The notes beneath the pieces were generated by a model. The model searched no databases. It worked only from the letters and a program-made list of their open reading frames with translations, and was not told the DNA's origin. A DNA stretch of 64,000 nt, from NCBI RefSeq assembly GCF_000190635.1, contig NC_015172.1:682001-746000 (forward strand). The letters run 5' to 3'. This DNA is from Syntrophobotulus glycolicus DSM 8271. GTDB taxonomy: Bacteria > Bacillota > Desulfitobacteriia > Desulfitobacteriales > Syntrophobotulaceae. The position numbers and the translations under genes are program-made. How positions within the stretch are numbered: position 1 is the first letter of the stretch; every line of letters starts with the position of its first letter. Positions 1-64,000 of this stretch are shown here, piece after piece.

Positions 1-96
1 CAGAATGGTCCGGGATTTTTTAGTGAAGCAGAAAGTGGGAAGGATGTTAAACCAAGTGTTTTTGATAAAAGAGATAAAGGTGGCCAATGTCGATAA
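1..96 (+). CDS. C-terminal tail of a truncated unknown ORF
   Basis: The frame is open from the first base and ends at TAA 94-96, giving 31 residues ending in DKRDKGGQCR. The 5' part lies outside the window. No family is recognised. Closely spaced repeats directly downstream look like the end of an insertion element, so this may be the tail of a transposition gene, but that is a guess. Confidence 0.3.
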   Translation, partial: QNGPGFFSEAESGKDVKPSVFDKRDKGGQCR

Positions 97-133
97 ATGG
101 AGAGTGATTTTTCATTGAGGAAATGGAGAGTGA
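95..133. repeat. Two direct copies of AAATGGAGAGTGA, 26 bp apart
   Basis: AAATGGAGAGTGA occurs at 95-107 and again at 121-133. Tandem short repeats of this size are typical of transposase-binding ends of IS21-family elements. No second end is visible in the window, so the link to IS21 is inference. Confidence 0.45.
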
Positions 134-198
134 CCTTCCAGGCCTGACGGAAATATACTAGTGAGGAATAGCAAAAAGGATGAAAGGAGGAAGACAGG

Positions 199-753
199 TT
201 GTTCAGTTACCAAAGAAGGCTCTTTTTTCCTGTCGCCATTGAAAGAAAAGATCCCGATGCGGCAAATATCCTGCGGGAGAGTTATGGGGGGAAGTTCGGG
301 GAATTATCCACCGCAATACAGTATCTCAATCATAAATCAAAGATGACCAATAACTACATCCGAGACTTAATGGGCATGATTGCTGCCGAAGAGCTGGGAC
401 ATCTGGAGTTATTGGAAAATGTGATTTATAAACTAAGCGGAGAACACCCGGACTATCTTGACCGTCAAAAGACTGGCTGGGAAATGAACCATGTGATTCA
501 GACGGGAAGCGAGGTGGAAATGCTGGAACATAATGAGGAGTCTGAGTTTTACGCCAAAAAGGAATACATGAACAGTATTGATTTGATTCAGGACCCCGCT
601 GTACATAAAATTCTGTTTTTTCTGGTGAACAGGGAAGAGGTTCATCAAAGACTGATCAGGAAAGCTAAGCTTCTCTTGCTGCAGGGCGGGAGCAATGAAA
701 AGTTTTCGGCATTAATTCATGAGTATAAAATGAGCATCAGAATTATTGAATAG
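199..753 (+). CDS. CotJC-like manganese catalase / spore coat protein
   Basis: This 184-residue protein belongs to the short manganese-catalase (CotJC) branch of the ferritin-like superfamily, whose members carry a dimetal centre in a four-helix bundle. Visible likely ligands are the Glu in YGGKFGEL, the pair in EELGH and the later REEVH motif. CotJC homologues sit in the spore coat or degrade hydrogen peroxide. The start is TTG 199, chosen because AAAGGAGG lies at 183-190; there is no suitable in-frame ATG. The aminotransferase gene follows 29 bp downstream in the same direction. No cotJA or cotJB neighbours are seen, so a coat role is not proven. Confidence 0.82.
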   Translation: MFSYQRRLFFPVAIERKDPDAANILRESYGGKFGELSTAIQYLNHKSKMTNNYIRDLMGMIAAEELGHLELLENVIYKLSGEHPDYLDRQKTGWEMNHVIQTGSEVEMLEHNEESEFYAKKEYMNSIDLIQDPAVHKILFFLVNREEVHQRLIRKAKLLLLQGGSNEKFSALIHEYKMSIRIIE

Positions 754-782
754 CGGACAACCAAAAGCAAAGGAGGCTTGTC

Positions 783-2135
783 ATGAGGCTTTTGATGTCG
801 AAAGCAAGTTACAGAAACCTTGTCATCGGAGTTGATACCCTTGTTCCTTTACATAATGGTCAGCAGGTGACGGCAATCAATTTTGATAATGCGGCGACAA
901 CACCTCCTTTAGTAAGGGTCATGGAGGAGATCAACGCTTTTGCCCCTTATTATTCCTCAATACACCGGGGGGCCGGGTATAAATCGGCGCTGTCCTCTGA
1001 AAAGTTTGAAGAGGCCCGCCAAACGGTGCTGGATTTTGTCGGCGCCGACAGCCGCAAGGATACTGCGATCTTTGTCAAGAATGCGACTGAAGCAATTAAT
1101 AAACTGGCTTTTCGGCTATGCTCCGGTTCTGATGAACAAAAGAGCAGGTTTTCCCCTGAAAAAAAGGGGGTTGTGCTGTCCACAAGCATGGAGCATCACT
1201 CCAATGATCTGCCCTGGCGGGGGAGGTTTGCGCTGGATTATGTGGAAATTGATCAATGGGGGAGGCTCCACTTAAGTGATTTAGAAAATAAGCTGCAGAA
1301 ATACGCGGGCCGGGTAAAGCTGGTGACCGTATCGGGAGCCTCAAATGTCACCGGCTATGTGAATCCTGTACACAGAATAGCGGAGACGGCGCATAAATAC
1401 GGGGCAAAAATCATGGTAGACGGCTCCCAGTTGATCCCGCACCTGCCGTTTGACATGCGGGAACACGGGTCTAAAAGGCATATAGACTACCTGGTCTTCT
1501 CCGCTCATAAAATGTACGCCCCATTTGGGACAGGGGTCCTGATCGGCCCCAAGGATACATTTGTTCCCGGGGACCCCGATATTACGGGAGGGGGAACGGT
1601 ACAGGTCGTCACTCATGAGGATGTGATATGGAATCCCCCTCCGGCCAAGGAAGAGGCCGGAACACCAAATCTGATGGGAGTAGTGGCTTTGGACGCGGCA
1701 ATAAAAACCCTCCGGGGGATCGGAATGGACAATATCGGCAGGCATGAAAAGGATTTGGCGGACTATTTGCTCAAAGGGATGAAAAGTATTCCCCATCTCG
1801 ATATCTATGTTCGGGAGACAGGAGATGAACGGCTTGGGATCATTCCTTTCAATGTAAGAGGAATATTTCATGAAACAATGGCCGGAGTTATGGCCGGTGA
1901 AGCGGGGATAGCCATCCGCAACGGCTGCTTTTGCGCCCATCCTTATATCCATAGGCTGCTCAAAGTGCCGAACATGGATATCGTCAGAATGATCAACAGT
2001 CCGGGAGAACAGAAACCGGGGATGGTCAGGGTAAGCTTTGGCTTATATAACGAACGGAGAGAAGTGGATGTTCTCTTGTCCCTCCTGGAAAAGGTCAGCC
2101 GGAACAGAAGGATGTATTTGCGGAAGTACAGCTGA
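783..2135 (+). CDS. Class V aminotransferase, cysteine desulfurase-like
   Basis: This 450-residue PLP enzyme resembles the SufS/NifS group. The PLP lysine is in SAHKMYAPFG, the cofactor aspartate in MVDGSQ, and a Cys-containing segment GCFCAHPY lies where group II cysteine desulfurases have their persulfide cysteine. It may release sulfur from cysteine, or be a related selenocysteine lyase or epimerase-like member; substrate cannot be read from sequence. The ATG at 783 has AAAGGAGG just upstream. It lies 29 bp after the CotJC-like gene and is probably cotranscribed with it. No SufU or IscU scaffold gene is adjacent. Confidence 0.8.
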   Translation: MRLLMSKASYRNLVIGVDTLVPLHNGQQVTAINFDNAATTPPLVRVMEEINAFAPYYSSIHRGAGYKSALSSEKFEEARQTVLDFVGADSRKDTAIFVKNATEAINKLAFRLCSGSDEQKSRFSPEKKGVVLSTSMEHHSNDLPWRGRFALDYVEIDQWGRLHLSDLENKLQKYAGRVKLVTVSGASNVTGYVNPVHRIAETAHKYGAKIMVDGSQLIPHLPFDMREHGSKRHIDYLVFSAHKMYAPFGTGVLIGPKDTFVPGDPDITGGGTVQVVTHEDVIWNPPPAKEEAGTPNLMGVVALDAAIKTLRGIGMDNIGRHEKDLADYLLKGMKSIPHLDIYVRETGDERLGIIPFNVRGIFHETMAGVMAGEAGIAIRNGCFCAHPYIHRLLKVPNMDIVRMINSPGEQKPGMVRVSFGLYNERREVDVLLSLLEKVSRNRRMYLRKYS

Positions 2136-2343
2136 TCAAGATAGAGCCGGAGACATCAACAGGATTCTTATAAGACTCTCCCATTGCCGAACGTCCAAGA
2201 TGGATTTCTTACAATAATCTTACATAACGATAAGATGAAGATAACCTAAAAACACCGACAAGTTTTTTATTTTTAAACGATAGAAGGGTAAACAAATCCA
2301 ATAACAACCCGAATAGATATAAGTAAAAAAAGAATACATTTAA

Positions 2344-2387
2344 AGAACTCAGCAAGAGGGCGGATTGGATTGTTGAGTTCTATTTTT
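2344..2387 (+). terminator. Rho-independent terminator
   Basis: AGAACTCAGCAA (2344-2355) pairs with TTGTTGAGTTCT (2370-2381), with one G-U pair, and is followed by ATTTTTG. It ends the 199-2135 operon. The rest of the 2136-2538 gap is AT-rich and shows no gene. Confidence 0.7.
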
Positions 2388-2538
2388 GTCCGTGAATAGT
2401 GAACAACGCAGGGAGTATTTGGAGAAGAAAAATTTAGTCTGCTGAGTATAAACACCTGTTCAATAACCGAAACTAATTTCATGGAAATAGTCTGATTTAG
2501 AGATTATGCAGAAAACCAATTGGTTAGGCGGTGTTGAA

Positions 2539-3063
2539 ATGGAAGAAAATGTGACAGGTCAGGTCAAAGAACAAGGACAGGCCGGAGAGAGAAAAAAATT
2601 GAGTCTCCTTCTTTTCAGCGGTGAATATGATAAGGCCCTGGCAGCCTTGATCCTCGCCAACTCAGCAAAAGAAATGGATATTGAGGTAAGTATTTTTTTT
2701 ACTTTTTGGGGACTTTGCTTGATCCGCGATCCTCAGAAAATGCACATGGAAGATAAGAATACTTATGAAAAAATGTTTGGATTAATGGCCCCTGCCGGTC
2801 CTGAAGACCTGCCCTTATCCAACATGAATATGGCTGGTATGGGGAAAGCCATGCTCAAGCAGATGATGAAGGATAATGAGGCTCCGGTCTTGGGGGATTT
2901 TTTAAAGGGTGCCCAAAACAAGGGCATTAACTTCTACGCCTGCAAGTTGGCTATGGAGGTCATGGGACTGCAATTAGATGAGATGCTGCCCGATGTGAAG
3001 ATCCTGACAGCTCAGGAATATCTGCGGGATGCGATGGAATCGGATGTCCAGCTTTTTATTTAA
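2539..3063 (+). CDS. DsrE/DsrF-like protein
   Basis: This protein of about 174 residues has the DsrE/F fold signature: a first strand LSLLLFSGEYDKALAALILA, then VSIFFTFWGLCLI, and a C-terminal VKILTAQEYL segment. The family includes sulfur-relay proteins and peroxiredoxin-like proteins of unknown function in Firmicutes. The central part is Met-rich (NMNMAGMGKAML). ATG 2539 is preferred over the upstream ATG 2506 because AGGCGGTG lies just before it. It stands alone between a terminator and citrate synthase. A sulfur-handling role alongside the upstream cysteine desulfurase-like gene is possible but unproven. Confidence 0.75.
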   Translation: MEENVTGQVKEQGQAGERKKLSLLLFSGEYDKALAALILANSAKEMDIEVSIFFTFWGLCLIRDPQKMHMEDKNTYEKMFGLMAPAGPEDLPLSNMNMAGMGKAMLKQMMKDNEAPVLGDFLKGAQNKGINFYACKLAMEVMGLQLDEMLPDVKILTAQEYLRDAMESDVQLFI

Positions 3064-3143
3064 GACGGATTGACACCTATGATAAAATTGAATTACAATA
3101 ATAATCCAGTATTGCTTAAAAACAAGATAAAGGAAGAATGAAA

Positions 3144-4526
3144 ATGGAAAACGGTAAATTTCTGAAATTTGAAGAAAAATTACTGGACAATTTATGTAAT
3201 ATTGCGCAAAAACGGAATTATATCAAGCAGGATCTTTATAGTAAATATGACGTAAAAAGAGGGCTGAGGGATCAGGACGGGAGAGGGGTTCTGGTCGGAC
3301 TGACGGAAATCGGGGATGTTCATTCCTATATTTTAGATGAAAATGAGATGGTTCCCGTACCAGGCAGGCTGCGGTACCGCGGTTATGATGTCAATGATCT
3401 CGTGCGCGGGTTTATGACCGACAAAAGATTCGGCTTTGAAGAAATTACTTATTTGCTGCTCTTCGGAGGTCTTCCGACAAAAGGAGAACTGGAGGAGTTC
3501 GTTTCCCTTTTGGCCAACTACCAAAGGCTACCTGAAGAGTTTGCCCGGGATATGATCCTGAAGGCCCCCAGCAAGGACATCATGAATGGGCTGGCCAGAA
3601 GTGTCCTGGCTTTGTATTCTTATGACGACAATCCTGAGGATACCTCAATTAGAAATGTCCTGCAGCAATGCCTGAAGCTGATTGCTCTATTTCCTTCAAT
3701 CGTTGTCTATTGTTTCCAGGCGTTTTCCCATTATCATGGAAATAAAAGTCTTTATATTCACAGCCCCAATCCCCAGCTTTCCTTAGCGGAAAATATTCTT
3801 TATATGCTTAGGCCGGATATGCAGTACACTCCATTGGAAGCTGATCTTCTTGATTTGGCTTTGGTTTTGCATGCCGAGCATGGCGGTGGAAATAACTCTT
3901 CTTTTGTAACCCATGTTGTTACATCCACCGGAACGGATACCTATTCCGTAATCGCATCTGCTCTGGGCTCTTTAAAAGGCCCCAGACATGGGGGAGCAAA
4001 TATTAAGGTCATCCAAATGATTGAAGATATTAAAGCAAATGTGGGAAATTGGGAGGATGATGAAGAGCTGACAAATTACCTCTCGAAGATTCTTTCCAAG
4101 GATACTTTTGATAAATCAGGGCTGATTTATGGAGTCGGACACGCCATTTACTCGATTTCCGATCCGCGGGCACTGATTCTTAAGGATTATGCAGGCAAGC
4201 TGGCCAGTGAAAAAGGACTTTCCAAGGAATATAACCTTTATGCGAGTATAGAGAGATTGGCGCCTCCGCTGGTCATCGCGAAAAACAATTTGGGCAGCAA
4301 GGTAGTCTGTGCCAATGTCGATTTTTATTCCGGTTTTGTTTATAAAATGCTGAATATTCCGGTGGAAATGTTTACTCCGATCTTTGCCATCGCGAGAATT
4401 TCCGGCTGGGGCGCGCACCGGATCGAAGAAATTGTCAACTCAGGCAAGATCATCAGACCGGCCTATAAGAGTGTAGCGCCTCGTCAGCAGTATATTCCGA
4501 TCAATCAGCGGAATTGTGCAAAATAA
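3144..4526 (+). CDS. Citrate synthase (Si type)
   Basis: This protein of about 460 residues is a citrate/2-methylcitrate synthase condensing acetyl-CoA (or propionyl-CoA) with oxaloacetate. Family signatures are LHAEHGGGNNSSF with the catalytic His, GPRHGGAN, GVGHAIYS and CANVDFYSG with the catalytic Asp. It is longer than the usual 370-430 residues because of an N-terminal extension. AGGAAG at 3131-3136 favours ATG 3144 over ATG 3138. It is monocistronic, ending at a hairpin. A second, unrelated (NifV-like) synthase is encoded at 35220-36368. Confidence 0.9.
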   Translation: MENGKFLKFEEKLLDNLCNIAQKRNYIKQDLYSKYDVKRGLRDQDGRGVLVGLTEIGDVHSYILDENEMVPVPGRLRYRGYDVNDLVRGFMTDKRFGFEEITYLLLFGGLPTKGELEEFVSLLANYQRLPEEFARDMILKAPSKDIMNGLARSVLALYSYDDNPEDTSIRNVLQQCLKLIALFPSIVVYCFQAFSHYHGNKSLYIHSPNPQLSLAENILYMLRPDMQYTPLEADLLDLALVLHAEHGGGNNSSFVTHVVTSTGTDTYSVIASALGSLKGPRHGGANIKVIQMIEDIKANVGNWEDDEELTNYLSKILSKDTFDKSGLIYGVGHAIYSISDPRALILKDYAGKLASEKGLSKEYNLYASIERLAPPLVIAKNNLGSKVVCANVDFYSGFVYKMLNIPVEMFTPIFAIARISGWGAHRIEEIVNSGKIIRPAYKSVAPRQQYIPINQRNCAK

Positions 4527-4554
4527 GCTTTAATCATCTGATCAACCTAAATAG

Positions 4555-4603
4555 TCCTTAATAGGTTGTCGACAATCTGTTGACAATCTATTAAGGATTT
4601 CAT
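4555..4603 (+). terminator. Inverted repeat after citrate synthase
   Basis: TCCTTAATAG (4555-4564) pairs with CTATTAAGGA (4588-4597), and the inner part holds TTGTC/GACAA pairs. Ts follow. The rest of 4604-4833 is very AT-rich with no gene seen. Confidence 0.65.
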
Positions 4604-4833
4604 TAGTTTAATGATTATTTTGTTGAAAAAAGTGATAGATTGTCTTTATATGTTCTGATATAATAAAATTGTTTATTTATAATATACAATTTTATTATTT
4701 CTTTCTGCTTCTTTTATCAAGGGATGAAAGAGAACAACAGTTAAATTTCTGGATTATTTAGGTCTTATATACTAAAAGGATTTTATGGCGCTTGCACGAA
4801 GAGAATTTTTGACAAAAAAGTGAGAATGTAATC

Positions 4834-5007
4834 ATGAATATATTTAAAGAACTGGATAAAAGTCTTGCTATGCTGGATGAATTGAGAATTTTGGCCCAGG
4901 CTGAGCATATCATATACAGACAAAAAGGGGAAAGCCATACGGCAGACAGGTTTAAGCAGCTTGAAGAGAAGCTGCTGGAAGCGATACGGATATTGAGCCA
5001 GGAATAA
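4834..5007 (+). CDS. Small hypothetical protein, 57 residues
   Basis: An ATG at 4834 opens a 58-codon frame ending at TAA 5005-5007. The product is charged and helical (MNIFKELDKSLAMLDELRI at the start, LEEKLLEAIRILSQE at the end), with hydrophobics at heptad-like spacing. There is no strong ribosome site (GAGAATG lies about 10 bp upstream). It sits alone and is followed by two terminators. No family is recognised. Confidence 0.5.
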   Translation: MNIFKELDKSLAMLDELRILAQAEHIIYRQKGESHTADRFKQLEEKLLEAIRILSQE

Positions 5008-5136
5008 GGAGAATATTCAAAAGAATCATTGTAGAGAACATGACATAGGAATACAGGACTGGAGCATAAGATTCCATAGGGAAGGATATCTTCCTGAAAC
5101 TGAAAAGAATACCATCTGGACAGATGATGATTAAGA

Positions 5137-5170
5137 AAAAAACATGATATGTATGGGTATCATGTTTTTT
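5137..5170 (+). terminator. Rho-independent terminator 1
   Basis: AAAAAACATGAT (5137-5148) pairs with ATCATGTTTTTT (5159-5170). The A and T flanks make it able to act in both directions. Confidence 0.75.
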
Positions 5171-5184
5171 AGGCAGAAACAAAT

Positions 5185-5237
5185 AGGCAATATATGATTT
5201 TTCGCAGCAGCAGGAAAATCATATGTTGCCTTTATTT
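5185..5237 (+). terminator. Rho-independent terminator 2
   Basis: A 17-bp stem, AGGCAATATATGATTTT (5185-5201) with AAAATCATATGTTGCCT (5215-5231), has one G-U pair and is followed by TTATTTTAT. It lies only 14 bp after terminator 1. The remaining 5238-5496 shows no gene. Confidence 0.75.
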
Positions 5238-5496
5238 TATTCTTTAACTGGAAGGATGAGAGGCATATTTGAGAAGGATTTAAAATAAAAACCAATTTTT
5301 CTGATATGGCTGAATGACAGAAGAAGGAAAATAGATAATCTTGTCGAAACATTAACCCTACATAGCACTAAAACGGGATGAAAACCAAAAGTCAAAAGAT
5401 ATAGTTTGTGAAGAAAATATTTGATTACTGAGATGCGTATTTTCAAAACCGTTGATCTGAATCACCTCAAAATTATTCAATTTATATAGATTAAGG

Positions 5497-7302
5497 ATGT
5501 CTGTAGTGCAAGTTTATATCATCACGGCAGTAATATGCAGCGTGCTTTTCCTGATTTGTTCATATTATATTTCTCACCGTTTAAAATTATCAGCTAAGGT
5601 TGTTATCACTTGTGATCTATTCATGTGTCTGGGGACTGTCCTGTTCCCGGTGTTTTTAATTAAGAATTTTGTTTGGCTTTGGGTTTTCGCGGTGATCAGT
5701 TATCTTGTGATCTTAAGTATGATCATTTATAAATACTATGGACAGAAGCAAACTGAAGCAATAGGGATAAGTCCACTTGACTTTGAAGATTTGACAAAAA
5801 TGTTTGAGGAGAGAGAGTCGGCCGTACTCCCGGAAATAATGGCAGAGGAAATCAGGAAAGAGATAGAGGAACTCGGAGGGGAAACCGGGGAATCTGAGGA
5901 AGAGATCAAAGAGCTCGGAGGGGAAAAAGAGGAATCTGAGGAAGAGATCGAAGAGCATGGAGAAGAAACCGGGGAATCTGAGGAAGAGATCGAAGAGCTT
6001 GGAGAGGAAACCAAGGAATCTGAGGAAGAGATCGAAGAGCTCGGAGAGGAAACCGAGGAATCTGAGGAAGAGATAGAGGAACTCGGAGGGGAAACCGAGG
6101 AGTCCGAGGAAGAGACAGAAGAGCTCGGAGAGGAAACCGAGGAATCTGAGGAAGAGATCGAAGAGCTTGGGGAGGAAACCGAGGAGTCCGAGGAAGAGAT
6201 CGAAGAGCTTGGGGAGGAAACCGGGGAATCTGAGGAAGAGATCGAAGAGCTTGGAGAGGAAACCGGGGAGTCCGAGGAAGAGATAGAAGAACTCGGAGAG
6301 GAAACCGGGGAGTCTGAGGAAGAGATAGAGGAACTCGGAGAAGAGGAAACTGAGGAGCCCGAGGAAGAGACAGAAGAGCTCGGAGAGGAAACTGAGGAGC
6401 CCGAGGAAGAGACAGAAGAGCTCGGAGAGGAAACCGGGGAGTCCGAGGAAGAGATCGAAGAGCTTGGAGAGGAAACCGGGGAGTCCGAGGAAGAGATAGA
6501 GGAACTCGGGGGGGAAACCGAGGAGTCCGAGGAAGAGATCGAAGAGCTTGGAGAGGAAACCGGGGAGTCTGAGGAAGAGATAGAAGAGCTTGGAGAGGAA
6601 ACCGAGGAATCCGAGGAAGAGATAGAGGAGCTCGGAGGGGAAACCGGGGAGTCTGAGGAAGAGATAGAAGAGCTTGGAGAGGAAACCGAGGAATCCGAGG
6701 AAGAGATAGAGGAGCTCGGAGGGGAAACCGAGGAGTCCGAGGAAGAGATCGAGGAGCTTGGAGAGAAAACCGAGGAATCTGAGGAAGAGATCGAGGAGCT
6801 TGGAGAGAAAACCGAGGAATCTGAGGAAGAGACAGAAGAGTTCGGAGGGGAAACCGAGGAATCTGGGGAAGAGATAGAAGAGCTTGGAGAGGAAACCGAG
6901 GAATCTGAGGAAGAGATCGAAGAGCTTGGGGAGGAAACCGGGGAATCCAAGGAAGAGACAGAAGAGCTTGGAGAGGAAACCGAGGAGTCCGAGGAAGAGA
7001 CGGAGGATGTCAAGGAACAAAGCACGAAGCCAGTGAATGTCGAGGATCTGATCGATTCAGGTTTTGCGGCTAAATCCAGAGGATCATTCCATGAAGCGGC
7101 AGAGCTGTTTGTTCAGGCTTTGGACTTAAGGCCTGCCCCGGATCTGGCCTATTATTTGATTATTGATGCCTATGACATGTGTGTGGCTGCGGGTGATCCC
7201 AATAGGATAATCAGGAGATTGAATCAATATTGTTTAGAATACAAAGATACCTTGCCCTCCGGCATGAAGGAAAACTTTGAAAAGTGGTTAAAAAAACCTT
7301 GA
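5497..7302 (+). CDS. Membrane protein with about 27 Glu-rich 14-residue repeats and a C-terminal TPR-like domain
   Basis: The 601-residue product has three predicted membrane helices at about residues 4-25, 35-58 and 60-80. A linker rich in Glu follows, then a repeat tract at about 129-505 with consensus ETGESEEEIEELGE. The end is a helical domain (FAAKSRGSFHEAAELFVQALDLRP) that resembles a tetratricopeptide repeat. The repeat is strongly acidic with one Ile and one Leu per 14 residues, so it may be a long charged helix or an extended spacer. The ATG at 5497 has only AAGG directly before it; GTG 5506 is an alternative start. PRC-barrel and VanW genes follow, suggesting an envelope or division-site role. 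No function is assigned. Confidence 0.75.
   Translation: MSVVQVYIITAVICSVLFLICSYYISHRLKLSAKVVITCDLFMCLGTVLFPVFLIKNFVWLWVFAVISYLVILSMIIYKYYGQKQTEAIGISPLDFEDLTKMFEERESAVLPEIMAEEIRKEIEELGGETGESEEEIKELGGEKEESEEEIEEHGEETGESEEEIEELGEETKESEEEIEELGEETEESEEEIEELGGETEESEEETEELGEETEESEEEIEELGEETEESEEEIEELGEETGESEEEIEELGEETGESEEEIEELGEETGESEEEIEELGEEETEEPEEETEELGEETEEPEEETEELGEETGESEEEIEELGEETGESEEEIEELGGETEESEEEIEELGEETGESEEEIEELGEETEESEEEIEELGGETGESEEEIEELGEETEESEEEIEELGGETEESEEEIEELGEKTEESEEEIEELGEKTEESEEETEEFGGETEESGEEIEELGEETEESEEEIEELGEETGESKEETEELGEETEESEEETEDVKEQSTKPVNVEDLIDSGFAAKSRGSFHEAAELFVQALDLRPAPDLAYYLIIDAYDMCVAAGDPNRIIRRLNQYCLEYKDTLPSGMKENFEKWLKKP
5881..7014 (+). repeat. 42-bp in-frame tandem repeat, about 27 copies
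   Basis: Units of 42 bp encode ETGESEEEIEELGE and variants: G/E at residue 3, E/G at the last residue, I/T at residue 9, and S/P at residue 5 in two units. One unit near 6341 has an extra Glu codon. Copies share long identical stretches, as expected from recent unequal exchange or slippage. Confidence 0.95.
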
Positions 7303-7363
7303 GTTTTTATAAAATAATATTATGAATACGATGTATATGATCAAACAAAGGAGGATTTTTGTT

Positions 7364-8194
7364 TTGAAATCGATTAAGGAAATTATAGGGTTGAAAATCA
7401 TTAGTATTGCGGAAGGCACTCAGGTAGGTACAGTGAAAGACCTGGTTTTAAATCCGGCAGGCGGATTATTGGACTTTTTTATTATTGATAAACAGACCGA
7501 TTCTATAGGAGCGCGCACAAAAGCGATTGCTTTTAAGGATATTCAAGGGTTGGGGGAATTTGCCATAACGATACCTGATCAAAAGGTGATTCAAAATATT
7601 ATTTCTAACAGTCAAGTACTGGAATTGATCGATCAGAATGTAAAGGTGATCGGAGCTAAGGTCCTGACGATAAAAGGAACGATTATCGGTGAGGTGACTG
7701 AAATCTATTTTGATGAAGAAACCGGAAAGATCAATAAATGTGTTTATGAAGATAAGACCAAAGAACAGAAAGAGATTAATGCTGAGTCAATTGTTACGTA
7801 CGGAGAAAATTTGCTGATTGTGAACGACGGATCAAGGCAAAATAAGTCTTTCGGGCAGGAAGCCGTCATTGAAGACAAATTGCCGCCCCAAATTCAGGCG
7901 CAGGAAGTGCAGGAGGTTCAGGAAGTGCAGGAAGAGCAGGAAATACCAGCTCCTCCGGGTATCACCGAAGCCGCAGCAACCAGCGACAGCGCCGAGAATA
8001 GTCCTAATGATGGGTTTAACCTGTTTGAACAGCGCCAGCTTCAGTATTTTGTCGGGAAAAAGGTCGTCAGAAATATCAAGCTTGATAATGGGGATATCCT
8101 GCCTATCGGTCAGATCATTACAAGCGATACAATAGGAAAAATAAAGACAAGAGCAACGTTGATGGAGGTTACTTCACATTTAGAAAAGGGATAA
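7364..8194 (+). CDS. PRC-barrel domain protein
   Basis: This protein of about 276 residues has two PRC-barrel-like units. One is at residues 3-75 (IGLKIISIAEGTQVGTVKDL), the second at 85-150 (VKVIGAKVLTIKGTIIGEV). Then comes a Gln/Glu/Val-rich spacer (EVQEVQEVQEEQE) and a third partial unit (YFVGKKVVRNIKLDNGDIL). PRC barrels occur in RNA-processing and sporulation (YlmC/YmxH-type) proteins. TTG 7364 is chosen because AAAGGAGG lies 9-16 bp upstream; the ATG at 7322 lacks a site. It follows the repeat protein by 61 bp and precedes vanW by 8 bp, so all three are probably one operon. Confidence 0.75.
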   Translation: MKSIKEIIGLKIISIAEGTQVGTVKDLVLNPAGGLLDFFIIDKQTDSIGARTKAIAFKDIQGLGEFAITIPDQKVIQNIISNSQVLELIDQNVKVIGAKVLTIKGTIIGEVTEIYFDEETGKINKCVYEDKTKEQKEINAESIVTYGENLLIVNDGSRQNKSFGQEAVIEDKLPPQIQAQEVQEVQEVQEEQEIPAPPGITEAAATSDSAENSPNDGFNLFEQRQLQYFVGKKVVRNIKLDNGDILPIGQIITSDTIGKIKTRATLMEVTSHLEKG

Positions 8195-8202
8195 TATAAT
8201 TT

Positions 8203-9318
8203 ATGCAAAAAAGGTATTTGCTGATCTTACTGTTTTTAGTTTTACAGATGACGATCACAGTCGGAATAGGCATTGCAACAGCTTATGCCTTTGATCATGA
8301 GCAAGCTCCTTATGGCGTCAGGGTCGGGCAGTTGAATCTGGAGGGCTATAGTAAGGATGAGGCCTGGGAGCAAATAGAAGCAATCATGCCGCAAGAAGTT
8401 GTTTATAACGGACAGGTGTACAAGCTATCCATAGTGGATTCAAGGGAAAATGCGAAGAGCTGGCTGGAAAAACAATACCGCTTTGAAGGATCTGTATGGC
8501 TGGAAAAGGTCGCTGAATATGTGAAAAAGCACACGGGAGAAAAAATCCTTCCTGATGTATTGTTGGGGGAAGAGATCATCCCGCAATTGGAAATGATTAA
8601 GAAAGAGATTGACCGGCCTGCTTTTCCCGCGCAGTTTATTGACGAGGGAGAACAGTCGGTCATCAAGCCGGAAGAAACAGGTTATGGACTTGATGTGGAA
8701 GGCTCATGGCAAAAGCTGAGAGCAAGTTATACCAACCGGCCGGTTTCTTTGGTTGTCGAGCCGCTCAATGTGCGTCCGACGAAACAGGAATTGGCATCAG
8801 TAAATGAAATCCTGGGTGATTTCACCACATTTTTTAATCCCGGTGATCTGAATAGAGCAAATAATTTGCGTTTAGCCGCTAATGCGCTGAACAATACATT
8901 GGTGGCACCCGGAGAAGAATTCTCCTTTAACCGGGTTGTGGGGGAACGAACTGAGGTAGCCGGTTATAAGAAGGCATATATCTATGTGAATAAGACAGTG
9001 CTGCTGGGTGACGGAGGGGGGATATGCCAGGATTCAAGTACTTTGTATCAGGCGGTCCTCCGGGCTAATTTGCCGATATTGGAAAGGCATACTCATACAT
9101 TAGCGGTAAATTATGTGCCGACAGGGGAAGATGCGACAGTCGCCTATGGATTGCTGGATTTCCGTTTTAAAAACGATACAAGGGGCTATTTATTAATTAA
9201 GGCCAGGACCGGAGATAACTGGTTAAGAACGCAGCTCATCGGTTTGGCCGATTCCAATCATCCCGTGCAGGAATTTCCGGAAGGCTATCCGGCATCTTTG
9301 GCCAAATGGGAAAAATAA
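8203..9318 (+). CDS. VanW family protein
   Basis: The 371-residue product has an N-terminal signal or anchor helix (residues 4-27). A YoaR-type region beginning YGVRVGQLNLEGYS follows at about 35-200. The VanW domain lies at about 220-350, with FSFNRVVGERTEVAGYK and GDGGGICQDSSTLYQAVLRA. The family occurs in vancomycin clusters and widely in Firmicutes; its biochemical role is unknown, although the domain placement suggests an extracellular cell-wall function. It ends the cluster that begins with the Glu-rich repeat protein and is followed by a terminator. Confidence 0.88.
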   Translation: MQKRYLLILLFLVLQMTITVGIGIATAYAFDHEQAPYGVRVGQLNLEGYSKDEAWEQIEAIMPQEVVYNGQVYKLSIVDSRENAKSWLEKQYRFEGSVWLEKVAEYVKKHTGEKILPDVLLGEEIIPQLEMIKKEIDRPAFPAQFIDEGEQSVIKPEETGYGLDVEGSWQKLRASYTNRPVSLVVEPLNVRPTKQELASVNEILGDFTTFFNPGDLNRANNLRLAANALNNTLVAPGEEFSFNRVVGERTEVAGYKKAYIYVNKTVLLGDGGGICQDSSTLYQAVLRANLPILERHTHTLAVNYVPTGEDATVAYGLLDFRFKNDTRGYLLIKARTGDNWLRTQLIGLADSNHPVQEFPEGYPASLAKWEK

Positions 9319-9376
9319 CCGCCTGAACGGCCGGAGATTTTGCGCCGGAGATCGGATAAAAGCAGACTAAATATGG

Positions 9377-9418
9377 GGATGCCCCAAAAGCAAAAAAAGC
9401 TTTCCGGGCATCCTTTTC
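9377..9418 (+). terminator. Rho-independent terminator after vanW
   Basis: GGATGCCC (9377-9384) pairs with GGGCATCC (9406-9413), followed by TTTTCT. Confidence 0.8.
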
Positions 9419-9455
9419 TGTGCGGTAGTGTCAGCTCCCGCAGATACGATATTTT

Positions 9456-10013
9456 TTACCTTAGATCAGACAAGGTGCTGACGATACCGGCTTCATCATA
9501 GACCTTGGCGTCCGAGATTTCCGTTTCTGTATCTATGACAAAAAGAAACGAATTTTTCTGGGTAAAATTTTCTCTTAAAACGGTGTTGTCTTGGAATGAA
9601 ATTTCAATTCCTTTCAGATTAACATCAATTACCTGATCAGAGCTGGCAACCCACTTTGTATCCTTGTAATCCCCATAGACAATTGTTTTCCCGTCCAGAG
9701 TTACCTCGTACAATGAAAAACAGGGACTCATAACTGAGTCACCACTTGACACAAAAACAGCTTCTCCCTCGTCAATAATAAATAAATCTATTGGAAGATG
9801 TCCATCGCCTCTGTATTTCTCTGCAAGCACATATGTACGATGATCTTTTTCGTATACATTCAGGATATGCAATTGGCCCTTATTGTTTTTATCGTTTGTC
9901 GTGTAATAATTTTCTATAACGGCCTGGATATCTTGTGGAGAGGAGGAACAACCTGAACAAATCAACGGAAATAACAGGATAAAGATCAATTTTCCGATAC
10001 GACCAGTTTTCAT
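9456..10013 (-). CDS. Hypothetical lipoprotein
   Basis: The 185-residue product starts with a basic residue, a hydrophobic signal and the lipobox LICSGC, so it should be processed by signal peptidase II and anchored at Cys22. The mature part is mostly predicted beta-strand and has no recognised domain. TAGGAG lies 11 bp before the ATG. It is transcribed divergently from hisR, with about 240 bp between the coding regions, and is unlikely to be part of the histidine system. Confidence 0.7.
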   Translation of the reverse strand: MKTGRIGKLIFILLFPLICSGCSSSPQDIQAVIENYYTTNDKNNKGQLHILNVYEKDHRTYVLAEKYRGDGHLPIDLFIIDEGEAVFVSSGDSVMSPCFSLYEVTLDGKTIVYGDYKDTKWVASSDQVIDVNLKGIEISFQDNTVLRENFTQKNSFLFVIDTETEISDAKVYDEAGIVSTLSDLR

Positions 10014-10179
10014 CGATAAACAACTCCTAAAAAATATTCACATTAATGATATCATGCAGTTCGGAAAATTCCATAAGATCACATGGCTTTGCTGTTAAAA
10101 AACACATAAGTAAACAAACAAGGGCAGGCATAAAAATGCGACAATCTCCATTTGTAAAAAAAATTCTGCCGATACAGAC

Positions 10180-10208
10180 TTGACAGATCTTTCATACTTT
10201 AATAGATT
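10180..10208 (+). promoter_or_regulatory. Predicted sigma-A promoter of hisR-hisZ
   Basis: A perfect TTGACA (10180-10185) is followed after 17 bp by TAGATT (10203-10208). The palindromic operator covers the spacer and the -10 box. Confidence 0.75.
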
Positions 10209-10220
10209 AAAGTATGAAAG
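10189..10220. promoter_or_regulatory. Palindromic operator, probably for HisR (YerC)
   Basis: Perfect 13-bp arms CTTTCATACTTTA (10189-10201) and TAAAGTATGAAAG (10208-10220) flank a 6-bp centre. The site overlaps the promoter of the TrpR-family gene, pointing to autorepression. Its core CTTTA-N6-TAAAG recurs before hisG at 13025-13040. Confidence 0.8.
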
Positions 10221-10249
10221 ATATCTTTATTCTCAAGGAGGAAAGGACT

Positions 10250-10585
10250 GTGAGTCTGGACGAACGATTAAAGGACGGGCTTAATGATGCCTTGTTCGAT
10301 GCGATTCTCCTTCTTCAAACCAAGGATGAGTGTTACAGGTTTTTTCATGACTTGGCGACAGTGGCCGAAATCCGGGCTCTCGCCCAGCGGCTGGAGGTAG
10401 CCAAGATGCTGCAGGAAAATGTGACTTATTCCAGAATCGCTGAGGTTACCGGAGCCAGCTCGGCCACAATCAGCAGGGTAAAAAGGTATCTGACTCTGGG
10501 AGCGGACGGTTATACCATGATTCTGGAAAGGCTGGGCGAGAAAGAAAAGAGCTCCGGAAAGACCGGACAGGAAAGAAAAGAGTAA
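10250..10585 (+). CDS. hisR: TrpR/YerC family repressor, probable histidine regulator
   Basis: This 111-residue protein is a YerC/YecD-type member of the TrpR superfamily. Its helix-turn-helix spans the segment VTYSRIAEVTGASSATISRV. Relatives in Firmicutes regulate histidine biosynthesis (HisR). GTG 10250 is chosen because AAGGAGG lies at 10235-10241; an ATG at 10214 sits inside the operator and has no ribosome site. hisZ follows 69 bp downstream. The overlapping palindrome and the related site at hisG support a role as autoregulated repressor of the his genes; the co-repressor, presumably histidine, is inference. Confidence 0.85.
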   Translation: MSLDERLKDGLNDALFDAILLLQTKDECYRFFHDLATVAEIRALAQRLEVAKMLQENVTYSRIAEVTGASSATISRVKRYLTLGADGYTMILERLGEKEKSSGKTGQERKE

Positions 10586-10654
10586 GGATTGTGGAGAATT
10601 GAATACCGAAAAAATAGAACAAAATGAGATCAAGGACAAAAAGGAGTGTTCAGC

Positions 10655-11824
10655 ATGGAGCGTTCAGCTTTGGGATTGAAGATACCGGAAGGGATGAGAG
10701 ACAGGCTTCCCGAAGAGCTGGCTCTTTTAGAGGAATTGGAACTGAAGGGGATTGGCTTGCTGAAAAGCTGGTCATACAGAAAGGTGTTAACACCGGCCCT
10801 CGAATATAAGGCCTGTGTCGAGCCGGACCCCAATCAGCAGGATGATCTTTTTAAATTTTTTAATCAGGACGGGCAGATTATCGCTTTAAGGCCGGAATTT
10901 ACAACTCCGATTGCCCGGATGCTGACAACCGGAAAAACGGAAGCTTTGCTTCCTCTGCGTCTCTGTTACAGCGGGGATGTTTTCAGGAATGATCCTTCAC
11001 GCTACCGGGAATTCCGGCAGATCGGGGTGGAACTGGTCGGTTCCGGGGTTGACCTTGCGGATGCGGAGGTCATTGCACTTGCGATGGAGCTGATGAAGGC
11101 TCTGCAAGCCGGCGGGTTTCAGCTCAATCTCGGACATATGGGGATTTTCACCGGCCTGGTCGAGGAGTTTCAGATCGAGGATGAGCTGAGACTGGAGCTT
11201 GAGGATGGGATCGGACGCAAGGACATGGTCAAACTGGAGAAGACGGTTTCTCAGAGCAGCCTGCCTGATCTGTGCAAACAATTTATGTTATCCATGCCGC
11301 ACTTAACCGGCAGAGAAGATGTTTTGGAAAAGCTGGAGGGCTGGTGCGCAATCCCGACAATCCGGAGAGCGGTGGAAACTTTGCGGACCATTTTTGTTTT
11401 TCTGCAGGAATTTGGGGTGCGCAATTCCGTCCAGCTTGATCTTGGTATTCTGAGAGGGTTTTCTTATTACACGGGGACAATTTTTGAAGGCTATATCCCG
11501 GGGATGGGGGTTCCGGTTTTGGAGGGGGGGCGCTATGACCGCCTGTACGCCGATTTTGGCCGTAATTTGCCGGCGACCGGTTTTGCCGTAAATCTGGATA
11601 TGATTGCCGAACAGATTGAAGAATTTGAACTGGACAGTGTGGATGTCCTCGTTTTCGGACAGTCTCCAAGTGATGTGATCAAACGGACCCGTGAATTGCG
11701 CAAGGGCGGCAAAAAAGTGGAGATGGCCCTGGATTTTATCAGTGAACAGGATGCCTTAAGGGTGGCTTCCCAAAAAGGGATAGTTGATGTGGAGAATGTC
11801 AGTAAATTTCGGAAACGCGGTTAG
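10655..11824 (+). CDS. hisZ: ATP phosphoribosyltransferase regulatory subunit
   Basis: The 389-residue protein is a HisRS-like paralogue that complexes with short-form HisG and senses histidine. Class II synthetase-like motifs are visible (ALRPEFTTPIARM, CYSGDVFRND, REFRQIGVELVG, GRYDRLYADFG), but the anticodon-binding domain is shortened as in HisZ. ATG 10655 is chosen over GTG 10646 because AAGGAG (10641-10646) fits it with 8-bp spacing. It pairs with the 233-residue HisG encoded at 13152. Confidence 0.93.
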   Translation: MERSALGLKIPEGMRDRLPEELALLEELELKGIGLLKSWSYRKVLTPALEYKACVEPDPNQQDDLFKFFNQDGQIIALRPEFTTPIARMLTTGKTEALLPLRLCYSGDVFRNDPSRYREFRQIGVELVGSGVDLADAEVIALAMELMKALQAGGFQLNLGHMGIFTGLVEEFQIEDELRLELEDGIGRKDMVKLEKTVSQSSLPDLCKQFMLSMPHLTGREDVLEKLEGWCAIPTIRRAVETLRTIFVFLQEFGVRNSVQLDLGILRGFSYYTGTIFEGYIPGMGVPVLEGGRYDRLYADFGRNLPATGFAVNLDMIAEQIEEFELDSVDVLVFGQSPSDVIKRTRELRKGGKKVEMALDFISEQDALRVASQKGIVDVENVSKFRKRG

Positions 11825-11873
11825 AAATTGAAAGAAAAAGACGATGAACATAAGAAAGCAAGGGGGGCGGGAG

Positions 11874-12956
11874 ATGAGTGAGAAGATCGCCGTACTGACC
11901 GGAGGGGGAGATTGCCCGGGTCTGAACGCTGTGATCCGGGCGGTAGTCCGGTCCGCGCATCACAAGGGCCTGGCTGTGGTCGGGGTCAGGGATGGCTTTA
12001 AAGGAGCAGTGGAGGGGGATTTTTTTCCGCTCGGGCTGAAAGATGTATCCGGTCTTTTGCCGCGCGGGGGAACGATTCTTGGCACGACCAACCGGGACAA
12101 TCCATTTTCTTATTTCATAGAGGAAAACGGTAAAAAGGTCCAGAAAGACTGCTCCGGCCAGATTCTGAAAAATTTCTCCGACCGGGGGATCGACAGTCTG
12201 ATCGCGATCGGGGGCGATGGCAGCTTAGCGATCGCCTCCCAGCTGACGGAACAGGGACTCCGGGTCATCGGGGTTCCCAAAACCATCGACAATGATCTTC
12301 GGGCAACGGATTTAACCTTTGGTTTTCAGACAGCGGTGGAGACGGCCCGGGACGCTTTGGACAAGCTGCATACAACGGCGGAATCCCACCACAGGGTCAT
12401 GATCCTGGAGGTCATGGGACGCTATGCGGGATGGATCGCCCTTTACGCCGGAATAGCGGGCGGGGCGGACATTATTCTGCTTCCTGAAATCCCTTATGAT
12501 TTGGCAAGGGTGGTGCAGGCTATACAAGACCGGGTGGCAAACCATAAAAAATTCAGTATTATTGTCGCTGCTGAAGGGGCGAGGTCACAAACCGGGGAAA
12601 TGGTTATTGAACGCAGGCAGGAAGACCGCCCGGACCCGATCAGGCTGGGCGGTATCGGAGCTAAAGTCGCGGGCGATCTGGAATCTCTGATTGACCTGGA
12701 GACAAGAGTGACTGTACTGGGCCACCTGCAGAGGGGAGGTTCTCCCAATGCGTTTGACCGAATCCTGGCTACCCGTTATGGTGCGGCTGCGGTGCAGGCG
12801 GTGCTGGAGAAAAAGTTCAATACCATGGTGGCCTTAAAAGGGCAGGAGATCACAACTGTTCCTTTAAAAGAGGCGATCAGGGAGCTGAAGCGGGTGGACG
12901 CGGACAATCAGGTTCTCCTGGCAGCCCGGCAAATCGGGATCAAATTCGGGGACTGA
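11874..12956 (+). CDS. pfkA: 6-phosphofructokinase, group III type
   Basis: The 360-residue enzyme phosphorylates fructose 6-phosphate. Motifs are LTGGGDCPGLNAVIR, IAIGGDGSL, PKTIDNDL and MGRYAGWIA. The Gly in GGDGS is the ATP-type residue, while the Lys in PKTIDND is shared with PPi-type and group III enzymes, so donor preference cannot be settled by sequence alone. ATG 11874 is preceded by AAGGGGGGC. The gene lies between hisZ and hisG, 49 bp after hisZ, and may be cotranscribed with hisR-hisZ. A glycolytic gene inside a his locus is unexpected, though PRPP demand offers a link. Confidence 0.9.
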   Translation: MSEKIAVLTGGGDCPGLNAVIRAVVRSAHHKGLAVVGVRDGFKGAVEGDFFPLGLKDVSGLLPRGGTILGTTNRDNPFSYFIEENGKKVQKDCSGQILKNFSDRGIDSLIAIGGDGSLAIASQLTEQGLRVIGVPKTIDNDLRATDLTFGFQTAVETARDALDKLHTTAESHHRVMILEVMGRYAGWIALYAGIAGGADIILLPEIPYDLARVVQAIQDRVANHKKFSIIVAAEGARSQTGEMVIERRQEDRPDPIRLGGIGAKVAGDLESLIDLETRVTVLGHLQRGGSPNAFDRILATRYGAAAVQAVLEKKFNTMVALKGQEITTVPLKEAIRELKRVDADNQVLLAARQIGIKFGD

Positions 12957-12970
12957 CGGAGAATTGGGAT

Positions 12971-13002
12971 ACAGGAGTATTTACAAAGGTGAATACTCCT
13001 GT
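12971..13002 (+). terminator. Hairpin after pfkA
   Basis: Perfect 11-bp arms ACAGGAGTATT (12971-12981) and AATACTCCTGT (12992-13002) flank a 10-base loop. Only a weak T run follows. The hairpin DNA also contains the -35 box of the hisG promoter. Confidence 0.6.
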
Positions 13003-13008
13003 TATACT
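12980..13008 (+). promoter_or_regulatory. Predicted sigma-A promoter of the hisGDCBHAF operon
   Basis: TTTACA (12980-12985) and TATACT (13003-13008) are separated by exactly 17 bp. The expected start is near 13015, just before the operator-like palindrome. Confidence 0.7.
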
Positions 13009-13043
13009 TCAAAGTAGTTTAACGCTTTAATGTAGTAAAGTAT
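13005..13043. promoter_or_regulatory. Predicted HisR operator of the his operon
   Basis: CTTTA (13025-13029) and TAAAG (13036-13040) are separated by 6 bp, the same core and spacing as in the hisR operator. A shorter dyad, TACTT-CA-AAGTA, lies at 13005-13016 and overlaps the -10 box. The sites cover the promoter and the start region. Confidence 0.7.
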
Positions 13044-13151
13044 CAATGAGGATTGAAGATCAGATCGAAAAGTCTGCTTCGATTCGGATTTTCGTTCAGA
13101 GAAAAAAGATTTTTATTGAGAGAAAAAAGAAGAAGAGAGGAGCTCCCGCCT

Positions 13152-13853
13152 GTGGCTCAAAATGATTTAACCATAGCCCTTCCGAAGGGCAAACTGCTGG
13201 TTGATTCCCTGAACCTGCTCCAGAAAGCCGGATTGCGCTGCGAACATGTCGGCGAGGATTCCCGGCAATTGACCTTTGACCTGCCCGAGGACGGGGCCAG
13301 GATCATCATCTGCCGTCCGACCGATATTCCCACCTATGTGGAATATGGCGCGGCGGATATCGGTTTTGTGGGGAAGGATACTCTGCTTGAACAAAATTGT
13401 GATGTGGCTGAGCTTCTTGATTTGAAATTTGGATTTTGCCGTTTTATGGTGGCGATGCCGGAAGAGTCTCTTCCGCCGAGGCTGGCGGACGGCAGCTACG
13501 ATTTGAGCGGGCTGAACCATAAAAGGGTAGCCACCAAATTTCCGCGTGTCGCGCAAATGTTCTTCAGTGAAAAAGGGATGCAGGTGACACCGATCAAGCT
13601 GCACGGCAATATTGAGCTGGCTCCGAGAGTAGGCCTGGCGGAGATGATCATGGATATTGTCTCCACCGGCACGACCCTGAGACTGAACAGGCTGATTGAG
13701 GTCGCCCCAATCATGGAAGCAACCACCAGACTGATTGCCAACAGGGTTTCTTACCGGATGAACTATGAACGGATCCAGGGACTATGCACAAAGATCAGGG
13801 ACTTGCTTGAAGATCTCGGCGATCCGGCCGCCGGAGGGGAGAAGGAGCAATGA
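13152..13853 (+). CDS. hisG: ATP phosphoribosyltransferase, short form
   Basis: HisG joins ATP and PRPP in the first step of histidine synthesis. The 233-residue product is the short type that lacks the regulatory domain and needs HisZ. Motifs include [10 protein letters not shown] near the N-terminus, [12 protein letters not shown], and the PRPP loop [13 protein letters not shown] 13152 is chosen because AGGAG lies 9 bp upstream and homology begins there; the open frame extends upstream to a TTG at 13053. Its stop overlaps hisD by 4 bp (ATGA). Confidence 0.95.
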
Positions 13854-15130
13854 AAACTATTTTAGAATACGAAAAGATTGATGTGAGAAGCCTGACTCAA
13901 AAATCTTATGGTGACGATCAGAAGCTGGAAGGCACGGTAGCCGGTATTCTCAGTGAAGTCAAACGGGATGGGGACAAGGCTCTCGCTGAGCTGACCCTGA
14001 AATTTGACGGCGTCGATCTTGCTCAATCAGGTCTCAGGGTAAAGCAAACGGAGATCGATGAGGCCTATACTCTGGTTTCGGAGGACTATATTGCCGCTGT
14101 TCGCCGGGCCCGGGACAATGTGCGGGCTTATCACGAAAAACAAAAACGCAATTCCTGGTTTTCCACGGCGGAGGACGGCAGTATTTTAGGTCAGATGATC
14201 CGGCCCCTGCAGAGAGTGGGCATTTATGTTCCGGGGGGGACGGCGGCCTATCCTTCTTCCGTTTTGATGAATGCTGTTCCGGCCGTGGTGGCCGGAGTGG
14301 AAGAGATTGTGATGGTTTCTCCCCCCCTGAAAAATGGCGGGCTCCTGCCGGAGGTCCTGGTAGCGGCAGCCGAATGCGGGGTGGCGGAGATCTATAAAAT
14401 AGGGGGAGCTCAGGCAGTGGCCGCCCTGGCTTTCGGAACGCAGTCTGTGGCCAAGGTGGACAAAATTACCGGTCCGGGCAATATCTTTGTCACCTTAGCC
14501 AAAAAACAGGTTTACGGCCAGGTGGATATTGACATGCTGGCCGGACCGAGTGAGATTGTTATTCTGGCCGATGGCGGCGCTTCGCCGCGGGAGCTGGCGG
14601 CCGATCTTCTTTCACAGGCCGAGCATGACCGGCTGGCTTCGGCCATCCTGATCTCCCCGGACAGAAGCCTGTTGGAAGAAACTTCGCTGGAAGTGGAAAA
14701 GCAGCTGGGCCTTCTGCCGCGCCAGGAGATGGCCCGGGCTTCCTGGGAGGGATATGGGGCCTTGATTTCAGCGCCTGATCTGGAGAAGGGGATGGAGCTG
14801 GTGAATCTGATTGCGCCGGAACACTTTGAGCTCTGTGTGGAGGAGCCGTTTGCCTGGCTGGGCAGGGTAAAAAACGCCGGGGCCGTATTCTTAGGCAGAT
14901 ACACTCCCGAGCCTGTGGGGGATTATTTTGCGGGACCCAATCATGTTTTGCCCACGGGCGGTACGGCCCGCTTTTATTCGGTGCTGGATGTGGATGCTTT
15001 TGTCAAGAAAATCAGTGTGGTGAACTATTCGGAACAGGCCCTGAGGCGTGATGCCGAACAAATCATGCTCCTGGCCAGAAGGGAAGGGCTGGAGGCGCAC
15101 GCCCGGGCAATCGAGGTGAGGGTAAAATGA
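13850..15130 (+). CDS. hisD: Histidinol dehydrogenase
   Basis: The 426-residue enzyme oxidises histidinol to histidine with NAD in the last two pathway steps. Signatures are [43 protein letters not shown] and the Zn-binding AEHD and APEHFE segments, ending with [10 protein letters not shown]. Length is normal. AAGGAG precedes the ATG; the gene overlaps hisG and hisC by 4 bp each, indicating translational coupling. Confidence 0.96.
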
Positions 15131-16191
15131 TGGAAAGGTTTTTACGCCCGGAAATCGCCGCCTTAAGGCCTTATGAATCGGTGGTTGTACCTGGGAATGT
15201 GAAGATGGATGCCAATGAGAACCCTTTTCCCTGGCCCCGGGGCATGAAGGAGGAGCTGCTGGCAGAGGTTGTGGAGTGGAACAGATATCCGGACGGGACA
15301 GCGGCGGAGCTGCGGGAACGGATCGCCGCCTATGCCGGGACGGAGAGGGAGAATATCTTGGTGGGCAATGGTTCGGACGAGCTGATTCAGATTTTGCTGC
15401 ATACGTTTGCCGGACCGGGAAAGACCATGCTGATTCATCCTCCGACATTCAGTATGTATGCCGCCGCAGCGCGGATCACCGGGACAAGGGTGGCGGAAGT
15501 CCCCCTTTTGGGAGGAAGCCGGCTGGACCTGCCGCAAATGCTGAAAGCCTGTGCCGCAGACAGCAGCATAAAGCTCATTATTGTCTGCAATCCCAATAAT
15601 CCCACAGGCGCCCAGTTCGCCAGGGAGGATGTCCTGGAACTGCTGAAGGAAACGGATGCGCTGGTGCTTGTGGATGAAGCATATGCCGAGTTTTCCGGTG
15701 AAAGTATGCTGCCGCTCATTGATACCTATCCCAAGCTCCTGGTTATGCGCACTTTTTCCAAGGCTTTCGGCATGGCGGCTTTAAGACTGGGCTACCTGGC
15801 GGCCAATCAGGAGCTGACCGGCTATTTGAACAGGGTGCGCCAGCCTTTTAATGTCAATTCTTTTTCCCAAAAGGCGGGGATCATTGCCCTCAAGTATCTT
15901 GATGAATATCAGGACCAGGTTGAAATCATCAAAAATGAGGTCAAACTGCTGTATAATGGGTTAAGGGAAATACCCCGGTTTTCGGTGTTGCCGACCAGGG
16001 CCAATTTTGTTCTTGTTCAGACTGAGGAGGCTCCGGTTATCGTGGGAAAGCTGGGTCAGGCCGGCTATTCGGTCCGCAATCTCGGCCGGTTGCCCGGACT
16101 GGGAGCCTGTTTTCGTTTAAGTCCGGCTTTGCCGCAGGAAAATGAACAGTTTTTGCGAACGATAAAACAATTGACCGGAACGAACCTTTGA
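15127..16191 (+). CDS. hisC: Histidinol-phosphate aminotransferase
   Basis: The 354-residue class I/II PLP aminotransferase converts imidazole acetol phosphate to histidinol phosphate. It shows MDANENPFPWP, GNGSDELIQ, CNPNNPTGAQ, LVDEAYAEFSG and the PLP lysine in RTFSKAFGMAALRLGY. Two adjacent ATGs (15127, 15130) are possible starts after GAGGTGAGGG. It overlaps hisD by 4 bp. Confidence 0.95.
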   Translation: MMERFLRPEIAALRPYESVVVPGNVKMDANENPFPWPRGMKEELLAEVVEWNRYPDGTAAELRERIAAYAGTERENILVGNGSDELIQILLHTFAGPGKTMLIHPPTFSMYAAAARITGTRVAEVPLLGGSRLDLPQMLKACAADSSIKLIIVCNPNNPTGAQFAREDVLELLKETDALVLVDEAYAEFSGESMLPLIDTYPKLLVMRTFSKAFGMAALRLGYLAANQELTGYLNRVRQPFNVNSFSQKAGIIALKYLDEYQDQVEIIKNEVKLLYNGLREIPRFSVLPTRANFVLVQTEEAPVIVGKLGQAGYSVRNLGRLPGLGACFRLSPALPQENEQFLRTIKQLTGTNL

Positions 16192-16203
16192 GGGGGATGA
16201 AAA

Positions 16204-16788
16204 ATGCGCAGCGGAAAAATTGAAAGAAAGACACTGGAGACAGAAGTAAACGTTGAGTTGGACCTGGATGGTCAGGGCAAGACTTCTCTGAACACAGGAA
16301 TCGGTTTTTTTGATCATATGCTGGATTCTTTCTGCCGGTTTGCCCGCTTTGATTTGAACCTTTGGGTGCAAGGGGATTTGCGGGTTGACCAGCACCACAC
16401 GGTTGAGGATTGCGGGATTGTCATGGGACAGGCTTTTGTCCGGGCCATAGGAGACAGAAAAGGAATCGAAAGGGTCGGGGACTGCTTATTTCCGATGGAT
16501 GAAGCTTTGGTCCAGGCCGCGGTGGATATTTCCAACAGGGGATTTTTGGCCTGGCAGGTTGATCTGGCAGATGGAATGGTTGGTGATTTCCCAGTGGAAG
16601 TGGCCGAGGAATTTTTCCGGGCTTTTGCCGTCAATGCCGGATTGACAGTACATATCCGCCTGCTGGCCGGGAAAAACAGGCATCATGTACTGGAAGCGGT
16701 TTTTAAGGCTTTTGGCCGCGCTTTGGGCCTGGCCGCGGGAAAAAACCGTTTTGATCAGGATGTGCCGTCAACAAAAGGGGTTCTATGA
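16204..16788 (+). CDS. hisB: Imidazoleglycerol-phosphate dehydratase
   Basis: The 194-residue monofunctional HisB dehydrates IGP. Metal-binding motifs GFFDHMLDSF, DQHHTVEDCGI, and a final HHVLEAVFKAFGRAL are present. There is no phosphatase domain, and no histidinol-phosphatase gene is found in the window, so that step must be encoded elsewhere. GGGGGATG precedes the start. Confidence 0.95.
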   Translation: MRSGKIERKTLETEVNVELDLDGQGKTSLNTGIGFFDHMLDSFCRFARFDLNLWVQGDLRVDQHHTVEDCGIVMGQAFVRAIGDRKGIERVGDCLFPMDEALVQAAVDISNRGFLAWQVDLADGMVGDFPVEVAEEFFRAFAVNAGLTVHIRLLAGKNRHHVLEAVFKAFGRALGLAAGKNRFDQDVPSTKGVL

Positions 16789-16819
16789 AATGCAGGCAGA
16801 CTCGGGAGGATATGCGAAG

Positions 16820-17446
16820 ATGATTGGAATAGTCGATTATGGCCGGGGAAACCTGCGCAGTGTGGAAAAAGCCCTGGAAAAGCTGGGCTTTGAGGCCGGA
16901 ATTTTACGGTCTCCGGATGAGCTGAAGAAGACAGATGGATTGATTCTTCCCGGAGTCGGCGCTTTTGCTGATGCGATGGAGGCGTTGAACCGGGAGGGCT
17001 GGGTTCAGCCTTTAAGGGACTATGCGGGGTCAGGCAGGCCTTTTCTGGGGATCTGCCTGGGTATGCAGCTTTTATTCGAGATGGGTGAAGAGCACGGGGA
17101 ACATCCCGGTTTAGGGCTGCTGCCGGGCCGGGTAGTAAAGTTTCCCGCAGGCTTAAAGATTCCCCATATGGGCTGGAATACGCTGCGTTTGGTCAGGGAA
17201 AGCCCGCTGACCGCAGGGATTCCGGACAATTCCTATTTTTATTTTGTCCATTCCTACTACGCGCAGGCAGATGAGGACTGTATTGCCGGGGTCAGTGAAT
17301 ATGGGATCACCTTTCCGGCGTTTACCGGCAGGGACAATATCTGGGGGGCCCAGTTTCATCCGGAGAAATCCAGTCCCTGGGGTCTTGTGATGTTAAAGAA
17401 TTTTGGAAAGTGGGTTGGGGAGCATGAACATATATCCGGCAATTGA
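16820..17446 (+). CDS. hisH: Imidazole glycerol phosphate synthase, glutaminase subunit
   Basis: The 208-residue class I glutamine amidotransferase supplies ammonia to HisF. The nucleophile is in FLGICLGMQLL and the His/Glu pair is in GAQFHPEKSS. ATG 16820 is chosen because GGGAGGA lies at 16804-16810 and MIGIVDYGRGN matches the family N-terminus; an upstream ATG at 16790 is less likely. It overlaps hisA by 23 bp. Confidence 0.95.
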   Translation: MIGIVDYGRGNLRSVEKALEKLGFEAGILRSPDELKKTDGLILPGVGAFADAMEALNREGWVQPLRDYAGSGRPFLGICLGMQLLFEMGEEHGEHPGLGLLPGRVVKFPAGLKIPHMGWNTLRLVRESPLTAGIPDNSYFYFVHSYYAQADEDCIAGVSEYGITFPAFTGRDNIWGAQFHPEKSSPWGLVMLKNFGKWVGEHEHISGN

Positions 17447-18173
17447 CCTGAAGGAGGGGAAAGTTGTCCGTCTTCTTCAGGGAATGATGGATAAGGCGAC
17501 CGTCTATTCGGATGATCCTGTCCGCCAGGCCCAGTCTTTTGTCCGGGACGGGGCCCGGTTTTTGCATGTGGTCGATCTGGACGGGGCGTTTTCCGGCAGA
17601 CCGGAAAATGACAAGATGATCAGGGCTATTGTGAACAGTGTGCCGCTGAAGGTCCAGGTGGGAGGCGGAATCAGGACAAGCGGGCGGATCGAGGAATTGC
17701 TGTCTCTGGGTGTCAGCAGGGTGATCCTGGGAACCGCGGCGGCCCGCAATCCGGAATTTGCGGCGGAAGCGGTGAAACAATACGGTGCGGATCAGGTGAT
17801 AGTGGGGCTTGATGCCCGCAATGGCAAGGTTGCGGTGCAGGGATGGGCGGAAAGCACGGAACTGAATGCGGAGGAATTTGCGCTCAGGCTGCATGACAGT
17901 GGGGTGTCCACTGTGGTATATACGGACATTGCCAAAGACGGTATGCTGGCAGGGCCTAATCTCCCGGCTTCGGTAAAACTGGCCGAAAGCTCCGGCTTGC
18001 AGGTCATCGTATCCGGGGGGGTTTCTTCTCTTGCTGATATCCGGGCCATTAAGGCGGAAGCGGATAAGGGCAGGGGAATCGATGGAGCGATTGTCGGAAA
18101 GGCCATCTATGACGGGGCTTTGGCCCTGAAGGATGTTCTGGCCGTTACACGGGGGGAAGAAGATGCTGGCTAA
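17424..18173 (+). CDS. hisA: ProFAR isomerase
   Basis: The 249-residue TIM barrel carries out the Amadori rearrangement of ProFAR to PRFAR. It begins [20 protein letters not shown] with the first catalytic Asp, and contains [18 protein letters not shown] with the second Asp, and [12 protein letters not shown] 17424 is set by homology; a GGGG run precedes it inside hisH. It overlaps hisF by 11 bp. Confidence 0.95.
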
Positions 18174-18921
18174 AAGGATTATTCCCTGTCTTGATGTGCA
18201 TGAGGGCAGGGTCGTGAAGGGTACGAATTTTGTTCAGCTGCGGGATGCCGGGGACCCTGTGGAGCTGGCGGCCCTCTATGATGCGGAAGGCGCGGATGAG
18301 CTGGTTTTCCTGGATATCACCGCCTCTTCTGACGGCAGAAAAACCATGGTGGATGTGGTGCACAGGACAGCTGAGCAGGTCTTTATCCCCTTCACGATTG
18401 GGGGGGGGCTGCGCAGTATTGAAGATATTCGGACGATGCTCCGGGCCGGAGCCGACAAGGTATCCCTGAATACCTCGGCTGTGCAGGACCCGGAATTGAT
18501 CAGCCGGGGAGCGCATGCTTTCGGCAGTCAGTGTATTGTGGTGGCCATTGATGCCCGCAGAACAGGGGACGGCAGGTGGGAGGTCTACACTCACGGCGGG
18601 AGGACGCCTACCGGGATCGATGTGCTGGAATGGGCCCAAAAAGCCGAAGAACTGGGAGCCGGGGAGATTTTGCTGACCTCTATGGACAGGGACGGCACCA
18701 AAGAAGGCTATGATAATGAACTGAACAAAGCGGTCAGCCGGGCCGTATCCCTGCCGCTGATCGCCAGCGGCGGAGTGGGCGGTCTGGAGCATCTCAGTGA
18801 CGGCTTGACCAAGGGTGAGGCCGACGCGGTCCTGGCGGCATCTATTTTTCACTACCGGGAATATTCCATTCAGGAAGCCAAGGAGTATCTCCGGGCCCGG
18901 GGGATTGCGGTAAGAAGGTAG
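18163..18921 (+). CDS. hisF: Imidazole glycerol phosphate synthase, cyclase subunit
   Basis: The 252-residue TIM barrel makes IGP and AICAR with ammonia from HisH. Motifs are [53 protein letters not shown] and [11 protein letters not shown] 18163 is preceded by GGGGGGAAG. It is the last gene of the tightly overlapping hisGDCBHAF set. Confidence 0.96.
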
Positions 18922-19025
18922 TGGCTCAATCGTGTTTCAAGCCAGGGGAATCGTAATGAGTTCAGAATAAGGTCATGAATGTTTAATGTAAGATCATCTG
19001 GTGATCAGTTGGGAGGAACGGAAAA

Positions 19026-19745
19026 ATGCCGGAGAAAAGACCGATAGCGGCTTGGCAGGTTTCTTTAGAGCAGGAGATGAGGAGTATGGAACAATCTGAC
19101 CTGGAAAAGGTCGTCAGTGCGGTAAAGTGGAACAGTGACGGATTGGTTCCGGCAATTGCCCAGGATGTTGAAACAGGCGAGGTTTTGATGCTGGCCTATA
19201 TGAATGAGGAAGCACTGGTCAGGACCCTGCGGGACAAGCTGGCCTGTTATTACAGCAGGAGCAGACAGTCTTTGTGGGTCAAGGGAGAGACTTCCGGGCA
19301 TTACCAGCATGTTTTGGACATCAAGCTGGATTGTGACCGGGATGCGGTGCTTCTGCTGATCCGGCAGGACGGAGCGGCCTGTCATGAAGGAGATTATTCC
19401 TGTTTCCATTACGGACCGACAGGGGAAAAGACCGGCACAAATCCTGAAAAACCAGCCCTGCCTCTGGGGAGGACTTTGGAATTTCTTGCCGAATTAATTC
19501 AAAAGAGGCGTCACGAGCTTCCCGAGGGATCTTATACGACCTATCTTTTCACCAAGGGAATAGATAAAATCCTGAAGAAGGTCGGCGAAGAGTGTGCGGA
19601 AGTGATTATTGCGGCCAAAAACAATTCCGGGGATGAGTTGAGGTACGAAACCGCGGATTTGCTTTACCATTTGCTGGTCTTGCTTGCGGAACGGGGAGTG
19701 ACGCTGGACGAGATATCTGCGGAACTGGAAAAGAGAAAGAAGTAA
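19026..19745 (+). CDS. hisIE: Bifunctional PRA-CH cyclohydrolase / PRA-ATP pyrophosphohydrolase
   Basis: The 239-residue fusion performs steps two and three of histidine synthesis. The HisI part (about 35-135) has [21 protein letters not shown] and the metal-site segment [14 protein letters not shown]; the HisE part (about 150-239) has [23 protein letters not shown] at 19010-19016 supports ATG 19026; an ATG at 19086 would give the more usual N-terminus. A 104-bp gap separates it from hisF and shows no clear operator, so it may be read through from hisF. Confidence 0.94.
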
Positions 19746-19879
19746 GGATAATCATTCTTCAGAGTATTGATGAGGCGCTGTTGGACATTATCTGGCAGTG
19801 CTTTTCTCTGGATTTTTACATAAACCGGCATGGGAGCTCTGGGATTTTGAGGAGAAGAAATGATAGGGGAAAGAGATTA

Positions 19880-20197
19880 ATGAACGAAAAAGCATCCAAA
19901 ACAATCACTTTGCCGCGCCTGAACAGGCTCAAGCCTTCTTTAGAAAGCACAGCCCTGAAGATTATGGAGGAATCCGGGGAATTGGCCCAGGCGATCGGTA
20001 AATTCAGGGGGTTAAGCGGAGAAAAGCTGACGGTAGAGGAAGCCGAAGCTATGCAGCTCGTCGCCATGGAACTGATGGATGTGGCCCAGACAGCGGTGAC
20101 CATGATGTTTGTGCTGGAGGAACAGTACAGGATTGATCTGGAGGCCATTATTGAGGCCCACCTGACAAAGCTTCGGAATAAAGGCTATTGTGACTAA
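19880..20197 (+). CDS. MazG-like protein
   Basis: The 105-residue protein has the all-alpha NTP pyrophosphohydrolase signature: MEESGELAQAIGKF provides the EExxE part and VAMELMDVAQTAVTM provides the ExxD part. It may hydrolyse a nucleotide, but its substrate is unknown. ATG 19880 follows AGGGGAAAG; an upstream frame to 19781 is probably untranslated. It lies between hisIE, itself containing an all-alpha pyrophosphohydrolase, and pcrA. Confidence 0.8.
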   Translation: MNEKASKTITLPRLNRLKPSLESTALKIMEESGELAQAIGKFRGLSGEKLTVEEAEAMQLVAMELMDVAQTAVTMMFVLEEQYRIDLEAIIEAHLTKLRNKGYCD

Positions 20198-20218
20198 AAG
20201 AAAGGGGATTGGGACAGC

Positions 20219-24485
<4,267 letters not shown>

Positions 24486-24560
24486 GGGAAAGATACGAAA
24501 GAAAATTGCCTTGATCAAAAGCAAGGATTTTTATAAGAAACAGGATTAAGGGTGATGTGC

Positions 24561-25541
24561 ATGATTTTAACCGGGGATATCGGGGGCACCAAAACAAAAT
24601 TCGCCTTGTTTTCATGGGAGGATCAGCAATTTAAGCTGATTCACCAGGAAAGGGTTGAGAGCAAATCAATTTCTTCTCTGGAGGACGCGGTGGCAGGTTA
24701 TCTCGCAGGGAATCATCCCGGACAGTCCGCGGGGATTGAAGCGGCCTGGTTCAGTCTGGCCGGGCCGATAGCAGGAAACAGCTGCCGGCTGACCAATCTT
24801 GACCTGACCGTTGATCTGCGTTCTTTGCAAAAGCGGCTGGACTTTATTCCGAGGGTCGGCTGGAGCAATGATCTTGTCGCGATGGGCTACGGGATTGCTG
24901 TTTTGCCGGAGGATGCCCTGCTCAGGCTGAACGGCCCGGGAAAACAGGAAGACGACAGAGGTGAGATCCTGAACAGAGCTGTTCTGGCGCCGGGGACAGG
25001 GCTGGGGGAAGCTCTGATGATCGGTGATCAGGTTTATCCGACGGAAGGGGCCCATACGGACTTTGCTCCCCATAATGAGGAAGACCTGGAGTTATGGCGG
25101 TATTTGCACAGACGCTACGGCCATGTCAGTTATGAGCGGATTCTCTCGGGGGCAGGCCTGAGCAATCTCTATCAGTTTTTGCGGGCGCAAAAAAAGAGCC
25201 CTGAGCAGCTTCCGGATCAGTTGCCTCCGGAGGAGATCAGTGCCAAGGGGCTGGCTCGAAGTTGTCCTGTCTGTACAAAGGCCCTGGATATGTTTGTCCG
25301 CCTTCTTGGGGCGGAGGCCGGCAATCTGGCTTTGAAATCTCTGGCTCTGGGCGGGGTCTACCTTGGCGGGGGCATACCGCCGAAGATCAGGGAAAAGCTG
25401 ACGGATGGCACTTTGCTGGCTGCTTTTCTGGATAAAGGCAGGTTCAGCCGATTGCTCAAAGATATCCCTGTTGATGTGATCCTGGAGGAAAACACGCCGC
25501 TTTTGGGGGCGGCTTATTTGGCCCTGCAGGCTCAGAGATAA
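24561..25541 (+). CDS. glk: Glucokinase
   Basis: The 326-residue protein belongs to the bacterial Glk family. It has the phosphate loop LTGDIGGTKTKFALF, the segment WFSLAGPIAG, the nearby SNDLVAMGYG, and APGTGLGEAL. It makes glucose 6-phosphate from glucose. ATG 24561 has AAGGG 10 bp upstream; ATG 24555 is an alternative. Its 3' end overlaps the convergent pgmB by 10 bp. Next to a GH65 phosphorylase that would release glucose, a role in trehalose use is a reasonable inference. Confidence 0.88.
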   Translation: MILTGDIGGTKTKFALFSWEDQQFKLIHQERVESKSISSLEDAVAGYLAGNHPGQSAGIEAAWFSLAGPIAGNSCRLTNLDLTVDLRSLQKRLDFIPRVGWSNDLVAMGYGIAVLPEDALLRLNGPGKQEDDRGEILNRAVLAPGTGLGEALMIGDQVYPTEGAHTDFAPHNEEDLELWRYLHRRYGHVSYERILSGAGLSNLYQFLRAQKKSPEQLPDQLPPEEISAKGLARSCPVCTKALDMFVRLLGAEAGNLALKSLALGGVYLGGGIPPKIREKLTDGTLLAAFLDKGRFSRLLKDIPVDVILEENTPLLGAAYLALQAQR

Positions 25542-26167
25542 AGCAGAAGATCGGAAAAACGGGATAAGTGATAGGTGGCCTGCCGGTTTCCGGCGGCGTC
25601 TCCGATGGCGGCACTGTCCATTTTGGCGGCTGAGGCCGCTTCCAGGCCGGACAGGGCGTCTTCGATCACCAGACAGCGGCTGGGATCAATCCCCAGACAG
25701 GCGCTCGCTTTTAAATAAACTTCAGGATCAGGTTTGGAACGGGCAATGTCATTGCCGTCGGTGACGGCGTCAAAGTAGTTTTCCAGGCCGAGTTTCTGCA
25801 GAATCAGCTTGGCGTTTTTACTGGAAGAACCGATGGCCAGCTTAAGGCCTTTGGACCGGATCTGATCCAGGGTGGTTCTGACCTCGGGGCTGAGATCTGC
25901 CGGGGACATTTTTTGCAGGAATGCGCGGTAACAAAGGTTTTTTTCCTCGGCGTATTTTTTTTTGTCTTTTTCGGAGAAGCGGCCGCTGTGGGAGGACAGG
26001 AGGATCTCCAGGCTTTCCATCCGGCCGATGCCCCGGAGACGGTTATTCGCTTTTTCATCAAAATCAATCCCGATTTTGTCGGCGATTTTTTTCCAGGCTA
26101 AATAATGGTAAGCATCTGTGCTGCAGATGACCCCGTCCAAATCAAAAATAATGGCTTGATAGTTAAT
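25532..26167 (-). CDS. pgmB: Beta-phosphoglucomutase, probable ATT start
   Basis: The HAD-family enzyme interconverts beta-glucose 1-phosphate and glucose 6-phosphate. FDLDGVI gives the nucleophile and acid/base Asp, with AIGSSSKNA and KPDPEVYLKA downstream and VIEDALSGLEAA near the C-terminus. The only common start codon, TTG at 26140, would remove the nucleophile Asp. Reading upstream the frame is I-N-Y-Q-A-I-I-F-D-L-D-G with no ATG, GTG or TTG; ATT at 26167-26165 has AGAGGGG 4-9 bases before it and would give the usual spacing to FDLDG and a 211-residue protein. It overlaps the GH65 stop, implying coupling. Confidence 0.85.
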   Translation of the reverse strand: MNYQAIIFDLDGVICSTDAYHYLAWKKIADKIGIDFDEKANNRLRGIGRMESLEILLSSHSGRFSEKDKKKYAEEKNLCYRAFLQKMSPADLSPEVRTTLDQIRSKGLKLAIGSSSKNAKLILQKLGLENYFDAVTDGNDIARSKPDPEVYLKASACLGIDPSRCLVIEDALSGLEAASAAKMDSAAIGDAAGNRQATYHLSRFSDLLLYL

Positions 26168-28490
26168 TTGTTTCCCCTCTCTTTCCTTTGCTGATCAAGG
26201 GCAGTGCCGGTCTGGCGATCTCAAGGGTATTTTCCAGCAGGTACTCTTGCCCGTATACGGTGATTTTTTTGGCAGTCCCGTTTTCCAGTTTGAACGTGCA
26301 CCGGTCTGCCGTCACACGAACCAGCAGCCTGCTGTCCTCAAAATGGATTTTAAAGCTGTAAGCGCTCCATTGGCGGGGCAGAACAGGGGCAAGGGAGATG
26401 CCCTGCTCTTTGAGGCGAAAACCGCCGAAGCCGTAGACAATGCTCATATAATTGCCGCCCATATTGGCAATATGGAGTCCGTCCGCGGTGTTGTGATGTT
26501 TGTCCTGCAGGTCTAAACAGGCAGAGTGCTGAAAGTATTCAAAGGCTTTGTCCACCATGCCCAGCCGGGCGGCGACAATACTGAAGATGCAATAAGAAAG
26601 GGAGGAATCATGGGTGGTGATTTTTTCATAGTAGTGGAAGGAATTGAGGATGGTTTCTTCATCCTGGGCGTCTTCCAGGATGAAATGGGCCATCAGGGTA
26701 TCGGCCTGTTTGCAGACCTGGTGACGATACAGGTAAAGGGGATGATAATGCAGGAGCAAGGGAAAGCGGTCTCTGGGGAGCGTCTCGATCTCTAATCTGC
26801 TTTTTTGTAAAAAAGAGTCGTCCTGGGGATTGATTTTCAATTCTTCATCATAGGGCAGATACATCTGATCGGCGGCTTTTTGGAACTCCAGGAGCTCTTC
26901 TTCTCTTAAATCGATTTTTTCCCGGAGGAGGGTGAAAGAAGGGAAGGTTTTCAGCAAATGATAGATTTTCACGGCCCAGGACAGGTGGTAGCGGGCGATC
27001 ACATTGGTGTAATAGTTGTTGTTGACCAGACAGGTATATTCATCCGGGCCGGTGACGTTATTAATATGGAATTTTCCCTGATAAAAGTTACCGGTCTCTA
27101 TCCATAAGCGGGCGGTTTCGAAAATGATCTCGGCTCCTTTTTCCTGAATGAAGGCCAGGTCTTTGGTGGCGAGGTAGTAGGCAATGATGGAGTAGGCGAT
27201 ATCGCCGTTGATATGGTACTGGGCGGTTCCGGCCGGAAAGTAGCCGGAGCATTCTCTGCCCATAATGGTGCGCCAGGGATAGAGGGCCCCCCTGTCATGG
27301 CCCAGGATGCGGGCATTTTCTCTGGCCATATCCAGGGTCGCGTAACGGTACTCGATCAGGTTTTTGGACAGGGCGGGATTGGTAATGGTAAAAAAGGGCT
27401 GGGCATACATCTCGGAATCCCAGAAAAAGTGACCCTCGTAGCCGTCTCCGCTCAAGCCTTTGGGGGCAATATTGCTGAACCGGTCCTTGCCGACGGACTG
27501 GATCAGTTGATACAAGCTGTACTGGATGGCCTGGTTGAACTGGTCATTGCCCTCAATCTCGATCCGGCAGTAATTCCAGAACTCGGAGAGGTATTCTTCC
27601 TGTTTACGGTAGAGCTCCGGCAGGGAAACGGCCAGGGCTTTTTTCAGTTCCAGGCCGCTTTGTTTTTTGCAGGAGGGGTAGCGGATGGAATCACAAAAAA
27701 CACAATACTTGATGAACCTGATTGTTTCGCCCCGGAGGGCGTGAGTTTTATATTTGCTTATGGCATGATTATGGTCATTAATGCTGAATTCCTGCCGGCT
27801 TTTTTGCAATAAGACGTTTTTTACGCAGCTGCACACTTCCAGACCGGACGTTGAAGTCACAGAGGTGATATAAGAAGCTCCGTCTTTGATCTCGCAGCTG
27901 AGAGGGGTCAGGTACTGATGGCCTTCATTGGCCAGGCGGGGGTCGTTGGGATTAATATAGTTGAGGACATTGCCGTTATGGCTGGATTCAATCAGGACTC
28001 TGCCGGAAAAGTTCAGGGGCAGCACTTCGTATTCAATGGTGAAAAGGGAGAGCTGCTCAAAGGAGGTCATCCGGGTAATGGTGATTTCCGCTTCTTTGCC
28101 CTGGGGTGACCGCCAGACCACATGTCTGACCGTAACCCCTTTATCCATATGGAGAGTCAATCTGCTGGACAGGACAGTACCGCTGAACATGCTGAACGGT
28201 TCACCATCCAGATAGAGCCTGATGGATTGGGTATCGGCGATATTTAACATGGTCTGTTTTTCTGTGACAAAGCCGAAAAGCTTTTCGGCCTGTTTCATGG
28301 GGGTGAAATCATAAAAGCCGTTAATGTACTGACTGCGCACATAATGGTATTGTTCCGGGTAGCCCTCTTCAAAATCGAAGCGGGCTCCGATATATCCGTT
28401 GGCATTATGAAAAAGAGCTTCATTCAGGGACAGGTGATACTGGTCCAGCTGGAGATGTTTGATTTCATAAACCGCTTCTTTTTTGGACAT
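26163..28490 (-). CDS. GH65 disaccharide phosphorylase, probably trehalose phosphorylase
   Basis: The 775-residue protein has the family 65 architecture: N-terminal beta-sandwich (about 1-260), linker, (alpha/alpha)6 barrel with FFWDSEMYAQPFF, HINGDIAYSI and the catalytic Glu in NVTGPDEYTCLVNNNYYTN, and a C-terminal jelly roll. GH65 phosphorylases cleave trehalose, maltose, kojibiose or trehalose 6-phosphate to beta-glucose 1-phosphate. Flanking otsAB and pgmB favour trehalose; substrate is inference. ATG 28490 is preceded by AAAGGGAG; the frame extends upstream to 28544 without support. Confidence 0.88.
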   Translation of the reverse strand: MSKKEAVYEIKHLQLDQYHLSLNEALFHNANGYIGARFDFEEGYPEQYHYVRSQYINGFYDFTPMKQAEKLFGFVTEKQTMLNIADTQSIRLYLDGEPFSMFSGTVLSSRLTLHMDKGVTVRHVVWRSPQGKEAEITITRMTSFEQLSLFTIEYEVLPLNFSGRVLIESSHNGNVLNYINPNDPRLANEGHQYLTPLSCEIKDGASYITSVTSTSGLEVCSCVKNVLLQKSRQEFSINDHNHAISKYKTHALRGETIRFIKYCVFCDSIRYPSCKKQSGLELKKALAVSLPELYRKQEEYLSEFWNYCRIEIEGNDQFNQAIQYSLYQLIQSVGKDRFSNIAPKGLSGDGYEGHFFWDSEMYAQPFFTITNPALSKNLIEYRYATLDMARENARILGHDRGALYPWRTIMGRECSGYFPAGTAQYHINGDIAYSIIAYYLATKDLAFIQEKGAEIIFETARLWIETGNFYQGKFHINNVTGPDEYTCLVNNNYYTNVIARYHLSWAVKIYHLLKTFPSFTLLREKIDLREEELLEFQKAADQMYLPYDEELKINPQDDSFLQKSRLEIETLPRDRFPLLLHYHPLYLYRHQVCKQADTLMAHFILEDAQDEETILNSFHYYEKITTHDSSLSYCIFSIVAARLGMVDKAFEYFQHSACLDLQDKHHNTADGLHIANMGGNYMSIVYGFGGFRLKEQGISLAPVLPRQWSAYSFKIHFEDSRLLVRVTADRCTFKLENGTAKKITVYGQEYLLENTLEIARPALPLISKGKRGETN

Positions 28491-28521
28491 AAAAACTCCC
28501 TTTCGGTGTGGAAATCGTCTT

Positions 28522-30735
28522 TCAGTCCCGGGGCAGGGCAGCACTGATCGCGGCGAATTTTTTCAGGATCACGCGCATGGATTTCCAGGATTTGAGGCGA
28601 TATTTAGCAGAGGTGTTGCCTAAGCCGATTTTAACGGTAAAAGCATCATCGGGCAGAGCGGAAAATAAGTCTTCATCCGTGAAATCATCACCGGCCGCAA
28701 AGATAAAGTCATAATCCTGATTCTGAACGAAGGAGGAGGACCCGTATCCTTTGCTGACCCGGCTGTCTTTTACTTCCAGGACTTTATTTCCTTCCTGCAG
28801 ACCCAGGGTTGTTGATTGAATCATGGATAAGAGGATTTCTCTGACCTCACTCAGCTTCACGGCGGCCATATCCGGATCACACTGTCTGTAATGCAGGGCG
28901 ATAGAATAGTCCTTTTCTTCAAGCAGGGACCCCGGCATCCGGTCAGTGTATAATTCCAGGGTGTGCCGGATGGATTCAATCCAATCATCATCCAGGGACA
29001 GGTTCATGATCCATTCCTGCTGGCCGGAATAGCGGAGCCATAGGCCGTGAGAGGCAATGATATTCAAATCGAGATCCCCGAACCATTCGTCCAGGGTATA
29101 CCGTTCTCTTCCGGAAATCAGGACAACAGTGTTGCGGGGATCATTGATCAGCTCCCGCAAAAGGCTTTTTAATTCTTCATCGGGTTTGGCCTGGCCGGGT
29201 ATGGAGTTAAAACCGACTAAAGTCCCGTCGTAATCTAAAAAAAGTATTCTCTTTGCGGCCTTTTCATAAGCATATTCTATGTGATAGCTGTCTCTTTCAA
29301 TCCCTCTCTGGTAGATGATTTCGGCTGATTCCAGGGAAAAACGGTTCAGCGTATTTAAGAACTCACTGGCCCAGAATCCGACGTGATAACGCTGGATTCT
29401 CCTGGACATCATCTTGTTGCGGGCGATTTTTTCCTCCCGGGGCATGGCAAGAGCCTTTTTCAGGCCGCGGGCAATCGCGTTGTAATCATTGGCATTGACA
29501 ATAACGGCTTCACTGAGTTCACTGGCCGCGCCCGCCGTCTCGCTGATCACAACCATCCCTTCATAATCGGTCCGGGAGGCGATGTATTCTTTGGCCACCA
29601 GGTTCATCCCGTCTCTGAGAGGGGTAACGAGCAGGACATCGGAATGCCGGTATAACGTGATCAGGCTTTCCTGGGTAAAGGTCCGGAAGAAAAACCAGAT
29701 GGGCATCCAGGTGAAGGTGCCGTACTTGCCGTTGATATCACTGACCAGTTCTTTAATTTCTTTTCTTAGCCGGTCATAGCTGTCGACATCAATCCGCGAG
29801 GGAGCGACAATCAAGTTCAGGCGAACTTTACCCCGGTACTCGGGGTTTTGGGCCAGGAAACGGCTGAATCCCTTGATGCGCTCCGGAATACCTTTGGTAT
29901 AATCCAGACGGTCGATCGACAGAATCATTTTGATTCCTTTGGTCTTCTCGATAATTTCCCTGGTTTCCTCCTGTGAAGCGGGGGTTTCATGCTCCCGTGC
30001 AAAAAATTCATAATCAATGCCCATCGGAAAGGCGTCTACCTGAACATAGCGGTCTTCATAGCTTACCCGGTTGAAATTGGTTTCCAGATCCAGCAGGCGG
30101 CGGATGCTGCTTAAAAAGTGCCGCGCATATTCATAGGTGTGGAAACCGATCAGATCGGCCCCCAGTAAGCCCAGGAGGATTTCCTCGCGCCAGATCAGCA
30201 GCCGGAAAATTTCAAAGGAAGGAAAGGGGATATGGAGGAAAAAGCCGATTTGGGCGGCAGGATATTTTTCTTTAATCATTTGAGGCAAGAGCATCAAGTG
30301 GAAATCGTGAATCCAGATCACATCATCTTCCTCAATCACGGACTCTATGGTCTGGAAAAATTTCAGGTTCACCAATTTGTAGGCTTCCCAGGATTCCGCC
30401 TCATAAGTGGTCTTGCTGGTAAAATAGTGAAACAGGGGCCAGATCGTCCGATTGCAGAAGATATTATAGTAAAGGTCAACCTCTTCTTCTGTTAAAAAAA
30501 CAGGGAGACATTGATGGTTCTCCAGCAGTTCTTTCTGAACTGCTTTTTTCTCTTCCCGGTTCATTTTTTCGTCCGCGATCCCGGGCCAGCCGACCCAGAG
30601 GCCGTTTGATTGCTCATGGTAGCTTTTTAAACCGGTGGCGAGTCCGCCGATGCTCTTTTGATAGGTGAAGCCTTCATTCGTATTTTTTTGTACAGTGACA
30701 GGTAAACGGTTGGAAGCAAAGATAATTTTACTCAT
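28522..30735 (-). CDS. otsAB: Trehalose-6-phosphate synthase/phosphatase fusion (OtsA-OtsB)
   Basis: The 737-residue protein joins a GT20 synthase (about 1-465) to a HAD phosphatase (about 490-737). The GT20 part shows KSIGGLATGLKSY, LWVGWPG, WIHDFHLMLLPQM and FLHIPFPSFEIFR; the phosphatase part shows LFLDYDGTLVGF, VVLISGRERY and FAAGDDFTDEDLF. It would make trehalose from UDP- or ADP-glucose and glucose 6-phosphate. It is first in an operon with the GH65 and pgmB genes, 31 bp apart. Full-length fusions are better known from eukaryotes than Firmicutes. Confidence 0.92.
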   Translation of the reverse strand: MSKIIFASNRLPVTVQKNTNEGFTYQKSIGGLATGLKSYHEQSNGLWVGWPGIADEKMNREEKKAVQKELLENHQCLPVFLTEEEVDLYYNIFCNRTIWPLFHYFTSKTTYEAESWEAYKLVNLKFFQTIESVIEEDDVIWIHDFHLMLLPQMIKEKYPAAQIGFFLHIPFPSFEIFRLLIWREEILLGLLGADLIGFHTYEYARHFLSSIRRLLDLETNFNRVSYEDRYVQVDAFPMGIDYEFFAREHETPASQEETREIIEKTKGIKMILSIDRLDYTKGIPERIKGFSRFLAQNPEYRGKVRLNLIVAPSRIDVDSYDRLRKEIKELVSDINGKYGTFTWMPIWFFFRTFTQESLITLYRHSDVLLVTPLRDGMNLVAKEYIASRTDYEGMVVISETAGAASELSEAVIVNANDYNAIARGLKKALAMPREEKIARNKMMSRRIQRYHVGFWASEFLNTLNRFSLESAEIIYQRGIERDSYHIEYAYEKAAKRILFLDYDGTLVGFNSIPGQAKPDEELKSLLRELINDPRNTVVLISGRERYTLDEWFGDLDLNIIASHGLWLRYSGQQEWIMNLSLDDDWIESIRHTLELYTDRMPGSLLEEKDYSIALHYRQCDPDMAAVKLSEVREILLSMIQSTTLGLQEGNKVLEVKDSRVSKGYGSSSFVQNQDYDFIFAAGDDFTDEDLFSALPDDAFTVKIGLGNTSAKYRLKSWKSMRVILKKFAAISAALPRD

Positions 30736-30874
30736 TAGTATTCTCCTAAGATTAAAGTAATATAAAGTCTTCTTTCATTTCAGGAAAACATTTAATGAAT
30801 GAAATGGCTATCCCCCAAGACTAAGGCAGACAGCCAATTGATTTTTTGATTGTGTATTCGGTTGAGCAGTTTTG

Positions 30875-31609
30875 TCAGATGTCCGATTTTCCGGATGAAC
30901 AGCCAACCGCCTGCGAGCTGAGAAAAACATCTATTTTAGCAGAAGGGATATAATAAAACCCTTCTTTTTTCTGGCTTTCGTTTTCTTCGATCAGATTAAT
31001 CAGGTATGAGGGATCCACATTCAGCCAATCGCTGAAGCTTTGCAGCCATTTTTCGGGTAAAGGGTTGACAATAAGCAGGTTGGAATTTTTCAGAAAAGAT
31101 TTCGCCTTAGGTGAAACAGTTTTATAGGTTCCGAATACGGTCCAGATTTCCAGCGGATAATCTTGATGCAGAGTCTTGCTGATATAATAAAGCCTTGCCA
31201 GCTGGTCGACAAATTCAGTGATGCTCCAAAATTTTTCAGGGAAATCCAAAAATACCCTGACCGGACAGGTGAGATGTTTTTGCACGGCCCAGGTGGATAA
31301 ACATTCCAGAAAGGTAATTACTCTGGGGGCGTAATCACAGGCGCAATAGCAGATGCCCGATTTTTGGGGGTTGGCAATCCAGCTGATGTCGGGATCATAG
31401 GGGTGAACGATTGTTGTCGGATGTTTGGAGGGTGTAGACCAAATTCGCTTTTCTGAATCTGTCAGGACAAAATTGAAAGATTCATGTTGAAAGAAATTTC
31501 CTGTCTGAAGGATGTCCCAAATAAGACGGGTTTTCCCTGAGCCTGCTTCTCCCACAATGAAATGGTTTCCGGGGAGAAAACCTGTAAATGGTTTGATTTG
31601 CTGCTCCAT
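30875..31609 (-). CDS. P-loop NTPase of unknown function
   Basis: The protein of about 244 residues has a Walker A motif FIVGEAGSGKTRL at about residues 16-28 and a possible Walker B strand VRVFLDFPEKF at about 115. No other domain is recognised and there is no membrane segment. ATG 31609 fits AGGAAG better than ATG 31615. The gene stands alone, divergent from gatC. It might be an ATPase of the HerA/FtsK or AAA type, but the sequence does not settle it. Confidence 0.65.
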   Translation of the reverse strand: MEQQIKPFTGFLPGNHFIVGEAGSGKTRLIWDILQTGNFFQHESFNFVLTDSEKRIWSTPSKHPTTIVHPYDPDISWIANPQKSGICYCACDYAPRVITFLECLSTWAVQKHLTCPVRVFLDFPEKFWSITEFVDQLARLYYISKTLHQDYPLEIWTVFGTYKTVSPKAKSFLKNSNLLIVNPLPEKWLQSFSDWLNVDPSYLINLIEENESQKKEGFYYIPSAKIDVFLSSQAVGCSSGKSDI

Positions 31610-31848
31610 GGGCATTACTTCCTTTCTTAATCAAAGCATAAGATTCTCGTTAATGCTTGGTGCCAATCCGAACAATATGAAGCTGTAATTTTTTATGAAA
31701 AATTTGCTCATCATCCTTTCTCAGTAAAAATATGCGTAAATTTTCTGTTAAATGTGTTACTTTAAAGATTCTACAAAAAAAGTGTTTTCCCTTTTTGCAT
31801 TTCTAAATATGTTTTTGCGGGGTTCAGCAAGGCTGAACAGGGATTTTA

Positions 31849-31877
31849 TTGCCCGAAGCGGTCATTTTTGTTATATT
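31849..31877 (+). promoter_or_regulatory. Predicted promoter of gatCAB
   Basis: TTGCCC (31849-31854) and TATATT (31872-31877) are separated by 17 bp, with the start of gatC 33 bp further on. Otherwise the 31610-31910 gap shows only a short TTCAG/CTGAA dyad near 31823. Confidence 0.5.
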
Positions 31878-31910
31878 TATGTATATGCTTGGGTTAAGGG
31901 TGGTGAAAAA

Positions 31911-32195
31911 ATGAAATTATCCAGACAAGAAGTGGAACATGTCGCTTTATTGGCCAGACTTGAACTGAGTGAAGAGGAGATCGGCCGCTACACGGAACAG
32001 TTGAATTCTGTTCTTGGACATGCGGAAATGCTGCAGAAGCTGGACACAACGGGGATTATGCCAACTGCTCATGCCGTTGAATTATATAATGTTATGCGTG
32101 ATGATGAGGTAAAAGCATCTATTGAACAGGAAAAAGCCCTGCAAAACGCCCCTGATTCTGAAGGCGGCTTTTTCCGCGTTCCGAGGATTGTTTAG
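31911..32195 (+). CDS. gatC: Asp-tRNA(Asn)/Glu-tRNA(Gln) amidotransferase subunit C
   Basis: The 94-residue protein stabilises the GatAB amidotransferase. The family pattern KLSRQEVEHVALLARLELSEEE and a C-terminal EGGFFRVPRIV are present. ATG 31911 follows AAGGGTGGTG. gatA follows 24 bp later. Confidence 0.93.
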   Translation: MKLSRQEVEHVALLARLELSEEEIGRYTEQLNSVLGHAEMLQKLDTTGIMPTAHAVELYNVMRDDEVKASIEQEKALQNAPDSEGGFFRVPRIV

Positions 32196-32219
32196 CCATC
32201 ATCCGAAAGGAGATTCGGT

Positions 32220-33686
32220 ATGGATTTATTGACGAAATCACTTGATGAGCTGCATCTGATGCTGGTAAAGAGAGAAATCAGCTCCAAAGAACTGACGGAA
32301 CGGTTCTTAAAGAGAGTGTGCTCAGTAGAGGCCGGGGTGCAGGCCTTTTTGCAGGTAAACAGGGAAGATGCCTTGGCCAGAGCCGAAGAGGCGGATCAGA
32401 AAATCGCGGCGGGAGCGGAAATCGGAATTCTGGAAGGAATCCCCATGGCTCTTAAGGATAATCTGTGTACGGCGGGAATCAAAACAACCTGTGGTTCAAA
32501 GATTCTGGAGAACTTTGTCCCTCCCTACAATGCAGAGGTAACGGAAAGGCTGGCGAAGGCGGGTGCTGTTCTGATCGGCAAGCTGAACATGGATGAATTC
32601 GCCATGGGGTCTTCCAATGAAAATTCCGGGTTTTACCCGGTCAAGAATCCCTGGGACCTTGAACGAGTGCCGGGCGGGTCCTCCGGAGGCTCGGCGGCTG
32701 CGGTTGCCGCCCGGGAAGTGGCGTATTCTCTCGGTTCGGATACGGGCGGGTCTATCCGCCAGCCGGCGTCCTTCTGCGGTGTGGTCGGGCTTAAGCCGAC
32801 ATATGGCGCGGTATCGCGATTTGGTCTGGTCGCTTTTGCTTCGTCGCTGGACCAGATCGGTCCCTTGACAAAGACGGTCAGGGACAATGCTCATGTTCTC
32901 AATGTCATTGCCGGGCATGATCCGAAGGATTCCACTTCTGTGCCGTATTCAAAGCCCGATTACACAGGGTTTATGATCAATTCCGTGCAAGGCCTGAGAA
33001 TCGGAGTGCCGAAGGAATTTTTTGCGCAGGGCCTGAATCCGGAAGTGGAACAGGTGATCAGGAAGGCGTTAAGCACTTATGAAAAAATGGGGGCGGAAAT
33101 CGGAGAGTGCTCCCTGCCCCATATGGAATATGCTCTGCCGGTCTACTATATCATTGCCACGGCTGAGGCCAGTTCCAACCTGGCCCGCTATGACGGGGTA
33201 AAGTACGGATTCCGGGCTGAGGCTGAGGATATGATTGAGATGTATAAAAGGACCAGGGCTCAGGGCTTTGGGGAAGAGGTCAAAAGACGGATTATGCTGG
33301 GTACATACGCCTTATCCTCAGGTTATTATGATGCCTATTATCTGAAGGCCCAAAAGGTCAGGACCCTGATCAGACAGGATTTTGCCAAAATATTTGAGGA
33401 TTTTGATGTGATTATTTCTCCAACCGCCCCGACCGTGGCGTATAAGCTGGGGGAAAGATCGGACCCATTGGCGATGTATATGGGTGATGTCTATACCATT
33501 CCGGTTAATCTGGCCGGGCTGCCCAGTATTTCCGTTCCGGCCGGTTTTGCCGGCGGACTGCCTGTGGGATTGCAGATTATCGGCAGGCATTTTGACGAAG
33601 GAAGACTTTATCAGGCGGCATATGCATTTGAGCAAAGCACGGATTTCCACAAGGCAGTGCCTGCTTTGTCCGGGGAGGTATTGTGA
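32220..33686 (+). CDS. gatA: Asp-tRNA(Asn)/Glu-tRNA(Gln) amidotransferase subunit A
   Basis: The 488-residue amidase-signature subunit releases ammonia from glutamine. The Ser-cisSer-Lys triad is visible in [21 protein letters not shown] and [24 protein letters not shown] precedes the ATG. gatB starts 1 bp after the stop. Confidence 0.96.
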
Positions 33687-33687
33687 G

Positions 33688-35136
33688 ATGGGATGGAATG
33701 ATACGTATGATATGGTCTGCGGTGTGGAAGTCCATGTCGAGATGGCCACGAAAACCAAGATTTTCTGCGGCTGTACCACGGAGTTCGGCGGGGAGGAAAA
33801 TACTCATGTTTGTCCGGTTTGCCTGGGGCTGCCGGGTGTGCTGCCGGTACTGAACAGGGAGGTCGTTAATCTGGCCATCAAGGCCGGGCTGGCGTTGAAC
33901 TGCCAAATCGCGGAGTACTCCAAATTTGACCGAAAAAACTATTATTATCCCGATCTGCCCAAGAACTATCAGACCTCCCAGTATGACCTGCCTGTTTGTC
34001 AGGACGGCTGGATCGAGATTGAAACAAGCGGCGGGATGAAAAGAATCGGCATCATCCGGGCCCATATGGAAGAGGATGCCGGTAAGCTTGTGCACAGTGG
34101 GGAAACGATTACCACCTCGGCCAGTTCCAATGTGGATTACAACAGAACGGGAGTTCCCCTTCTGGAAATCGTGTCGGCTCCGGATATGAATTCGATCGAC
34201 GAGGTTATCGCTTATTTGGAAAGCCTGGTCCAGATTATTGATTATGCCGCAATATCCGATTGCAGGATGGAGCAGGGCTCGGTACGCTTTGATATTAATG
34301 TTTCCCTGAAGCCGCACGGCGGCGGGGAGCTGGGTATCAGGACGGAGATCAAGAATTTAAATTCTTTCAGCTCCGTAAGACGGTGTCTGGAATATGAGCT
34401 TGAGCGTCAGGCCGATGTTTTGGATGAGGGGGGAGCAGTGATCCAGGAAACCAGAACCTGGGACGAAGGCCGGGGAATGACCCTCTCTCTCCGATCAAAG
34501 GAGGAGGCCCATGATTACAGGTATTTCCCGGAGCCTGATCTGATGCCGATCGTGATTGACCGGGAATGGGTGGAAAACATCAGGCAGACCTTGCCGGAGC
34601 TTCCGGCTGCCAGGAGGGCCAGACTGGTTTCCCTGGGCTTGTCTGCTTATGATGCCGGGGTAATCACGGCCTCCAGGGAAATGGCGGTCTATTTCGATCA
34701 GGCCCTAAGGCATTTTGCTGATCCGAAAATGCTGGCTAACTGGGTGACGGGGGATTTGAGCGCCCTGTTGAAGGCCAATAATGCTGCCTTTGCCGCCAGT
34801 CCGGTTGCACCTGAGGGGCTGGCCGAAATGCTTTCCATGATTGCCGGGGGGGAAATCAGCGGCAAGATGGCCAAGGAAGTGCTTCAGGAGATGTATGCTA
34901 CCGGTAAAACGGCAGGGGAAATTGTTCAGGCCAAGGGACTGGCTCAGATCAGTGATGAGGGCGCTTTAACCAGGATTATTGAGAATGTCCTGGCCGCCAA
35001 CCCCAAATCTGTGGAAGAATTTAAGGCCGGCAAGGACAAGGTGATCGGCTTTCTGGTCGGTCAGGTGATGAAAGAAACCAAAGGCCAGGCCAATCCCGGC
35101 TTAGTGAATAAGATGCTGAAGGATATGATGTCCTGA
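33688..35136 (+). CDS. gatB: Asp-tRNA(Asn)/Glu-tRNA(Gln) amidotransferase subunit B
   Basis: The 482-residue subunit binds and activates the misacylated tRNA. It has [60 protein letters not shown] and the C-terminal YqeY-like helical domain. ATG 33688 has GGGGAGGT upstream; the frame continues into gatA but homology starts here. GatCAB implies indirect Gln-tRNA and/or Asn-tRNA synthesis. Confidence 0.96.
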
Positions 35137-35219
35137 TCAGGGAGCAAACTGATCAGGGAACAAGCTGATCCGGAAAATATTGTTTGAATTTTAATCAGAG
35201 AGGTCAATTGGGTGAGCGC

Positions 35220-36368
35220 ATGGCGAAAATACCGGATAGTGGTTTAGTGATTGTGGATACAACACTGCGGGATGGGGAACAAACCGCGGGGGTGGCATTC
35301 TCCAATAAGGAGAAAATCAGAATCGCCGAAATGCTGGATGACCTCGGGGTCCATCAGATTGAGGCCGGTATTCCTGTGATGGGCGGCTATGAGTCCGATA
35401 CGATCTCCGCTATCTGCAAGCTCGGTCTGAAGGCCAGTATTATGGGCTGGAGCCGGGCCTTGATCCGGGATGTCGACGCTTCCCTGGCCTGTGGCTGTGA
35501 TGCGGTCTCGGTCTCGATTTCTGTTTCGGATATTCATCTGAAGTATAAGCTCAAGACCTCGCGCGCCGCGGTTTTGGAGATGATGGCCAAAGCTGTGGGG
35601 CATGCCAAAAAACATGTCGATTATATTTCGGTCAATGCTGAGGATTCTTCCCGTTCCGAGATGGATTTTTTGACGGAGTTTGCCCGGGAAGCCAAGAGAG
35701 CGGGGGCGGACCGGATCTGTTATTGTGATACGGTGGGAATTCTTGATCCCTTTGCCGCCTATGAACAGGTGAAGAGCTTGAGAGAGGGGACCGGGATCGA
35801 GGTCGAAATGCACACCCACAATGATTTTGGAATGGCGACGGCCAATACGCTGGCCGGTGTCAGGGCAGGGGCCAGGTTTGTGGGGGTAACGGTCAATGGT
35901 CTGGGGGAAAGGGCCGGCAACGCTGCTCTGGAAGAGGTCGTGATGGCCCTGAAACACCTGCGGAAGGTAGATACCGGTATAAAGACTGAAAAATTTGTGG
36001 AGGTATCGGAATATGTGTCCAGAGCGGCAGGCCGCCTGCTCCCTTCTTGGAAGGCCATTGTGGGAAGTCATATGTTTGCTCATGAGTCCGGTGTTCATGC
36101 GGACGGCGCGTTAAAGAACCCGGTGACTTATGAGGTCTTTGAACCGCGGGAGGTTGGCCTGCAGCGCCAGATCATTATCGGCAAGCATTCCGGGACGGCT
36201 TCTCTGAAGGGCAAGTTCAGGGAATACGGGATAGAGCTTTCCGATGAACAGGCCGGAAAAATCCTGAAACATGTCCGATCCCTGGCCATAGACATGAAGC
36301 GTTCCCTTTTTGATAAAGAACTGATCTATATTTATGAGGATTTAATCCATAGGAAAAATGAAAAATGA
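35220..36368 (+). CDS. Homocitrate synthase / Re-citrate synthase family (NifV-like)
   Basis: The protein of about 382 residues is a DRE-TIM metallolyase. It has VDTTLRDGEQTAGVAFS, MHTHNDFGMATANTLA, NGLGERAGNAALEEVVMALK and SGVHADGALKNP. It lacks the leucine-sensing domain of LeuA and is close to NifV. It may condense acetyl-CoA with 2-oxoglutarate (homocitrate) or, as in some clostridia, with oxaloacetate as a Re-citrate synthase; no other nif genes are present to favour the first. ATG 35220 is chosen; a TTG at 35208 after AGAGAGGT is an alternative. It overlaps the next gene by 4 bp. Confidence 0.85.
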   Translation: MAKIPDSGLVIVDTTLRDGEQTAGVAFSNKEKIRIAEMLDDLGVHQIEAGIPVMGGYESDTISAICKLGLKASIMGWSRALIRDVDASLACGCDAVSVSISVSDIHLKYKLKTSRAAVLEMMAKAVGHAKKHVDYISVNAEDSSRSEMDFLTEFAREAKRAGADRICYCDTVGILDPFAAYEQVKSLREGTGIEVEMHTHNDFGMATANTLAGVRAGARFVGVTVNGLGERAGNAALEEVVMALKHLRKVDTGIKTEKFVEVSEYVSRAAGRLLPSWKAIVGSHMFAHESGVHADGALKNPVTYEVFEPREVGLQRQIIIGKHSGTASLKGKFREYGIELSDEQAGKILKHVRSLAIDMKRSLFDKELIYIYEDLIHRKNEK

Positions 36369-37045
36369 AAGAAGCAAAGTGGAATTTCTGGCAGGCCTTA
36401 TTTGTGATCCTGCTGATCTATGGGGCGGAAGTGTTTTTGGGCTGGATGAATCCTTCCCTCAATGTGGAAATTTTAACGGGGTTTTTGAAGTATTTCGGTA
36501 TTGGTATCGGGGAAACTTTGCTTGTCCTTCTGGGGCTGTTCTTATTCATCAAAATCATCAGGGCTTCCTTTGCCGATCTTGGCTTAAGCTCCCTCAAACC
36601 TGTCCACCTGTTTACCGGTTTGACCGGGGGAATTTTTTTGTTCGCCATTACAGGGCTGCTGGGAACGTTCATTGCCAGTATCCTGGGGACTCCTTCTCCT
36701 CAGAGCTTTGCTATGGCGGTAAGCGGTGCGGACAGTATTTGGAAATATGTTTTTCTCTTCATTCTCGGGGGATTGCTGGCCCCTTTTCAGGAAGAGGTCA
36801 TATTCAGGGGCCTGATTTATCCACCCTTGCGGGGGGATTACGGGAAGTGGAAGGGGATATTGCTGACCGCGACGTTTTTTGCGGCCATGCATTTTGACCT
36901 GATGCGTTTTATTCCCCTGCTGGCCGGCGGCATTGTCCTGACCTGGCTGTATGAGCAGAGCAAGAGCTTATGGCCGGCGGTCATCGCCCACTCAACCTGG
37001 AACATCTTGATGATCATCCTGATTATCGTGCAGAAGGGGTTATAG
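36365..37045 (+). CDS. CPBP family intramembrane metalloprotease
   Basis: The 226-residue protein has about six membrane segments and the CPBP (Abi) motifs: EEVIFRGLIYPPL with the EExxxR signature, FFAAMHFD, and the final HSTWNI. Bacterial members process prenylated or peptide substrates or confer bacteriocin immunity. ATGA overlap with the NifV-like gene indicates cotranscription. Its substrate is unknown. Confidence 0.88.
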   Translation: MKEAKWNFWQALFVILLIYGAEVFLGWMNPSLNVEILTGFLKYFGIGIGETLLVLLGLFLFIKIIRASFADLGLSSLKPVHLFTGLTGGIFLFAITGLLGTFIASILGTPSPQSFAMAVSGADSIWKYVFLFILGGLLAPFQEEVIFRGLIYPPLRGDYGKWKGILLTATFFAAMHFDLMRFIPLLAGGIVLTWLYEQSKSLWPAVIAHSTWNILMIILIIVQKGL

Positions 37046-37254
37046 GGGCGGAAAGGCAAAAAATTAATTAAATGTAATGAAAAAAATACATGAATGATCA
37101 ATACATAGAGATAAAAGCATAGAGATAAAAACATAAAGATCATACATCAAGATAAATGAACAGGGATAAAGATCGCAAAATGAGATATCCACAAAAAATA
37201 TAGGGCCAAGAGATCGGGCAAGATAGCCGTAAAAGGATAAACAGGAAATTGACC

Positions 37255-37315
37255 GGGTAAGTTTAGATGAGCAGACGATATAGAGGGGTAAGTTTAGCCG
37301 GTGATCAGACGATAT
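37255..37315 (+). repeat. Two-block direct repeat before the rRNA methyltransferase gene
   Basis: GGGTAAGTTTAG occurs at 37255-37266 and 37286-37297, each followed after 5-8 bp by CAGACGATAT (37272-37281 and 37306-37315). The two units are about 31-34 bp apart. The flanking 37060-37150 tract has irregular GATAAA/CATA repeats. Confidence 0.7.
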
Positions 37316-37334
37316 CCGGATAATAGGTAAAAAA

Positions 37335-38891
37335 GTGAGTAAAAAGACTGAGCCTGAAAGAAAAACTGAGGAAGTCGAAATCGTCCGCTTATCTTCGGAA
37401 GGAGCGGGGGTAGGGCAAATCAGGGGAAAGACAGTATTTGTCCCCGGGATGCTTCCGGGAGAAAAAGGAACTGTCACTGTAACCGAGGAGAAAAAGACCT
37501 ACCTGCGGGGGAGGCTGGTGAAGCTTGAACGGATTTCCCCCGCCAGAAGGCTTCCTTCCTGTGCCGTTTTTGAACAATGCGGGGGCTGCAGTGTCCAGCA
37601 TCTGAGCTATGAGGATACACTGCAATGGAAGCAGTCTGTAGTCCGGGACGCGCTCTTGAGAATCGGCAGGCTGGAGGTCGAGGTGCGTCCGGTTATCGGC
37701 ATGGAAGATCCCTGGGAGTACAGGAATAAGGCCGTCTTGCATTGTGACCGCCGAGGCCGGCTTGGTTATTACGCCAAAAACAGCAATGACCTGGTGGAGT
37801 TCCCTCACTGCAAGCTGCTTCCGCAAACCATGAACGCAAAGATCAAGGCTCTCCGCCAGGTTTTGGGAGCCGGCAAATATGATGTTCAAGAGGTTGTTTT
37901 CCGGGAAAACAGCCGGCAGGAAACTTTGATCTGCCTGAAGGGCAAGATGACCGGAGAAGAGGCGGACAGGCTCAGCAGGGCAATCCGGCCTTCCTTTCAG
38001 GCTGCAGCGGATATCCGGGGAGAATGGCAGGCGGATACCGGGCTGCCGGATGAGAAATGTTCGATCATCATTCAGCAGGGTGACCGGGAAATGCCCGGTC
38101 AGGGCCGGCCATCTCTCAAGGGTGATCAGGGTGTGCCAAGCTTTGGCTTGCCGTTTCTGAAAGAAAACATCAACGGCCTGATGTTTAAGGTATCCTATAA
38201 TGCTTTTCAGCAGGTCAATCTGAGACAGACTGAAGTGCTTTACAATACGGTCTTGCAGATGGCCGGGAGAAGCCAGGGGCAAGCGGACAAGGACAAGAGT
38301 AATCAGGAAACGCCTTCCGGTGTGGAGGGAACGGAACAGAGCAGTAAAACGGCGGACAAGGAAATAGCCGATGATAAAGTGGACGATCATACGGTCGTGA
38401 GGAAGAGAATAAAGCAGGTCTGGGACCTTTACTGTGGAATAGGGACCATTACACTCTTGCTGGCCGGGATGGCCGAGAATGTGACAGGTATGGAAGAAAA
38501 TAGTCTGGCGATAGCCGATGCCGCTCAAAATGCCGCAGAAAATAAGATAAGCAATGTGAAGTTCATCGAGGGCAGGGTCGAGGACAGGATCGGGGAACAA
38601 AAGGACAGACCGGATCTGGTCGTGGTTGACCCGCCGAGGGCAGGAATGAATAAAAGAGTGATTGCGGCACTGCTGGACAGGAAACCCCAGAGTATCATCT
38701 ATGTTTCCTGCGATCCCGCAACAATGGCCAGAGATGTCGGTATGCTGGCCAATGGGATGGAAATACCGGAGGGAAAGGGTGCCGGACTCAAGCGGCTAAA
38801 AGGGGCTTACCGGGTGGTCGAGGTTCAGCCGGTAGACATGTTTGGGTGGACGGAGAGCGTGGAGTGTGTCGTAAAGCTTGAAAGGCGATAA
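37335..38891 (+). CDS. 23S rRNA (uracil-5-)-methyltransferase RlmD/RumA family
   Basis: The 518-residue enzyme methylates a uridine of 23S rRNA using SAM. An N-terminal TRAM domain (about 8-65) precedes an FeS cluster site (CAVFEQCGGC and FPHC), the SAM motif WDLYCGIGTITLLLA, VVDPPRAGM and the catalytic Cys in YVSCDPATMARD. At about residues 310-355 it has an unusual polar insertion (SQGQADKDKSNQ to KEIADDKVDD) between the RNA-binding and SAM regions. GTG 37335 has only a weak ribosome site. Confidence 0.88.
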   Translation: MSKKTEPERKTEEVEIVRLSSEGAGVGQIRGKTVFVPGMLPGEKGTVTVTEEKKTYLRGRLVKLERISPARRLPSCAVFEQCGGCSVQHLSYEDTLQWKQSVVRDALLRIGRLEVEVRPVIGMEDPWEYRNKAVLHCDRRGRLGYYAKNSNDLVEFPHCKLLPQTMNAKIKALRQVLGAGKYDVQEVVFRENSRQETLICLKGKMTGEEADRLSRAIRPSFQAAADIRGEWQADTGLPDEKCSIIIQQGDREMPGQGRPSLKGDQGVPSFGLPFLKENINGLMFKVSYNAFQQVNLRQTEVLYNTVLQMAGRSQGQADKDKSNQETPSGVEGTEQSSKTADKEIADDKVDDHTVVRKRIKQVWDLYCGIGTITLLLAGMAENVTGMEENSLAIADAAQNAAENKISNVKFIEGRVEDRIGEQKDRPDLVVVDPPRAGMNKRVIAALLDRKPQSIIYVSCDPATMARDVGMLANGMEIPEGKGAGLKRLKGAYRVVEVQPVDMFGWTESVECVVKLERR

Positions 38892-39012
38892 AAACCTAAT
38901 TATATAAATAGTTTTAGCCATTGGATGTATGGGGCGCGGGCAAGCAGGTAGCCTGCCTGATCTATCGATCATTTTATCAAAGCATCCTTGTAACCAGCTG
39001 AATAAAGCATGT

Positions 39013-39038
39013 AAGGGCGGCAATTATCTGCCACCCTT
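39013..39038 (+). terminator. Hairpin downstream of the rRNA methyltransferase
   Basis: AAGGGCGGCA (39013-39022) pairs with TGCCACCCTT (39029-39038) with one mismatch. There is no long T run, so its strength is doubtful. Confidence 0.4.
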
Positions 39039-39122
39039 TATGTATAAGTAATACGTAACCCGCCTGGACCATACCGCGTGAAAGAGGAATGTGAAAAACA
39101 TACAGGAAAGGAAAGTGCATCT

Positions 39123-40112
39123 GTGAAAAAATTAAATGATTTTTTATACTCAGGCGATACCGTTCTTAAGATACTACAGAGATATGCTGAGGATTTGAAA
39201 CAGTTGGCGAAAGAAACTCATAATCAGATTGATCTTTTGCACTGTAATTTTCTGCTTCAAATTGCGGAACTTTTGCAGCACAACGAATTCCTGACTTCGC
39301 AGTCTCAGCGGATTCGGGAATTCTATAAACTTATGGCAAATGAATATCCTTTTCTTGCATTTACCTTTAAGGGTCGAATTAAATCTCTGATACGCGCGGA
39401 AGCAAAATTTAACGGATATATCGTAGAATATATTTACGAGTATTATATTAAACATGGCAATTATCCGTCTCTTCCTGAACTGAAAAACTATTTAAACTGT
39501 TTTCGGGACCTGATTGCATACAGAATTGTGATTTCTCTTCCTAAATGTCATTTAAAGGAAGGTGAGATTTGCGAGGATGAAGAAAATAAATATTTATATG
39601 ATGTTGCCAACAAGTTGCTTGGTTTCCTTGAGGAACGCGGATTTACCGCAGAACTGTCCTCATTTACGGGTCAGGAAAAATCTCCCTTGTTAAGAGAAAG
39701 CGTAAGCCCATACTATAGAGATTACGTTGCAAATCCAGAGTCTAGTGGCTATCGGTCGCTGCATATAACATTTTACGATAACATTGCCCGTTGTTATGTG
39801 GAAGTACAGCTTCGTACAAAAGAAATGGATGATTTTGCTGAAATTGGTCCTGCCAATCATTTGGGTTACGAAAAGCGACAGGAAAGTGAAAGAGTTAAAC
39901 GAGATGCAATTCCAAAAGGCGAGAATATTTACTTTGATGATGCTTATGAAAGGGGTATCATGTTGCAGCAGCTTGAATTATCAAAGTTGGATGTAAATAT
40001 GTTTTCAGCTGTGAATAATTCCCTTATCAACGATGGTTGCGGCCTCTACCGTGGAAGACTTATTCTTCCTTACGAGCATCTTTCAAAATTCCAAAATGAC
40101 CTTATTGATTGA
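39123..40112 (+). CDS. RelA/SpoT-domain protein
   Basis: The protein of about 329 residues contains a RelA_SpoT nucleotidyltransferase-like domain at about 90-250: FKGRIKSLIRAEAK, FRDLIAYRIVISL, ESSGYRSLHITFYD and VEVQLRTKEMDDFAE. No HD hydrolase, TGS or ACT domain is present. It might synthesise (p)ppGpp-like alarmones or be a toxin-type alarmone synthetase; activity is unproven. GTG 39123 is chosen because AGGAAAGGAAAG lies at 39104-39115; GTG 39078 lacks a site. AT-rich composition differs from the preceding genes, suggesting it begins the accessory region. Confidence 0.75.
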   Translation: MKKLNDFLYSGDTVLKILQRYAEDLKQLAKETHNQIDLLHCNFLLQIAELLQHNEFLTSQSQRIREFYKLMANEYPFLAFTFKGRIKSLIRAEAKFNGYIVEYIYEYYIKHGNYPSLPELKNYLNCFRDLIAYRIVISLPKCHLKEGEICEDEENKYLYDVANKLLGFLEERGFTAELSSFTGQEKSPLLRESVSPYYRDYVANPESSGYRSLHITFYDNIARCYVEVQLRTKEMDDFAEIGPANHLGYEKRQESERVKRDAIPKGENIYFDDAYERGIMLQQLELSKLDVNMFSAVNNSLINDGCGLYRGRLILPYEHLSKFQNDLID

Positions 40113-40144
40113 ACAGGAGTAGTAAGAACAGATTAATAAAGCAA

Positions 40145-40190
40145 AAAGAGCAGTTTCACCGCTACCATAGTGAAATTGCTCTTTGCTTTC
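40145..40190 (+). terminator. Rho-independent terminator
   Basis: AAAGAGCAGTTTCAC (40145-40159) pairs with GTGAAATTGCTCTTT (40170-40184) with one mismatch. It may serve both the RelA/SpoT-domain gene and the minus-strand HTH remnant. Confidence 0.75.
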
Positions 40191-40199
40191 CCGATATAA

Positions 40200-40322
40200 T
40201 CATTTAAAGGTCAGAAGCTGGCTGGGGTCTACATCAAGGGATTTTGCTATTCTATATAGGGCAATCATAGACTTCCGCTTGTCTATCTTGAGGCGACTCT
40301 GGGCCGCTAATCTTTATAGGAC
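40200..40322 (-). pseudogene. XRE-type HTH regulator, 3' remnant
   Basis: On the minus strand the sequence reads LAAQSRLKIDKRKSMIALYR then IAKSLDVDPSQLLTFK and a TGA at 40202-40200. This matches the C-terminal helices of an XRE/Cro HTH domain. The N-terminal part is missing: a TAA interrupts the frame just upstream, and the IS630 element starts there. Insertion with loss of flanking DNA probably removed it. Confidence 0.65.
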
Positions 40323-40324
40323 TA

Positions 40325-41559
40325 GTACAACATTCTCAAAATAACTACACAAAGATACTAAAATATGGTATGCTATTTATATCTTAGCAAATGAGGTATG
40401 GATAGATGGCAAGACCAAAACAAAATGTTGTTGAATTAACCGGAGATGAAATATCTGCATTGCAAAAAATAGTAAGGACTCATACTGCTGAAGCACGCAC
40501 AGTCCAGCGGGCAAAAATACTTTTATATAGTGCCGATGGAATGAGCGATTCATCAATTGCTGAAAAGCTTGACATAAACCGGCGTTCTGTCTATAACTGC
40601 ATTGCAAAATATATAGCAGCAGGAATGGAAGCCGCCCTTGAAGATTTAGCAAGGACAGGGCGCCCAGGAACTATTACTGACGAAGAGAAAGTATGGATTA
40701 TAGATATTGCCTGTCAGAAACCTGCTTCATTTGGTTATCCACAGGAGTTATGGACAATGTCCAAACTACAGCAGCATATACGTGCGAATTGCCAGGCTGC
40801 TGGTTATTCCGGTCTTGAAAAAATAGCAGTTTCGAAAATATGGACAATCCTTAATGATGCCGAAATCAAGCCGCAGAAAATCCGGTACTATCTGGAAAAA
40901 CGGGATCCGGAATTCAAGCAGAAAATGAATGAGGTGCTCATTGTCTATAAACAGCTTGAATTCCAATTTGAAACAAATGAAAATAACGGAACAATCACTA
41001 TCTCCTATGATGAAAAACCTGGCATACAGGCCATTGCAAATACTGCAGAAGACCTGCTTCCTAATAGAGAACATGGATTTGTAGGACGGGACAGCGAATA
41101 CAAACGGCTCGGAACGGTATCACTTTTGGCAGGAATGGATTTATATACAGGAGAGATTATTCCGTTAGTAAGTAATACGCACAAAAGTGCTGATTTTATA
41201 AATTTCCTTAAAATATTGGATGGAAAATATGATAAAGATTTGATAATAAGGATTGCCCTTGACAATCATAGTGCGCATACTTCGAAAGAAACCATGAAAT
41301 ACTTGGCTAGCAGACCAGGAAGGTTTGAATTTGTATTCACTCCAAAACACGGATCATGGCTAAACCTAATAGAAAGCTTCTTCGGAAAGTTAGCAAGGGT
41401 ATGCCTGAAGGGCATCAGGGTAAAATCTAAGGAAGAACTCATCGATAGAATCTACCGATATCTGGATGAAGTTAATGAGGTTCCTGTCGTTTACCATTGG
41501 AAATATAAAATGGATGAAATTCAAATCTGATTTGCGCAACTAATTTAAGAATGTTGTAC
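40325..41559 (+). mobile_element. IS630-family insertion sequence, intact
   Basis: The element is 1235 bp. Ends GTACAACATTCT (40325-40336) and AGAATGTTGTAC (41548-41559) are perfect inverted repeats, flanked by TA on both sides (40323-40324, 41560-41561), the expected IS630/Tc1 target duplication. It lies between an HTH remnant and the truncated 5' end of an RHS gene. Confidence 0.93.
40406..41530 (+). CDS. IS630 family transposase
   Basis: The 374-residue protein has an N-terminal HTH region (SDSSIAEKLDINRRSVYNCIAKY) and a DDE domain: ISYDEKPGIQ, IALDNHSAHTSKE and SWLNLIESFFGKLAR. It looks full length and uninterrupted, so the element may be active. Confidence 0.93.
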   Translation: MARPKQNVVELTGDEISALQKIVRTHTAEARTVQRAKILLYSADGMSDSSIAEKLDINRRSVYNCIAKYIAAGMEAALEDLARTGRPGTITDEEKVWIIDIACQKPASFGYPQELWTMSKLQQHIRANCQAAGYSGLEKIAVSKIWTILNDAEIKPQKIRYYLEKRDPEFKQKMNEVLIVYKQLEFQFETNENNGTITISYDEKPGIQAIANTAEDLLPNREHGFVGRDSEYKRLGTVSLLAGMDLYTGEIIPLVSNTHKSADFINFLKILDGKYDKDLIIRIALDNHSAHTSKETMKYLASRPGRFEFVFTPKHGSWLNLIESFFGKLARVCLKGIRVKSKEELIDRIYRYLDEVNEVPVVYHWKYKMDEIQI

Positions 41560-41560
41560 T

Positions 41561-43910
41561 AGCCCTACCGGTGAAGCAACCCAATTCGCCTACGATGGCC
41601 AGGAAAACCTGCGCACAGTCACAGATAACGCCGGAAACACCGCTACCTATACCCTAGATGGCAGCGGCAATGTGACAGATGTAGAAGTCAAGCAAAACGG
41701 AACAACTTCGGTCTATAAAAACACCTTTGAATACGATCAATCCGGCAATATGACCAAAGAGACCGCCAAACCCAACTTAAGTAATCCAGCAAACGATAAA
41801 ACCACCCAATATCTCTATGACGAAGCAGGCAGGCTGACGGGGAAAGTCAACCCCGGCGACAGTACAAGTAACCCCAGCGTAAGTCTTGGCTATAAATACT
41901 TCGGCCTGGACTTCCTGAAAATCCTGAACGGACCAAAATATACCTTTGACTATAATCAGGAAGGCCAAACCACCAAAGAAGAACTCTTTAACAGCAGCGA
42001 CACCAAAATAGGAGAGTTCGACTCCGAATATGACGCTCTGGGCCGGATGAATAAATTCACCGAAAAAGACGGCAGCGGCAATGAAATTGCCAGGTTTGAA
42101 AAACCGACCAAAGATTCATCCAAGATAGATATGTATGACCAAAGCGGTAACTTTAACGGATTTGACCTGATCTATAAAGGGCAAACCTCTAATTTCATCA
42201 CCTACCTGTTCACCTATTTAAGCAACAATCTGGTTAAGACAATCACAGCTGCCGGTAAACAGTTCAATCTATACTTCGATGAAGGCGGGTTATTTACATC
42301 CAGAGTAAACCCTAACAATACGAGTGATGAATTCAAGTACAATGATGCCGGACAGGTCATTGAAAGCAAGACCAACAGCGTTGTTCCCAGCACGAATGGG
42401 AATACCACCACGACCAGTGTTTCTACCAAATGGTCCAGCCAGTACACTTATGACGCTGACGGCAGATTAACAAAGATCACCGATGGGGCTACAGGCAATT
42501 CAAGTGCTGTTTACACTTATAATAACGGAACGGAAAAGCTTAATCGATTAACAAAGGCCGTGCTGGCCAATGGCACTTACACCTTCGACTACTCCTATGA
42601 TTCCAGGGGCAATATTCTAAACATGGATCTCTTAATCGGAGGAAGTGTCCAAGAACCAGACGTTCAGTTATAACGATGACAACCAGATCACCACATCGGG
42701 CTTCGTCTACGACAACAGCGGCAACCTGACGAGTGCTGTGGTCAAGGGAGTAACGTATAATTACGTCTACGATAAAGCCAACAGACTGATTGAAGTCAAA
42801 GACGGAAGCAATCAGACAATAGCAACTTACACTTACGATTCCCAGGGACAGAGACTGACCAAAACCACAGGCGGCAGCACGATCACTTACCACTATGGGA
42901 ACGGCGGAGTTCTTTATGAAACCAAGAGCGGCGACGCCAACAATATCCTGCATGCCTTGTATATTAACTCACCACAAGGTAAACCGCTTGCTGTAAGCAT
43001 GAACTATGATATTAGTAATCCTGGATCAAATATCTGGTACTATTATCATTACAATGCCCATGGGGATGTAGTGGCTGTAACGGACGGAAACGGCAATATA
43101 TTCAGAGAGTATGCTTATGATCCGTACGGGAATATTATTAGTGCGAAGGATGGCGGCGGACAGACGGTAAATATTTCTACCGATACAGCTTTCGACCATG
43201 CTTACACTTACGCGGGTTACAGATACGACAGAGAAACTGGATTATATTACCTCAATGCTCGATACTACGAAGCAGGAATCGGCAGGTTTTTGACGAAGGA
43301 CAATATTTATAATTTAAACCGTTATGCTTACTGCCTTGGAGATCCTGTAAATTACATTGACCCTAGTGGTGAAAATTCTATTACTTGGGATTCTTTTCGG
43401 GCAGGAGCCGGGGCGGCGGCATCAACAGGATTATCAATAACTGCAGGTATGATTAGTTGGGCTTTTGCTCTATCAATAGGTTTTATATTAGCAACTCCAA
43501 CGTATACAGCCGATGAAAGTATATATATGACTCAGCCAACGTCTGGCGTGTCAAACGGTGATATTGAAGCTGGAGGTGACGGCGGAGGCGGAGGTGGTTC
43601 TACTCAACCTCCTAAAAAACCGAAAAAACCGACACATGGTCATCATGCCTACCCAATGGCATTAGGTGGTGCTGCAGCCCAAAAAGTTTATGAGATGCTT
43701 CCATCTGTTCATAGATATCTGCATGCGGCACTTTATCAATTTGAGAGAGGTTGGCTGGCACCTAAAAGAGGGTATACTGGTGAGATGATTCAAAGAATAT
43801 ATAGTGCAAAGGAAATTCAACAAGGGCTGATGAGGTTTTACAACAGTCATGAAGAGTTCAAAGTCCTCATTGACCCATTGATGAAAGCAATCGAATTTAC
43901 AGGTAAGTAA
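41561..43910 (+). pseudogene. RHS-repeat polymorphic toxin, 5'-truncated and frameshifted
   Basis: An RHS protein with YD repeats (YDQSGNMTKE, YDEAGRLTGK, YDADGRLTKI) is open from the IS630 edge but stops at 42673. The frame resumes from about 42637-42645 and continues to the core-end motifs GLYYLNARYYEAGIGRFLTKD-like and DPVNYIDPSGE. The C-terminal tip, after a Gly-rich and PKKPKKP linker, starts HGHHAYPMALGG and has SVHRYLHAAL. It resembles His-rich nuclease-like toxin tips (HNH or Sit6-type), which is inference. The frameshift and missing N-terminus suggest it is no longer secreted whole. The adjacent gene is a probable immunity protein. Confidence 0.82.
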
Positions 43911-43929
43911 ATGTTAGAGGTGAATTACA

Positions 43930-44742
43930 TTGAAGGAAAAAGTATGGGTTAATATACCGCTAAATTATCTGGAGGTACTAAGGGATTGGTCACAATTTTT
44001 CGCTTATGAATCTGAGGACGAAGAAAATGGCAAGCTAGTTGTTTATGAGTTTACTACGAATACAAAAGAATATTGTAATTTTGATCAGTTCTTAAAGGAA
44101 AACACGATTAAGCATTATATTTTCAGAAGAGTATATACTTTTACAAAGCGTGAAAAGGATAATGCCGAAATACTGTGGCTTTGGACAGATGATGACGCTA
44201 AAGAGTCTTATACTCCGGAGCTAATAAACCATGTATGTGATGCATGCGGAAAGAAAATACCGCACCTAGACAGGCATCTGCTTCATGTTGATTACAAAAA
44301 AATAAAAAAATATGATATTATGTCCACCTACCATGGGGATACAGAAACCATAGTATCAGAAAAAATAAAGCATTTATTTAATCAGGAGGGTATTACGGGC
44401 GTAGAATTTGAACCGATATATCAGATTGGCAAAGAAAATCAGGTGATTGAAGGATTTTATCATTTAATTCTCCGGGAAGGAATTGGAGATGTCGTAGAAC
44501 CTTCTGAAATAATCAAAAAAGATTATTGTCCTGTATGCGGTTTTTATGATGACTTCAGATGTAAAACAACGCTTAACTTTAAGCGTAATACTTGGAAAGG
44601 GCTGGATATTTGCTATACAAAAAATTGGTTTGGCGGGCCTCCAAAATTTAAATCATTAATCATATCAAACAAATTATACAGGGTTTTGGAACAGAATAAG
44701 ATTAAGCATGTATATTTTCAGCCGGCGTATTTAATCGATTAG
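43930..44742 (+). CDS. Probable immunity protein, double-CXXCG type
   Basis: The 270-residue protein has two CXXCG knuckles, CDACG at about 98-102 and CPVCG at about 198-202, like the double-CXXCG (SitI6-type) immunity proteins described with myxobacterial SitA toxins. It lies 19 bp after the RHS toxin tip, the usual place of an immunity gene. TTG 43930 is chosen because AGAGGTG lies about 8 bp upstream. The frame is intact although the toxin is broken, as expected if the gene still protects against related cells. Family assignment is by motif memory only. Confidence 0.65.
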   Translation: MKEKVWVNIPLNYLEVLRDWSQFFAYESEDEENGKLVVYEFTTNTKEYCNFDQFLKENTIKHYIFRRVYTFTKREKDNAEILWLWTDDDAKESYTPELINHVCDACGKKIPHLDRHLLHVDYKKIKKYDIMSTYHGDTETIVSEKIKHLFNQEGITGVEFEPIYQIGKENQVIEGFYHLILREGIGDVVEPSEIIKKDYCPVCGFYDDFRCKTTLNFKRNTWKGLDICYTKNWFGGPPKFKSLIISNKLYRVLEQNKIKHVYFQPAYLID

Positions 44743-44777
44743 TAAGCTCAGGCAAAGCCAAAAATTAGATTAATTCA

Positions 44778-44806
44778 TTCTGCCATTGGTTTTTCGTTCG
44801 GCAGAA
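44778..44806 (+). terminator. Hairpin after the immunity gene
   Basis: TTCTGCC (44778-44784) pairs with GGCAGAA (44800-44806). A second dyad, CATGCCAA (44903-44910) with TTGGCATG (44939-44946), lies nearer to the IS256 end. No gene is seen in 44807-44964. Confidence 0.5.
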
Positions 44807-45030
44807 ACAAATTCTAATCCATAATCAGCAGCCTCACACAGAATACGAAGTAAGCGTCAAGGGAAAGTAGCGTAAAGCGAACGAGAATCCGCAGCGTTAA
44901 GGCATGCCAACGGTTGACTTGCAGTAAGCCCAGAGGTTTTGGCATGTCAGCGAAGGAGAGACCGTTTCAGATTTTGTGTAAACCTTCATGATGATGTTAA
45001 GATAAGAGCATCACATGGAGGTTTTTGTTA

Positions 45031-46266
45031 ATGGCAAAGAGGAGAATCACCCCCGAAAGAAGAGAACAGCGGAAAAAGTTACTGGAAATGCTGCAGGAAG
45101 CAGGGATCAACGACGTCTCAGGCGTACAGGACTTATTCAAAGAAATGGTCAGTACCGTCCTGGAAAACGGCCTGGAAGCAGAGATGGAAGACGAACTGGG
45201 TTACAGCAAATACGACTACCGGAATAAAGAAACAGACAACAGCCGCAATGGCTACAGCGAAAAAACCATCAAAACCAGCCTAGGAGATATGGATATTTCC
45301 GTTCCCCGTGACCGCAAAGGTCACTTCGAGCCGCAGATCATTAAAAAACAGCAGACCACACTCTCCGGAGACATCGAAGAGAAGATTCTGTCCATGTATG
45401 CCAAAGGCATGACCACAGGAGACATTGAATCCCATATTCGTGAAATTTACGGCATAGAAGTTTCAGACAGCACCATAAGCCGCGTCACCGACAAAATCCT
45501 GCCGGTAGTCAAAGAATGGCAAAGCCGCCCGTTGGAAAACATTTATGCCGTCGTTTTCATGGACGCAATTCATTTTCATGTACGCAGCGAAGGTCAAATT
45601 GTCAAGAAAGCAGTCTACATCGCCATTGGCATCCAAATGGATGGCATCAAAGACGTCCTGGGCATGTGGATCGGTGAGAACGAAAGCGCGAAATTCTGGC
45701 TTTCCGTGATGAATGGGATTAAAAACCGTGGCACAGAAGATATTCTTATTGCGTGTGTAGACGGCCTCACAGGTTTCACCAGTGCCATTGAAGCAGTGTT
45801 TCCCAAGACAGAAATTCAGCAATGCATCATCCACCAGATCCGGAACACAACAAGGTTTGTGTCCTATAAAGACATTAAAGCTCTTATGGCTGACCTGAAG
45901 AACGTTTACGCAGCTGTTGATGAACAAACCGCCCTTTATGAGCTGGATACCTTTGATGGAAGATGGGGAAACAAATACCCCAAAATAGCCCTGTCCTGGA
46001 AAGCCAACTGGGCTAATTTATCCACCTATTTCAAATATCCACAGGAAGTCCGAAAGCTGATTTATACCACCAACGCCATTGAAGGATTTAACCGTCAGCT
46101 CCGTAAAGTCACCAAAAGCAAATCCGTCTTTCCAACCGATGACAGCTTACTCAAAATGCTTTACCTGGCCATGATGGACATAACGAAAAAATGGACAGGC
46201 AGGCGGCAGGACTGGGGGCAGATTCATTCCCAGTTGCAGATTTTCTTCGGAGACCGGTTGGAATAA
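45031..46266 (+). CDS. IS256 family transposase
   Basis: The 411-residue mutator-type transposase has DELGYSKYDYRNKETDNSRN, and the DDE residues in VVFMDAIHFHV, ACVDGLTGF and YTTNAIEGFNRQLRK, followed by FPTDDSLLKMLYLA. It appears intact. ATG 45031 is preferred; GGAGG lies at 45017-45021 and a TTG at 45025 is an alternative. Confidence 0.92.
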   Translation: MAKRRITPERREQRKKLLEMLQEAGINDVSGVQDLFKEMVSTVLENGLEAEMEDELGYSKYDYRNKETDNSRNGYSEKTIKTSLGDMDISVPRDRKGHFEPQIIKKQQTTLSGDIEEKILSMYAKGMTTGDIESHIREIYGIEVSDSTISRVTDKILPVVKEWQSRPLENIYAVVFMDAIHFHVRSEGQIVKKAVYIAIGIQMDGIKDVLGMWIGENESAKFWLSVMNGIKNRGTEDILIACVDGLTGFTSAIEAVFPKTEIQQCIIHQIRNTTRFVSYKDIKALMADLKNVYAAVDEQTALYELDTFDGRWGNKYPKIALSWKANWANLSTYFKYPQEVRKLIYTTNAIEGFNRQLRKVTKSKSVFPTDDSLLKMLYLAMMDITKKWTGRRQDWGQIHSQLQIFFGDRLE

Positions 46267-46298
46267 TTGGACTAAAACTTTGCTACCCTCGCGCCGCG

Positions 46299-46332
46299 AT
46301 TTTTGGGGTTGTCAATTGACAACCCCAAAAAT
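46299..46332. repeat. 34-bp perfect palindrome
   Basis: The sequence is a perfect inverted repeat centred on TTGTCAATTGACAA, with arms rich in A/T runs and GGGG/CCCC. It lies 33 bp after the IS256 transposase stop. As RNA it would form a strong hairpin ending in A-rich sequence; as DNA it could be a protein-binding site or a bidirectional terminator. Confidence 0.9.
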
Positions 46333-46399
46333 ACTTGTATAATGCAGACAAAAGGAGCAACAGCCACATAAATTCTATTGCTCCCATAAAATATTCGCC

Positions 46400-47182
46400 T
46401 TATCTTTCATCAATTTTGAAGTTTACACAGAGTTCGGGATACACCCGGGCATTATCAAGGCATTGCCCTCGGCCATCCATGGAAATTTTCACGCCGGCGC
46501 TTTCGAGCAGCAAAATATAATCTGGATTCGTGAAATGGCCCTCCTGGTCACTGTTGATAATTTCGGGCTTTCTATGACTCATGGCACGTTTTAAGCAACT
46601 CAGGACAAAAGATTTATCAAGCGTACTGGACAGTTCGTAGTCAACAATATAGCGGCTGTACCAATCGATAATGACGAATAGGTACATGAATCCTTTTTTC
46701 ATTCGAATATATGTAATGTCTATCCCCCACACCTGATCCGGCCGGTTGATTTCCAGCTTGCGCAACAAGTACGGCCGGATGTATTGGGAATGGTACCGTT
46801 TGCTTAGATTGGGTTTCGGATAAATTGTGTAAATCCCCATATCCCGCAGGATGCGGCGAACTCGTTTTCTGTTGATAAGCAAGCCATAGTCTCTTCTCAG
46901 GATTGTTGTAATGGTTCGGTAGCCCCAGGTTGGCTCACCCGTGTGGATCTCATCGATCCGGCGCATCACAAATAATTCCGCATCGGAAAGGGTCTTCTGC
47001 TCAGAAATACGGCGGTAAACACTGCTGCGGTTAATGCTCAGCAATTGCGCCTGGCGCTTAACGCTAATTCGGGGATTGTCCCGGTCAACGAAACTTTTTC
47101 TGCCAGTCGGCTCCGACAATTTGCTCAGATTTTTTTTTGAGCCAGTCCACCTCGTAGGTGAGCTGACCAACCTTGCGTTCAA
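46400..47182 (-). pseudogene. IS3 transposase OrfB, lacking the catalytic Glu
   Basis: The frame shows the HTH_21 region (LLSINRSSVYRRISEQKTLS) and an rve core with GIDITYIRMKKGFMYLF and IINSDQEGHF, giving the first two Asp residues. It runs into DNAR, where intact relatives continue with an ERF segment carrying the third catalytic residue. Here it becomes VYPELCVNFKIDER and stops. Expression would normally need a -1 frameshift from orfA at an A9 run near 47115-47135. It is therefore probably inactive. Confidence 0.8.
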
Positions 47183-47408
47183 GTTCTGCTACGTGACGCT
47201 GCTGTTTATCAAGTTCTTTCTCGGCATCCGAAGGCCCTTTCTTAAATACCTCCGCGGCTCGTTCCAGAAACTCTTGCTTCCAGCGGCTGATAACAACAGG
47301 ACTGATACCGTACTTTGCGGCAATTTCATTGACGGTGGAAGCCTCCTGTATTACCTCCAGGACTACCTTGGTTTTAAATTCGGCTGGATAATGGTTTCGC
47401 TTATTCAT
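47085..47408 (-). CDS. IS3 family transposase OrfA
   Basis: The 107-residue HTH protein starts MNKRNHYPAEFKTKVVLEV and has KYGISPVVISRWKQEFLERA, followed by a coiled coil (ELERKVGQLTYEVDWLKKK). The A-rich slippery stretch encoding LKKKSEQ is where IS3 elements shift to orfB. The frame itself is intact. Confidence 0.85.
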   Translation of the reverse strand: MNKRNHYPAEFKTKVVLEVIQEASTVNEIAAKYGISPVVISRWKQEFLERAAEVFKKGPSDAEKELDKQQRHVAELERKVGQLTYEVDWLKKKSEQIVGADWQKKFR

Positions 47409-47462
47409 GTTTTCAGTATAACTTATTTTTCCCTGCTTTGTGTCTCATCCTATGGGAGCATT

Positions 47463-48068
47463 ATATACCGCTGTCAGAATATCTCTTGTCCGGCCAGACA
47501 AAGAGAGGCCTTGTTTCATTTTGTCTCTAGGGATGCGATGAACATTGATGGGCTGGGTCCGGCAATCATTGTTCAGCTCATGGAAAACAGGCTGTTCCAC
47601 GATGCTGCCGATTTTTTGTATTATCTCAAACAGGAACAGATGGAAAGTATGGAGCGCATGGAAAAAAATCCGCCGGCAATCTGATAGGAGCTATTGAAGC
47701 GAGTAAATCCCGCGGCTTAGCACCATTAATATTTGCACTTGGTATTCGTAATGTCGGAGTAAGGCTGGTAAGGTATTGGCTTAAAAATACGGGGCAATGG
47801 AAAAATTGGAACAGGCCCAAGAGGCTGAGCTGCAAGAAATACCTGATATCGGCGGTATTATGGCCGCAAGCATAGCTTCCTTTTTCCATGATCAGGCTAA
47901 CAGGGAATTCATTCAAAGGCTGAAGGATGCCGGAGTTCAAATGACAGACAACAGACAAGCTTCATCCCAGCTTTTTATCGGCAAAAGCATTGTTGTTACT
48001 GGGACTCTCCAGAATTGGGACTACCGGTATATACGGAGGAAGAGTTTAGGCAGATGATTGAGGAATGA
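47463..48068 (+). pseudogene. ligA 3' fragment, degenerate
   Basis: The fragment begins [20 protein letters not shown], identical to LigA except at its first residue, and over the first 38 residues from YRCQ differs at one position. One-base deletions disrupt the frame near 47665 and 47765. The helix-hairpin-helix part ([16 protein letters not shown]) and start of BRCT ([12 protein letters not shown]) follow; most of BRCT is deleted, and the end resumes PVYTEEEFRQMIEE. Codons differ at many third positions from the intact ligA at 22470, so it is a diverged copy rather than a recent duplication. Confidence 0.9.
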
Positions 48069-48252
48069 TTGATAATGAATTATATCAAGGCTTTATTCAC
48101 ACAATTAAGATGCAAAAATTGAGCATTATAGTTACAGAATTTAACTGTTTTCGATTTTTTTAGAGAATATTCCCCTTGAATCTTAAATTGGAAAATACTA
48201 GAATTAAATTGTAAAATATACAAAAAAGGAGGGTGTTCTGTACTAAATACTT

Positions 48253-48906
48253 ATGAGAAAGTCTAATTTGAACCATAAAATGATTGAAGAAAATAAAAAA
48301 GAAATAGCAAGAGAGATTCATGACGGACCGTTGCAAACTGGATTATATATTAGCAGAAGGTTAAAACAATTAAATGATTCAAAACAAAATACAGTCCGGA
48401 ATGAGGAGATAACAGAAATTCAAGAGTTGATAAATAATTTAAATGATGAACTCAGGACAATATGCTTTGATCTACGAACGTCTATTTTAAAAAATAAAGG
48501 TCTAATTGATTCTATTAGTGTGTTAATGGAAGAAATAATGAAAAAAGAGTCTATAGTAATTTTCTTTGATGTAGAGGGGTTTTCCAATTCACTCAAATTA
48601 GAAGAAAAAATTGAAGTGACAATTTTTCGTATTATTCAGGAAGGTATTCGAAATATAGTTAGACACTCTGGTTCCAAAAAGGTTGAGATTAAACTTCGTC
48701 AAAAAACTAAATATATTGAAATTGAATTAAAAGACTTTGGTCAAGGTTTTGATATAACTATTCTTGAAAAGTATTTTTTAGAGCACAATCACTTTGGCCT
48801 TATTGGAATGAGGGAAAGGGTGCAAAATTTAGGTGGAGAATTTATAATTATGTCCCACCCAAGAGAAGGAACAGTTTTACAGGTAATTTTGCCTAATCAA
48901 AAATGA
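48253..48906 (+). CDS. Soluble NarL-type sensor histidine kinase
   Basis: The 217-residue protein has only kinase parts: H-box EIAREIHDGPLQTGLYISRR (His at about 23), N-box FRIIQEGIRNIVRHSG, DFGQGFD and GLIGMRERVQNLGGEF. There is no sensor or membrane domain, so input must come from a partner or the short N-terminus. ATG 48253 is used because a TAA lies just upstream in frame; AAAGGAGGG is 20 bp away, farther than usual. A LuxR-type regulator gene follows. Low GC sets both apart from the core genes. Confidence 0.85.
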   Translation: MRKSNLNHKMIEENKKEIAREIHDGPLQTGLYISRRLKQLNDSKQNTVRNEEITEIQELINNLNDELRTICFDLRTSILKNKGLIDSISVLMEEIMKKESIVIFFDVEGFSNSLKLEEKIEVTIFRIIQEGIRNIVRHSGSKKVEIKLRQKTKYIEIELKDFGQGFDITILEKYFLEHNHFGLIGMRERVQNLGGEFIIMSHPREGTVLQVILPNQK

Positions 48907-49173
48907 AAAATTACTCAATTATCTCCACCTATTCGAGAGTACCCTAAAAATTTATAAAAAGGAAACTGTTAAATTTTAAACAATTGTTGTGAATAGAAGG
49001 CATTGAAATTAGAGTAGACATAGCAGGGAGCTTTAGGGTAGAAACTAATGGGCATTGAAAGTTGACTATTAAAGAATTGGTATTCATGAGCAGTTTAATG
49101 AACATCTTAAAAAGATTTAATTTTATAAAAACAAGAGGTGAACAGAAAAATCATAGAATACGGAGGGATATAA

Positions 49174-49857
49174 GTGATAAATCCTAAAATTTTCATATTA
49201 ATAGTTGATGACAATAGCCTTTTTGCCGAAGGGACAGCATCTTTATTATCTCTTGAATCAGAGATAGCTATAGCAGGTATTGCTAAAAATGCAACTGATT
49301 GTCTCCAACTTGTAATGAGCGTCCATCCTGATGTTGTTTTGTTGGATATTAATTTGCCAGATGCTTCAGGTATTAGTCTTATAAGCAAAATTAAAAGAGC
49401 TAAACCGAATACCTGTATCATTATGTTAACCGGTTATAGTTCAAATGAGTATATTGATGCTTCTCTTAAAGAAGGAGCATCAGGCTTTCTTTCGAAGGAT
49501 TGTTCTAAACAAGATATTATGATTGCTATTAAACAAGGATTAATAGCTGAAAAATATCCTTCGCGTATCCTGTTGAAAAATTTAATGAAGACTAGTAGTA
49601 AAGATAAAAGTATTGAAGGTTCTGGATCGCTTGTTTTTCAAAAGTCAAATTCTAATATAATTAATGATACAACTTTACTAACTTCACGAGAAAAAGACTG
49701 CCTAAAACTGATTTGTGAAGGTCTTAGGAATAAGGAAATTGCCGAAGAATTAGGAATTACCAATCGTACAGTAGAGTATCACGTTGGTAATATTTTAGAA
49801 AAGTTAGGAGTAAAATCTCGTTTGGAAGCGTTATTAAAATATAAAAAGAACATATGA
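49174..49857 (+). CDS. NarL/LuxR-family response regulator
   Basis: The 227-residue protein has a receiver domain (LIVDDNSLFAEG, phospho-Asp in VVLLDINLPDASG, Lys in FLSKDC) and a C-terminal LuxR HTH (TSREKDCLKLICEGLRNKEI). GTG 49174 follows GGAGGG. It is the likely partner of the kinase 267 bp upstream. Target genes are unknown; nearby genes are mobile elements. Confidence 0.9.
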   Translation: MINPKIFILIVDDNSLFAEGTASLLSLESEIAIAGIAKNATDCLQLVMSVHPDVVLLDINLPDASGISLISKIKRAKPNTCIIMLTGYSSNEYIDASLKEGASGFLSKDCSKQDIMIAIKQGLIAEKYPSRILLKNLMKTSSKDKSIEGSGSLVFQKSNSNIINDTTLLTSREKDCLKLICEGLRNKEIAEELGITNRTVEYHVGNILEKLGVKSRLEALLKYKKNI

Positions 49858-49896
49858 TAATTTGTAATTTTTCACCAAAAACTATACAATATTTTA

Positions 49897-50020
49897 TTAC
49901 CGTGTAAGAGTCTTTTTATGTTGGAGTCTGTAGCTGTTGCCTGTCATGTTTATAATCTCACAGTGATGTATAAGTCCGTCTAAAATCGTAGTTATAATTG
50001 TAGCATCTATAAATTAGCCA
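49897..50020 (-). pseudogene. IstB (IS21 helper ATPase) C-terminal remnant
   Basis: On the minus strand the frame reads [20 protein letters not shown] then [15 protein letters not shown] and stops at 49899-49897. This is the typical C-terminal end of IstB. The rest of the gene is absent. Confidence 0.65.
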
Positions 50021-50059
50021 ATTCATCAAATTCCCTTATTTGAGGTAATAATGAGTGAT

Positions 50060-50295
50060 GTTTTCACGGATATTGAGGACTCGAAACCGGGGAACAAGTT
50101 GGCTCCTGTAGTTTCAAGAAATAACTGGTACTGGTTGCGGAAATGTTGCTGCAGATTAGATTTCTTACGATGCCAGACTTCTGGGTGGCTATGGATCGCT
50201 GGTTTCTATGTAAGTCATTCTTTCAGTGGCTTGTATCGAAAGACTTTGATTGGGTTACAAAAGCCAAACGCAATACCACTTTGTTTATTAAATGA
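50060..50295 (+). pseudogene. IS4-like DDE transposase fragment
   Basis: The frame ending at TGA 50293-50295 reads FWVAMDRWFLCKSFFQWLVS then KDFDWVTKAKRNTTLFIK, typical of IS4-type transposases around the second catalytic Asp. A stop lies upstream in frame, and neither end of the gene is present. Confidence 0.6.
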
Positions 50296-50363
50296 GTGTG
50301 AAAAATAATCTGTTCTTCCACCCTTTCCCCAATAGAATAAAGAGGAAAGGCAGTGTTGTACAA

Positions 50364-51109
50364 ATGGCGGAGAAAAGAGAAAAACGTCAACCCATGTTCT
50401 CCAGAGAAGTCATGAAAGAATTCATCCGGGAGAACAACATTGTTACAGCGGAAGATGCTCAAATTTGTTCGCCGATACTCTCCAGGAGCTCCTGGAGGCC
50501 GAATTAGATCATAGCCTGGGCTATGAGAAGAACGATACCGAAACGAAAGAAACCTCCAATCGCCGCAACGGTCACAAGCAAAAAGACCGTACGCAGTGAC
50601 TATGGTGAGCTGGAACTGGACATGCCGAGAGACCGGGACGGTGAGTTTGATCCGGTCATCGTCAAGAAACACCAGAAGAATGTTACCGGTATTGAAGATC
50701 AAATTCTTGCTCTTTATGCCAAAGGAATCAGTACTCGGGACATTCAGGATCATCTCCAGCAGCTTTACAGTATCGAGGTTTCTCCTACTCTTATCTCCAA
50801 TGTCACCAACAAATCGTGCATTCCTGGCAGAATAACTGGGCTGAGATCTCCATCCTTTTCAAATATCCGCGGGAGATCCGCAAGATTATTTATACGACCA
50901 ATATGATTGAAAGCTACCACCGGCAATTACGGAAGGTTACCAAGGGCAAGAGTATCTTTCCAACGGATGATGCCCTGCTAAAAATGCTCTACCTGGCCAC
51001 TCAGGATGTCTTAAGAAAGTGGACGGGCCGGATCCAGAATTGGAGCCGGATTTTACTCCAATTGTCCATCTATTTCCCGGAAAAGGTAAAGTTGCATATC
51101 TACTCTTGA
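50364..51109 (+). pseudogene. IS256 transposase, frameshifted with central deletion
   Basis: Three pieces are seen: an N-terminal part starting MAEKREKRQPMF, a middle part LELDMPRDRDGEFDPVIVKK to QLYSIEVSPTLISNVTNK, and a C-terminal part FKYPREIRKIIYTTNMIESY to LSIYFPEKV. The segment with the first two catalytic Asp residues is deleted near 50812. It differs from the intact IS256 copy at 45031. Confidence 0.85.
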
Positions 51110-51149
51110 GCAACTGGCATGATGCACCGCAAGAGGCTGTAGATGTAAT

Positions 51150-51410
51150 GCCTGACCTTTGCCATCAATAGAGATTTTCAGCTTTTTCCAGAAGCTTGAT
51201 GTAGTCAGGATTCGTAAAGTGGCCCCCTTGATCACTATTAATTATCTCTGGCTTGCGCTTATTCAGCGCACGTTTTAAACAGTCCAGAATAAATGACTTT
51301 TCCAGGGTGCTCGAAAGCTCGTAATCGACAATGCGTCTGCTATACCAGTCAATAATGATAAACAAGTACATGAACCCCTTTTGCATTCGGAGTAGGATAA
51401 GCATTCAGCG
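51150..51410 (-). pseudogene. IS3 OrfB fragment, 3' side of an intron insertion
   Basis: The minus-strand frame reads RMQKGFMYLFIIIDWYSRRI and continues to INSDQGGHFTNPDYIKLLEK, homologous to the OrfB at 46400. It ends before the third catalytic residue. Upstream the frame is interrupted by group II intron sequence. Confidence 0.8.
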
Positions 51411-52085
51411 CCTTGTTCATTTCTGAATAGGTTTCCGAACACTTTCCTCCGAACCGTACTTACACTTTTCAGTGTATACGGCTCTCCATCTACCATTTAA
51501 TATCACGAAGCATGGATAATCTGACTGAAACAATGTTCACATACAGGGAGTGTTTTACGCCTCAAATTGATCATGCGAATATTCCACGGCGTATCTGCTA
51601 TGAGACTGCTTAACTTACGCACATGGTGGATTAAGATTCTAACATTTACCGCATTACAGAGTTCACAGACACCCTGCTTGAGCTTGTACGCAGGGCCGTA
51701 TCTGCCAAATGGGTATTTGTATTCGATTTTAACGTCATCACATAGTTTGTCTCACTCGCTTTATCTCTGCGGAAACCATTGTGATAATACAGCACGGCTC
51801 TTTCTACACCCTTTCCATCATGTATTTGTCTAGTTCATTCAGGTATATATTCGCTAGAATTGGACTGATGATCGACCCTTGGGCAGTGCCGCTGTATGTG
51901 GCGTAATACTGCCTGTCTTCCAAATAGCCTGCTTTGAGAAATTTTCGAATGAGTTGAATAAATCGTTCATCTTTTATTCGCTTGCGCAGTATTCTTACCA
52001 GAATGTCGTGATCAATGGTGTCAAAATAGGCCGAAATGTCACCTTCAATAAACCACTTTTCTAAGAAGATATGGGCGGATATACT
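51411..52085 (-). mobile_element. Group II intron remnant inside an IS3 orfB
   Basis: A reverse transcriptase N-terminal part, a C-terminal HNH-like part and RNA domain V lie in order on the minus strand, between two pieces of IS3 orfB. The 5' ribozyme domains and the catalytic YADD part of the RT are missing. The 5' junction lies in the shared string TCTTAGAAAAGTGG near 52062-52075, so a deletion by short homology is likely. Confidence 0.8.
51451..51484 (-). ncRNA. Group II intron domain V
   Basis: Read on the minus strand, GAGCCGTA pairs with TACGGTTC to give an 8-bp lower stem with an AGC triad. ACACT and AGTGT form the upper stem closed by a GAAA tetraloop. This is the canonical 34-base domain V. 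Confidence 0.85.
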
Positions 52086-52091
52086 GGGCAT
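51503..52091 (-). pseudogene. Group II intron-encoded protein, internally deleted
   Basis: The start of the piece reads FLEKWFIEGDISAYFDTIDH and GTAQGSIISPILANIYLNELD, typical RT blocks 1-4. After a large deletion near 51800 the end reads GVCELCNAVNVRILIHHVRK and RRKTLPVCEHC, a C-terminal HNH endonuclease with two CxxC pairs. The frame ends at TGA 51505-51503. Confidence 0.8.
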
Positions 52092-52555
52092 GATAACGTT
52101 TACTGAGATTGGGCTTGGGATAGATGGTATAAATGCCCATAAGCCGCATCATTCTTCGGATCTTTTTACGGTTAACCAGGATCTCGTCATCGCGTCGAAT
52201 AATCTTCGTGATTGTTCTATAGCCCCAGGTGGGGTGAGTAGTGTGTATTTCGTCGATTCTGCGCATGATGAACAAGTCCTCGTCTGAAAGGGTCTTCTCT
52301 TTTGGAGGATTGCGGTATATACTGTTGCGATTGATGTTCAGCAATTCAGCCTGTCTGCTGATGGTCAGGCAGGGATCACTGAAATCAACGCATTCTTTTC
52401 TTCCAGTCAGGTCCGACGATTTGTGTAGATTTTTTTTCCAACCAGCCTACTCGTAGGTAAGCTGGCCCACTTTGCGCTCAAGTTCAGGGATATGCTCTTT
52501 ACTTTTTTCGAGTTCCTTTTCGGCTTCAGAAGGTCCTTTCTTAAATATACTGACC
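52075..52555 (-). pseudogene. IS3 OrfA/OrfB fragment, 5' side of the intron
   Basis: The minus strand encodes LLNINRNSIYRNPPKEKTLS and DEIHTTHPTWGYRTITKIIR to YHAQYIRPYLLRK, matching the start of the OrfB at 46400. The tail of OrfA (FKKGPSEAEKELEKS-like, ELERKVGQLTYE) precedes it with a stop at the junction. The orfA start is lost at about 52555. Confidence 0.8.
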
Positions 52556-52736
52556 CCAATGAGTTAAACACGGAACTTAAATGTTGATTAGCAGGAATAT
52601 CTGCAATTAATAAATTAGATTTTATACCGAGATAAAACGGGAAGACCCTTGATAGTAAGGGATTACACGGGATTAATAAAGTTATTTCTTTTTGCGAGAA
52701 ATTTTGATCATTATCGTTAGTCATTTTTAAAAAGAA

Positions 52737-52803
52737 AAAAGGCACTGAAACGCTGGAAGTAGCATGTTTAAAGGAACAGAGCGTTTTTTAATGCCTTTTT
52801 TTT
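52737..52803. terminator. Bidirectional rho-independent terminator
   Basis: AAAAAAGGCA with AACGCT (52735-52757) pairs with AGCGTT and TGCCTTTTTTTT (52783-52800). T runs are present on both strands. Positions 52556-52736 hold no recognisable gene. Confidence 0.65.
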
Positions 52804-52840
52804 ATTTTAGCATATTCGTTTGAGGAAAATATACAACTTT

Positions 52841-52977
52841 GCCGTTAAAAATCAGCGTTAATGCGTTAGTAAGTGGTTAACACTAACGTGAGAAAACCTG
52901 ATGCTTTCAAGCGTTAGAGCTATTTAACAGATGAAAATAAACGTTAATGTCCAGGCAAATTTATGGTCAAAACGTTA
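52841..52977. repeat. CGTTA-motif array at the prophage left end
   Basis: CGTTA or its complement occurs at least seven times in both orientations: CCGTTAAAAA near 52842, GCGTTAATGCGTTAG at 52855-52869, CACTAACG near 52881, AGCGTTAGAG near 52910, AACGTTAATG near 52940 and AACGTTAAAA at 52970-52979. Such arrays at phage ends commonly bind transposase. Confidence 0.7.
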
Positions 52978-52982
52978 AAAAA

Positions 52983-53077
52983 GCAATGTGACAAAATGAA
53001 TTTTTTCAAAAAAGCTGTCACATTGCCCGTATACCAACTGTTCCAGCGCTTTTTGGCATTAAAAATTGTCACATTGC
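52983..53077. repeat. Three copies of TGTCACATTGC
   Basis: GCAATGTGACA lies at 52983-52993 (inverted), and TGTCACATTGC at 53016-53026 and 53067-53077. All three are exact. They lie between the CGTTA array and the repressor terminator and are good candidates for transposase or repressor sites. Confidence 0.8.
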
Positions 53078-53100
53078 AATATTACAAAAAATTAAAGAAG

Positions 53101-53127
53101 GCCAGCCCCAAAAGATTGAGGCTGGCT
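53101..53127 (-). terminator. Terminator of the repressor gene
   Basis: GCCAGCC (53101-53107) pairs with GGCTGGC (53121-53127). On the minus strand it is followed by TTCTTTAATTTTTT. Confidence 0.7.
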
Positions 53128-53173
53128 CTTATTATTTGCGGAATTAATTCCACTTTAGGGACTAAAAAAAAGT

Positions 53174-54031
53174 CTATTGATCTTCTTCTCCATTAAAATC
53201 TTGCCTCATCGTTATATTTGCTTCTTCCAGTGGGATTACCCCTACTACCTTACCAAGGACTTTCACTTTCGCCAGATCAGTGATAACAATATCTTTCATT
53301 TTATCATTAGCCGGCTTGAGTCTTACCTCATGATCGTATCGGTAAAACTTCTTTATTGTCACGTCACCGTCGACTTTTATTAGCGCCGACTCTCCTTGTT
53401 CTACTGTCGGCTGCGGGCTAATAATTATTAGGTCGCCGTCCCGGATACCAGCATCGATCATACTCTCTCCTTTTGCTCTCACAATATAAGTATTTTTTTT
53501 AATTTTCTTGGTCGGTACCGGAAGAAACCCTTCCAAAAATTCATCTGCCATGATTGGCATACCAGCGGCTACTGTTCCAAGAACCGGCAGGTATACTTTT
53601 TTCTCTTCCTTAATAATTTCTGTTTCATGTCCCGGATCTGAGGCTCGGGTCTTTTTTAATGTTTCTTCTAGAATATCAAGGTTCCTATTTTTTATCAAAA
53701 ATGCTGTATAAGCCTTTAGTGCTTGCCGACTTTCACCATCTAAAAGATTATAAGCCTCAATCATTCTTTGTAGATCAGGCTCAATAGCAGCCTGATCTAC
53801 TGCTGATGTCTCACCCGTAAGAACCCAGTCTGAAGAAACACCAAATTCCTCCTTAATAGATATCAAGGTAAAAAGACTAGGTAATGCTTTTCCTGATTCC
53901 CAATCACCTATATTACCTGATGATAACCCTAATTTTGCCCCGAATTTAGCCATTGAAAGTCCAGTTTTCTTTCGTAAATGTTTTATCCGATCACGAATGC
54001 CATTTGAATAAATATCTCTAAGTGAAGACAA
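53174..54031 (-). CDS. Phage repressor, HTH plus S24 peptidase-like domain
   Basis: The protein of about 285 residues has an XRE HTH (residues about 12-68, KTGLSMAKFGAKLGLSSGNI, GDWESGKALPS) and a LexA/CI-like C-terminal domain (about 160-280) with AAGMPIMADEF, the Ser in VRAKGESMIDAGIRDGD and the Lys in ESALIKVDGDVTIKKFY. It should hold the prophage silent and may self-cleave in the SOS response; the AAG segment could be the cleavage site. TTG 54031 is chosen because GGAGGTGA lies about 7 bp upstream. Its own upstream region carries an operator-like dyad. Confidence 0.88.
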   Translation of the reverse strand: MSSLRDIYSNGIRDRIKHLRKKTGLSMAKFGAKLGLSSGNIGDWESGKALPSLFTLISIKEEFGVSSDWVLTGETSAVDQAAIEPDLQRMIEAYNLLDGESRQALKAYTAFLIKNRNLDILEETLKKTRASDPGHETEIIKEEKKVYLPVLGTVAAGMPIMADEFLEGFLPVPTKKIKKNTYIVRAKGESMIDAGIRDGDLIIISPQPTVEQGESALIKVDGDVTIKKFYRYDHEVRLKPANDKMKDIVITDLAKVKVLGKVVGVIPLEEANITMRQDFNGEEDQ

Positions 54032-54052
54032 AGTTCTTTCACCTCCAATCTC

Positions 54053-54071
54053 CACTCTGAATATCAGAGTG
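54053..54071. promoter_or_regulatory. Repressor operator O1 (predicted)
   Basis: CACTCTGA (54053-54060) and TCAGAGTG (54064-54071) form a perfect dyad with a 3-bp centre, 22 bp upstream of the repressor start. Confidence 0.75.
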
Positions 54072-54096
54072 ATGTTCTATAATATCGGTATAAGTC

Positions 54097-54115
54097 GACT
54101 CTTTATTTCAGTGTG
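54097..54115. promoter_or_regulatory. Repressor operator O2 (predicted, weaker)
   Basis: The 19 bp match the O1 sequence at 14 positions, keeping ACTCT and CAG-GTG. It lies just upstream of the early promoter. Confidence 0.5.
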
Positions 54116-54121
54116 AATCCC

Positions 54122-54150
54122 TTTACACGCTCTGCATTACAGTATATAAT
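54122..54150 (+). promoter_or_regulatory. Phage early promoter (predicted)
   Basis: TTTACA (54122-54127), a 17-bp spacer and a perfect TATAAT (54145-54150) lie upstream of the first early gene. A 190-base leader would follow, containing a CCGACAA/TTGTCGG dyad (54195-54201, 54219-54225). Confidence 0.75.
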
Positions 54151-54345
54151 ATCTCTATAGGGAATAAATTCCACGATACAAGCGTACCACAGACCCGACA
54201 ATCTCTCAATGCAAATATTTGTCGGAAGACATGAAGAAAGGAGTAAAAAGAACCCTAATATCCATACGTCGAGGTTCAACGCTTGTCGAAAAATTCCTTT
54301 AAAGTAGATTTTTAATAAATAAGAATTTCGAAAGGAGGTAAGTCC

Positions 54346-54726
54346 GTGAAGCAAATAACTCCAGAGCAAATAGACAGCATTGAGGTAAACGTATTTAAAG
54401 AACACTGTATTCCAGCAGTTTTAGACGAAGTTGAAAGAGAATTGAAATTTAATGAAAGACTTTTTTTTCATAGTAAAACCCTATATAGCAGTTCGGAACA
54501 ATGGAAAACAGTAAAGTCAGTTATATGCGGATGGACTAGTTACTGTTTTAAAAGAGTAAAAAAAGGGGAAGCAAGTGTTGCGGAATTTGCAACCTGTCAG
54601 GGATTATTGGAAGAAATACTGGCGGAGTATGGTCGTAAAATCTGGGGAGAAGAATCACAAGATGATTGCACAATTCGAAAAGAGCATGAAAGAGGCGAAA
54701 AAAGAAAGCCTCAAGCCTTTTCGTGA
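54346..54726 (+). CDS. Hypothetical phage early protein
   Basis: The 126-residue charged, helical protein is the first gene of the early operon. GTG 54346 follows AAAGGAGGT. No domain is recognised; WKTVKSVICGWTSYCFKRVK is the only strongly hydrophobic-aromatic stretch. Confidence 0.7.
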   Translation: MKQITPEQIDSIEVNVFKEHCIPAVLDEVERELKFNERLFFHSKTLYSSSEQWKTVKSVICGWTSYCFKRVKKGEASVAEFATCQGLLEEILAEYGRKIWGEESQDDCTIRKEHERGEKRKPQAFS

Positions 54727-54748
54727 CCAACATGGGAGGTGGTGAATT

Positions 54749-54946
54749 ATGAGACTTAATGAGCTGACCCCGTTCGGTGTCAAAGTCAAACAGAGACTGC
54801 TTGAAGAACGGATGACTCAGGCTGAATTTTGTGAACAGCACAAAATACCAACGAACCGGTTCAGTGAAATTTTGTACGGTATCAGGCCCGGGGTTAAGTA
54901 CCGGGAAATGATTGCAGATATTCTCAATATTGATGAAGCCGCTTAA
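54749..54946 (+). CDS. Ner-like HTH protein
   Basis: The 65-residue protein is a single XRE-type HTH (VKVKQRLLEERMTQAEFCEQ, HKIPTNRFSEIL). In Mu, Ner lies just before A and damps early transcription; position and size fit. GGAGGTGGTG precedes the ATG. Confidence 0.75.
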   Translation: MRLNELTPFGVKVKQRLLEERMTQAEFCEQHKIPTNRFSEILYGIRPGVKYREMIADILNIDEAA

Positions 54947-54960
54947 GGAGGTGGGGAAAC

Positions 54961-55272
54961 TTGACAAACCTGAACCGGGAATCTAATAGGGTATCGGAAA
55001 TTAAGGTCCAGATCGCAAAGACAGATCTCCAGGTGGAGTGTTTAAAAGATGTAATCATCCAGAAGCAAGAGGAAGCACAGGCGATGGAAAACGAGATTGC
55101 TTTACTGCAAGGCAAATATGAAGGCGTTAGAGAGATCATGAATTTTGTGCAAAAAGAACTTGAGATTCAGTTGAATCTTTTAGTTCAATTACGGAAGAAA
55201 GGAGAAAGTCTTGAAAAAAAAGATACTGAGACGCTCGCAACGACTCAGTATCAAGAAGCAAAGTCGGTATAA
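54961..55272 (+). CDS. Hypothetical coiled-coil phage protein
   Basis: The 103-residue product is nearly all predicted helix with heptad hydrophobics (VQIAKTDLQVECLKDVIIQK). TTG 54961 follows GGAGGTGG. It lies between the Ner-like gene and the transposase. Function is unknown. Confidence 0.65.
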   Translation: MTNLNRESNRVSEIKVQIAKTDLQVECLKDVIIQKQEEAQAMENEIALLQGKYEGVREIMNFVQKELEIQLNLLVQLRKKGESLEKKDTETLATTQYQEAKSV

Positions 55273-55340
55273 ACCGACACCTAACTTATTAATTTTACTA
55301 CACAGAATAAGCATCGACAACCAGGGAAGGAGGAAAGAGT

Positions 55341-57392
55341 TTGCCTGAAGATATCTTTTTAATGATTGAAGACGCCGCTGAGCTGGAAGGGATAAAATAT
55401 AACACCTTACTGCAAAGAATTTTGAGAAATCCAGAAAATTTCAAAACAAAGACTATGTCAGCATTAAGCGGCGGCAAAGATCGTGTCCTCGTCGGGCTGT
55501 CTTCCCTTAGTCCAAAAGCGCGTAAATTATATATTAAAAATCAGATGAACGAAATTATCCCGGGAATGGTTGAGGATAAAACCTTCGGTAGCATCATGCC
55601 TTGGTATATGGAAGTTGACGTAAACTGGTATATCGAGAACAACAAGCAGCAATTTTATGAGGCTGTGGAACTCTGCAACCGGATCAGTGAATTTATCTTG
55701 TACCGGGGCGCTAATAAAACAGAATTCGCAGAAAATCTTGCAAAAAGCCTGGAAATCAGCAAACGGTCATTGTATGACTACTGCAAAAAGTATACTGAGG
55801 CCAATTCCTGGGCTGAAAAGCAGGCTGCGAAAGACGGGCAAAGTTATGATTACTTCAAAGTCCTGGCGCTCTGCAGAAAGCCCAGCAAAAAATACAAGTT
55901 CCCGTCACTATCTACAGAGGTAAAAACCTTTATCAACGGGATCTGGTACAACGAAGACTTTTCACGTAATCAGGGTACCGTTGACATGGTCTATACTACC
56001 CTTGAGCGTCAGGCGGCGGAGAAAAGCTGGGAGATTCCGTCATACAGCACGGTGGCACGGTACATTAACTTTGAAATGAACGTCAACATGGGAGAACCGG
56101 TTAAATATTATCAGACTTTTGGCGAACGGGAATTTAAACGAGATAAGATGGTTAAGGCATCAAGAAATACAAAAGCGCTGCCGGTCATGGGGCTGATTCA
56201 GGGAGACGGCCATACTTTTGACTGCTGGGTTAAATACACGCATCCAAATGGAAAAGTATCAGCGGTCAAGCCGGTGCTGGTCGGTTGGGTGGATACCAGA
56301 ACTAGAGTGATTGTCGGCAAAAGGATCTGTTATCACTCAAACGCACAGGTTATCAAACAGTCTCTGATCGACATGCTCTATACCTATGGAGTGCCGGAAT
56401 ACATGCTGATCGACAACGGGAAGGATTACACTGCTGAAAACATGACTGGCCGCAACCGAAAAGAGCGCATTAGTTTTGATAGTGAGACAGTCGGTTTTTA
56501 CAAAAGCATTGGTATCAAGGACGATATCCGCAGCCTACCCTATCAGCCGTGGTCAAAAGCTCAGATAGAACGGTTCTTTGGAACGGTCTGCAGCCGGTTT
56601 ACAAAATGGTTAAGCAGTTACACGGGTACACTGACAGGCCGGAAAACAGCTGCAAAGGTTAAAAAAGATATTCCAAATCTTTTAGAAAAGGATTTACTGC
56701 TCTCCATGGAGGAGTTCGCAGCTATCTTTGAAAAATGGGTGAAAGAAGAATATCACCAGCGTAATCATTCCGGACTGAAGAGAATGAAAGAAGCGTATAT
56801 CAAGCCGCTGGAGCTATTTGAAAAAGCTGTTGAAAAGTATGTCAAAGCTCCACCGCCCAAGTCATATGCGGCAATGCTGATGATGAAGGCCGAACGAGTA
56901 CATGTCTACAACATTGGAATCCGCAAATTTGGCTATGAGTACAGGGCCGCTGAACTTTGTGATTATATTGACAAGAAAGTAGATATCAAATGGGATGAAA
57001 ACGATATCACCCGGCTCTATGTCTACAACCTGGACGGTCAGAAAATCTGCGAGGCAGAAAGCCAGGAACTGCTGCTGATTGCGCCTAAAATTCCGCAAAA
57101 GGCGTTGGAGGATCACATCAAAATGCAAAAACAACAGCTTAAGAGTATTCGCGACAGGGCAAATAAGTATACCACTCCGCTTGAGGAGCTGGCCGAGAAT
57201 TACAGATCACATAAAAGTACATTCAGTCCATTGATCAGTAACGAACCTGTGAAAAATGTAGTAACCTTGCCGGTGGATAAGCAGTACCGCGAAGACATTA
57301 CAGAAAAGAAAACGCGCAGGCAGCGCAAGGAAAACGAATATTTCAAAGAGCAGGCGGAAGAAGCCCTGCAAAAACTAAGAAATCTAAGTTAA
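55341..57392 (+). CDS. MuA-like phage transposase
   Basis: The 683-residue protein integrates and replicates the phage by transposition. An N-terminal HTH part (about 1-60) is followed by winged-helix-like DNA-binding regions. The rve catalytic core has Asp at about 289 (IQGDGHTFDCW), Asp at about 358 (LIDNGKDYTAEN) and Glu at about 410 (WSKAQIERFFGT). The C-terminal beta-barrel and a basic tail (TEKKTRRQRKENEYF) follow. Length and DDE spacing are like Mu A. TTG 55341 follows AAGGAGGAAAG. Confidence 0.94.
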   Translation: MPEDIFLMIEDAAELEGIKYNTLLQRILRNPENFKTKTMSALSGGKDRVLVGLSSLSPKARKLYIKNQMNEIIPGMVEDKTFGSIMPWYMEVDVNWYIENNKQQFYEAVELCNRISEFILYRGANKTEFAENLAKSLEISKRSLYDYCKKYTEANSWAEKQAAKDGQSYDYFKVLALCRKPSKKYKFPSLSTEVKTFINGIWYNEDFSRNQGTVDMVYTTLERQAAEKSWEIPSYSTVARYINFEMNVNMGEPVKYYQTFGEREFKRDKMVKASRNTKALPVMGLIQGDGHTFDCWVKYTHPNGKVSAVKPVLVGWVDTRTRVIVGKRICYHSNAQVIKQSLIDMLYTYGVPEYMLIDNGKDYTAENMTGRNRKERISFDSETVGFYKSIGIKDDIRSLPYQPWSKAQIERFFGTVCSRFTKWLSSYTGTLTGRKTAAKVKKDIPNLLEKDLLLSMEEFAAIFEKWVKEEYHQRNHSGLKRMKEAYIKPLELFEKAVEKYVKAPPPKSYAAMLMMKAERVHVYNIGIRKFGYEYRAAELCDYIDKKVDIKWDENDITRLYVYNLDGQKICEAESQELLLIAPKIPQKALEDHIKMQKQQLKSIRDRANKYTTPLEELAENYRSHKSTFSPLISNEPVKNVVTLPVDKQYREDITEKKTRRQRKENEYFKEQAEEALQKLRNLS

Positions 57393-57407
57393 TGGAGGGA
57401 ATTTAGG

Positions 57408-58364
57408 ATGGAAGTAGCAACCATTTATCAAAAAAACAATGATCAGGAGTTAATTCAAAAGGCCAATGAGTATATCAAGGCTAGAGGAATGAATAAAGAA
57501 GAGTTTGCTAAAGAGATCAATTATTCGAGACCGGCTGTATCTCAGTTTTTAAATGGAAAATACGAGTCCAAATCTGGAGATATCCGGGAAAGAATAGCTA
57601 ACCATCTAAACATCAGTCTGGACAATTCATTAAACCTGAAACCTGTTGAGATCAAGAAGCCCGTCTTTTTTGAGAGCCTGGATGCAGCAAATATTATTGG
57701 GGTTTGTAACTCCTGCCAAAAGTATGGCGGTCTGGGTGCAATCATCGGGAAAAGTGGATTTGGTAAAACTTTCACTCTCGAATATTATGGTAAATTGCCG
57801 AAGGTAGCCTATGTTGTGTGTAATGATGCCATGAATTCTAAGGATCTGCTGGCTACGATTGAGCGATCCATCGGACTGCCGATCGGCACGGGGACAAACT
57901 CTATGCGTGCTAATAAAATCTGCGAGTTCTTTGATATTAACCGGGGTTATTTGCTTATTATCGATGAGGCTGACAAGCTTCTGGGTAAATACACACAGAA
58001 AAAAATGGAGATCCTGCGCGGTATCTTCGACGGAGCAAAAGTCGGGATGATTGTCGCTGGCGAAGAACAGCTAGAAAGCATGATCAAATCCTATATCCCC
58101 CGCTTTGCTAACAGAATAGAATTTTATTACAAATTGAAAGGGCTTACAGCTGATGAAATCAGAAAATATTTAGGAAGCCTGGGGCTTCAATTCGCTGAAG
58201 AAGTAATCCAGGAGATCATCCGTCGCGGGACAAACATAAGAACAGGATGCTTCCGACTCTTTGATCGGACATTAAACAATATACTCAGGATCCTGGACGG
58301 AGACGCAAGCAAGCCCGTCACCCTGCAGGCGCTGGATAAAGCAAGTGAAATGATGATGCTATAG
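57408..58364 (+). CDS. MuB-like target-selection ATPase
   Basis: The 318-residue protein has an N-terminal HTH (FAKEINYSRPAVSQFLNGKY) and an AAA+ core with Walker A IGKSGFGKTFTLE (about 113-125) and Walker B YLLIIDEADKLLGK. Mu B binds target DNA and activates A; the adjacent MuA-like gene 15 bp upstream supports the call. Confidence 0.92.
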   Translation: MEVATIYQKNNDQELIQKANEYIKARGMNKEEFAKEINYSRPAVSQFLNGKYESKSGDIRERIANHLNISLDNSLNLKPVEIKKPVFFESLDAANIIGVCNSCQKYGGLGAIIGKSGFGKTFTLEYYGKLPKVAYVVCNDAMNSKDLLATIERSIGLPIGTGTNSMRANKICEFFDINRGYLLIIDEADKLLGKYTQKKMEILRGIFDGAKVGMIVAGEEQLESMIKSYIPRFANRIEFYYKLKGLTADEIRKYLGSLGLQFAEEVIQEIIRRGTNIRTGCFRLFDRTLNNILRILDGDASKPVTLQALDKASEMMML

Positions 58365-58375
58365 GAGGATTTGAC

Positions 58376-58531
58376 ATGAAACACGGCAAAAATCCTACCA
58401 GGAAGCAGAAAATCATGATAAAAAAAGTCGGATTGAACCCGGACAACTGGCTGGTGGTCAAAAATACCACCGACCAATTGTGCTTGATCAACCGGGAGAG
58501 CGGCAGGACGAAGGAGATTCCATATGGTTGA
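58376..58531 (+). CDS. DUF6906-like small phage protein
   Basis: The 51-residue protein reads MKHGKNPTRKQKIMIKKVGL, then NPDNWLVVKNTTDQLCLINR, matching the small DUF6906 family from memory. AGGAGG lies 7 bp before the ATG. It overlaps the next gene by 8 bp. Function is unknown. Confidence 0.8.
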   Translation: MKHGKNPTRKQKIMIKKVGLNPDNWLVVKNTTDQLCLINRESGRTKEIPYG

Positions 58532-58943
58532 GAAGGCAATCACCGTCAGCAAGGACATTGAGCAGCTCAGGGACGGGATAGACCAGATCCTGAAGACCTG
58601 TGTCATGGACAAGGAAGAGCTTAATTACAAGGAAAAGGAGCTGCAGGATCTGCTCCACGAAATTGAATTCGCCGAAAGCCTTGACCGGAAATACCAGAAG
58701 AATTTTATATCAAAGCTTCAGTATCACCGGCGCGATCGGCGGCGGCTCAAGGATGAATTATTCCTCATAGAGCCGGTAGCAAGACTACTTAATGAAAAAT
58801 ATCCCAACCTGATCAATGACCTGAATAAAGCTCTGGGTAAGTGCCGGAAAGATGAAGAATCTCTTAAGAGCAGGATATATAAGCCTAGGACAACTGTTTT
58901 AAAGGAACTGCTGGAAAATGCTGAGGCGCGAGGAGGTCAATGA
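58524..58943 (+). CDS. Hypothetical phage protein
   Basis: The 139-residue protein is helical and highly charged, with Lys/Glu-rich coiled-coil stretches (KEKELQDLLHEIEFAESLDR). AAGGAG before the ATG supports the start. No family is recognised. Confidence 0.65.
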   Translation: MVEKAITVSKDIEQLRDGIDQILKTCVMDKEELNYKEKELQDLLHEIEFAESLDRKYQKNFISKLQYHRRDRRRLKDELFLIEPVARLLNEKYPNLINDLNKALGKCRKDEESLKSRIYKPRTTVLKELLENAEARGGQ

Positions 58944-59287
58944 TGAGAACCATATCGATTGATATTTCTGAACGGTTAGAAGAGCTACTGACTCAATTCC
59001 ATCATACGGATACTTTGGCGACAAACAGACCCATTTTTATAGTCAGGGACAGATTGGACCATTGTGAAGAATGCGATGCGGATTGCGACGGAGAACGTTG
59101 TATAGAACATATCGACAAATCCTTTCATTTCTCTTTGAATGAGGCCAGAAAATACTTGGAATATCAAGGGCATAATCTTTCAGACCCGTATGTTTTTGGT
59201 CATTCTCCAGGCTATGCCAACGAAGGCGACTTTATCCCCTTTTATGATCTGCTCAAGAGCATTGCTGAAAAGCTTGAAAGAAGGTGA
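58943..59287 (+). CDS. Hypothetical Cys-rich phage protein
   Basis: The 114-residue protein has four Cys in a short stretch (CEECDADCDGERC), which could bind metal. ATG 58943 (or 58940) follows AGGAGG, and the gene overlaps its neighbours on both sides. Function is unknown. Confidence 0.65.
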   Translation: MRTISIDISERLEELLTQFHHTDTLATNRPIFIVRDRLDHCEECDADCDGERCIEHIDKSFHFSLNEARKYLEYQGHNLSDPYVFGHSPGYANEGDFIPFYDLLKSIAEKLERR

Positions 59288-59568
59288 AGGTAGTGACCCG
59301 GAAAAAGAACAAGAAAGCCAAGACTCTGAATAAATTCCTGAGCAAACAAGAGCCGGTTCAGAATGTACCTCAAAACCGATATTCCAATCCAATTATCGGG
59401 TTAGCAAGGTTATTTGAATTTCTGGGAAGCTGCCAGAGCTTTCCTGTCAACGTGAGGACTGCAGCATGTGTTTCTGGGATTCCCGAAAATGAAGTCCGTA
59501 GAGTCTTACAAGGTTCCCTATATTACTTTGTTTGGAAAGATGATATTACAAAATGCCGAACGGCATAA
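59284..59568 (+). CDS. Hypothetical phage protein
   Basis: The 94-residue protein has a basic N-terminus (TRKKNKKAKTLNKF) and a possible small HTH in VNVRTAACVSGIPENEVRRV. GTG 59284 overlaps the previous stop by 4 bp; GTG 59293 is an alternative. Function is unknown. Confidence 0.55.
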   Translation: MKVVTRKKNKKAKTLNKFLSKQEPVQNVPQNRYSNPIIGLARLFEFLGSCQSFPVNVRTAACVSGIPENEVRRVLQGSLYYFVWKDDITKCRTA

Positions 59569-59581
59569 GGAGGAAAAAAGA

Positions 59582-60460
59582 ATGTTCAAAGTGTGTATTG
59601 ATCCCGGTCATAACGAAACCGGAGCAGACCGAGGAGCTAGGTATAAGGATCTGGCTGAAGAGATCCTGACTCTCAAAATTGCCAAGCTGGTAAAGCAAGG
59701 GCTGGAGGCACAAGGTAATTTTACAGTGATCATGACCCGTGAAGGGCAGACCGTTAACGGCCCGGCCACTACACTGCTTGACTCTTTGCGTACAAGGTGC
59801 AGCATAGCAAACAATGCCGGTGCAGATCTGCTTGTATCTATTCATATTAATGCAGGTAAAGGCACCGGCTCTGAGGTGCTGGTCTATGGTACCGGAGGAA
59901 AGGCCGAGGTATGCGGCAAGATCATGGCTCCTCTGATCGCGGACGCTGGCTCTTGGACAAACCGTGGCGTTAAAGTCCAAAATATTCAAGTTTTGCGGGA
60001 TACTACTATGCCGGCGATTCTGACAGAGAATGGCTTTATCGACAACGACAATGATTACCAGAAGTTGCTCAAAGACAGTGTCCTAAAGGATATCGCTGAC
60101 GCGCATGTGTTAGGAATATGCAATTATTTTGGCGTCAAGTATAAAACTAGCCCGACAGTTCAGCCGGTCGCTACAACATCCCAGGCCGCTGCTTTGCCCT
60201 TCCTGATCATCTATTCCGGGGAAGTCGAATCAAGGATAATGCCTTATTTGCAGGAAAGCCTTAAGGCTCCGGCAATACCGCTTGCGGCTCTATCCGAAAC
60301 AGTGGTCAATGCAGCTCAGAAGCTAATCGGAATCGGTGGCAAAGCTGAAGATTATGTGGTTGCTGGCAAAAAGCTGACCTTATACAAATTAATCGCCGGC
60401 AGTAACAGAATCGAAACGGCTGAAGCAGTTATTAAGGCTGTTAGGGGCGGGATAGCTTGA
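59582..60460 (+). CDS. N-acetylmuramoyl-L-alanine amidase (Amidase_3)
   Basis: The 292-residue endolysin cuts the lactyl-peptide bond of peptidoglycan. Zn ligands are in VCIDPGHNE, then a Glu in LAEEILTLKIA, His in LLVSIHINAG and the catalytic Glu in AILTENGFIDND. A C-terminal extension of about 100 residues (SGEVESRIMPYLQESL) may bind the cell wall. AAGGAGGA precedes ATG 59582. It lies in the early region, away from the holin at 62737. Confidence 0.92.
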   Translation: MFKVCIDPGHNETGADRGARYKDLAEEILTLKIAKLVKQGLEAQGNFTVIMTREGQTVNGPATTLLDSLRTRCSIANNAGADLLVSIHINAGKGTGSEVLVYGTGGKAEVCGKIMAPLIADAGSWTNRGVKVQNIQVLRDTTMPAILTENGFIDNDNDYQKLLKDSVLKDIADAHVLGICNYFGVKYKTSPTVQPVATTSQAAALPFLIIYSGEVESRIMPYLQESLKAPAIPLAALSETVVNAAQKLIGIGGKAEDYVVAGKKLTLYKLIAGSNRIETAEAVIKAVRGGIA

Positions 60461-60657
60461 GCCGTAGGAGTCCGGGGGAACGGATCATTGAGATTCTAAA
60501 CAGGTTCAAAGAAGACGAAGTGTCAAGGGCGGAAGCCCTGAATGATATCCTCCGGGTTCTGCGGTCAACCTGTGAGAACTGTAAACACCGTACAGAATCG
60601 AAAAAGCTTGAATATAAGCGTCAAGAGATATTAAAAGATATTCAGGACGGATTTTAA
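60457..60657 (+). CDS. Hypothetical phage protein
   Basis: The 66-residue charged protein has a CENCKH pair (Cys-x-x-Cys). TTG 60457 overlaps the amidase stop by 4 bp. Function is unknown. Confidence 0.55.
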   Translation: MSRRSPGERIIEILNRFKEDEVSRAEALNDILRVLRSTCENCKHRTESKKLEYKRQEILKDIQDGF

Positions 60658-60671
60658 GGAGGGATTCAAAT

Positions 60672-60842
60672 ATGCAGACAGCAATTGCTGAAGAAACACA
60701 ATATGATCCTAATCGTATCGGGGTCGGCACCTTGCGGGAAGCTTATAGATTAAATGGCATATACGCCTTAGTTGAAGATGGGAAAATTAAAGGTTTCTAT
60801 TATGAAAAAATGGAGGATGATACGAATGCCGAGGCAAATTAG
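60672..60842 (+). CDS. Small hypothetical phage protein, 56 residues
   Basis: An ATG at 60672 with AAGGAGGG upstream opens a frame reading YDPNRIGVGTLREAYRLNGI and YALVEDGKIKGFYYEKM, ending at TAG 60842. It overlaps the AbrB-like gene. No family is recognised, though the pattern resembles a short excisionase-like winged helix. Confidence 0.6.
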   Translation: MQTAIAEETQYDPNRIGVGTLREAYRLNGIYALVEDGKIKGFYYEKMEDDTNAEAN

Positions 60843-61086
60843 GAACAAAATCATATCCAAGAGCGGCGGGATTACGATCCCGTCCGACATTCGGCGGGAA
60901 TATACCAGCTACCTTGGCGGAGAGGCCGTCGATCTAGAAATCCAGGACGGTAAGATCATTCTCTCTCCTCACGCCCCAAGGTGCATGTTCTGTGGCAGTA
61001 TCGAAGATATCAGGAAATTTGAAGGCCGCCATATTTGCGGTATCTGCATTACCAGGATGGCAAAGGAGGCGAAGTCAAGTGACTGA
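60826..61086 (+). CDS. AbrB/SpoVT-like swapped-hairpin protein with zinc ribbon
   Basis: The 86-residue protein has an AbrB/MazE-type hairpin (ISKSGGITIPSDIRREYTSY) joined to a four-Cys ribbon (CMFCGS and CGIC). It probably binds DNA, as a phage regulator. ATG 60826 follows TGGAGGATG. It overlaps both neighbours. Confidence 0.8.
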   Translation: MPRQIRNKIISKSGGITIPSDIRREYTSYLGGEAVDLEIQDGKIILSPHAPRCMFCGSIEDIRKFEGRHICGICITRMAKEAKSSD

Positions 61087-61744
61087 AGATCAGAAAAAAA
61101 TAAAGACTATGGTAGATGAAATCGCCAAATGGTCCAAGCTGGCGGATGATTGCAAGCAGCAATTAGAGCGCCTGAAAGGTGAGTTTCAAAAGTTAGGGGC
61201 TGCCGAGCTGGAGAATACAAAACTGAAACAGGTAGAATTTTGGGGAAACGGTGCGGCCAAAGTTGTAGTCACCCAGAGTGAAACGGTCAAGGTATTCTCT
61301 CACACCTTCCTGTTGCAAACACTGGATCAGCTACTGAAAGACTTCTCAAAGGAAAAGGTCACCTACGAATATACCGAACCGTTCAAACGGATTCTGTCTT
61401 CCGTTTGTCAGGGAAATTACAGCGAAGGATCTTTGGATGACGTGATTTCCCAGATAACCGGGGATGATAAAACCAGGAAGGCCTTGAAAAAGAAGCTGAA
61501 AGGCAACTGGGAAAAAGATATTCAAGTTCTGTTGAGCCTTACTGAAATGACTGAACAAGAAGCTAAACACTATGCCTACTTCGTCCAGGAAATTATCAAC
61601 TGGGAAAAGATCGTCCATCTGTTAGAATCAGCCGGTCATCATAAAGATACTCAAAATTTTGATGTTGCGCTCAATGCGATTAAACATGCAGTCATTGTCG
61701 AAGAAGGCGTAAAGGTCGGAATAGAAACGGGCGAGGTGGCCTGA
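61079..61744 (+). CDS. Hypothetical phage protein
   Basis: The 221-residue helical protein has an N-terminal coiled coil (DDCKQQLERLKGEFQKLG) and no known domain; DUF-type proteins of similar size occur near Mu gemA homologues. GTG 61079 follows AAAGGAGG. It precedes the GemA-like gene by 1 bp. Confidence 0.65.
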   Translation: MTEDQKKIKTMVDEIAKWSKLADDCKQQLERLKGEFQKLGAAELENTKLKQVEFWGNGAAKVVVTQSETVKVFSHTFLLQTLDQLLKDFSKEKVTYEYTEPFKRILSSVCQGNYSEGSLDDVISQITGDDKTRKALKKKLKGNWEKDIQVLLSLTEMTEQEAKHYAYFVQEIINWEKIVHLLESAGHHKDTQNFDVALNAIKHAVIVEEGVKVGIETGEVA

Positions 61745-61745
61745 T

Positions 61746-62180
61746 ATGGCCAGAGCAGCATTAAAAGACCGTAACCACATGATCAGACAAATTTGGGGAA
61801 TGGCTAAAGAACTGAGCATGACTGAAGATGAACTTCGAGCTGCCATGTATCAGGCAGCTGGTAAAGAAAGTATGCGGCTGTGCAGTGATAAGGATCTTTA
61901 TCTGATTCTATGCCACCTGGGGCGGCTGAAAGATCTTAAGAAAACCCAGCTTGGATATGCTACTCCCCAGCAGCTCTGGAAGATCCGCGAGCTGGAGAAG
62001 CAACTTGGATGGACGGATAATTCCAAACGTCTGAGGAAATTCATGGAGAAATATTCGGAAATTCAAAAGCTGGAATGGCTTAAATTTAAGCAGGCTGGAG
62101 ATCTCATCGAATCGCTAAAAAAGGTTTTGAAACGTGAACGCAGTAAAAAAGATTCGCAAGAAAAACTGCAAAAAGCATAA
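61746..62180 (+). CDS. GemA-like protein (DUF1018, Mu gp16)
   Basis: The 144-residue protein has the DUF1018 pattern: IRQIWGMAKELSMTEDELRA, and ATPQQLWKIRELEKQLGW. Mu GemA modulates host gene expression. It is followed by a Mor-like gene as in Mu. Confidence 0.8.
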   Translation: MARAALKDRNHMIRQIWGMAKELSMTEDELRAAMYQAAGKESMRLCSDKDLYLILCHLGRLKDLKKTQLGYATPQQLWKIRELEKQLGWTDNSKRLRKFMEKYSEIQKLEWLKFKQAGDLIESLKKVLKRERSKKDSQEKLQKA

Positions 62181-62228
62181 AAAGATTGAAATTATCCTGC
62201 AAATCCTGTATAAAGGAGGTGGTTGGTT

Positions 62229-62540
62229 TTGACCTATGAAGATTGGATGGATGAGATAAAAATCGAAGATCTGCCCTCATGTTACAGAGAAATGGTTGAA
62301 ATGATCGGATTCTCAAATACCCTGAAGCTGGCCGACAAGTACCAGGGTACCGGATTTTACTTTCATAAGATGGACTCAGCCATTCAGGAAGCAAGGAATA
62401 AACGGATCAAGGCAGAGTTTGACGGAAGCAATCAAAGAAGCCTGGCTAGAAAGTATCGGCTCTCAGAGGTCTGGATCCGACAGATATTAGCCGGTCAGGG
62501 TTTTGACGAAAACCAGCTGACAATGTTTGAGTCCACTTAA
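62229..62540 (+). CDS. Mor-family transcription activator
   Basis: The protein of about 103 residues matches Mor/C activators: an N-terminal dimer region (LPSCYREMVEMIGFSNTLKL) and a HTH in QRSLARKYRLSEVWIRQIL. It should turn on the middle or late operon. TTG 62229 follows AAAGGAGGTG. Two terminators and a dyad lie just downstream, before the next operon. Confidence 0.85.
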   Translation: MTYEDWMDEIKIEDLPSCYREMVEMIGFSNTLKLADKYQGTGFYFHKMDSAIQEARNKRIKAEFDGSNQRSLARKYRLSEVWIRQILAGQGFDENQLTMFEST

Positions 62541-62597
62541 GCTTATAAATTAAATTTCTAAACTACTTTTCTCGATCGCTTAACACCTTGAGATATA

Positions 62598-62628
62598 CAA
62601 TCCCAGTATAAGAACTGGGATTGTTTTT
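62598..62628 (+). terminator. Terminator of the early operon
   Basis: CAATCCCAGT (62598-62607) pairs with ACTGGGATTG (62614-62623), followed by TTTTTATT. Confidence 0.85.
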
Positions 62629-62648
62629 ATTAGTCTTATATCTTTGTA

Positions 62649-62667
62649 GCTTAACCGGTTGGTTAGG
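62649..62667 (+). promoter_or_regulatory. Candidate Mor-binding dyad
   Basis: TTAACC and GGTTGGTTAG (62651-62666) form an imperfect dyad between two hairpins and about 75 bp upstream of the holin gene. Mor/C proteins bind interrupted dyads near -50 of middle and late promoters; function here is inference. Confidence 0.4.
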
Positions 62668-62687
62668 GCGGGATTTGATATATTTGC

Positions 62688-62715
62688 AATCTCAGTAATT
62701 ACTGAGATTTTTTGT
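62688..62715 (+). terminator. Second hairpin with T run
   Basis: The palindrome AATCTCAGTA-ATTACTGAGATT (62688-62709) is followed by a T-rich run and lies between the Mor-like gene and the holin gene. Confidence 0.75.
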
Positions 62716-62736
62716 ATTTATTAAGGAGGATAACTT

Positions 62737-63186
62737 ATGCAAACGGAAATCGCAACTACCGTTAATCAAGTTTTGACAAATTTGGCCATAGGAGTTTTGG
62801 CCCTGCTGGGAGCGCTGGCCTCTTTCTATGTGCAGAAAGGGATCAAAAAGCTGCAGGCCGAGACACGGAAAATTCAGGATGAAGCGACTAGAAACATTTT
62901 CGACACTGCGCTTACAAGGCTAAACGATGTTGCTTTAAAGACAGTCAATGCCATTGAGCAAACGGCGAAAAAAGACATTCTGCAGGCTATCACTGAGGGA
63001 ACGGCTGATCGTGATCAGTTAAAAAATCTTGCCACTGAAGCATATGAAGAAATCGTGGCAACCCTTGAACCTGAATATATGAATCTCATTGAAGATTCAA
63101 TGGGTGATGCCCAAGCCTATATCATGAACCTCATTGAAGATAAACTTGTTGAAGTCAAACAGAAATACACACAAATAAACAGCTAA
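62737..63186 (+). CDS. Phage holin, LLH-like
   Basis: The 149-residue protein has one membrane segment at about 15-34 (LAIGVLALLGALASFYV) and a long helical tail. This matches LLH-type phage holins, which set lysis time with the amidase. AAGGAGG precedes the ATG. It is the first gene after the double terminator. Confidence 0.8.
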   Translation: MQTEIATTVNQVLTNLAIGVLALLGALASFYVQKGIKKLQAETRKIQDEATRNIFDTALTRLNDVALKTVNAIEQTAKKDILQAITEGTADRDQLKNLATEAYEEIVATLEPEYMNLIEDSMGDAQAYIMNLIEDKLVEVKQKYTQINS

Positions 63187-63200
63187 GTAAAGGTGAGAAC

Positions 63201-63527
63201 ATGATGCCGGATGTAACTTGGGTAATACAAACCCTTACAATGTTAGCCCTGGCCGTTATTAGCTACTTTATAAAAGACCTCAAAAAAAGCATCCAGGAGG
63301 ATATCGCTGATAACAAACAAAGAATCGAAGACACCAACTGTAAGGTAGAAAAATTAGAGGGCGAATTCAACAACTTTAAAGTTGAACAGGCTAAAGAAAT
63401 CTCGGCTCAATTCAAAGATTATGTATCAAAAAGTGAATTTGTCCGGGTCACGGCCAATTATGAACGCAAACTGGATAAGATCTATGATGCCGTCATGACA
63501 TTGAAAACCGGAAACAAGGAGAGCTAA
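63201..63527 (+). CDS. Small membrane-anchored coiled-coil phage protein
   Basis: The 108-residue protein has an N-terminal membrane helix (VIQTLTMLALAVISYFIKDL) and a coiled coil (IEDTNCKVEKLEGEFNNFKV). Such proteins next to holins may act as XhlA-like or Rz-like lysis partners; this is inference. Confidence 0.65.
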   Translation: MMPDVTWVIQTLTMLALAVISYFIKDLKKSIQEDIADNKQRIEDTNCKVEKLEGEFNNFKVEQAKEISAQFKDYVSKSEFVRVTANYERKLDKIYDAVMTLKTGNKES

Positions 63528-63528
63528 T

Positions 63529-63822
63529 ATGGACGACATACAAACAACGAGAAACAAAATGTATCGGGGGCAGGTTATAAAAACGCTGGGTTTTTTCTAT
63601 CCGGATCCCATGTCGGTCGAAGACCTTAAAGGGGCCTTAATAGCTAGGGGAATTACCATTACGGCCGATACGCTGAAGGTCCTTTATTATCTTGAGGATA
63701 AAGAATATATCCGTCTTAAAGATGGCTGTAAGGAATTCAGCGACGATGACATTGTGGAACTGACGGCCAAGGGAATTGATCTGCTGGAGTCCACAATCAT
63801 AGATCCCGGCGTTATTCTGTGA
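63529..63822 (+). CDS. VpaChn25_0724-like phage protein (Mu gp25-like)
   Basis: The 97-residue protein reads as a winged-helix-like unit (RGQVIKTLGFFYPDPMSVED, ITADTLKVLYYLEDKEYIRL). It matches the small protein that precedes gp27-type genes in Mu-like phages. GGAGAG precedes the ATG. Confidence 0.75.
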   Translation: MDDIQTTRNKMYRGQVIKTLGFFYPDPMSVEDLKGALIARGITITADTLKVLYYLEDKEYIRLKDGCKEFSDDDIVELTAKGIDLLESTIIDPGVIL

Positions 63823-63829
63823 GGCGCTT

Positions 63830-64000
63830 ATGTCTAAGAAGCGCAGAACTAGAATTTTTTCAAAGATAGACGAGCTGCCGGCAGAACTTCGGGAAGAAGT
63901 CAACTGGATGCTGTACAGCCCGGCCTATACTTATTTGGATATCGCCCTATGGCTTCAAGAAAACAACTATGACATATCCAGATCAGCCGTGGGCAGATAC
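63830..64000 (+). CDS. DUF3486-like protein (Mu gp27), partial
   Basis: The first 57 residues (RRTRIFSKIDELPAELREEV, YLDIALWLQENNYDISRSAV) match the N-terminus of DUF3486, the probable small terminase. The gene is cut by the window end. Confidence 0.8.
   Translation, partial: MSKKRRTRIFSKIDELPAELREEVNWMLYSPAYTYLDIALWLQENNYDISRSAVGRY

Follow-up and report, generated by a model that had tools for sequence, protein, structure and literature searches.

Three adjacent genes of Syntrophobotulus glycolicus DSM 8271, encoding a TPR-like membrane protein, a PRC-barrel protein and a VanW-family protein, form a conserved operon, a conclusion that is well supported by computation. The computed evidence gives similarly good support to the architecture of the first product, hereafter the TPR protein, in which three membrane helices are followed by a disordered acidic tract and then by a helical TPR-like domain. 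Many related bacteria likewise have the TPR gene, with a tract of different build, ahead of a gene for a cell-wall enzyme, so that it probably belongs to an undescribed module linked to the cell wall. A literature search that had most subscription journals outside its reach returned no description of a TPR-PRC-VanW operon and, in the portions of the sources available, no described regulator of VanW proteins. All coordinates below refer to the window, the 64,000-nt stretch of contig NC_015172.1 (positions 682,001-746,000, forward strand) that was analysed.

The open reading frame at 5497-7302 (+ strand, 601 aa) is present in the ORF list of the window and contains a 42-bp array for which TRF gives 27.1 copies with 87% matches; its score of 1524 far exceeds those of the other five rows for the window. 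Unit-by-unit reading resolves 27 in-frame tandem units resembling IEELGEETEESEEE at 5863-6999 (+ strand), 26 of them 42 bp long and one, at 6325-6369, extended to 45 bp by an extra Glu codon. The tract, which is predicted to be disordered, amounts to 379 residues, of which 221 (58%) are Glu. The initial annotation, which had described 27 Glu-rich 42-bp repeats over about 380 residues with an extra Glu codon in one unit, is thus confirmed on these points. Its remark that neighbouring units share variants does not stand, since adjacent units are no more alike than chance (5.04 differing positions, compared with 5.23 in shuffled order, p 0.29); a comparison at lag 2 with shuffled order gave p 0.06. 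Homogenisation between neighbouring units was rejected on the same grounds. At the DNA level 24 of the 27 units are distinct, and at the peptide level 14, the differences being mostly silent (pS 0.395, pN 0.060, ratio 0.15 over the 26 equal-length units). Two long open frames also run opposite the tract on the minus strand, at 5713-7020 and 5736-7025, because the repeat period is divisible by three. Another, short tandem repeat was seen by TRF elsewhere in the window, at 37084-37170 (41 bp, 2.1 copies).

The start of the TPR gene is more likely to be the GTG at 5506 (gene 5506-7302, + strand) than the ATG at 5497, three codons upstream, because homologues begin at the former position and a Shine-Dalgarno-like AAGGA (5493-5497, + strand) sits 8 nt before it. 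Two homologues, L077 (L003) and L078 (L004), have ATG at the matching position.

In a full-length model built with 14 sequences, helices span residues 2-26, 30-52 and 56-85 of the N-terminal membrane domain (5506-5760, + strand; predicted N-out, C-in), the tract is without structure (pLDDT about 40), and a folded C-terminal domain has its helices within residues 512-595, in blocks with pLDDT of 84 or higher. Modelled alone, this C-terminal domain (7039-7299, + strand) gives five helices with a pLDDT of 88.1. A profile of this family picks up consensus TPR proteins, designed as well as natural ones, with E-values as low as 1e-23 and mainly over helices 1-2. In the window protein no Pfam TPR model reaches its cut-off (best by E-value TPR_14, at 16.7 compared with 23.5 bits), a Foldseek search with the domain gave no match at E <= 0.001 (best E 0.09), and NCBIfam yielded no named family for the whole product, its 11 matches being of low complexity and far below cut-off.

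On which side of the membrane do the tract and the TPR-like domain lie? A simple helix finder located three helices in 50 of 54 homologues, window included; the rows dropped without them are L165 and L168, cut by contig ends, and L110 and L111, which are late-starting frames, while in a few of the rows counted as found (L102, L103, L101, L104 and L080, for example) the finder probably picked a wrong segment. By the positive-inside rule, loops rich in Lys and Arg face the cytoplasm. Loop 1 carries a mean of 3.0 such residues, loop 2 carries 1.0, and the 15 residues after helix 3 carry 2.6; loop 1 has more of them than loop 2 in 46 of the 50 homologues, and two are tied. Since loop 1 and the residues after helix 3 are the positive ones, the tract and the TPR-like domain should lie on the cytoplasmic side, a prediction made from the distribution of charge.

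The second gene of the operon (7364-8194, + strand) encodes two PRC stretches. Its ORF runs from an ATG at 7322, and the TTG at 7364 is the likelier start because the alignments with homologues mostly set in at about residues 9-15. A short 9-bp in-frame array found by TRF (7900-7942, + strand) lies in the linker between the two stretches. The best NCBIfam relative of the PRC protein is TIGR02888 (YlmC/YmxH; E 1.1e-4), at 22.4 bits against a cut-off of 44.2. The third gene (8203-9318, + strand) encodes an N-terminal hydrophobic segment, a PG_binding_4 domain and a VanW domain with Cys275 and His298; PF04294 (E 3.1e-48) and PF12229 (E 7e-6) both match above cut-off. Among 49 VanW copies the active-site Cys is present in 44 and the His in 48, the window copy having both. 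Four phylum-level copies (L098, L099, L102 and L111) have Ser in place of the catalytic Cys and keep the His, and one further copy is unreadable at the Cys position.

Conservation of this order was judged over 53 loci, drawn from 34 other strong-match class genomes, 17 of 19 phylum-level genomes and the weaker class-level loci L161 and L180. A PRC gene lies directly downstream of the TPR gene in 52 of them (20/20 and 13/14 in the class, 17/17 at phylum level, 2/2 for L161 and L180), the exception being L169, with a PRC fragment at a contig edge. A VanW gene comes next in 48 (19/20 and 13/14 in the class, 16/17 at phylum level, 0/2 for L161 and L180); tblastn detected no VanW in L095/L061, L110, L161, L180 or L169 within the stretches covered. 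Loci of the same family as the window that carry a PRC homologue were not accepted as members of the operon, the TPR gene and VanW being absent from all 16 of them. In two phylum-level loci, L101 and L097, a glycogen synthase-like gene lies upstream of the operon and a DUF503 gene downstream.

The TPR gene is not confined to this genome. A query with the C-terminal domain matched in 29 of 61 relatives. Among 82 class genomes the profile search (A1) gave 36 with a match, and in 35 the match was strong (E < 1e-25); the remaining one, in G007 (E 1.5e-4), has no PRC gene beside it and is taken as a generic TPR. In a phylum sample 26 of 398 genomes match at E <= 1e-7, 19 of these outside the class. 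Within its own family the window genome alone, of 25, gives a strong match. In trees of VanW and PRC sequences the window groups with genus g19 (100/99 and 99/94, respectively), beside all other order-level sequences, a position that would fit old inheritance with loss in the 24 other family genomes as well as it would fit transfer. Homologues with the same end domains, on which the initial annotation's account of the gene depended, therefore exist; its placing of the tract, with three membrane helices before it and a TPR-like domain after it, agrees with the helix prediction and the models, and the linkage to PRC-barrel and VanW genes that it had noted is borne out by the locus counts.

A sigma-H-like promoter precedes the TPR gene at 5325-5349 (+ strand), with AGGA at 5325-5328 as its -35 element and GTCGAAA at 5343-5349 as its -10 element, where GAAA stands for the consensus GAAT. 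The sigma-H consensus given for Sporomusa, in the available part of the source, is AGGA and GAAT with a 17-18 nt spacer (PMC12456013). Upstream of the TPR gene AGGA-N17/18-GAA[TA] occurs in 46 of 52 regions, compared with 1.75 expected from dinucleotide shuffles, and the strict GAAT version in 37 of 52, compared with 0.83 (these regions exclude L165 and L168, which are without upstream sequence). Among the six misses, several show the element displaced or ending in GAAG or GAAC. The string TGTCGAA occurs within 200 nt in 32 of 33 order-level regions, against a background of 0.03 per 200 nt. The window promoter lies 157 nt from the start, compared with about 50 nt in most order-level relatives, and the pattern AGGA-N13/15-GTCGAAW is not enriched in the window's own genome (14 matches, compared with 29 for a backwards control). 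Read as a promoter, the element suggests that the gene is switched on when cells enter stationary phase or begin to sporulate.

Other readings of the conserved string were considered. A leader peptide, suggested by loci where TGTCGAA happens to supply a start codon and then TCG AA, was rejected; six phylum-level loci (L098, L099, L101, L104, L105 and L107) have CGTCGAA, which yields no start, and the string is for this reason treated as promoter DNA. TGTCGAA is also the motif of a Spo0A box. The sigma-H spacing fits the element better than such a box does, but a box may overlap it. The type strain of S. glycolicus forms spores, according to the part of its description consulted (PMC3156405). 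The tie between the operon and sporulation is nevertheless weak, because SpoIIR is common both with the operon (33 of 35 class genomes) and without it (39 of 47), and restriction of the operon to spore formers was rejected for the same reason.

The start codon differs among the relatives. In 33 readable order-level loci the codon at the start position of the TPR gene is ATT in 21, GTT in 7, ACT in 2, ATG in 2 and GTG in 1, and in 7 of 8 readable phylum-level loci it is ATG. Of the 30 loci with ATT, GTT or ACT, 25 have no in-frame ATG, GTG or TTG between the promoter element and a conserved Tyr at residue 4; the five that have one are L080, L088, L089, L093 and L095. From this shortage of standard codons it is likely that most order-level TPR genes start at AUU, or at a CUG beside it, and these would then come out of gene finders truncated or misannotated. 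A precedent is Streptomyces sigR, whose non-standard start (GTC) is described, in the text available, as held down by IF3 (PMC5472188).

The linker of the TPR proteins varies widely. Among the 50 homologues measured, it ranges from 41 to 436 residues (median 135.5), with an Asp plus Glu fraction of 0.15-0.54 and a net charge that is negative in all 50, from -1 to -221; the window linker is the longest and the most acidic (-221). TRF finds arrays in 39 of 54 homologous genes, all with periods divisible by 3, that of L108 falling in the membrane part. The units are unrelated and 3 to 26 residues long, examples being EEETEVTEVA, PEPENE, EEAIV, DEKEAVEEETIT, AVETVE and EEQMSIAEPQ. With the same settings the 49 VanW genes yield no array at all, whereas 11 of the 52 PRC genes do have one; short in-frame arrays in the PRC linker were counted in 11 of 51 loci. 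A SAAQVPA array of 4.8 copies also occurs in the linker of the PRC gene of G076 (L161, 3743-4918). Copy number moves between close species, in keeping with the initial annotation's expectation that it varies: a 36-bp unit is present in 5.9, 4.5 and 2.5 copies in L172-L174, at 94-95.5% VanW identity, and a 15-bp unit in 5.1 and 3.5 copies in L090 and L177, at 95.5%. With the units unrelated and close species differing in number, repeat expansion in the linker is recurrent and seems to have been independent in different lineages.

Such variation raises the question of whether the tract does anything beyond joining two domains. The repeats could be neutral products of slippage in an unfolded linker, with the Glu-rich units merely the soluble survivors. 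Unrelated units, linker lengths from 41 to 436 residues and copy numbers that differ among closely related species are what such a process would leave. Some linkers, moreover, are hardly acidic, among them those built from SADGV in L090 and AELPA in L180; the latter has an Asp plus Glu fraction of 0.15, and L112 has a net charge of -1, so that linker acidity may be dispensable. A purely passive spacer does not, however, readily account for the negative charge of every linker, for the pN/pS of 0.15 among the window units or for the lack of arrays in the adjoining VanW genes, and we regard it as a real possibility that falls short of being the probable one. It is improbable that the tract acts at the membrane as a sink for divalent cations or for basic proteins, for instance while the spore dehydrates. 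The net charge of the window linker and the spore-forming habit of the host (PMC3156405, in the part consulted) would suit such a sink, but net charges of -1 to -20 are common in the homologues, and an unsystematic look at the array list revealed no conserved metal-binding motif in the linkers.

Could the length of the array be an error in a genome of 2011? A near-identical array of 1.1 kb is hard to assemble, and a single genome of the species was compared; the frame is nevertheless intact across 27 units, most of which are distinct, and long arrays of comparable size occur in other assemblies (25.3 copies in L082 and 33.6 in L165, the latter cut by a contig end), which makes an artefact very unlikely. 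The initial annotation's envelope ruler or spacer, a tract that crosses the wall and fixes a spacing on the outer side of the membrane, is the least credible reading of all, for despite the linkage to an exported VanW protein the loop charges of 46 of 50 homologues predict a tract on the inner side, and a tenfold variation in linker length makes a precise ruler unlikely.

The reading that we favour, although we hold it only tentatively and with less than even confidence, is that the TPR protein is a membrane-anchored cytoplasmic adaptor with a length-tolerant acidic tether, which acts at stationary phase or the onset of sporulation and serves VanW-dependent cross-linking of the wall. LapB/YciM proteins are membrane-anchored cytoplasmic TPR adaptors linked to envelope making, and the TPR protein resembles them in combining a membrane anchor with a predicted cytoplasmic TPR domain. 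It differs in its three helices and long disordered linker, and LapB (4zlh) gives with the C-terminal domain a weak Foldseek match (E 0.44, TM 0.53) that shows no sequence relation. TonB and TolA have long repetitive linkers that span the periplasm; here too a repetitive linker of variable length runs from a membrane anchor to a terminal domain, but it is predicted to be cytoplasmic and is acidic. The PRC protein, like the YlmC/YmxH sporulation proteins, has a PRC-barrel fold in spore formers, but with its two PRC stretches and the linker joining them it reaches about 276-290 aa and is much larger than C. perfringens YlmC at about 90 aa (PMC9332280, in the part available).

The third product has the closest known counterparts. 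Like LdtCd4 and LdtCd5 of Clostridioides difficile, it is membrane-anchored, combines PG_binding_4 and VanW domains and has the conserved Cys and His (PMC12729407, PMC11986978). In the portions of these accounts that were available, the C. difficile enzymes make L,D-cross-links, an L,D-transpeptidase role shown only in 2024 (PMC12729407), and cross-linking of the C. difficile spore cortex is exclusively of the L,D type (PMC11986978); those same portions mention no adaptor or PRC partner in one operon with a VanW enzyme. The VanW domains with their Cys and His, the analogy with LdtCd4/5 and the promoter together suggest a part in remodelling the wall as cells enter stationary phase or begin to sporulate.

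How might an adaptor of this kind work? The operon would supply an adaptor that is anchored in the membrane and faces the cytoplasm, a PRC-barrel protein of the cytosol and a VanW-family enzyme that is exported, all expressed at stationary phase or sporulation onset from the sigma-H-like promoter. Three helices would anchor the adaptor with its C-terminus inside, and the long, presumably unfolded acidic tether would let the small TPR domain extend into the cytoplasm while keeping it away from the acidic membrane surface. There the TPR domain may capture a partner, the first candidate being the co-encoded PRC protein, and the adaptor could in this way link a signal inside the cell to the cross-linking of peptidoglycan that the VanW enzyme would perform outside. 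We infer such coupling between the TPR, PRC and VanW proteins. To judge from its variation, the tether would face no demand beyond being unfolded, hydrophilic and negative in net charge, which would leave its sequence free. Tandem duplications in multiples of three bases rebuild it again and again.

A bolder form of this proposal, which we consider rather unlikely as a whole, is that the operon represents an undescribed, phylum-wide wall-remodelling module, in which a membrane-tethered TPR scaffold of the cytoplasm and its PRC protein would control a VanW L,D-transpeptidase at the onset of sporulation, the length and charge of the tether being tuned by recurrent, independent births of repeats and an AUU start limiting synthesis in one order. 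A conserved operon with a cytoplasmic adaptor would nonetheless offer a direct candidate regulator of the VanW L,D-transpeptidases. The linkers, for their part, constitute a natural series of in-frame, mostly acidic and repeatedly rebuilt tracts at homologous positions, and swapping them between homologues would make it testable which of length, charge or sequence a disordered tether needs.

Follow-up and report, generated by a model that had tools for sequence, protein, structure and literature searches.

A decayed RHS toxin-immunity cassette with a predicted HNH-type tip and an Imm11-like partner in Syntrophobotulus glycolicus

Results

The window analyzed in this work is a stretch of 64,000 nucleotides, positions 682001-746000 of the single chromosome (3,406,739 bases) of Syntrophobotulus glycolicus DSM 8271, and coordinates are counted from its first base. 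An IS630-family element lies at 40317-41567 on the plus strand; its transposase (40406-41530) matched NF033545 with 212 bits and also PF13358, and its inverted repeats (40317-40353 and 41531-41567) are 81% complementary. An RHS frame opens directly at the right end of this element, and it is here that the RHS gene is broken on its 5' side. Since no RHS sequence was found to the left of IS630, the N-terminus was lost and not merely interrupted, in agreement with the initial annotation, which had described an RHS toxin without its N-terminus. The loss probably occurred via a rearrangement at IS630. A cut HTH-like frame on the minus strand (40200-40316) abuts the left end of the element. Elsewhere in the window (47480-48057), pieces that by eye resemble a NAD-dependent DNA ligase adjoin an IS3 copy (46400-47408) and apparently derive from a broken ligA-like gene.

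The RHS gene is found in two overlapping plus-strand frames. The 5'-truncated repeat fragment (41562-42673), open from the end of the insertion sequence, matched PF05593 (70.1 bits) and TIGR01643, and ends at a stop codon at 42671-42673. The second frame (42645-43910) contains YD repeats, the RHS core at about 43116-43370 (TIGR03696, 73.8 bits, residues 158-242), a linker and the toxin tip. The overlap places a frameshift near 42645-42673, close to the position of about 42640 proposed earlier. Thus, the repeats and core that precede a variable C-terminal tip in RHS polymorphic toxins are present, and an intact N-terminal secretion part is not; with the N-terminus gone and the frame broken, the cell can neither make nor deliver the RHS protein as such. 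The GC content is about 44-46% in the RHS part and drops to about 34% in the gene that follows the tip, as is usual for exchangeable toxin cassettes. A search of the genome for a donor of the cassette led to a second, different RHS remnant (L044, G000:C1:2155662-2158284), which has no DNA similarity to the window copy.

This setting, between IS630 and IS256 and next to the cut HTH-like frame, in a genome with another RHS remnant, favors the view that the locus is a silent leftover among insertion sequences, bound to be lost, whose intact short genes reflect only a recent break. Against it, the two short genes have both stayed open, whereas there is one frameshift in the RHS part, although this comparison is not statistically informative. 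We give about even odds to such plain decay.

The 96-residue toxin tip (43620-43907, plus strand) had no match in Pfam, NCBIfam, PADLOC or PDB sequences, and a single weak one in PHROGs, to a PHROG of unknown function (E 0.005). A single-sequence search of 100 related genomes recovered no copy, and a peptide scan of genome contigs and searches of phages and viral contigs found nothing. Matches on plasmids, only at E 0.1-0.2, and to 9jg8 (E 0.025-0.3) were taken as chance.

To recover relatives, HHx[YF]PxxLGG-x13-HxxLH was written as a degenerate DNA pattern. The window contains it once, and none of 100 shuffles contained it. A scan of about 85,000 genomes returned ten places, and clear full-length relatives of the tip stand at seven of them: in Porphyromonas gulae (L021), a Bacillota metagenome-assembled genome (L022), Chloroherpetonaceae (L023), Proteobacteria (L026) and Prevotella (L025, L027 and L028, the last contained in L034). 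The other three are a more distant Phenylobacterium sequence (L030), a truncated one (L024) and a doubtful one (L029). The clear relatives form the C-terminal ends of long frames. The carrier is an RHS protein in L023, L027 and L034, and in L026 it is a very long frame with filamentous-haemagglutinin-like repeats, as judged by eye, and no NCBIfam match. The closest relative, that of L022, is 38% identical over 91 residues (E 4e-22), in an alignment that spans the whole tip and goes past the stretch used in the pattern search.

The tip and its seven clear relatives share HHx[FY]PxxLGG...HxxxH. Invariant residues in the alignment are H8, H9, P12, G16, G17, Q21, H31 and H35, of which the histidines owe part of their conservation to the choice of hits, since the search pattern fixed their spacing. 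The invariant HH pair (residues 8-9, 43641-43646) and HxxxH motif (residues 31-35, 43710-43724) appear in alignments A2 and A4. Other searches did not extend the family: the shorter pattern HHx[YF]PxxLGG gave three chance hits in 398 Bacillota, in non-coding or unrelated frames; run against 296 genomes of the phylum that contains Prevotella, the A2 profile returned only members already known, and its one hit in 249 Bacillota was antisense and spurious. None of ten tip-family members had a convincing family match in Pfam. Judged by sequence, this is a rare family, spread over several phyla and uncatalogued in the libraries searched.

An AlphaFold2 model of the tip, built from nine sequences, is confident (pLDDT 91.5, pTM 0.81). 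It shows a strand at residues 6-9 carrying the HH pair, a second strand at 23-26, a helix at 28-44 carrying HxxxH, and then three helices. This order and the placement of the histidines would fit an HNH (beta-beta-alpha-metal) nuclease, and we consider nuclease activity of the tip likely on the basis of the model. Foldseek found nothing for the model among solved structures. Structural matches to the HNH domains of IscB and McrA (Z 2.3-2.6) rank under those to pyrin domains (Z 3-4), which were dismissed as the fold of the tip because they reflect a common helical arrangement. The HNH fold suggested by the model is thus not confirmed by the structure searches.

The gene behind the tip (43930-44742, plus strand) encodes 270 residues from a TTG start located 20 bases after the stop codon of the tip, with a ribosome-binding-like AGAGGTG upstream (43916-43922). 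Both this frame and that of the tip are open, as had been noted at the outset, and the protein has the two CXXCG knuckles first reported for it: CDACG at residues 103-107 (44236-44250) and CPVCG at residues 200-204 (44527-44541), both on the plus strand. Shuffling the protein gave two CXXCG motifs in only 1 of 20,000 shuffles.

The next gene on the same strand encodes a cysteine-knuckle protein in all seven clear relatives (L021-L023, L025-L027 and L028/L034). In L022 it is a full-length orthologue of the window protein, beside the same tip (38% identity over 273 residues, E 8e-53). Strict CXXC pairs are found in the window, L022, L023, L025 and L026, while L021, L027 and L034 have CXXC and then a CCG variant with another residue in place of the first cysteine, the L027 and L021 sequences being partial or variant at the second knuckle. 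Among the relatives the knuckles are CXXC or HXXC, and the glycine is not constant. Two spaced CXXC motifs occurred in three of 60 ORFs of 150-300 residues at nine loci, and each of the three was the gene behind the tip. As the pairing is conserved across phyla, the window pair is a toxin tip with its immunity gene, which bears out the initial assignment.

These data also bear on the proposal that the immunity gene, perhaps with the tip, has been selected as protection from relatives delivering an intact toxin. Both frames are intact despite the broken RHS part, the immunity gene has a ribosome-binding-like site of its own, and its comparison with the L022 gene (dN 0.61, dS about 2.0) indicates long-run purifying selection. 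However, this ratio reflects a long history before the break and, as it covers the long branch to L022, neither dates nor tests selection after it. Moreover, promoter-like sites are at chance level (8 found, 9.0 expected), and the 100 related genomes hold no copies of the tip against which to be protected. We regard a functional orphan defence as rather unlikely, and any protection still afforded by the cassette as conjectural.

The immunity protein has an N-terminal ferredoxin-like part (residues 1 to about 70) and an Imm11-like part (58-266). It was modelled with middling confidence (pLDDT 73.9, pTM 0.70), but MXAN_0049 (6a4c; Foldseek E 3.3e-4, probability 1.00) stood out clearly as the best structural match. 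The match of the model to 6a4c (VIA) has Z 10.1 over 163 residues with an rmsd of 4.3, the next best having Z 7.0. MXAN_0049 is the prototype of Imm11, which shares clan CL0767 with double_CXXCG, the family of SitI6 (PMC12077181). A profile comparison of the immunity protein with the Imm11 pair gave P 3.4e-5. Against Imm11 (PF07791) itself the window protein scored 17.6 bits (E 0.0025), under the cut-off of 22.1, and the L022 orthologue scored 31.5 bits, above it. The predicted fold is that of MXAN_0049, on which membership of CL0767 was judged; by its model, the immunity protein is a structural member of the clan in which the Sit immunity proteins of myxobacteria are placed.

The initial annotation had called it a SitI6-type protein, which stands as regards the two CXXCG knuckles and the clan, reached through the MXAN_0049 fold, but not as regards the family itself, since the score against PF09535 was 11.4 bits with a cut-off of 25. 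TIGR02264 was also absent from the NCBIfam scan results of the window. SitA6/SitI6 pairs have been characterised in Myxococcus (PMC6091211, PMC8546572), and the families concerned are PF09533/TIGR02269 for the toxin and PF09535/TIGR02264 for its partner. The likeness lies in a double-CXXCG immunity protein beside a histidine-rich toxin, a predicted nuclease in the window, and in a shared clan with a structural match to MXAN_0049. If the pair were a true SitA6/SitI6 member on an RHS shell, however, the tip should resemble SitA6. A profile check of the tip against SitA6/DUF2380 had been suggested, and its outcome was negative: across ten members there was no match to PF09533 or to AHH (PF14412) at up to E 10, and the tip profile was not significantly similar to HHIFPQ- or AHH-type toxins. 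SitA6 is a lipoprotein with an escort domain of its own, transferred by TraAB outer-membrane exchange, whereas the window carrier is an RHS protein and lacks both a lipobox and an escort domain. The window pair reaches neither curated family, and true membership is highly improbable. Genome searches with PF09535 and PF15635 gave no match anywhere, control genomes included, and are hence uninformative on absence.

A profile of the window immunity protein was also used to search genomes. In L003, an immunity gene on the minus strand (1501-2304) encodes a knuckle protein 29% identical to that of the window, close to an RHS frame (2311-3363) that is open to the contig end and has a different tip, ETHHLIEK. 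In three genomes of one genus (L009, L010 and L011), the toxin combines a pre-toxin domain and a VHHIFPQ tip, and the Imm11-like protein behind it has no knuckles. In L013, the toxin is of the AHH type (60.4 bits) and two Imm11 proteins come after it. With these partners, the wider immunity family goes with double-histidine tips generally. The window tip has no significant similarity to the toxins of these loci. The search also recovered Imm11-like stretches embedded in HEAT-repeat proteins of 899 residues in L008 (G278; 394-3090, minus strand; E 6.5e-10) and 520 residues in L012 (G325; 1465-3024, minus strand; E 1.3e-5), a possible non-toxin use of this fold.

Discussion

We interpret the locus as what is left of an RHS polymorphic toxin system directed at other bacteria, a decayed toxin-immunity cassette of a known kind, with a probability of about 0.78. 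In intact relatives, the RHS shell would bear a variable C-terminal tip. This tip is most likely a nuclease of the HNH type (beta-beta-alpha), small and dependent on metal, that would act in the cytoplasm of the target cell. The gene behind it would encode an Imm11-clan immunity protein that presumably binds and blocks the tip in the producer, and the cysteine knuckles are probably structural zinc sites. In S. glycolicus, the IS630-associated 5' loss and the frameshift would have put an end to delivery, and the tip and its immunity gene would remain behind in a silent or orphan cassette.

It had been suggested that a Firmicute RHS version of this pair would extend the system, which is overstated. 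Already in 2012, Zhang and co-workers recorded Imm11 alongside Tox-AHH, Tox-HNH and Tox-SHH in many phyla, Firmicutes among them (PMC3482391), and in 2021 a protein matching Imm43, double_CXXCG and DUF1629 was described behind an AHH toxin in the alphaproteobacterial endosymbiont of Bodo saltans (PMC8163844). With these precedents, a Firmicute RHS version is to be expected. The Imm11 (PF07791) systems share with the window the immunity fold, the order of tip and then immunity gene, the RHS carrier and the occurrence in Firmicutes, and a double-histidine HNH-type tip would be expected. In contrast, an extra N-terminal domain and two cysteine knuckles set the window immunity protein apart, and no catalogued toxin domain matches the tip. 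Another relevant toxin is Tox-GHH2 (PF15635), defined by the motif s[AGP]HH, HxxxH (PMC3482391). It shares with the tip the GHH followed by HxxxH, the RHS carrier and a distribution over Bacteroidetes, Firmicutes and Proteobacteria, but in a comparison by Pfam model and motif only, its Pfam model matched none of ten tip-family members. As no immunity is listed for Tox-GHH2 (PMC3482391), the pairing is not comparable.

The new part would thus be the tip family, uncatalogued in the libraries searched, since the Firmicute RHS carrier with an Imm11-type partner is expected. A bolder view takes the tip as the first member to be noticed of a rare, multi-phylum family of HNH-like toxins not described before (HHx[FY]PxxLGGxxxQ...HxxxH), with a dedicated zinc-knuckle branch of the Imm11 clan as its partners. 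Such pairs would in effect be the counterpart of SitA6/SitI6 outside the myxobacteria, having evolved on RHS carriers, and the window copy would be an orphan retained for immunity. We advance this view tentatively, at somewhat worse than even chances, and retain the decayed cassette as our interpretation.

The window cassette leaves the understanding of polymorphic toxins unchanged. What it contributes is a toxin domain absent from the searched copies of Pfam, NCBIfam, PHROGs and PADLOC, along with the corresponding immunity protein. Bacillota, Bacteroidota and Proteobacteria all have double-histidine tips paired in this way with Imm11-clan immunity proteins that bear knuckles, a pairing that gives a sequence signature by which such tip-immunity pairs may be annotated. 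Moreover, it provides a small, ready-made system in which the role of the cysteine knuckles in SitI6-like proteins could be probed.
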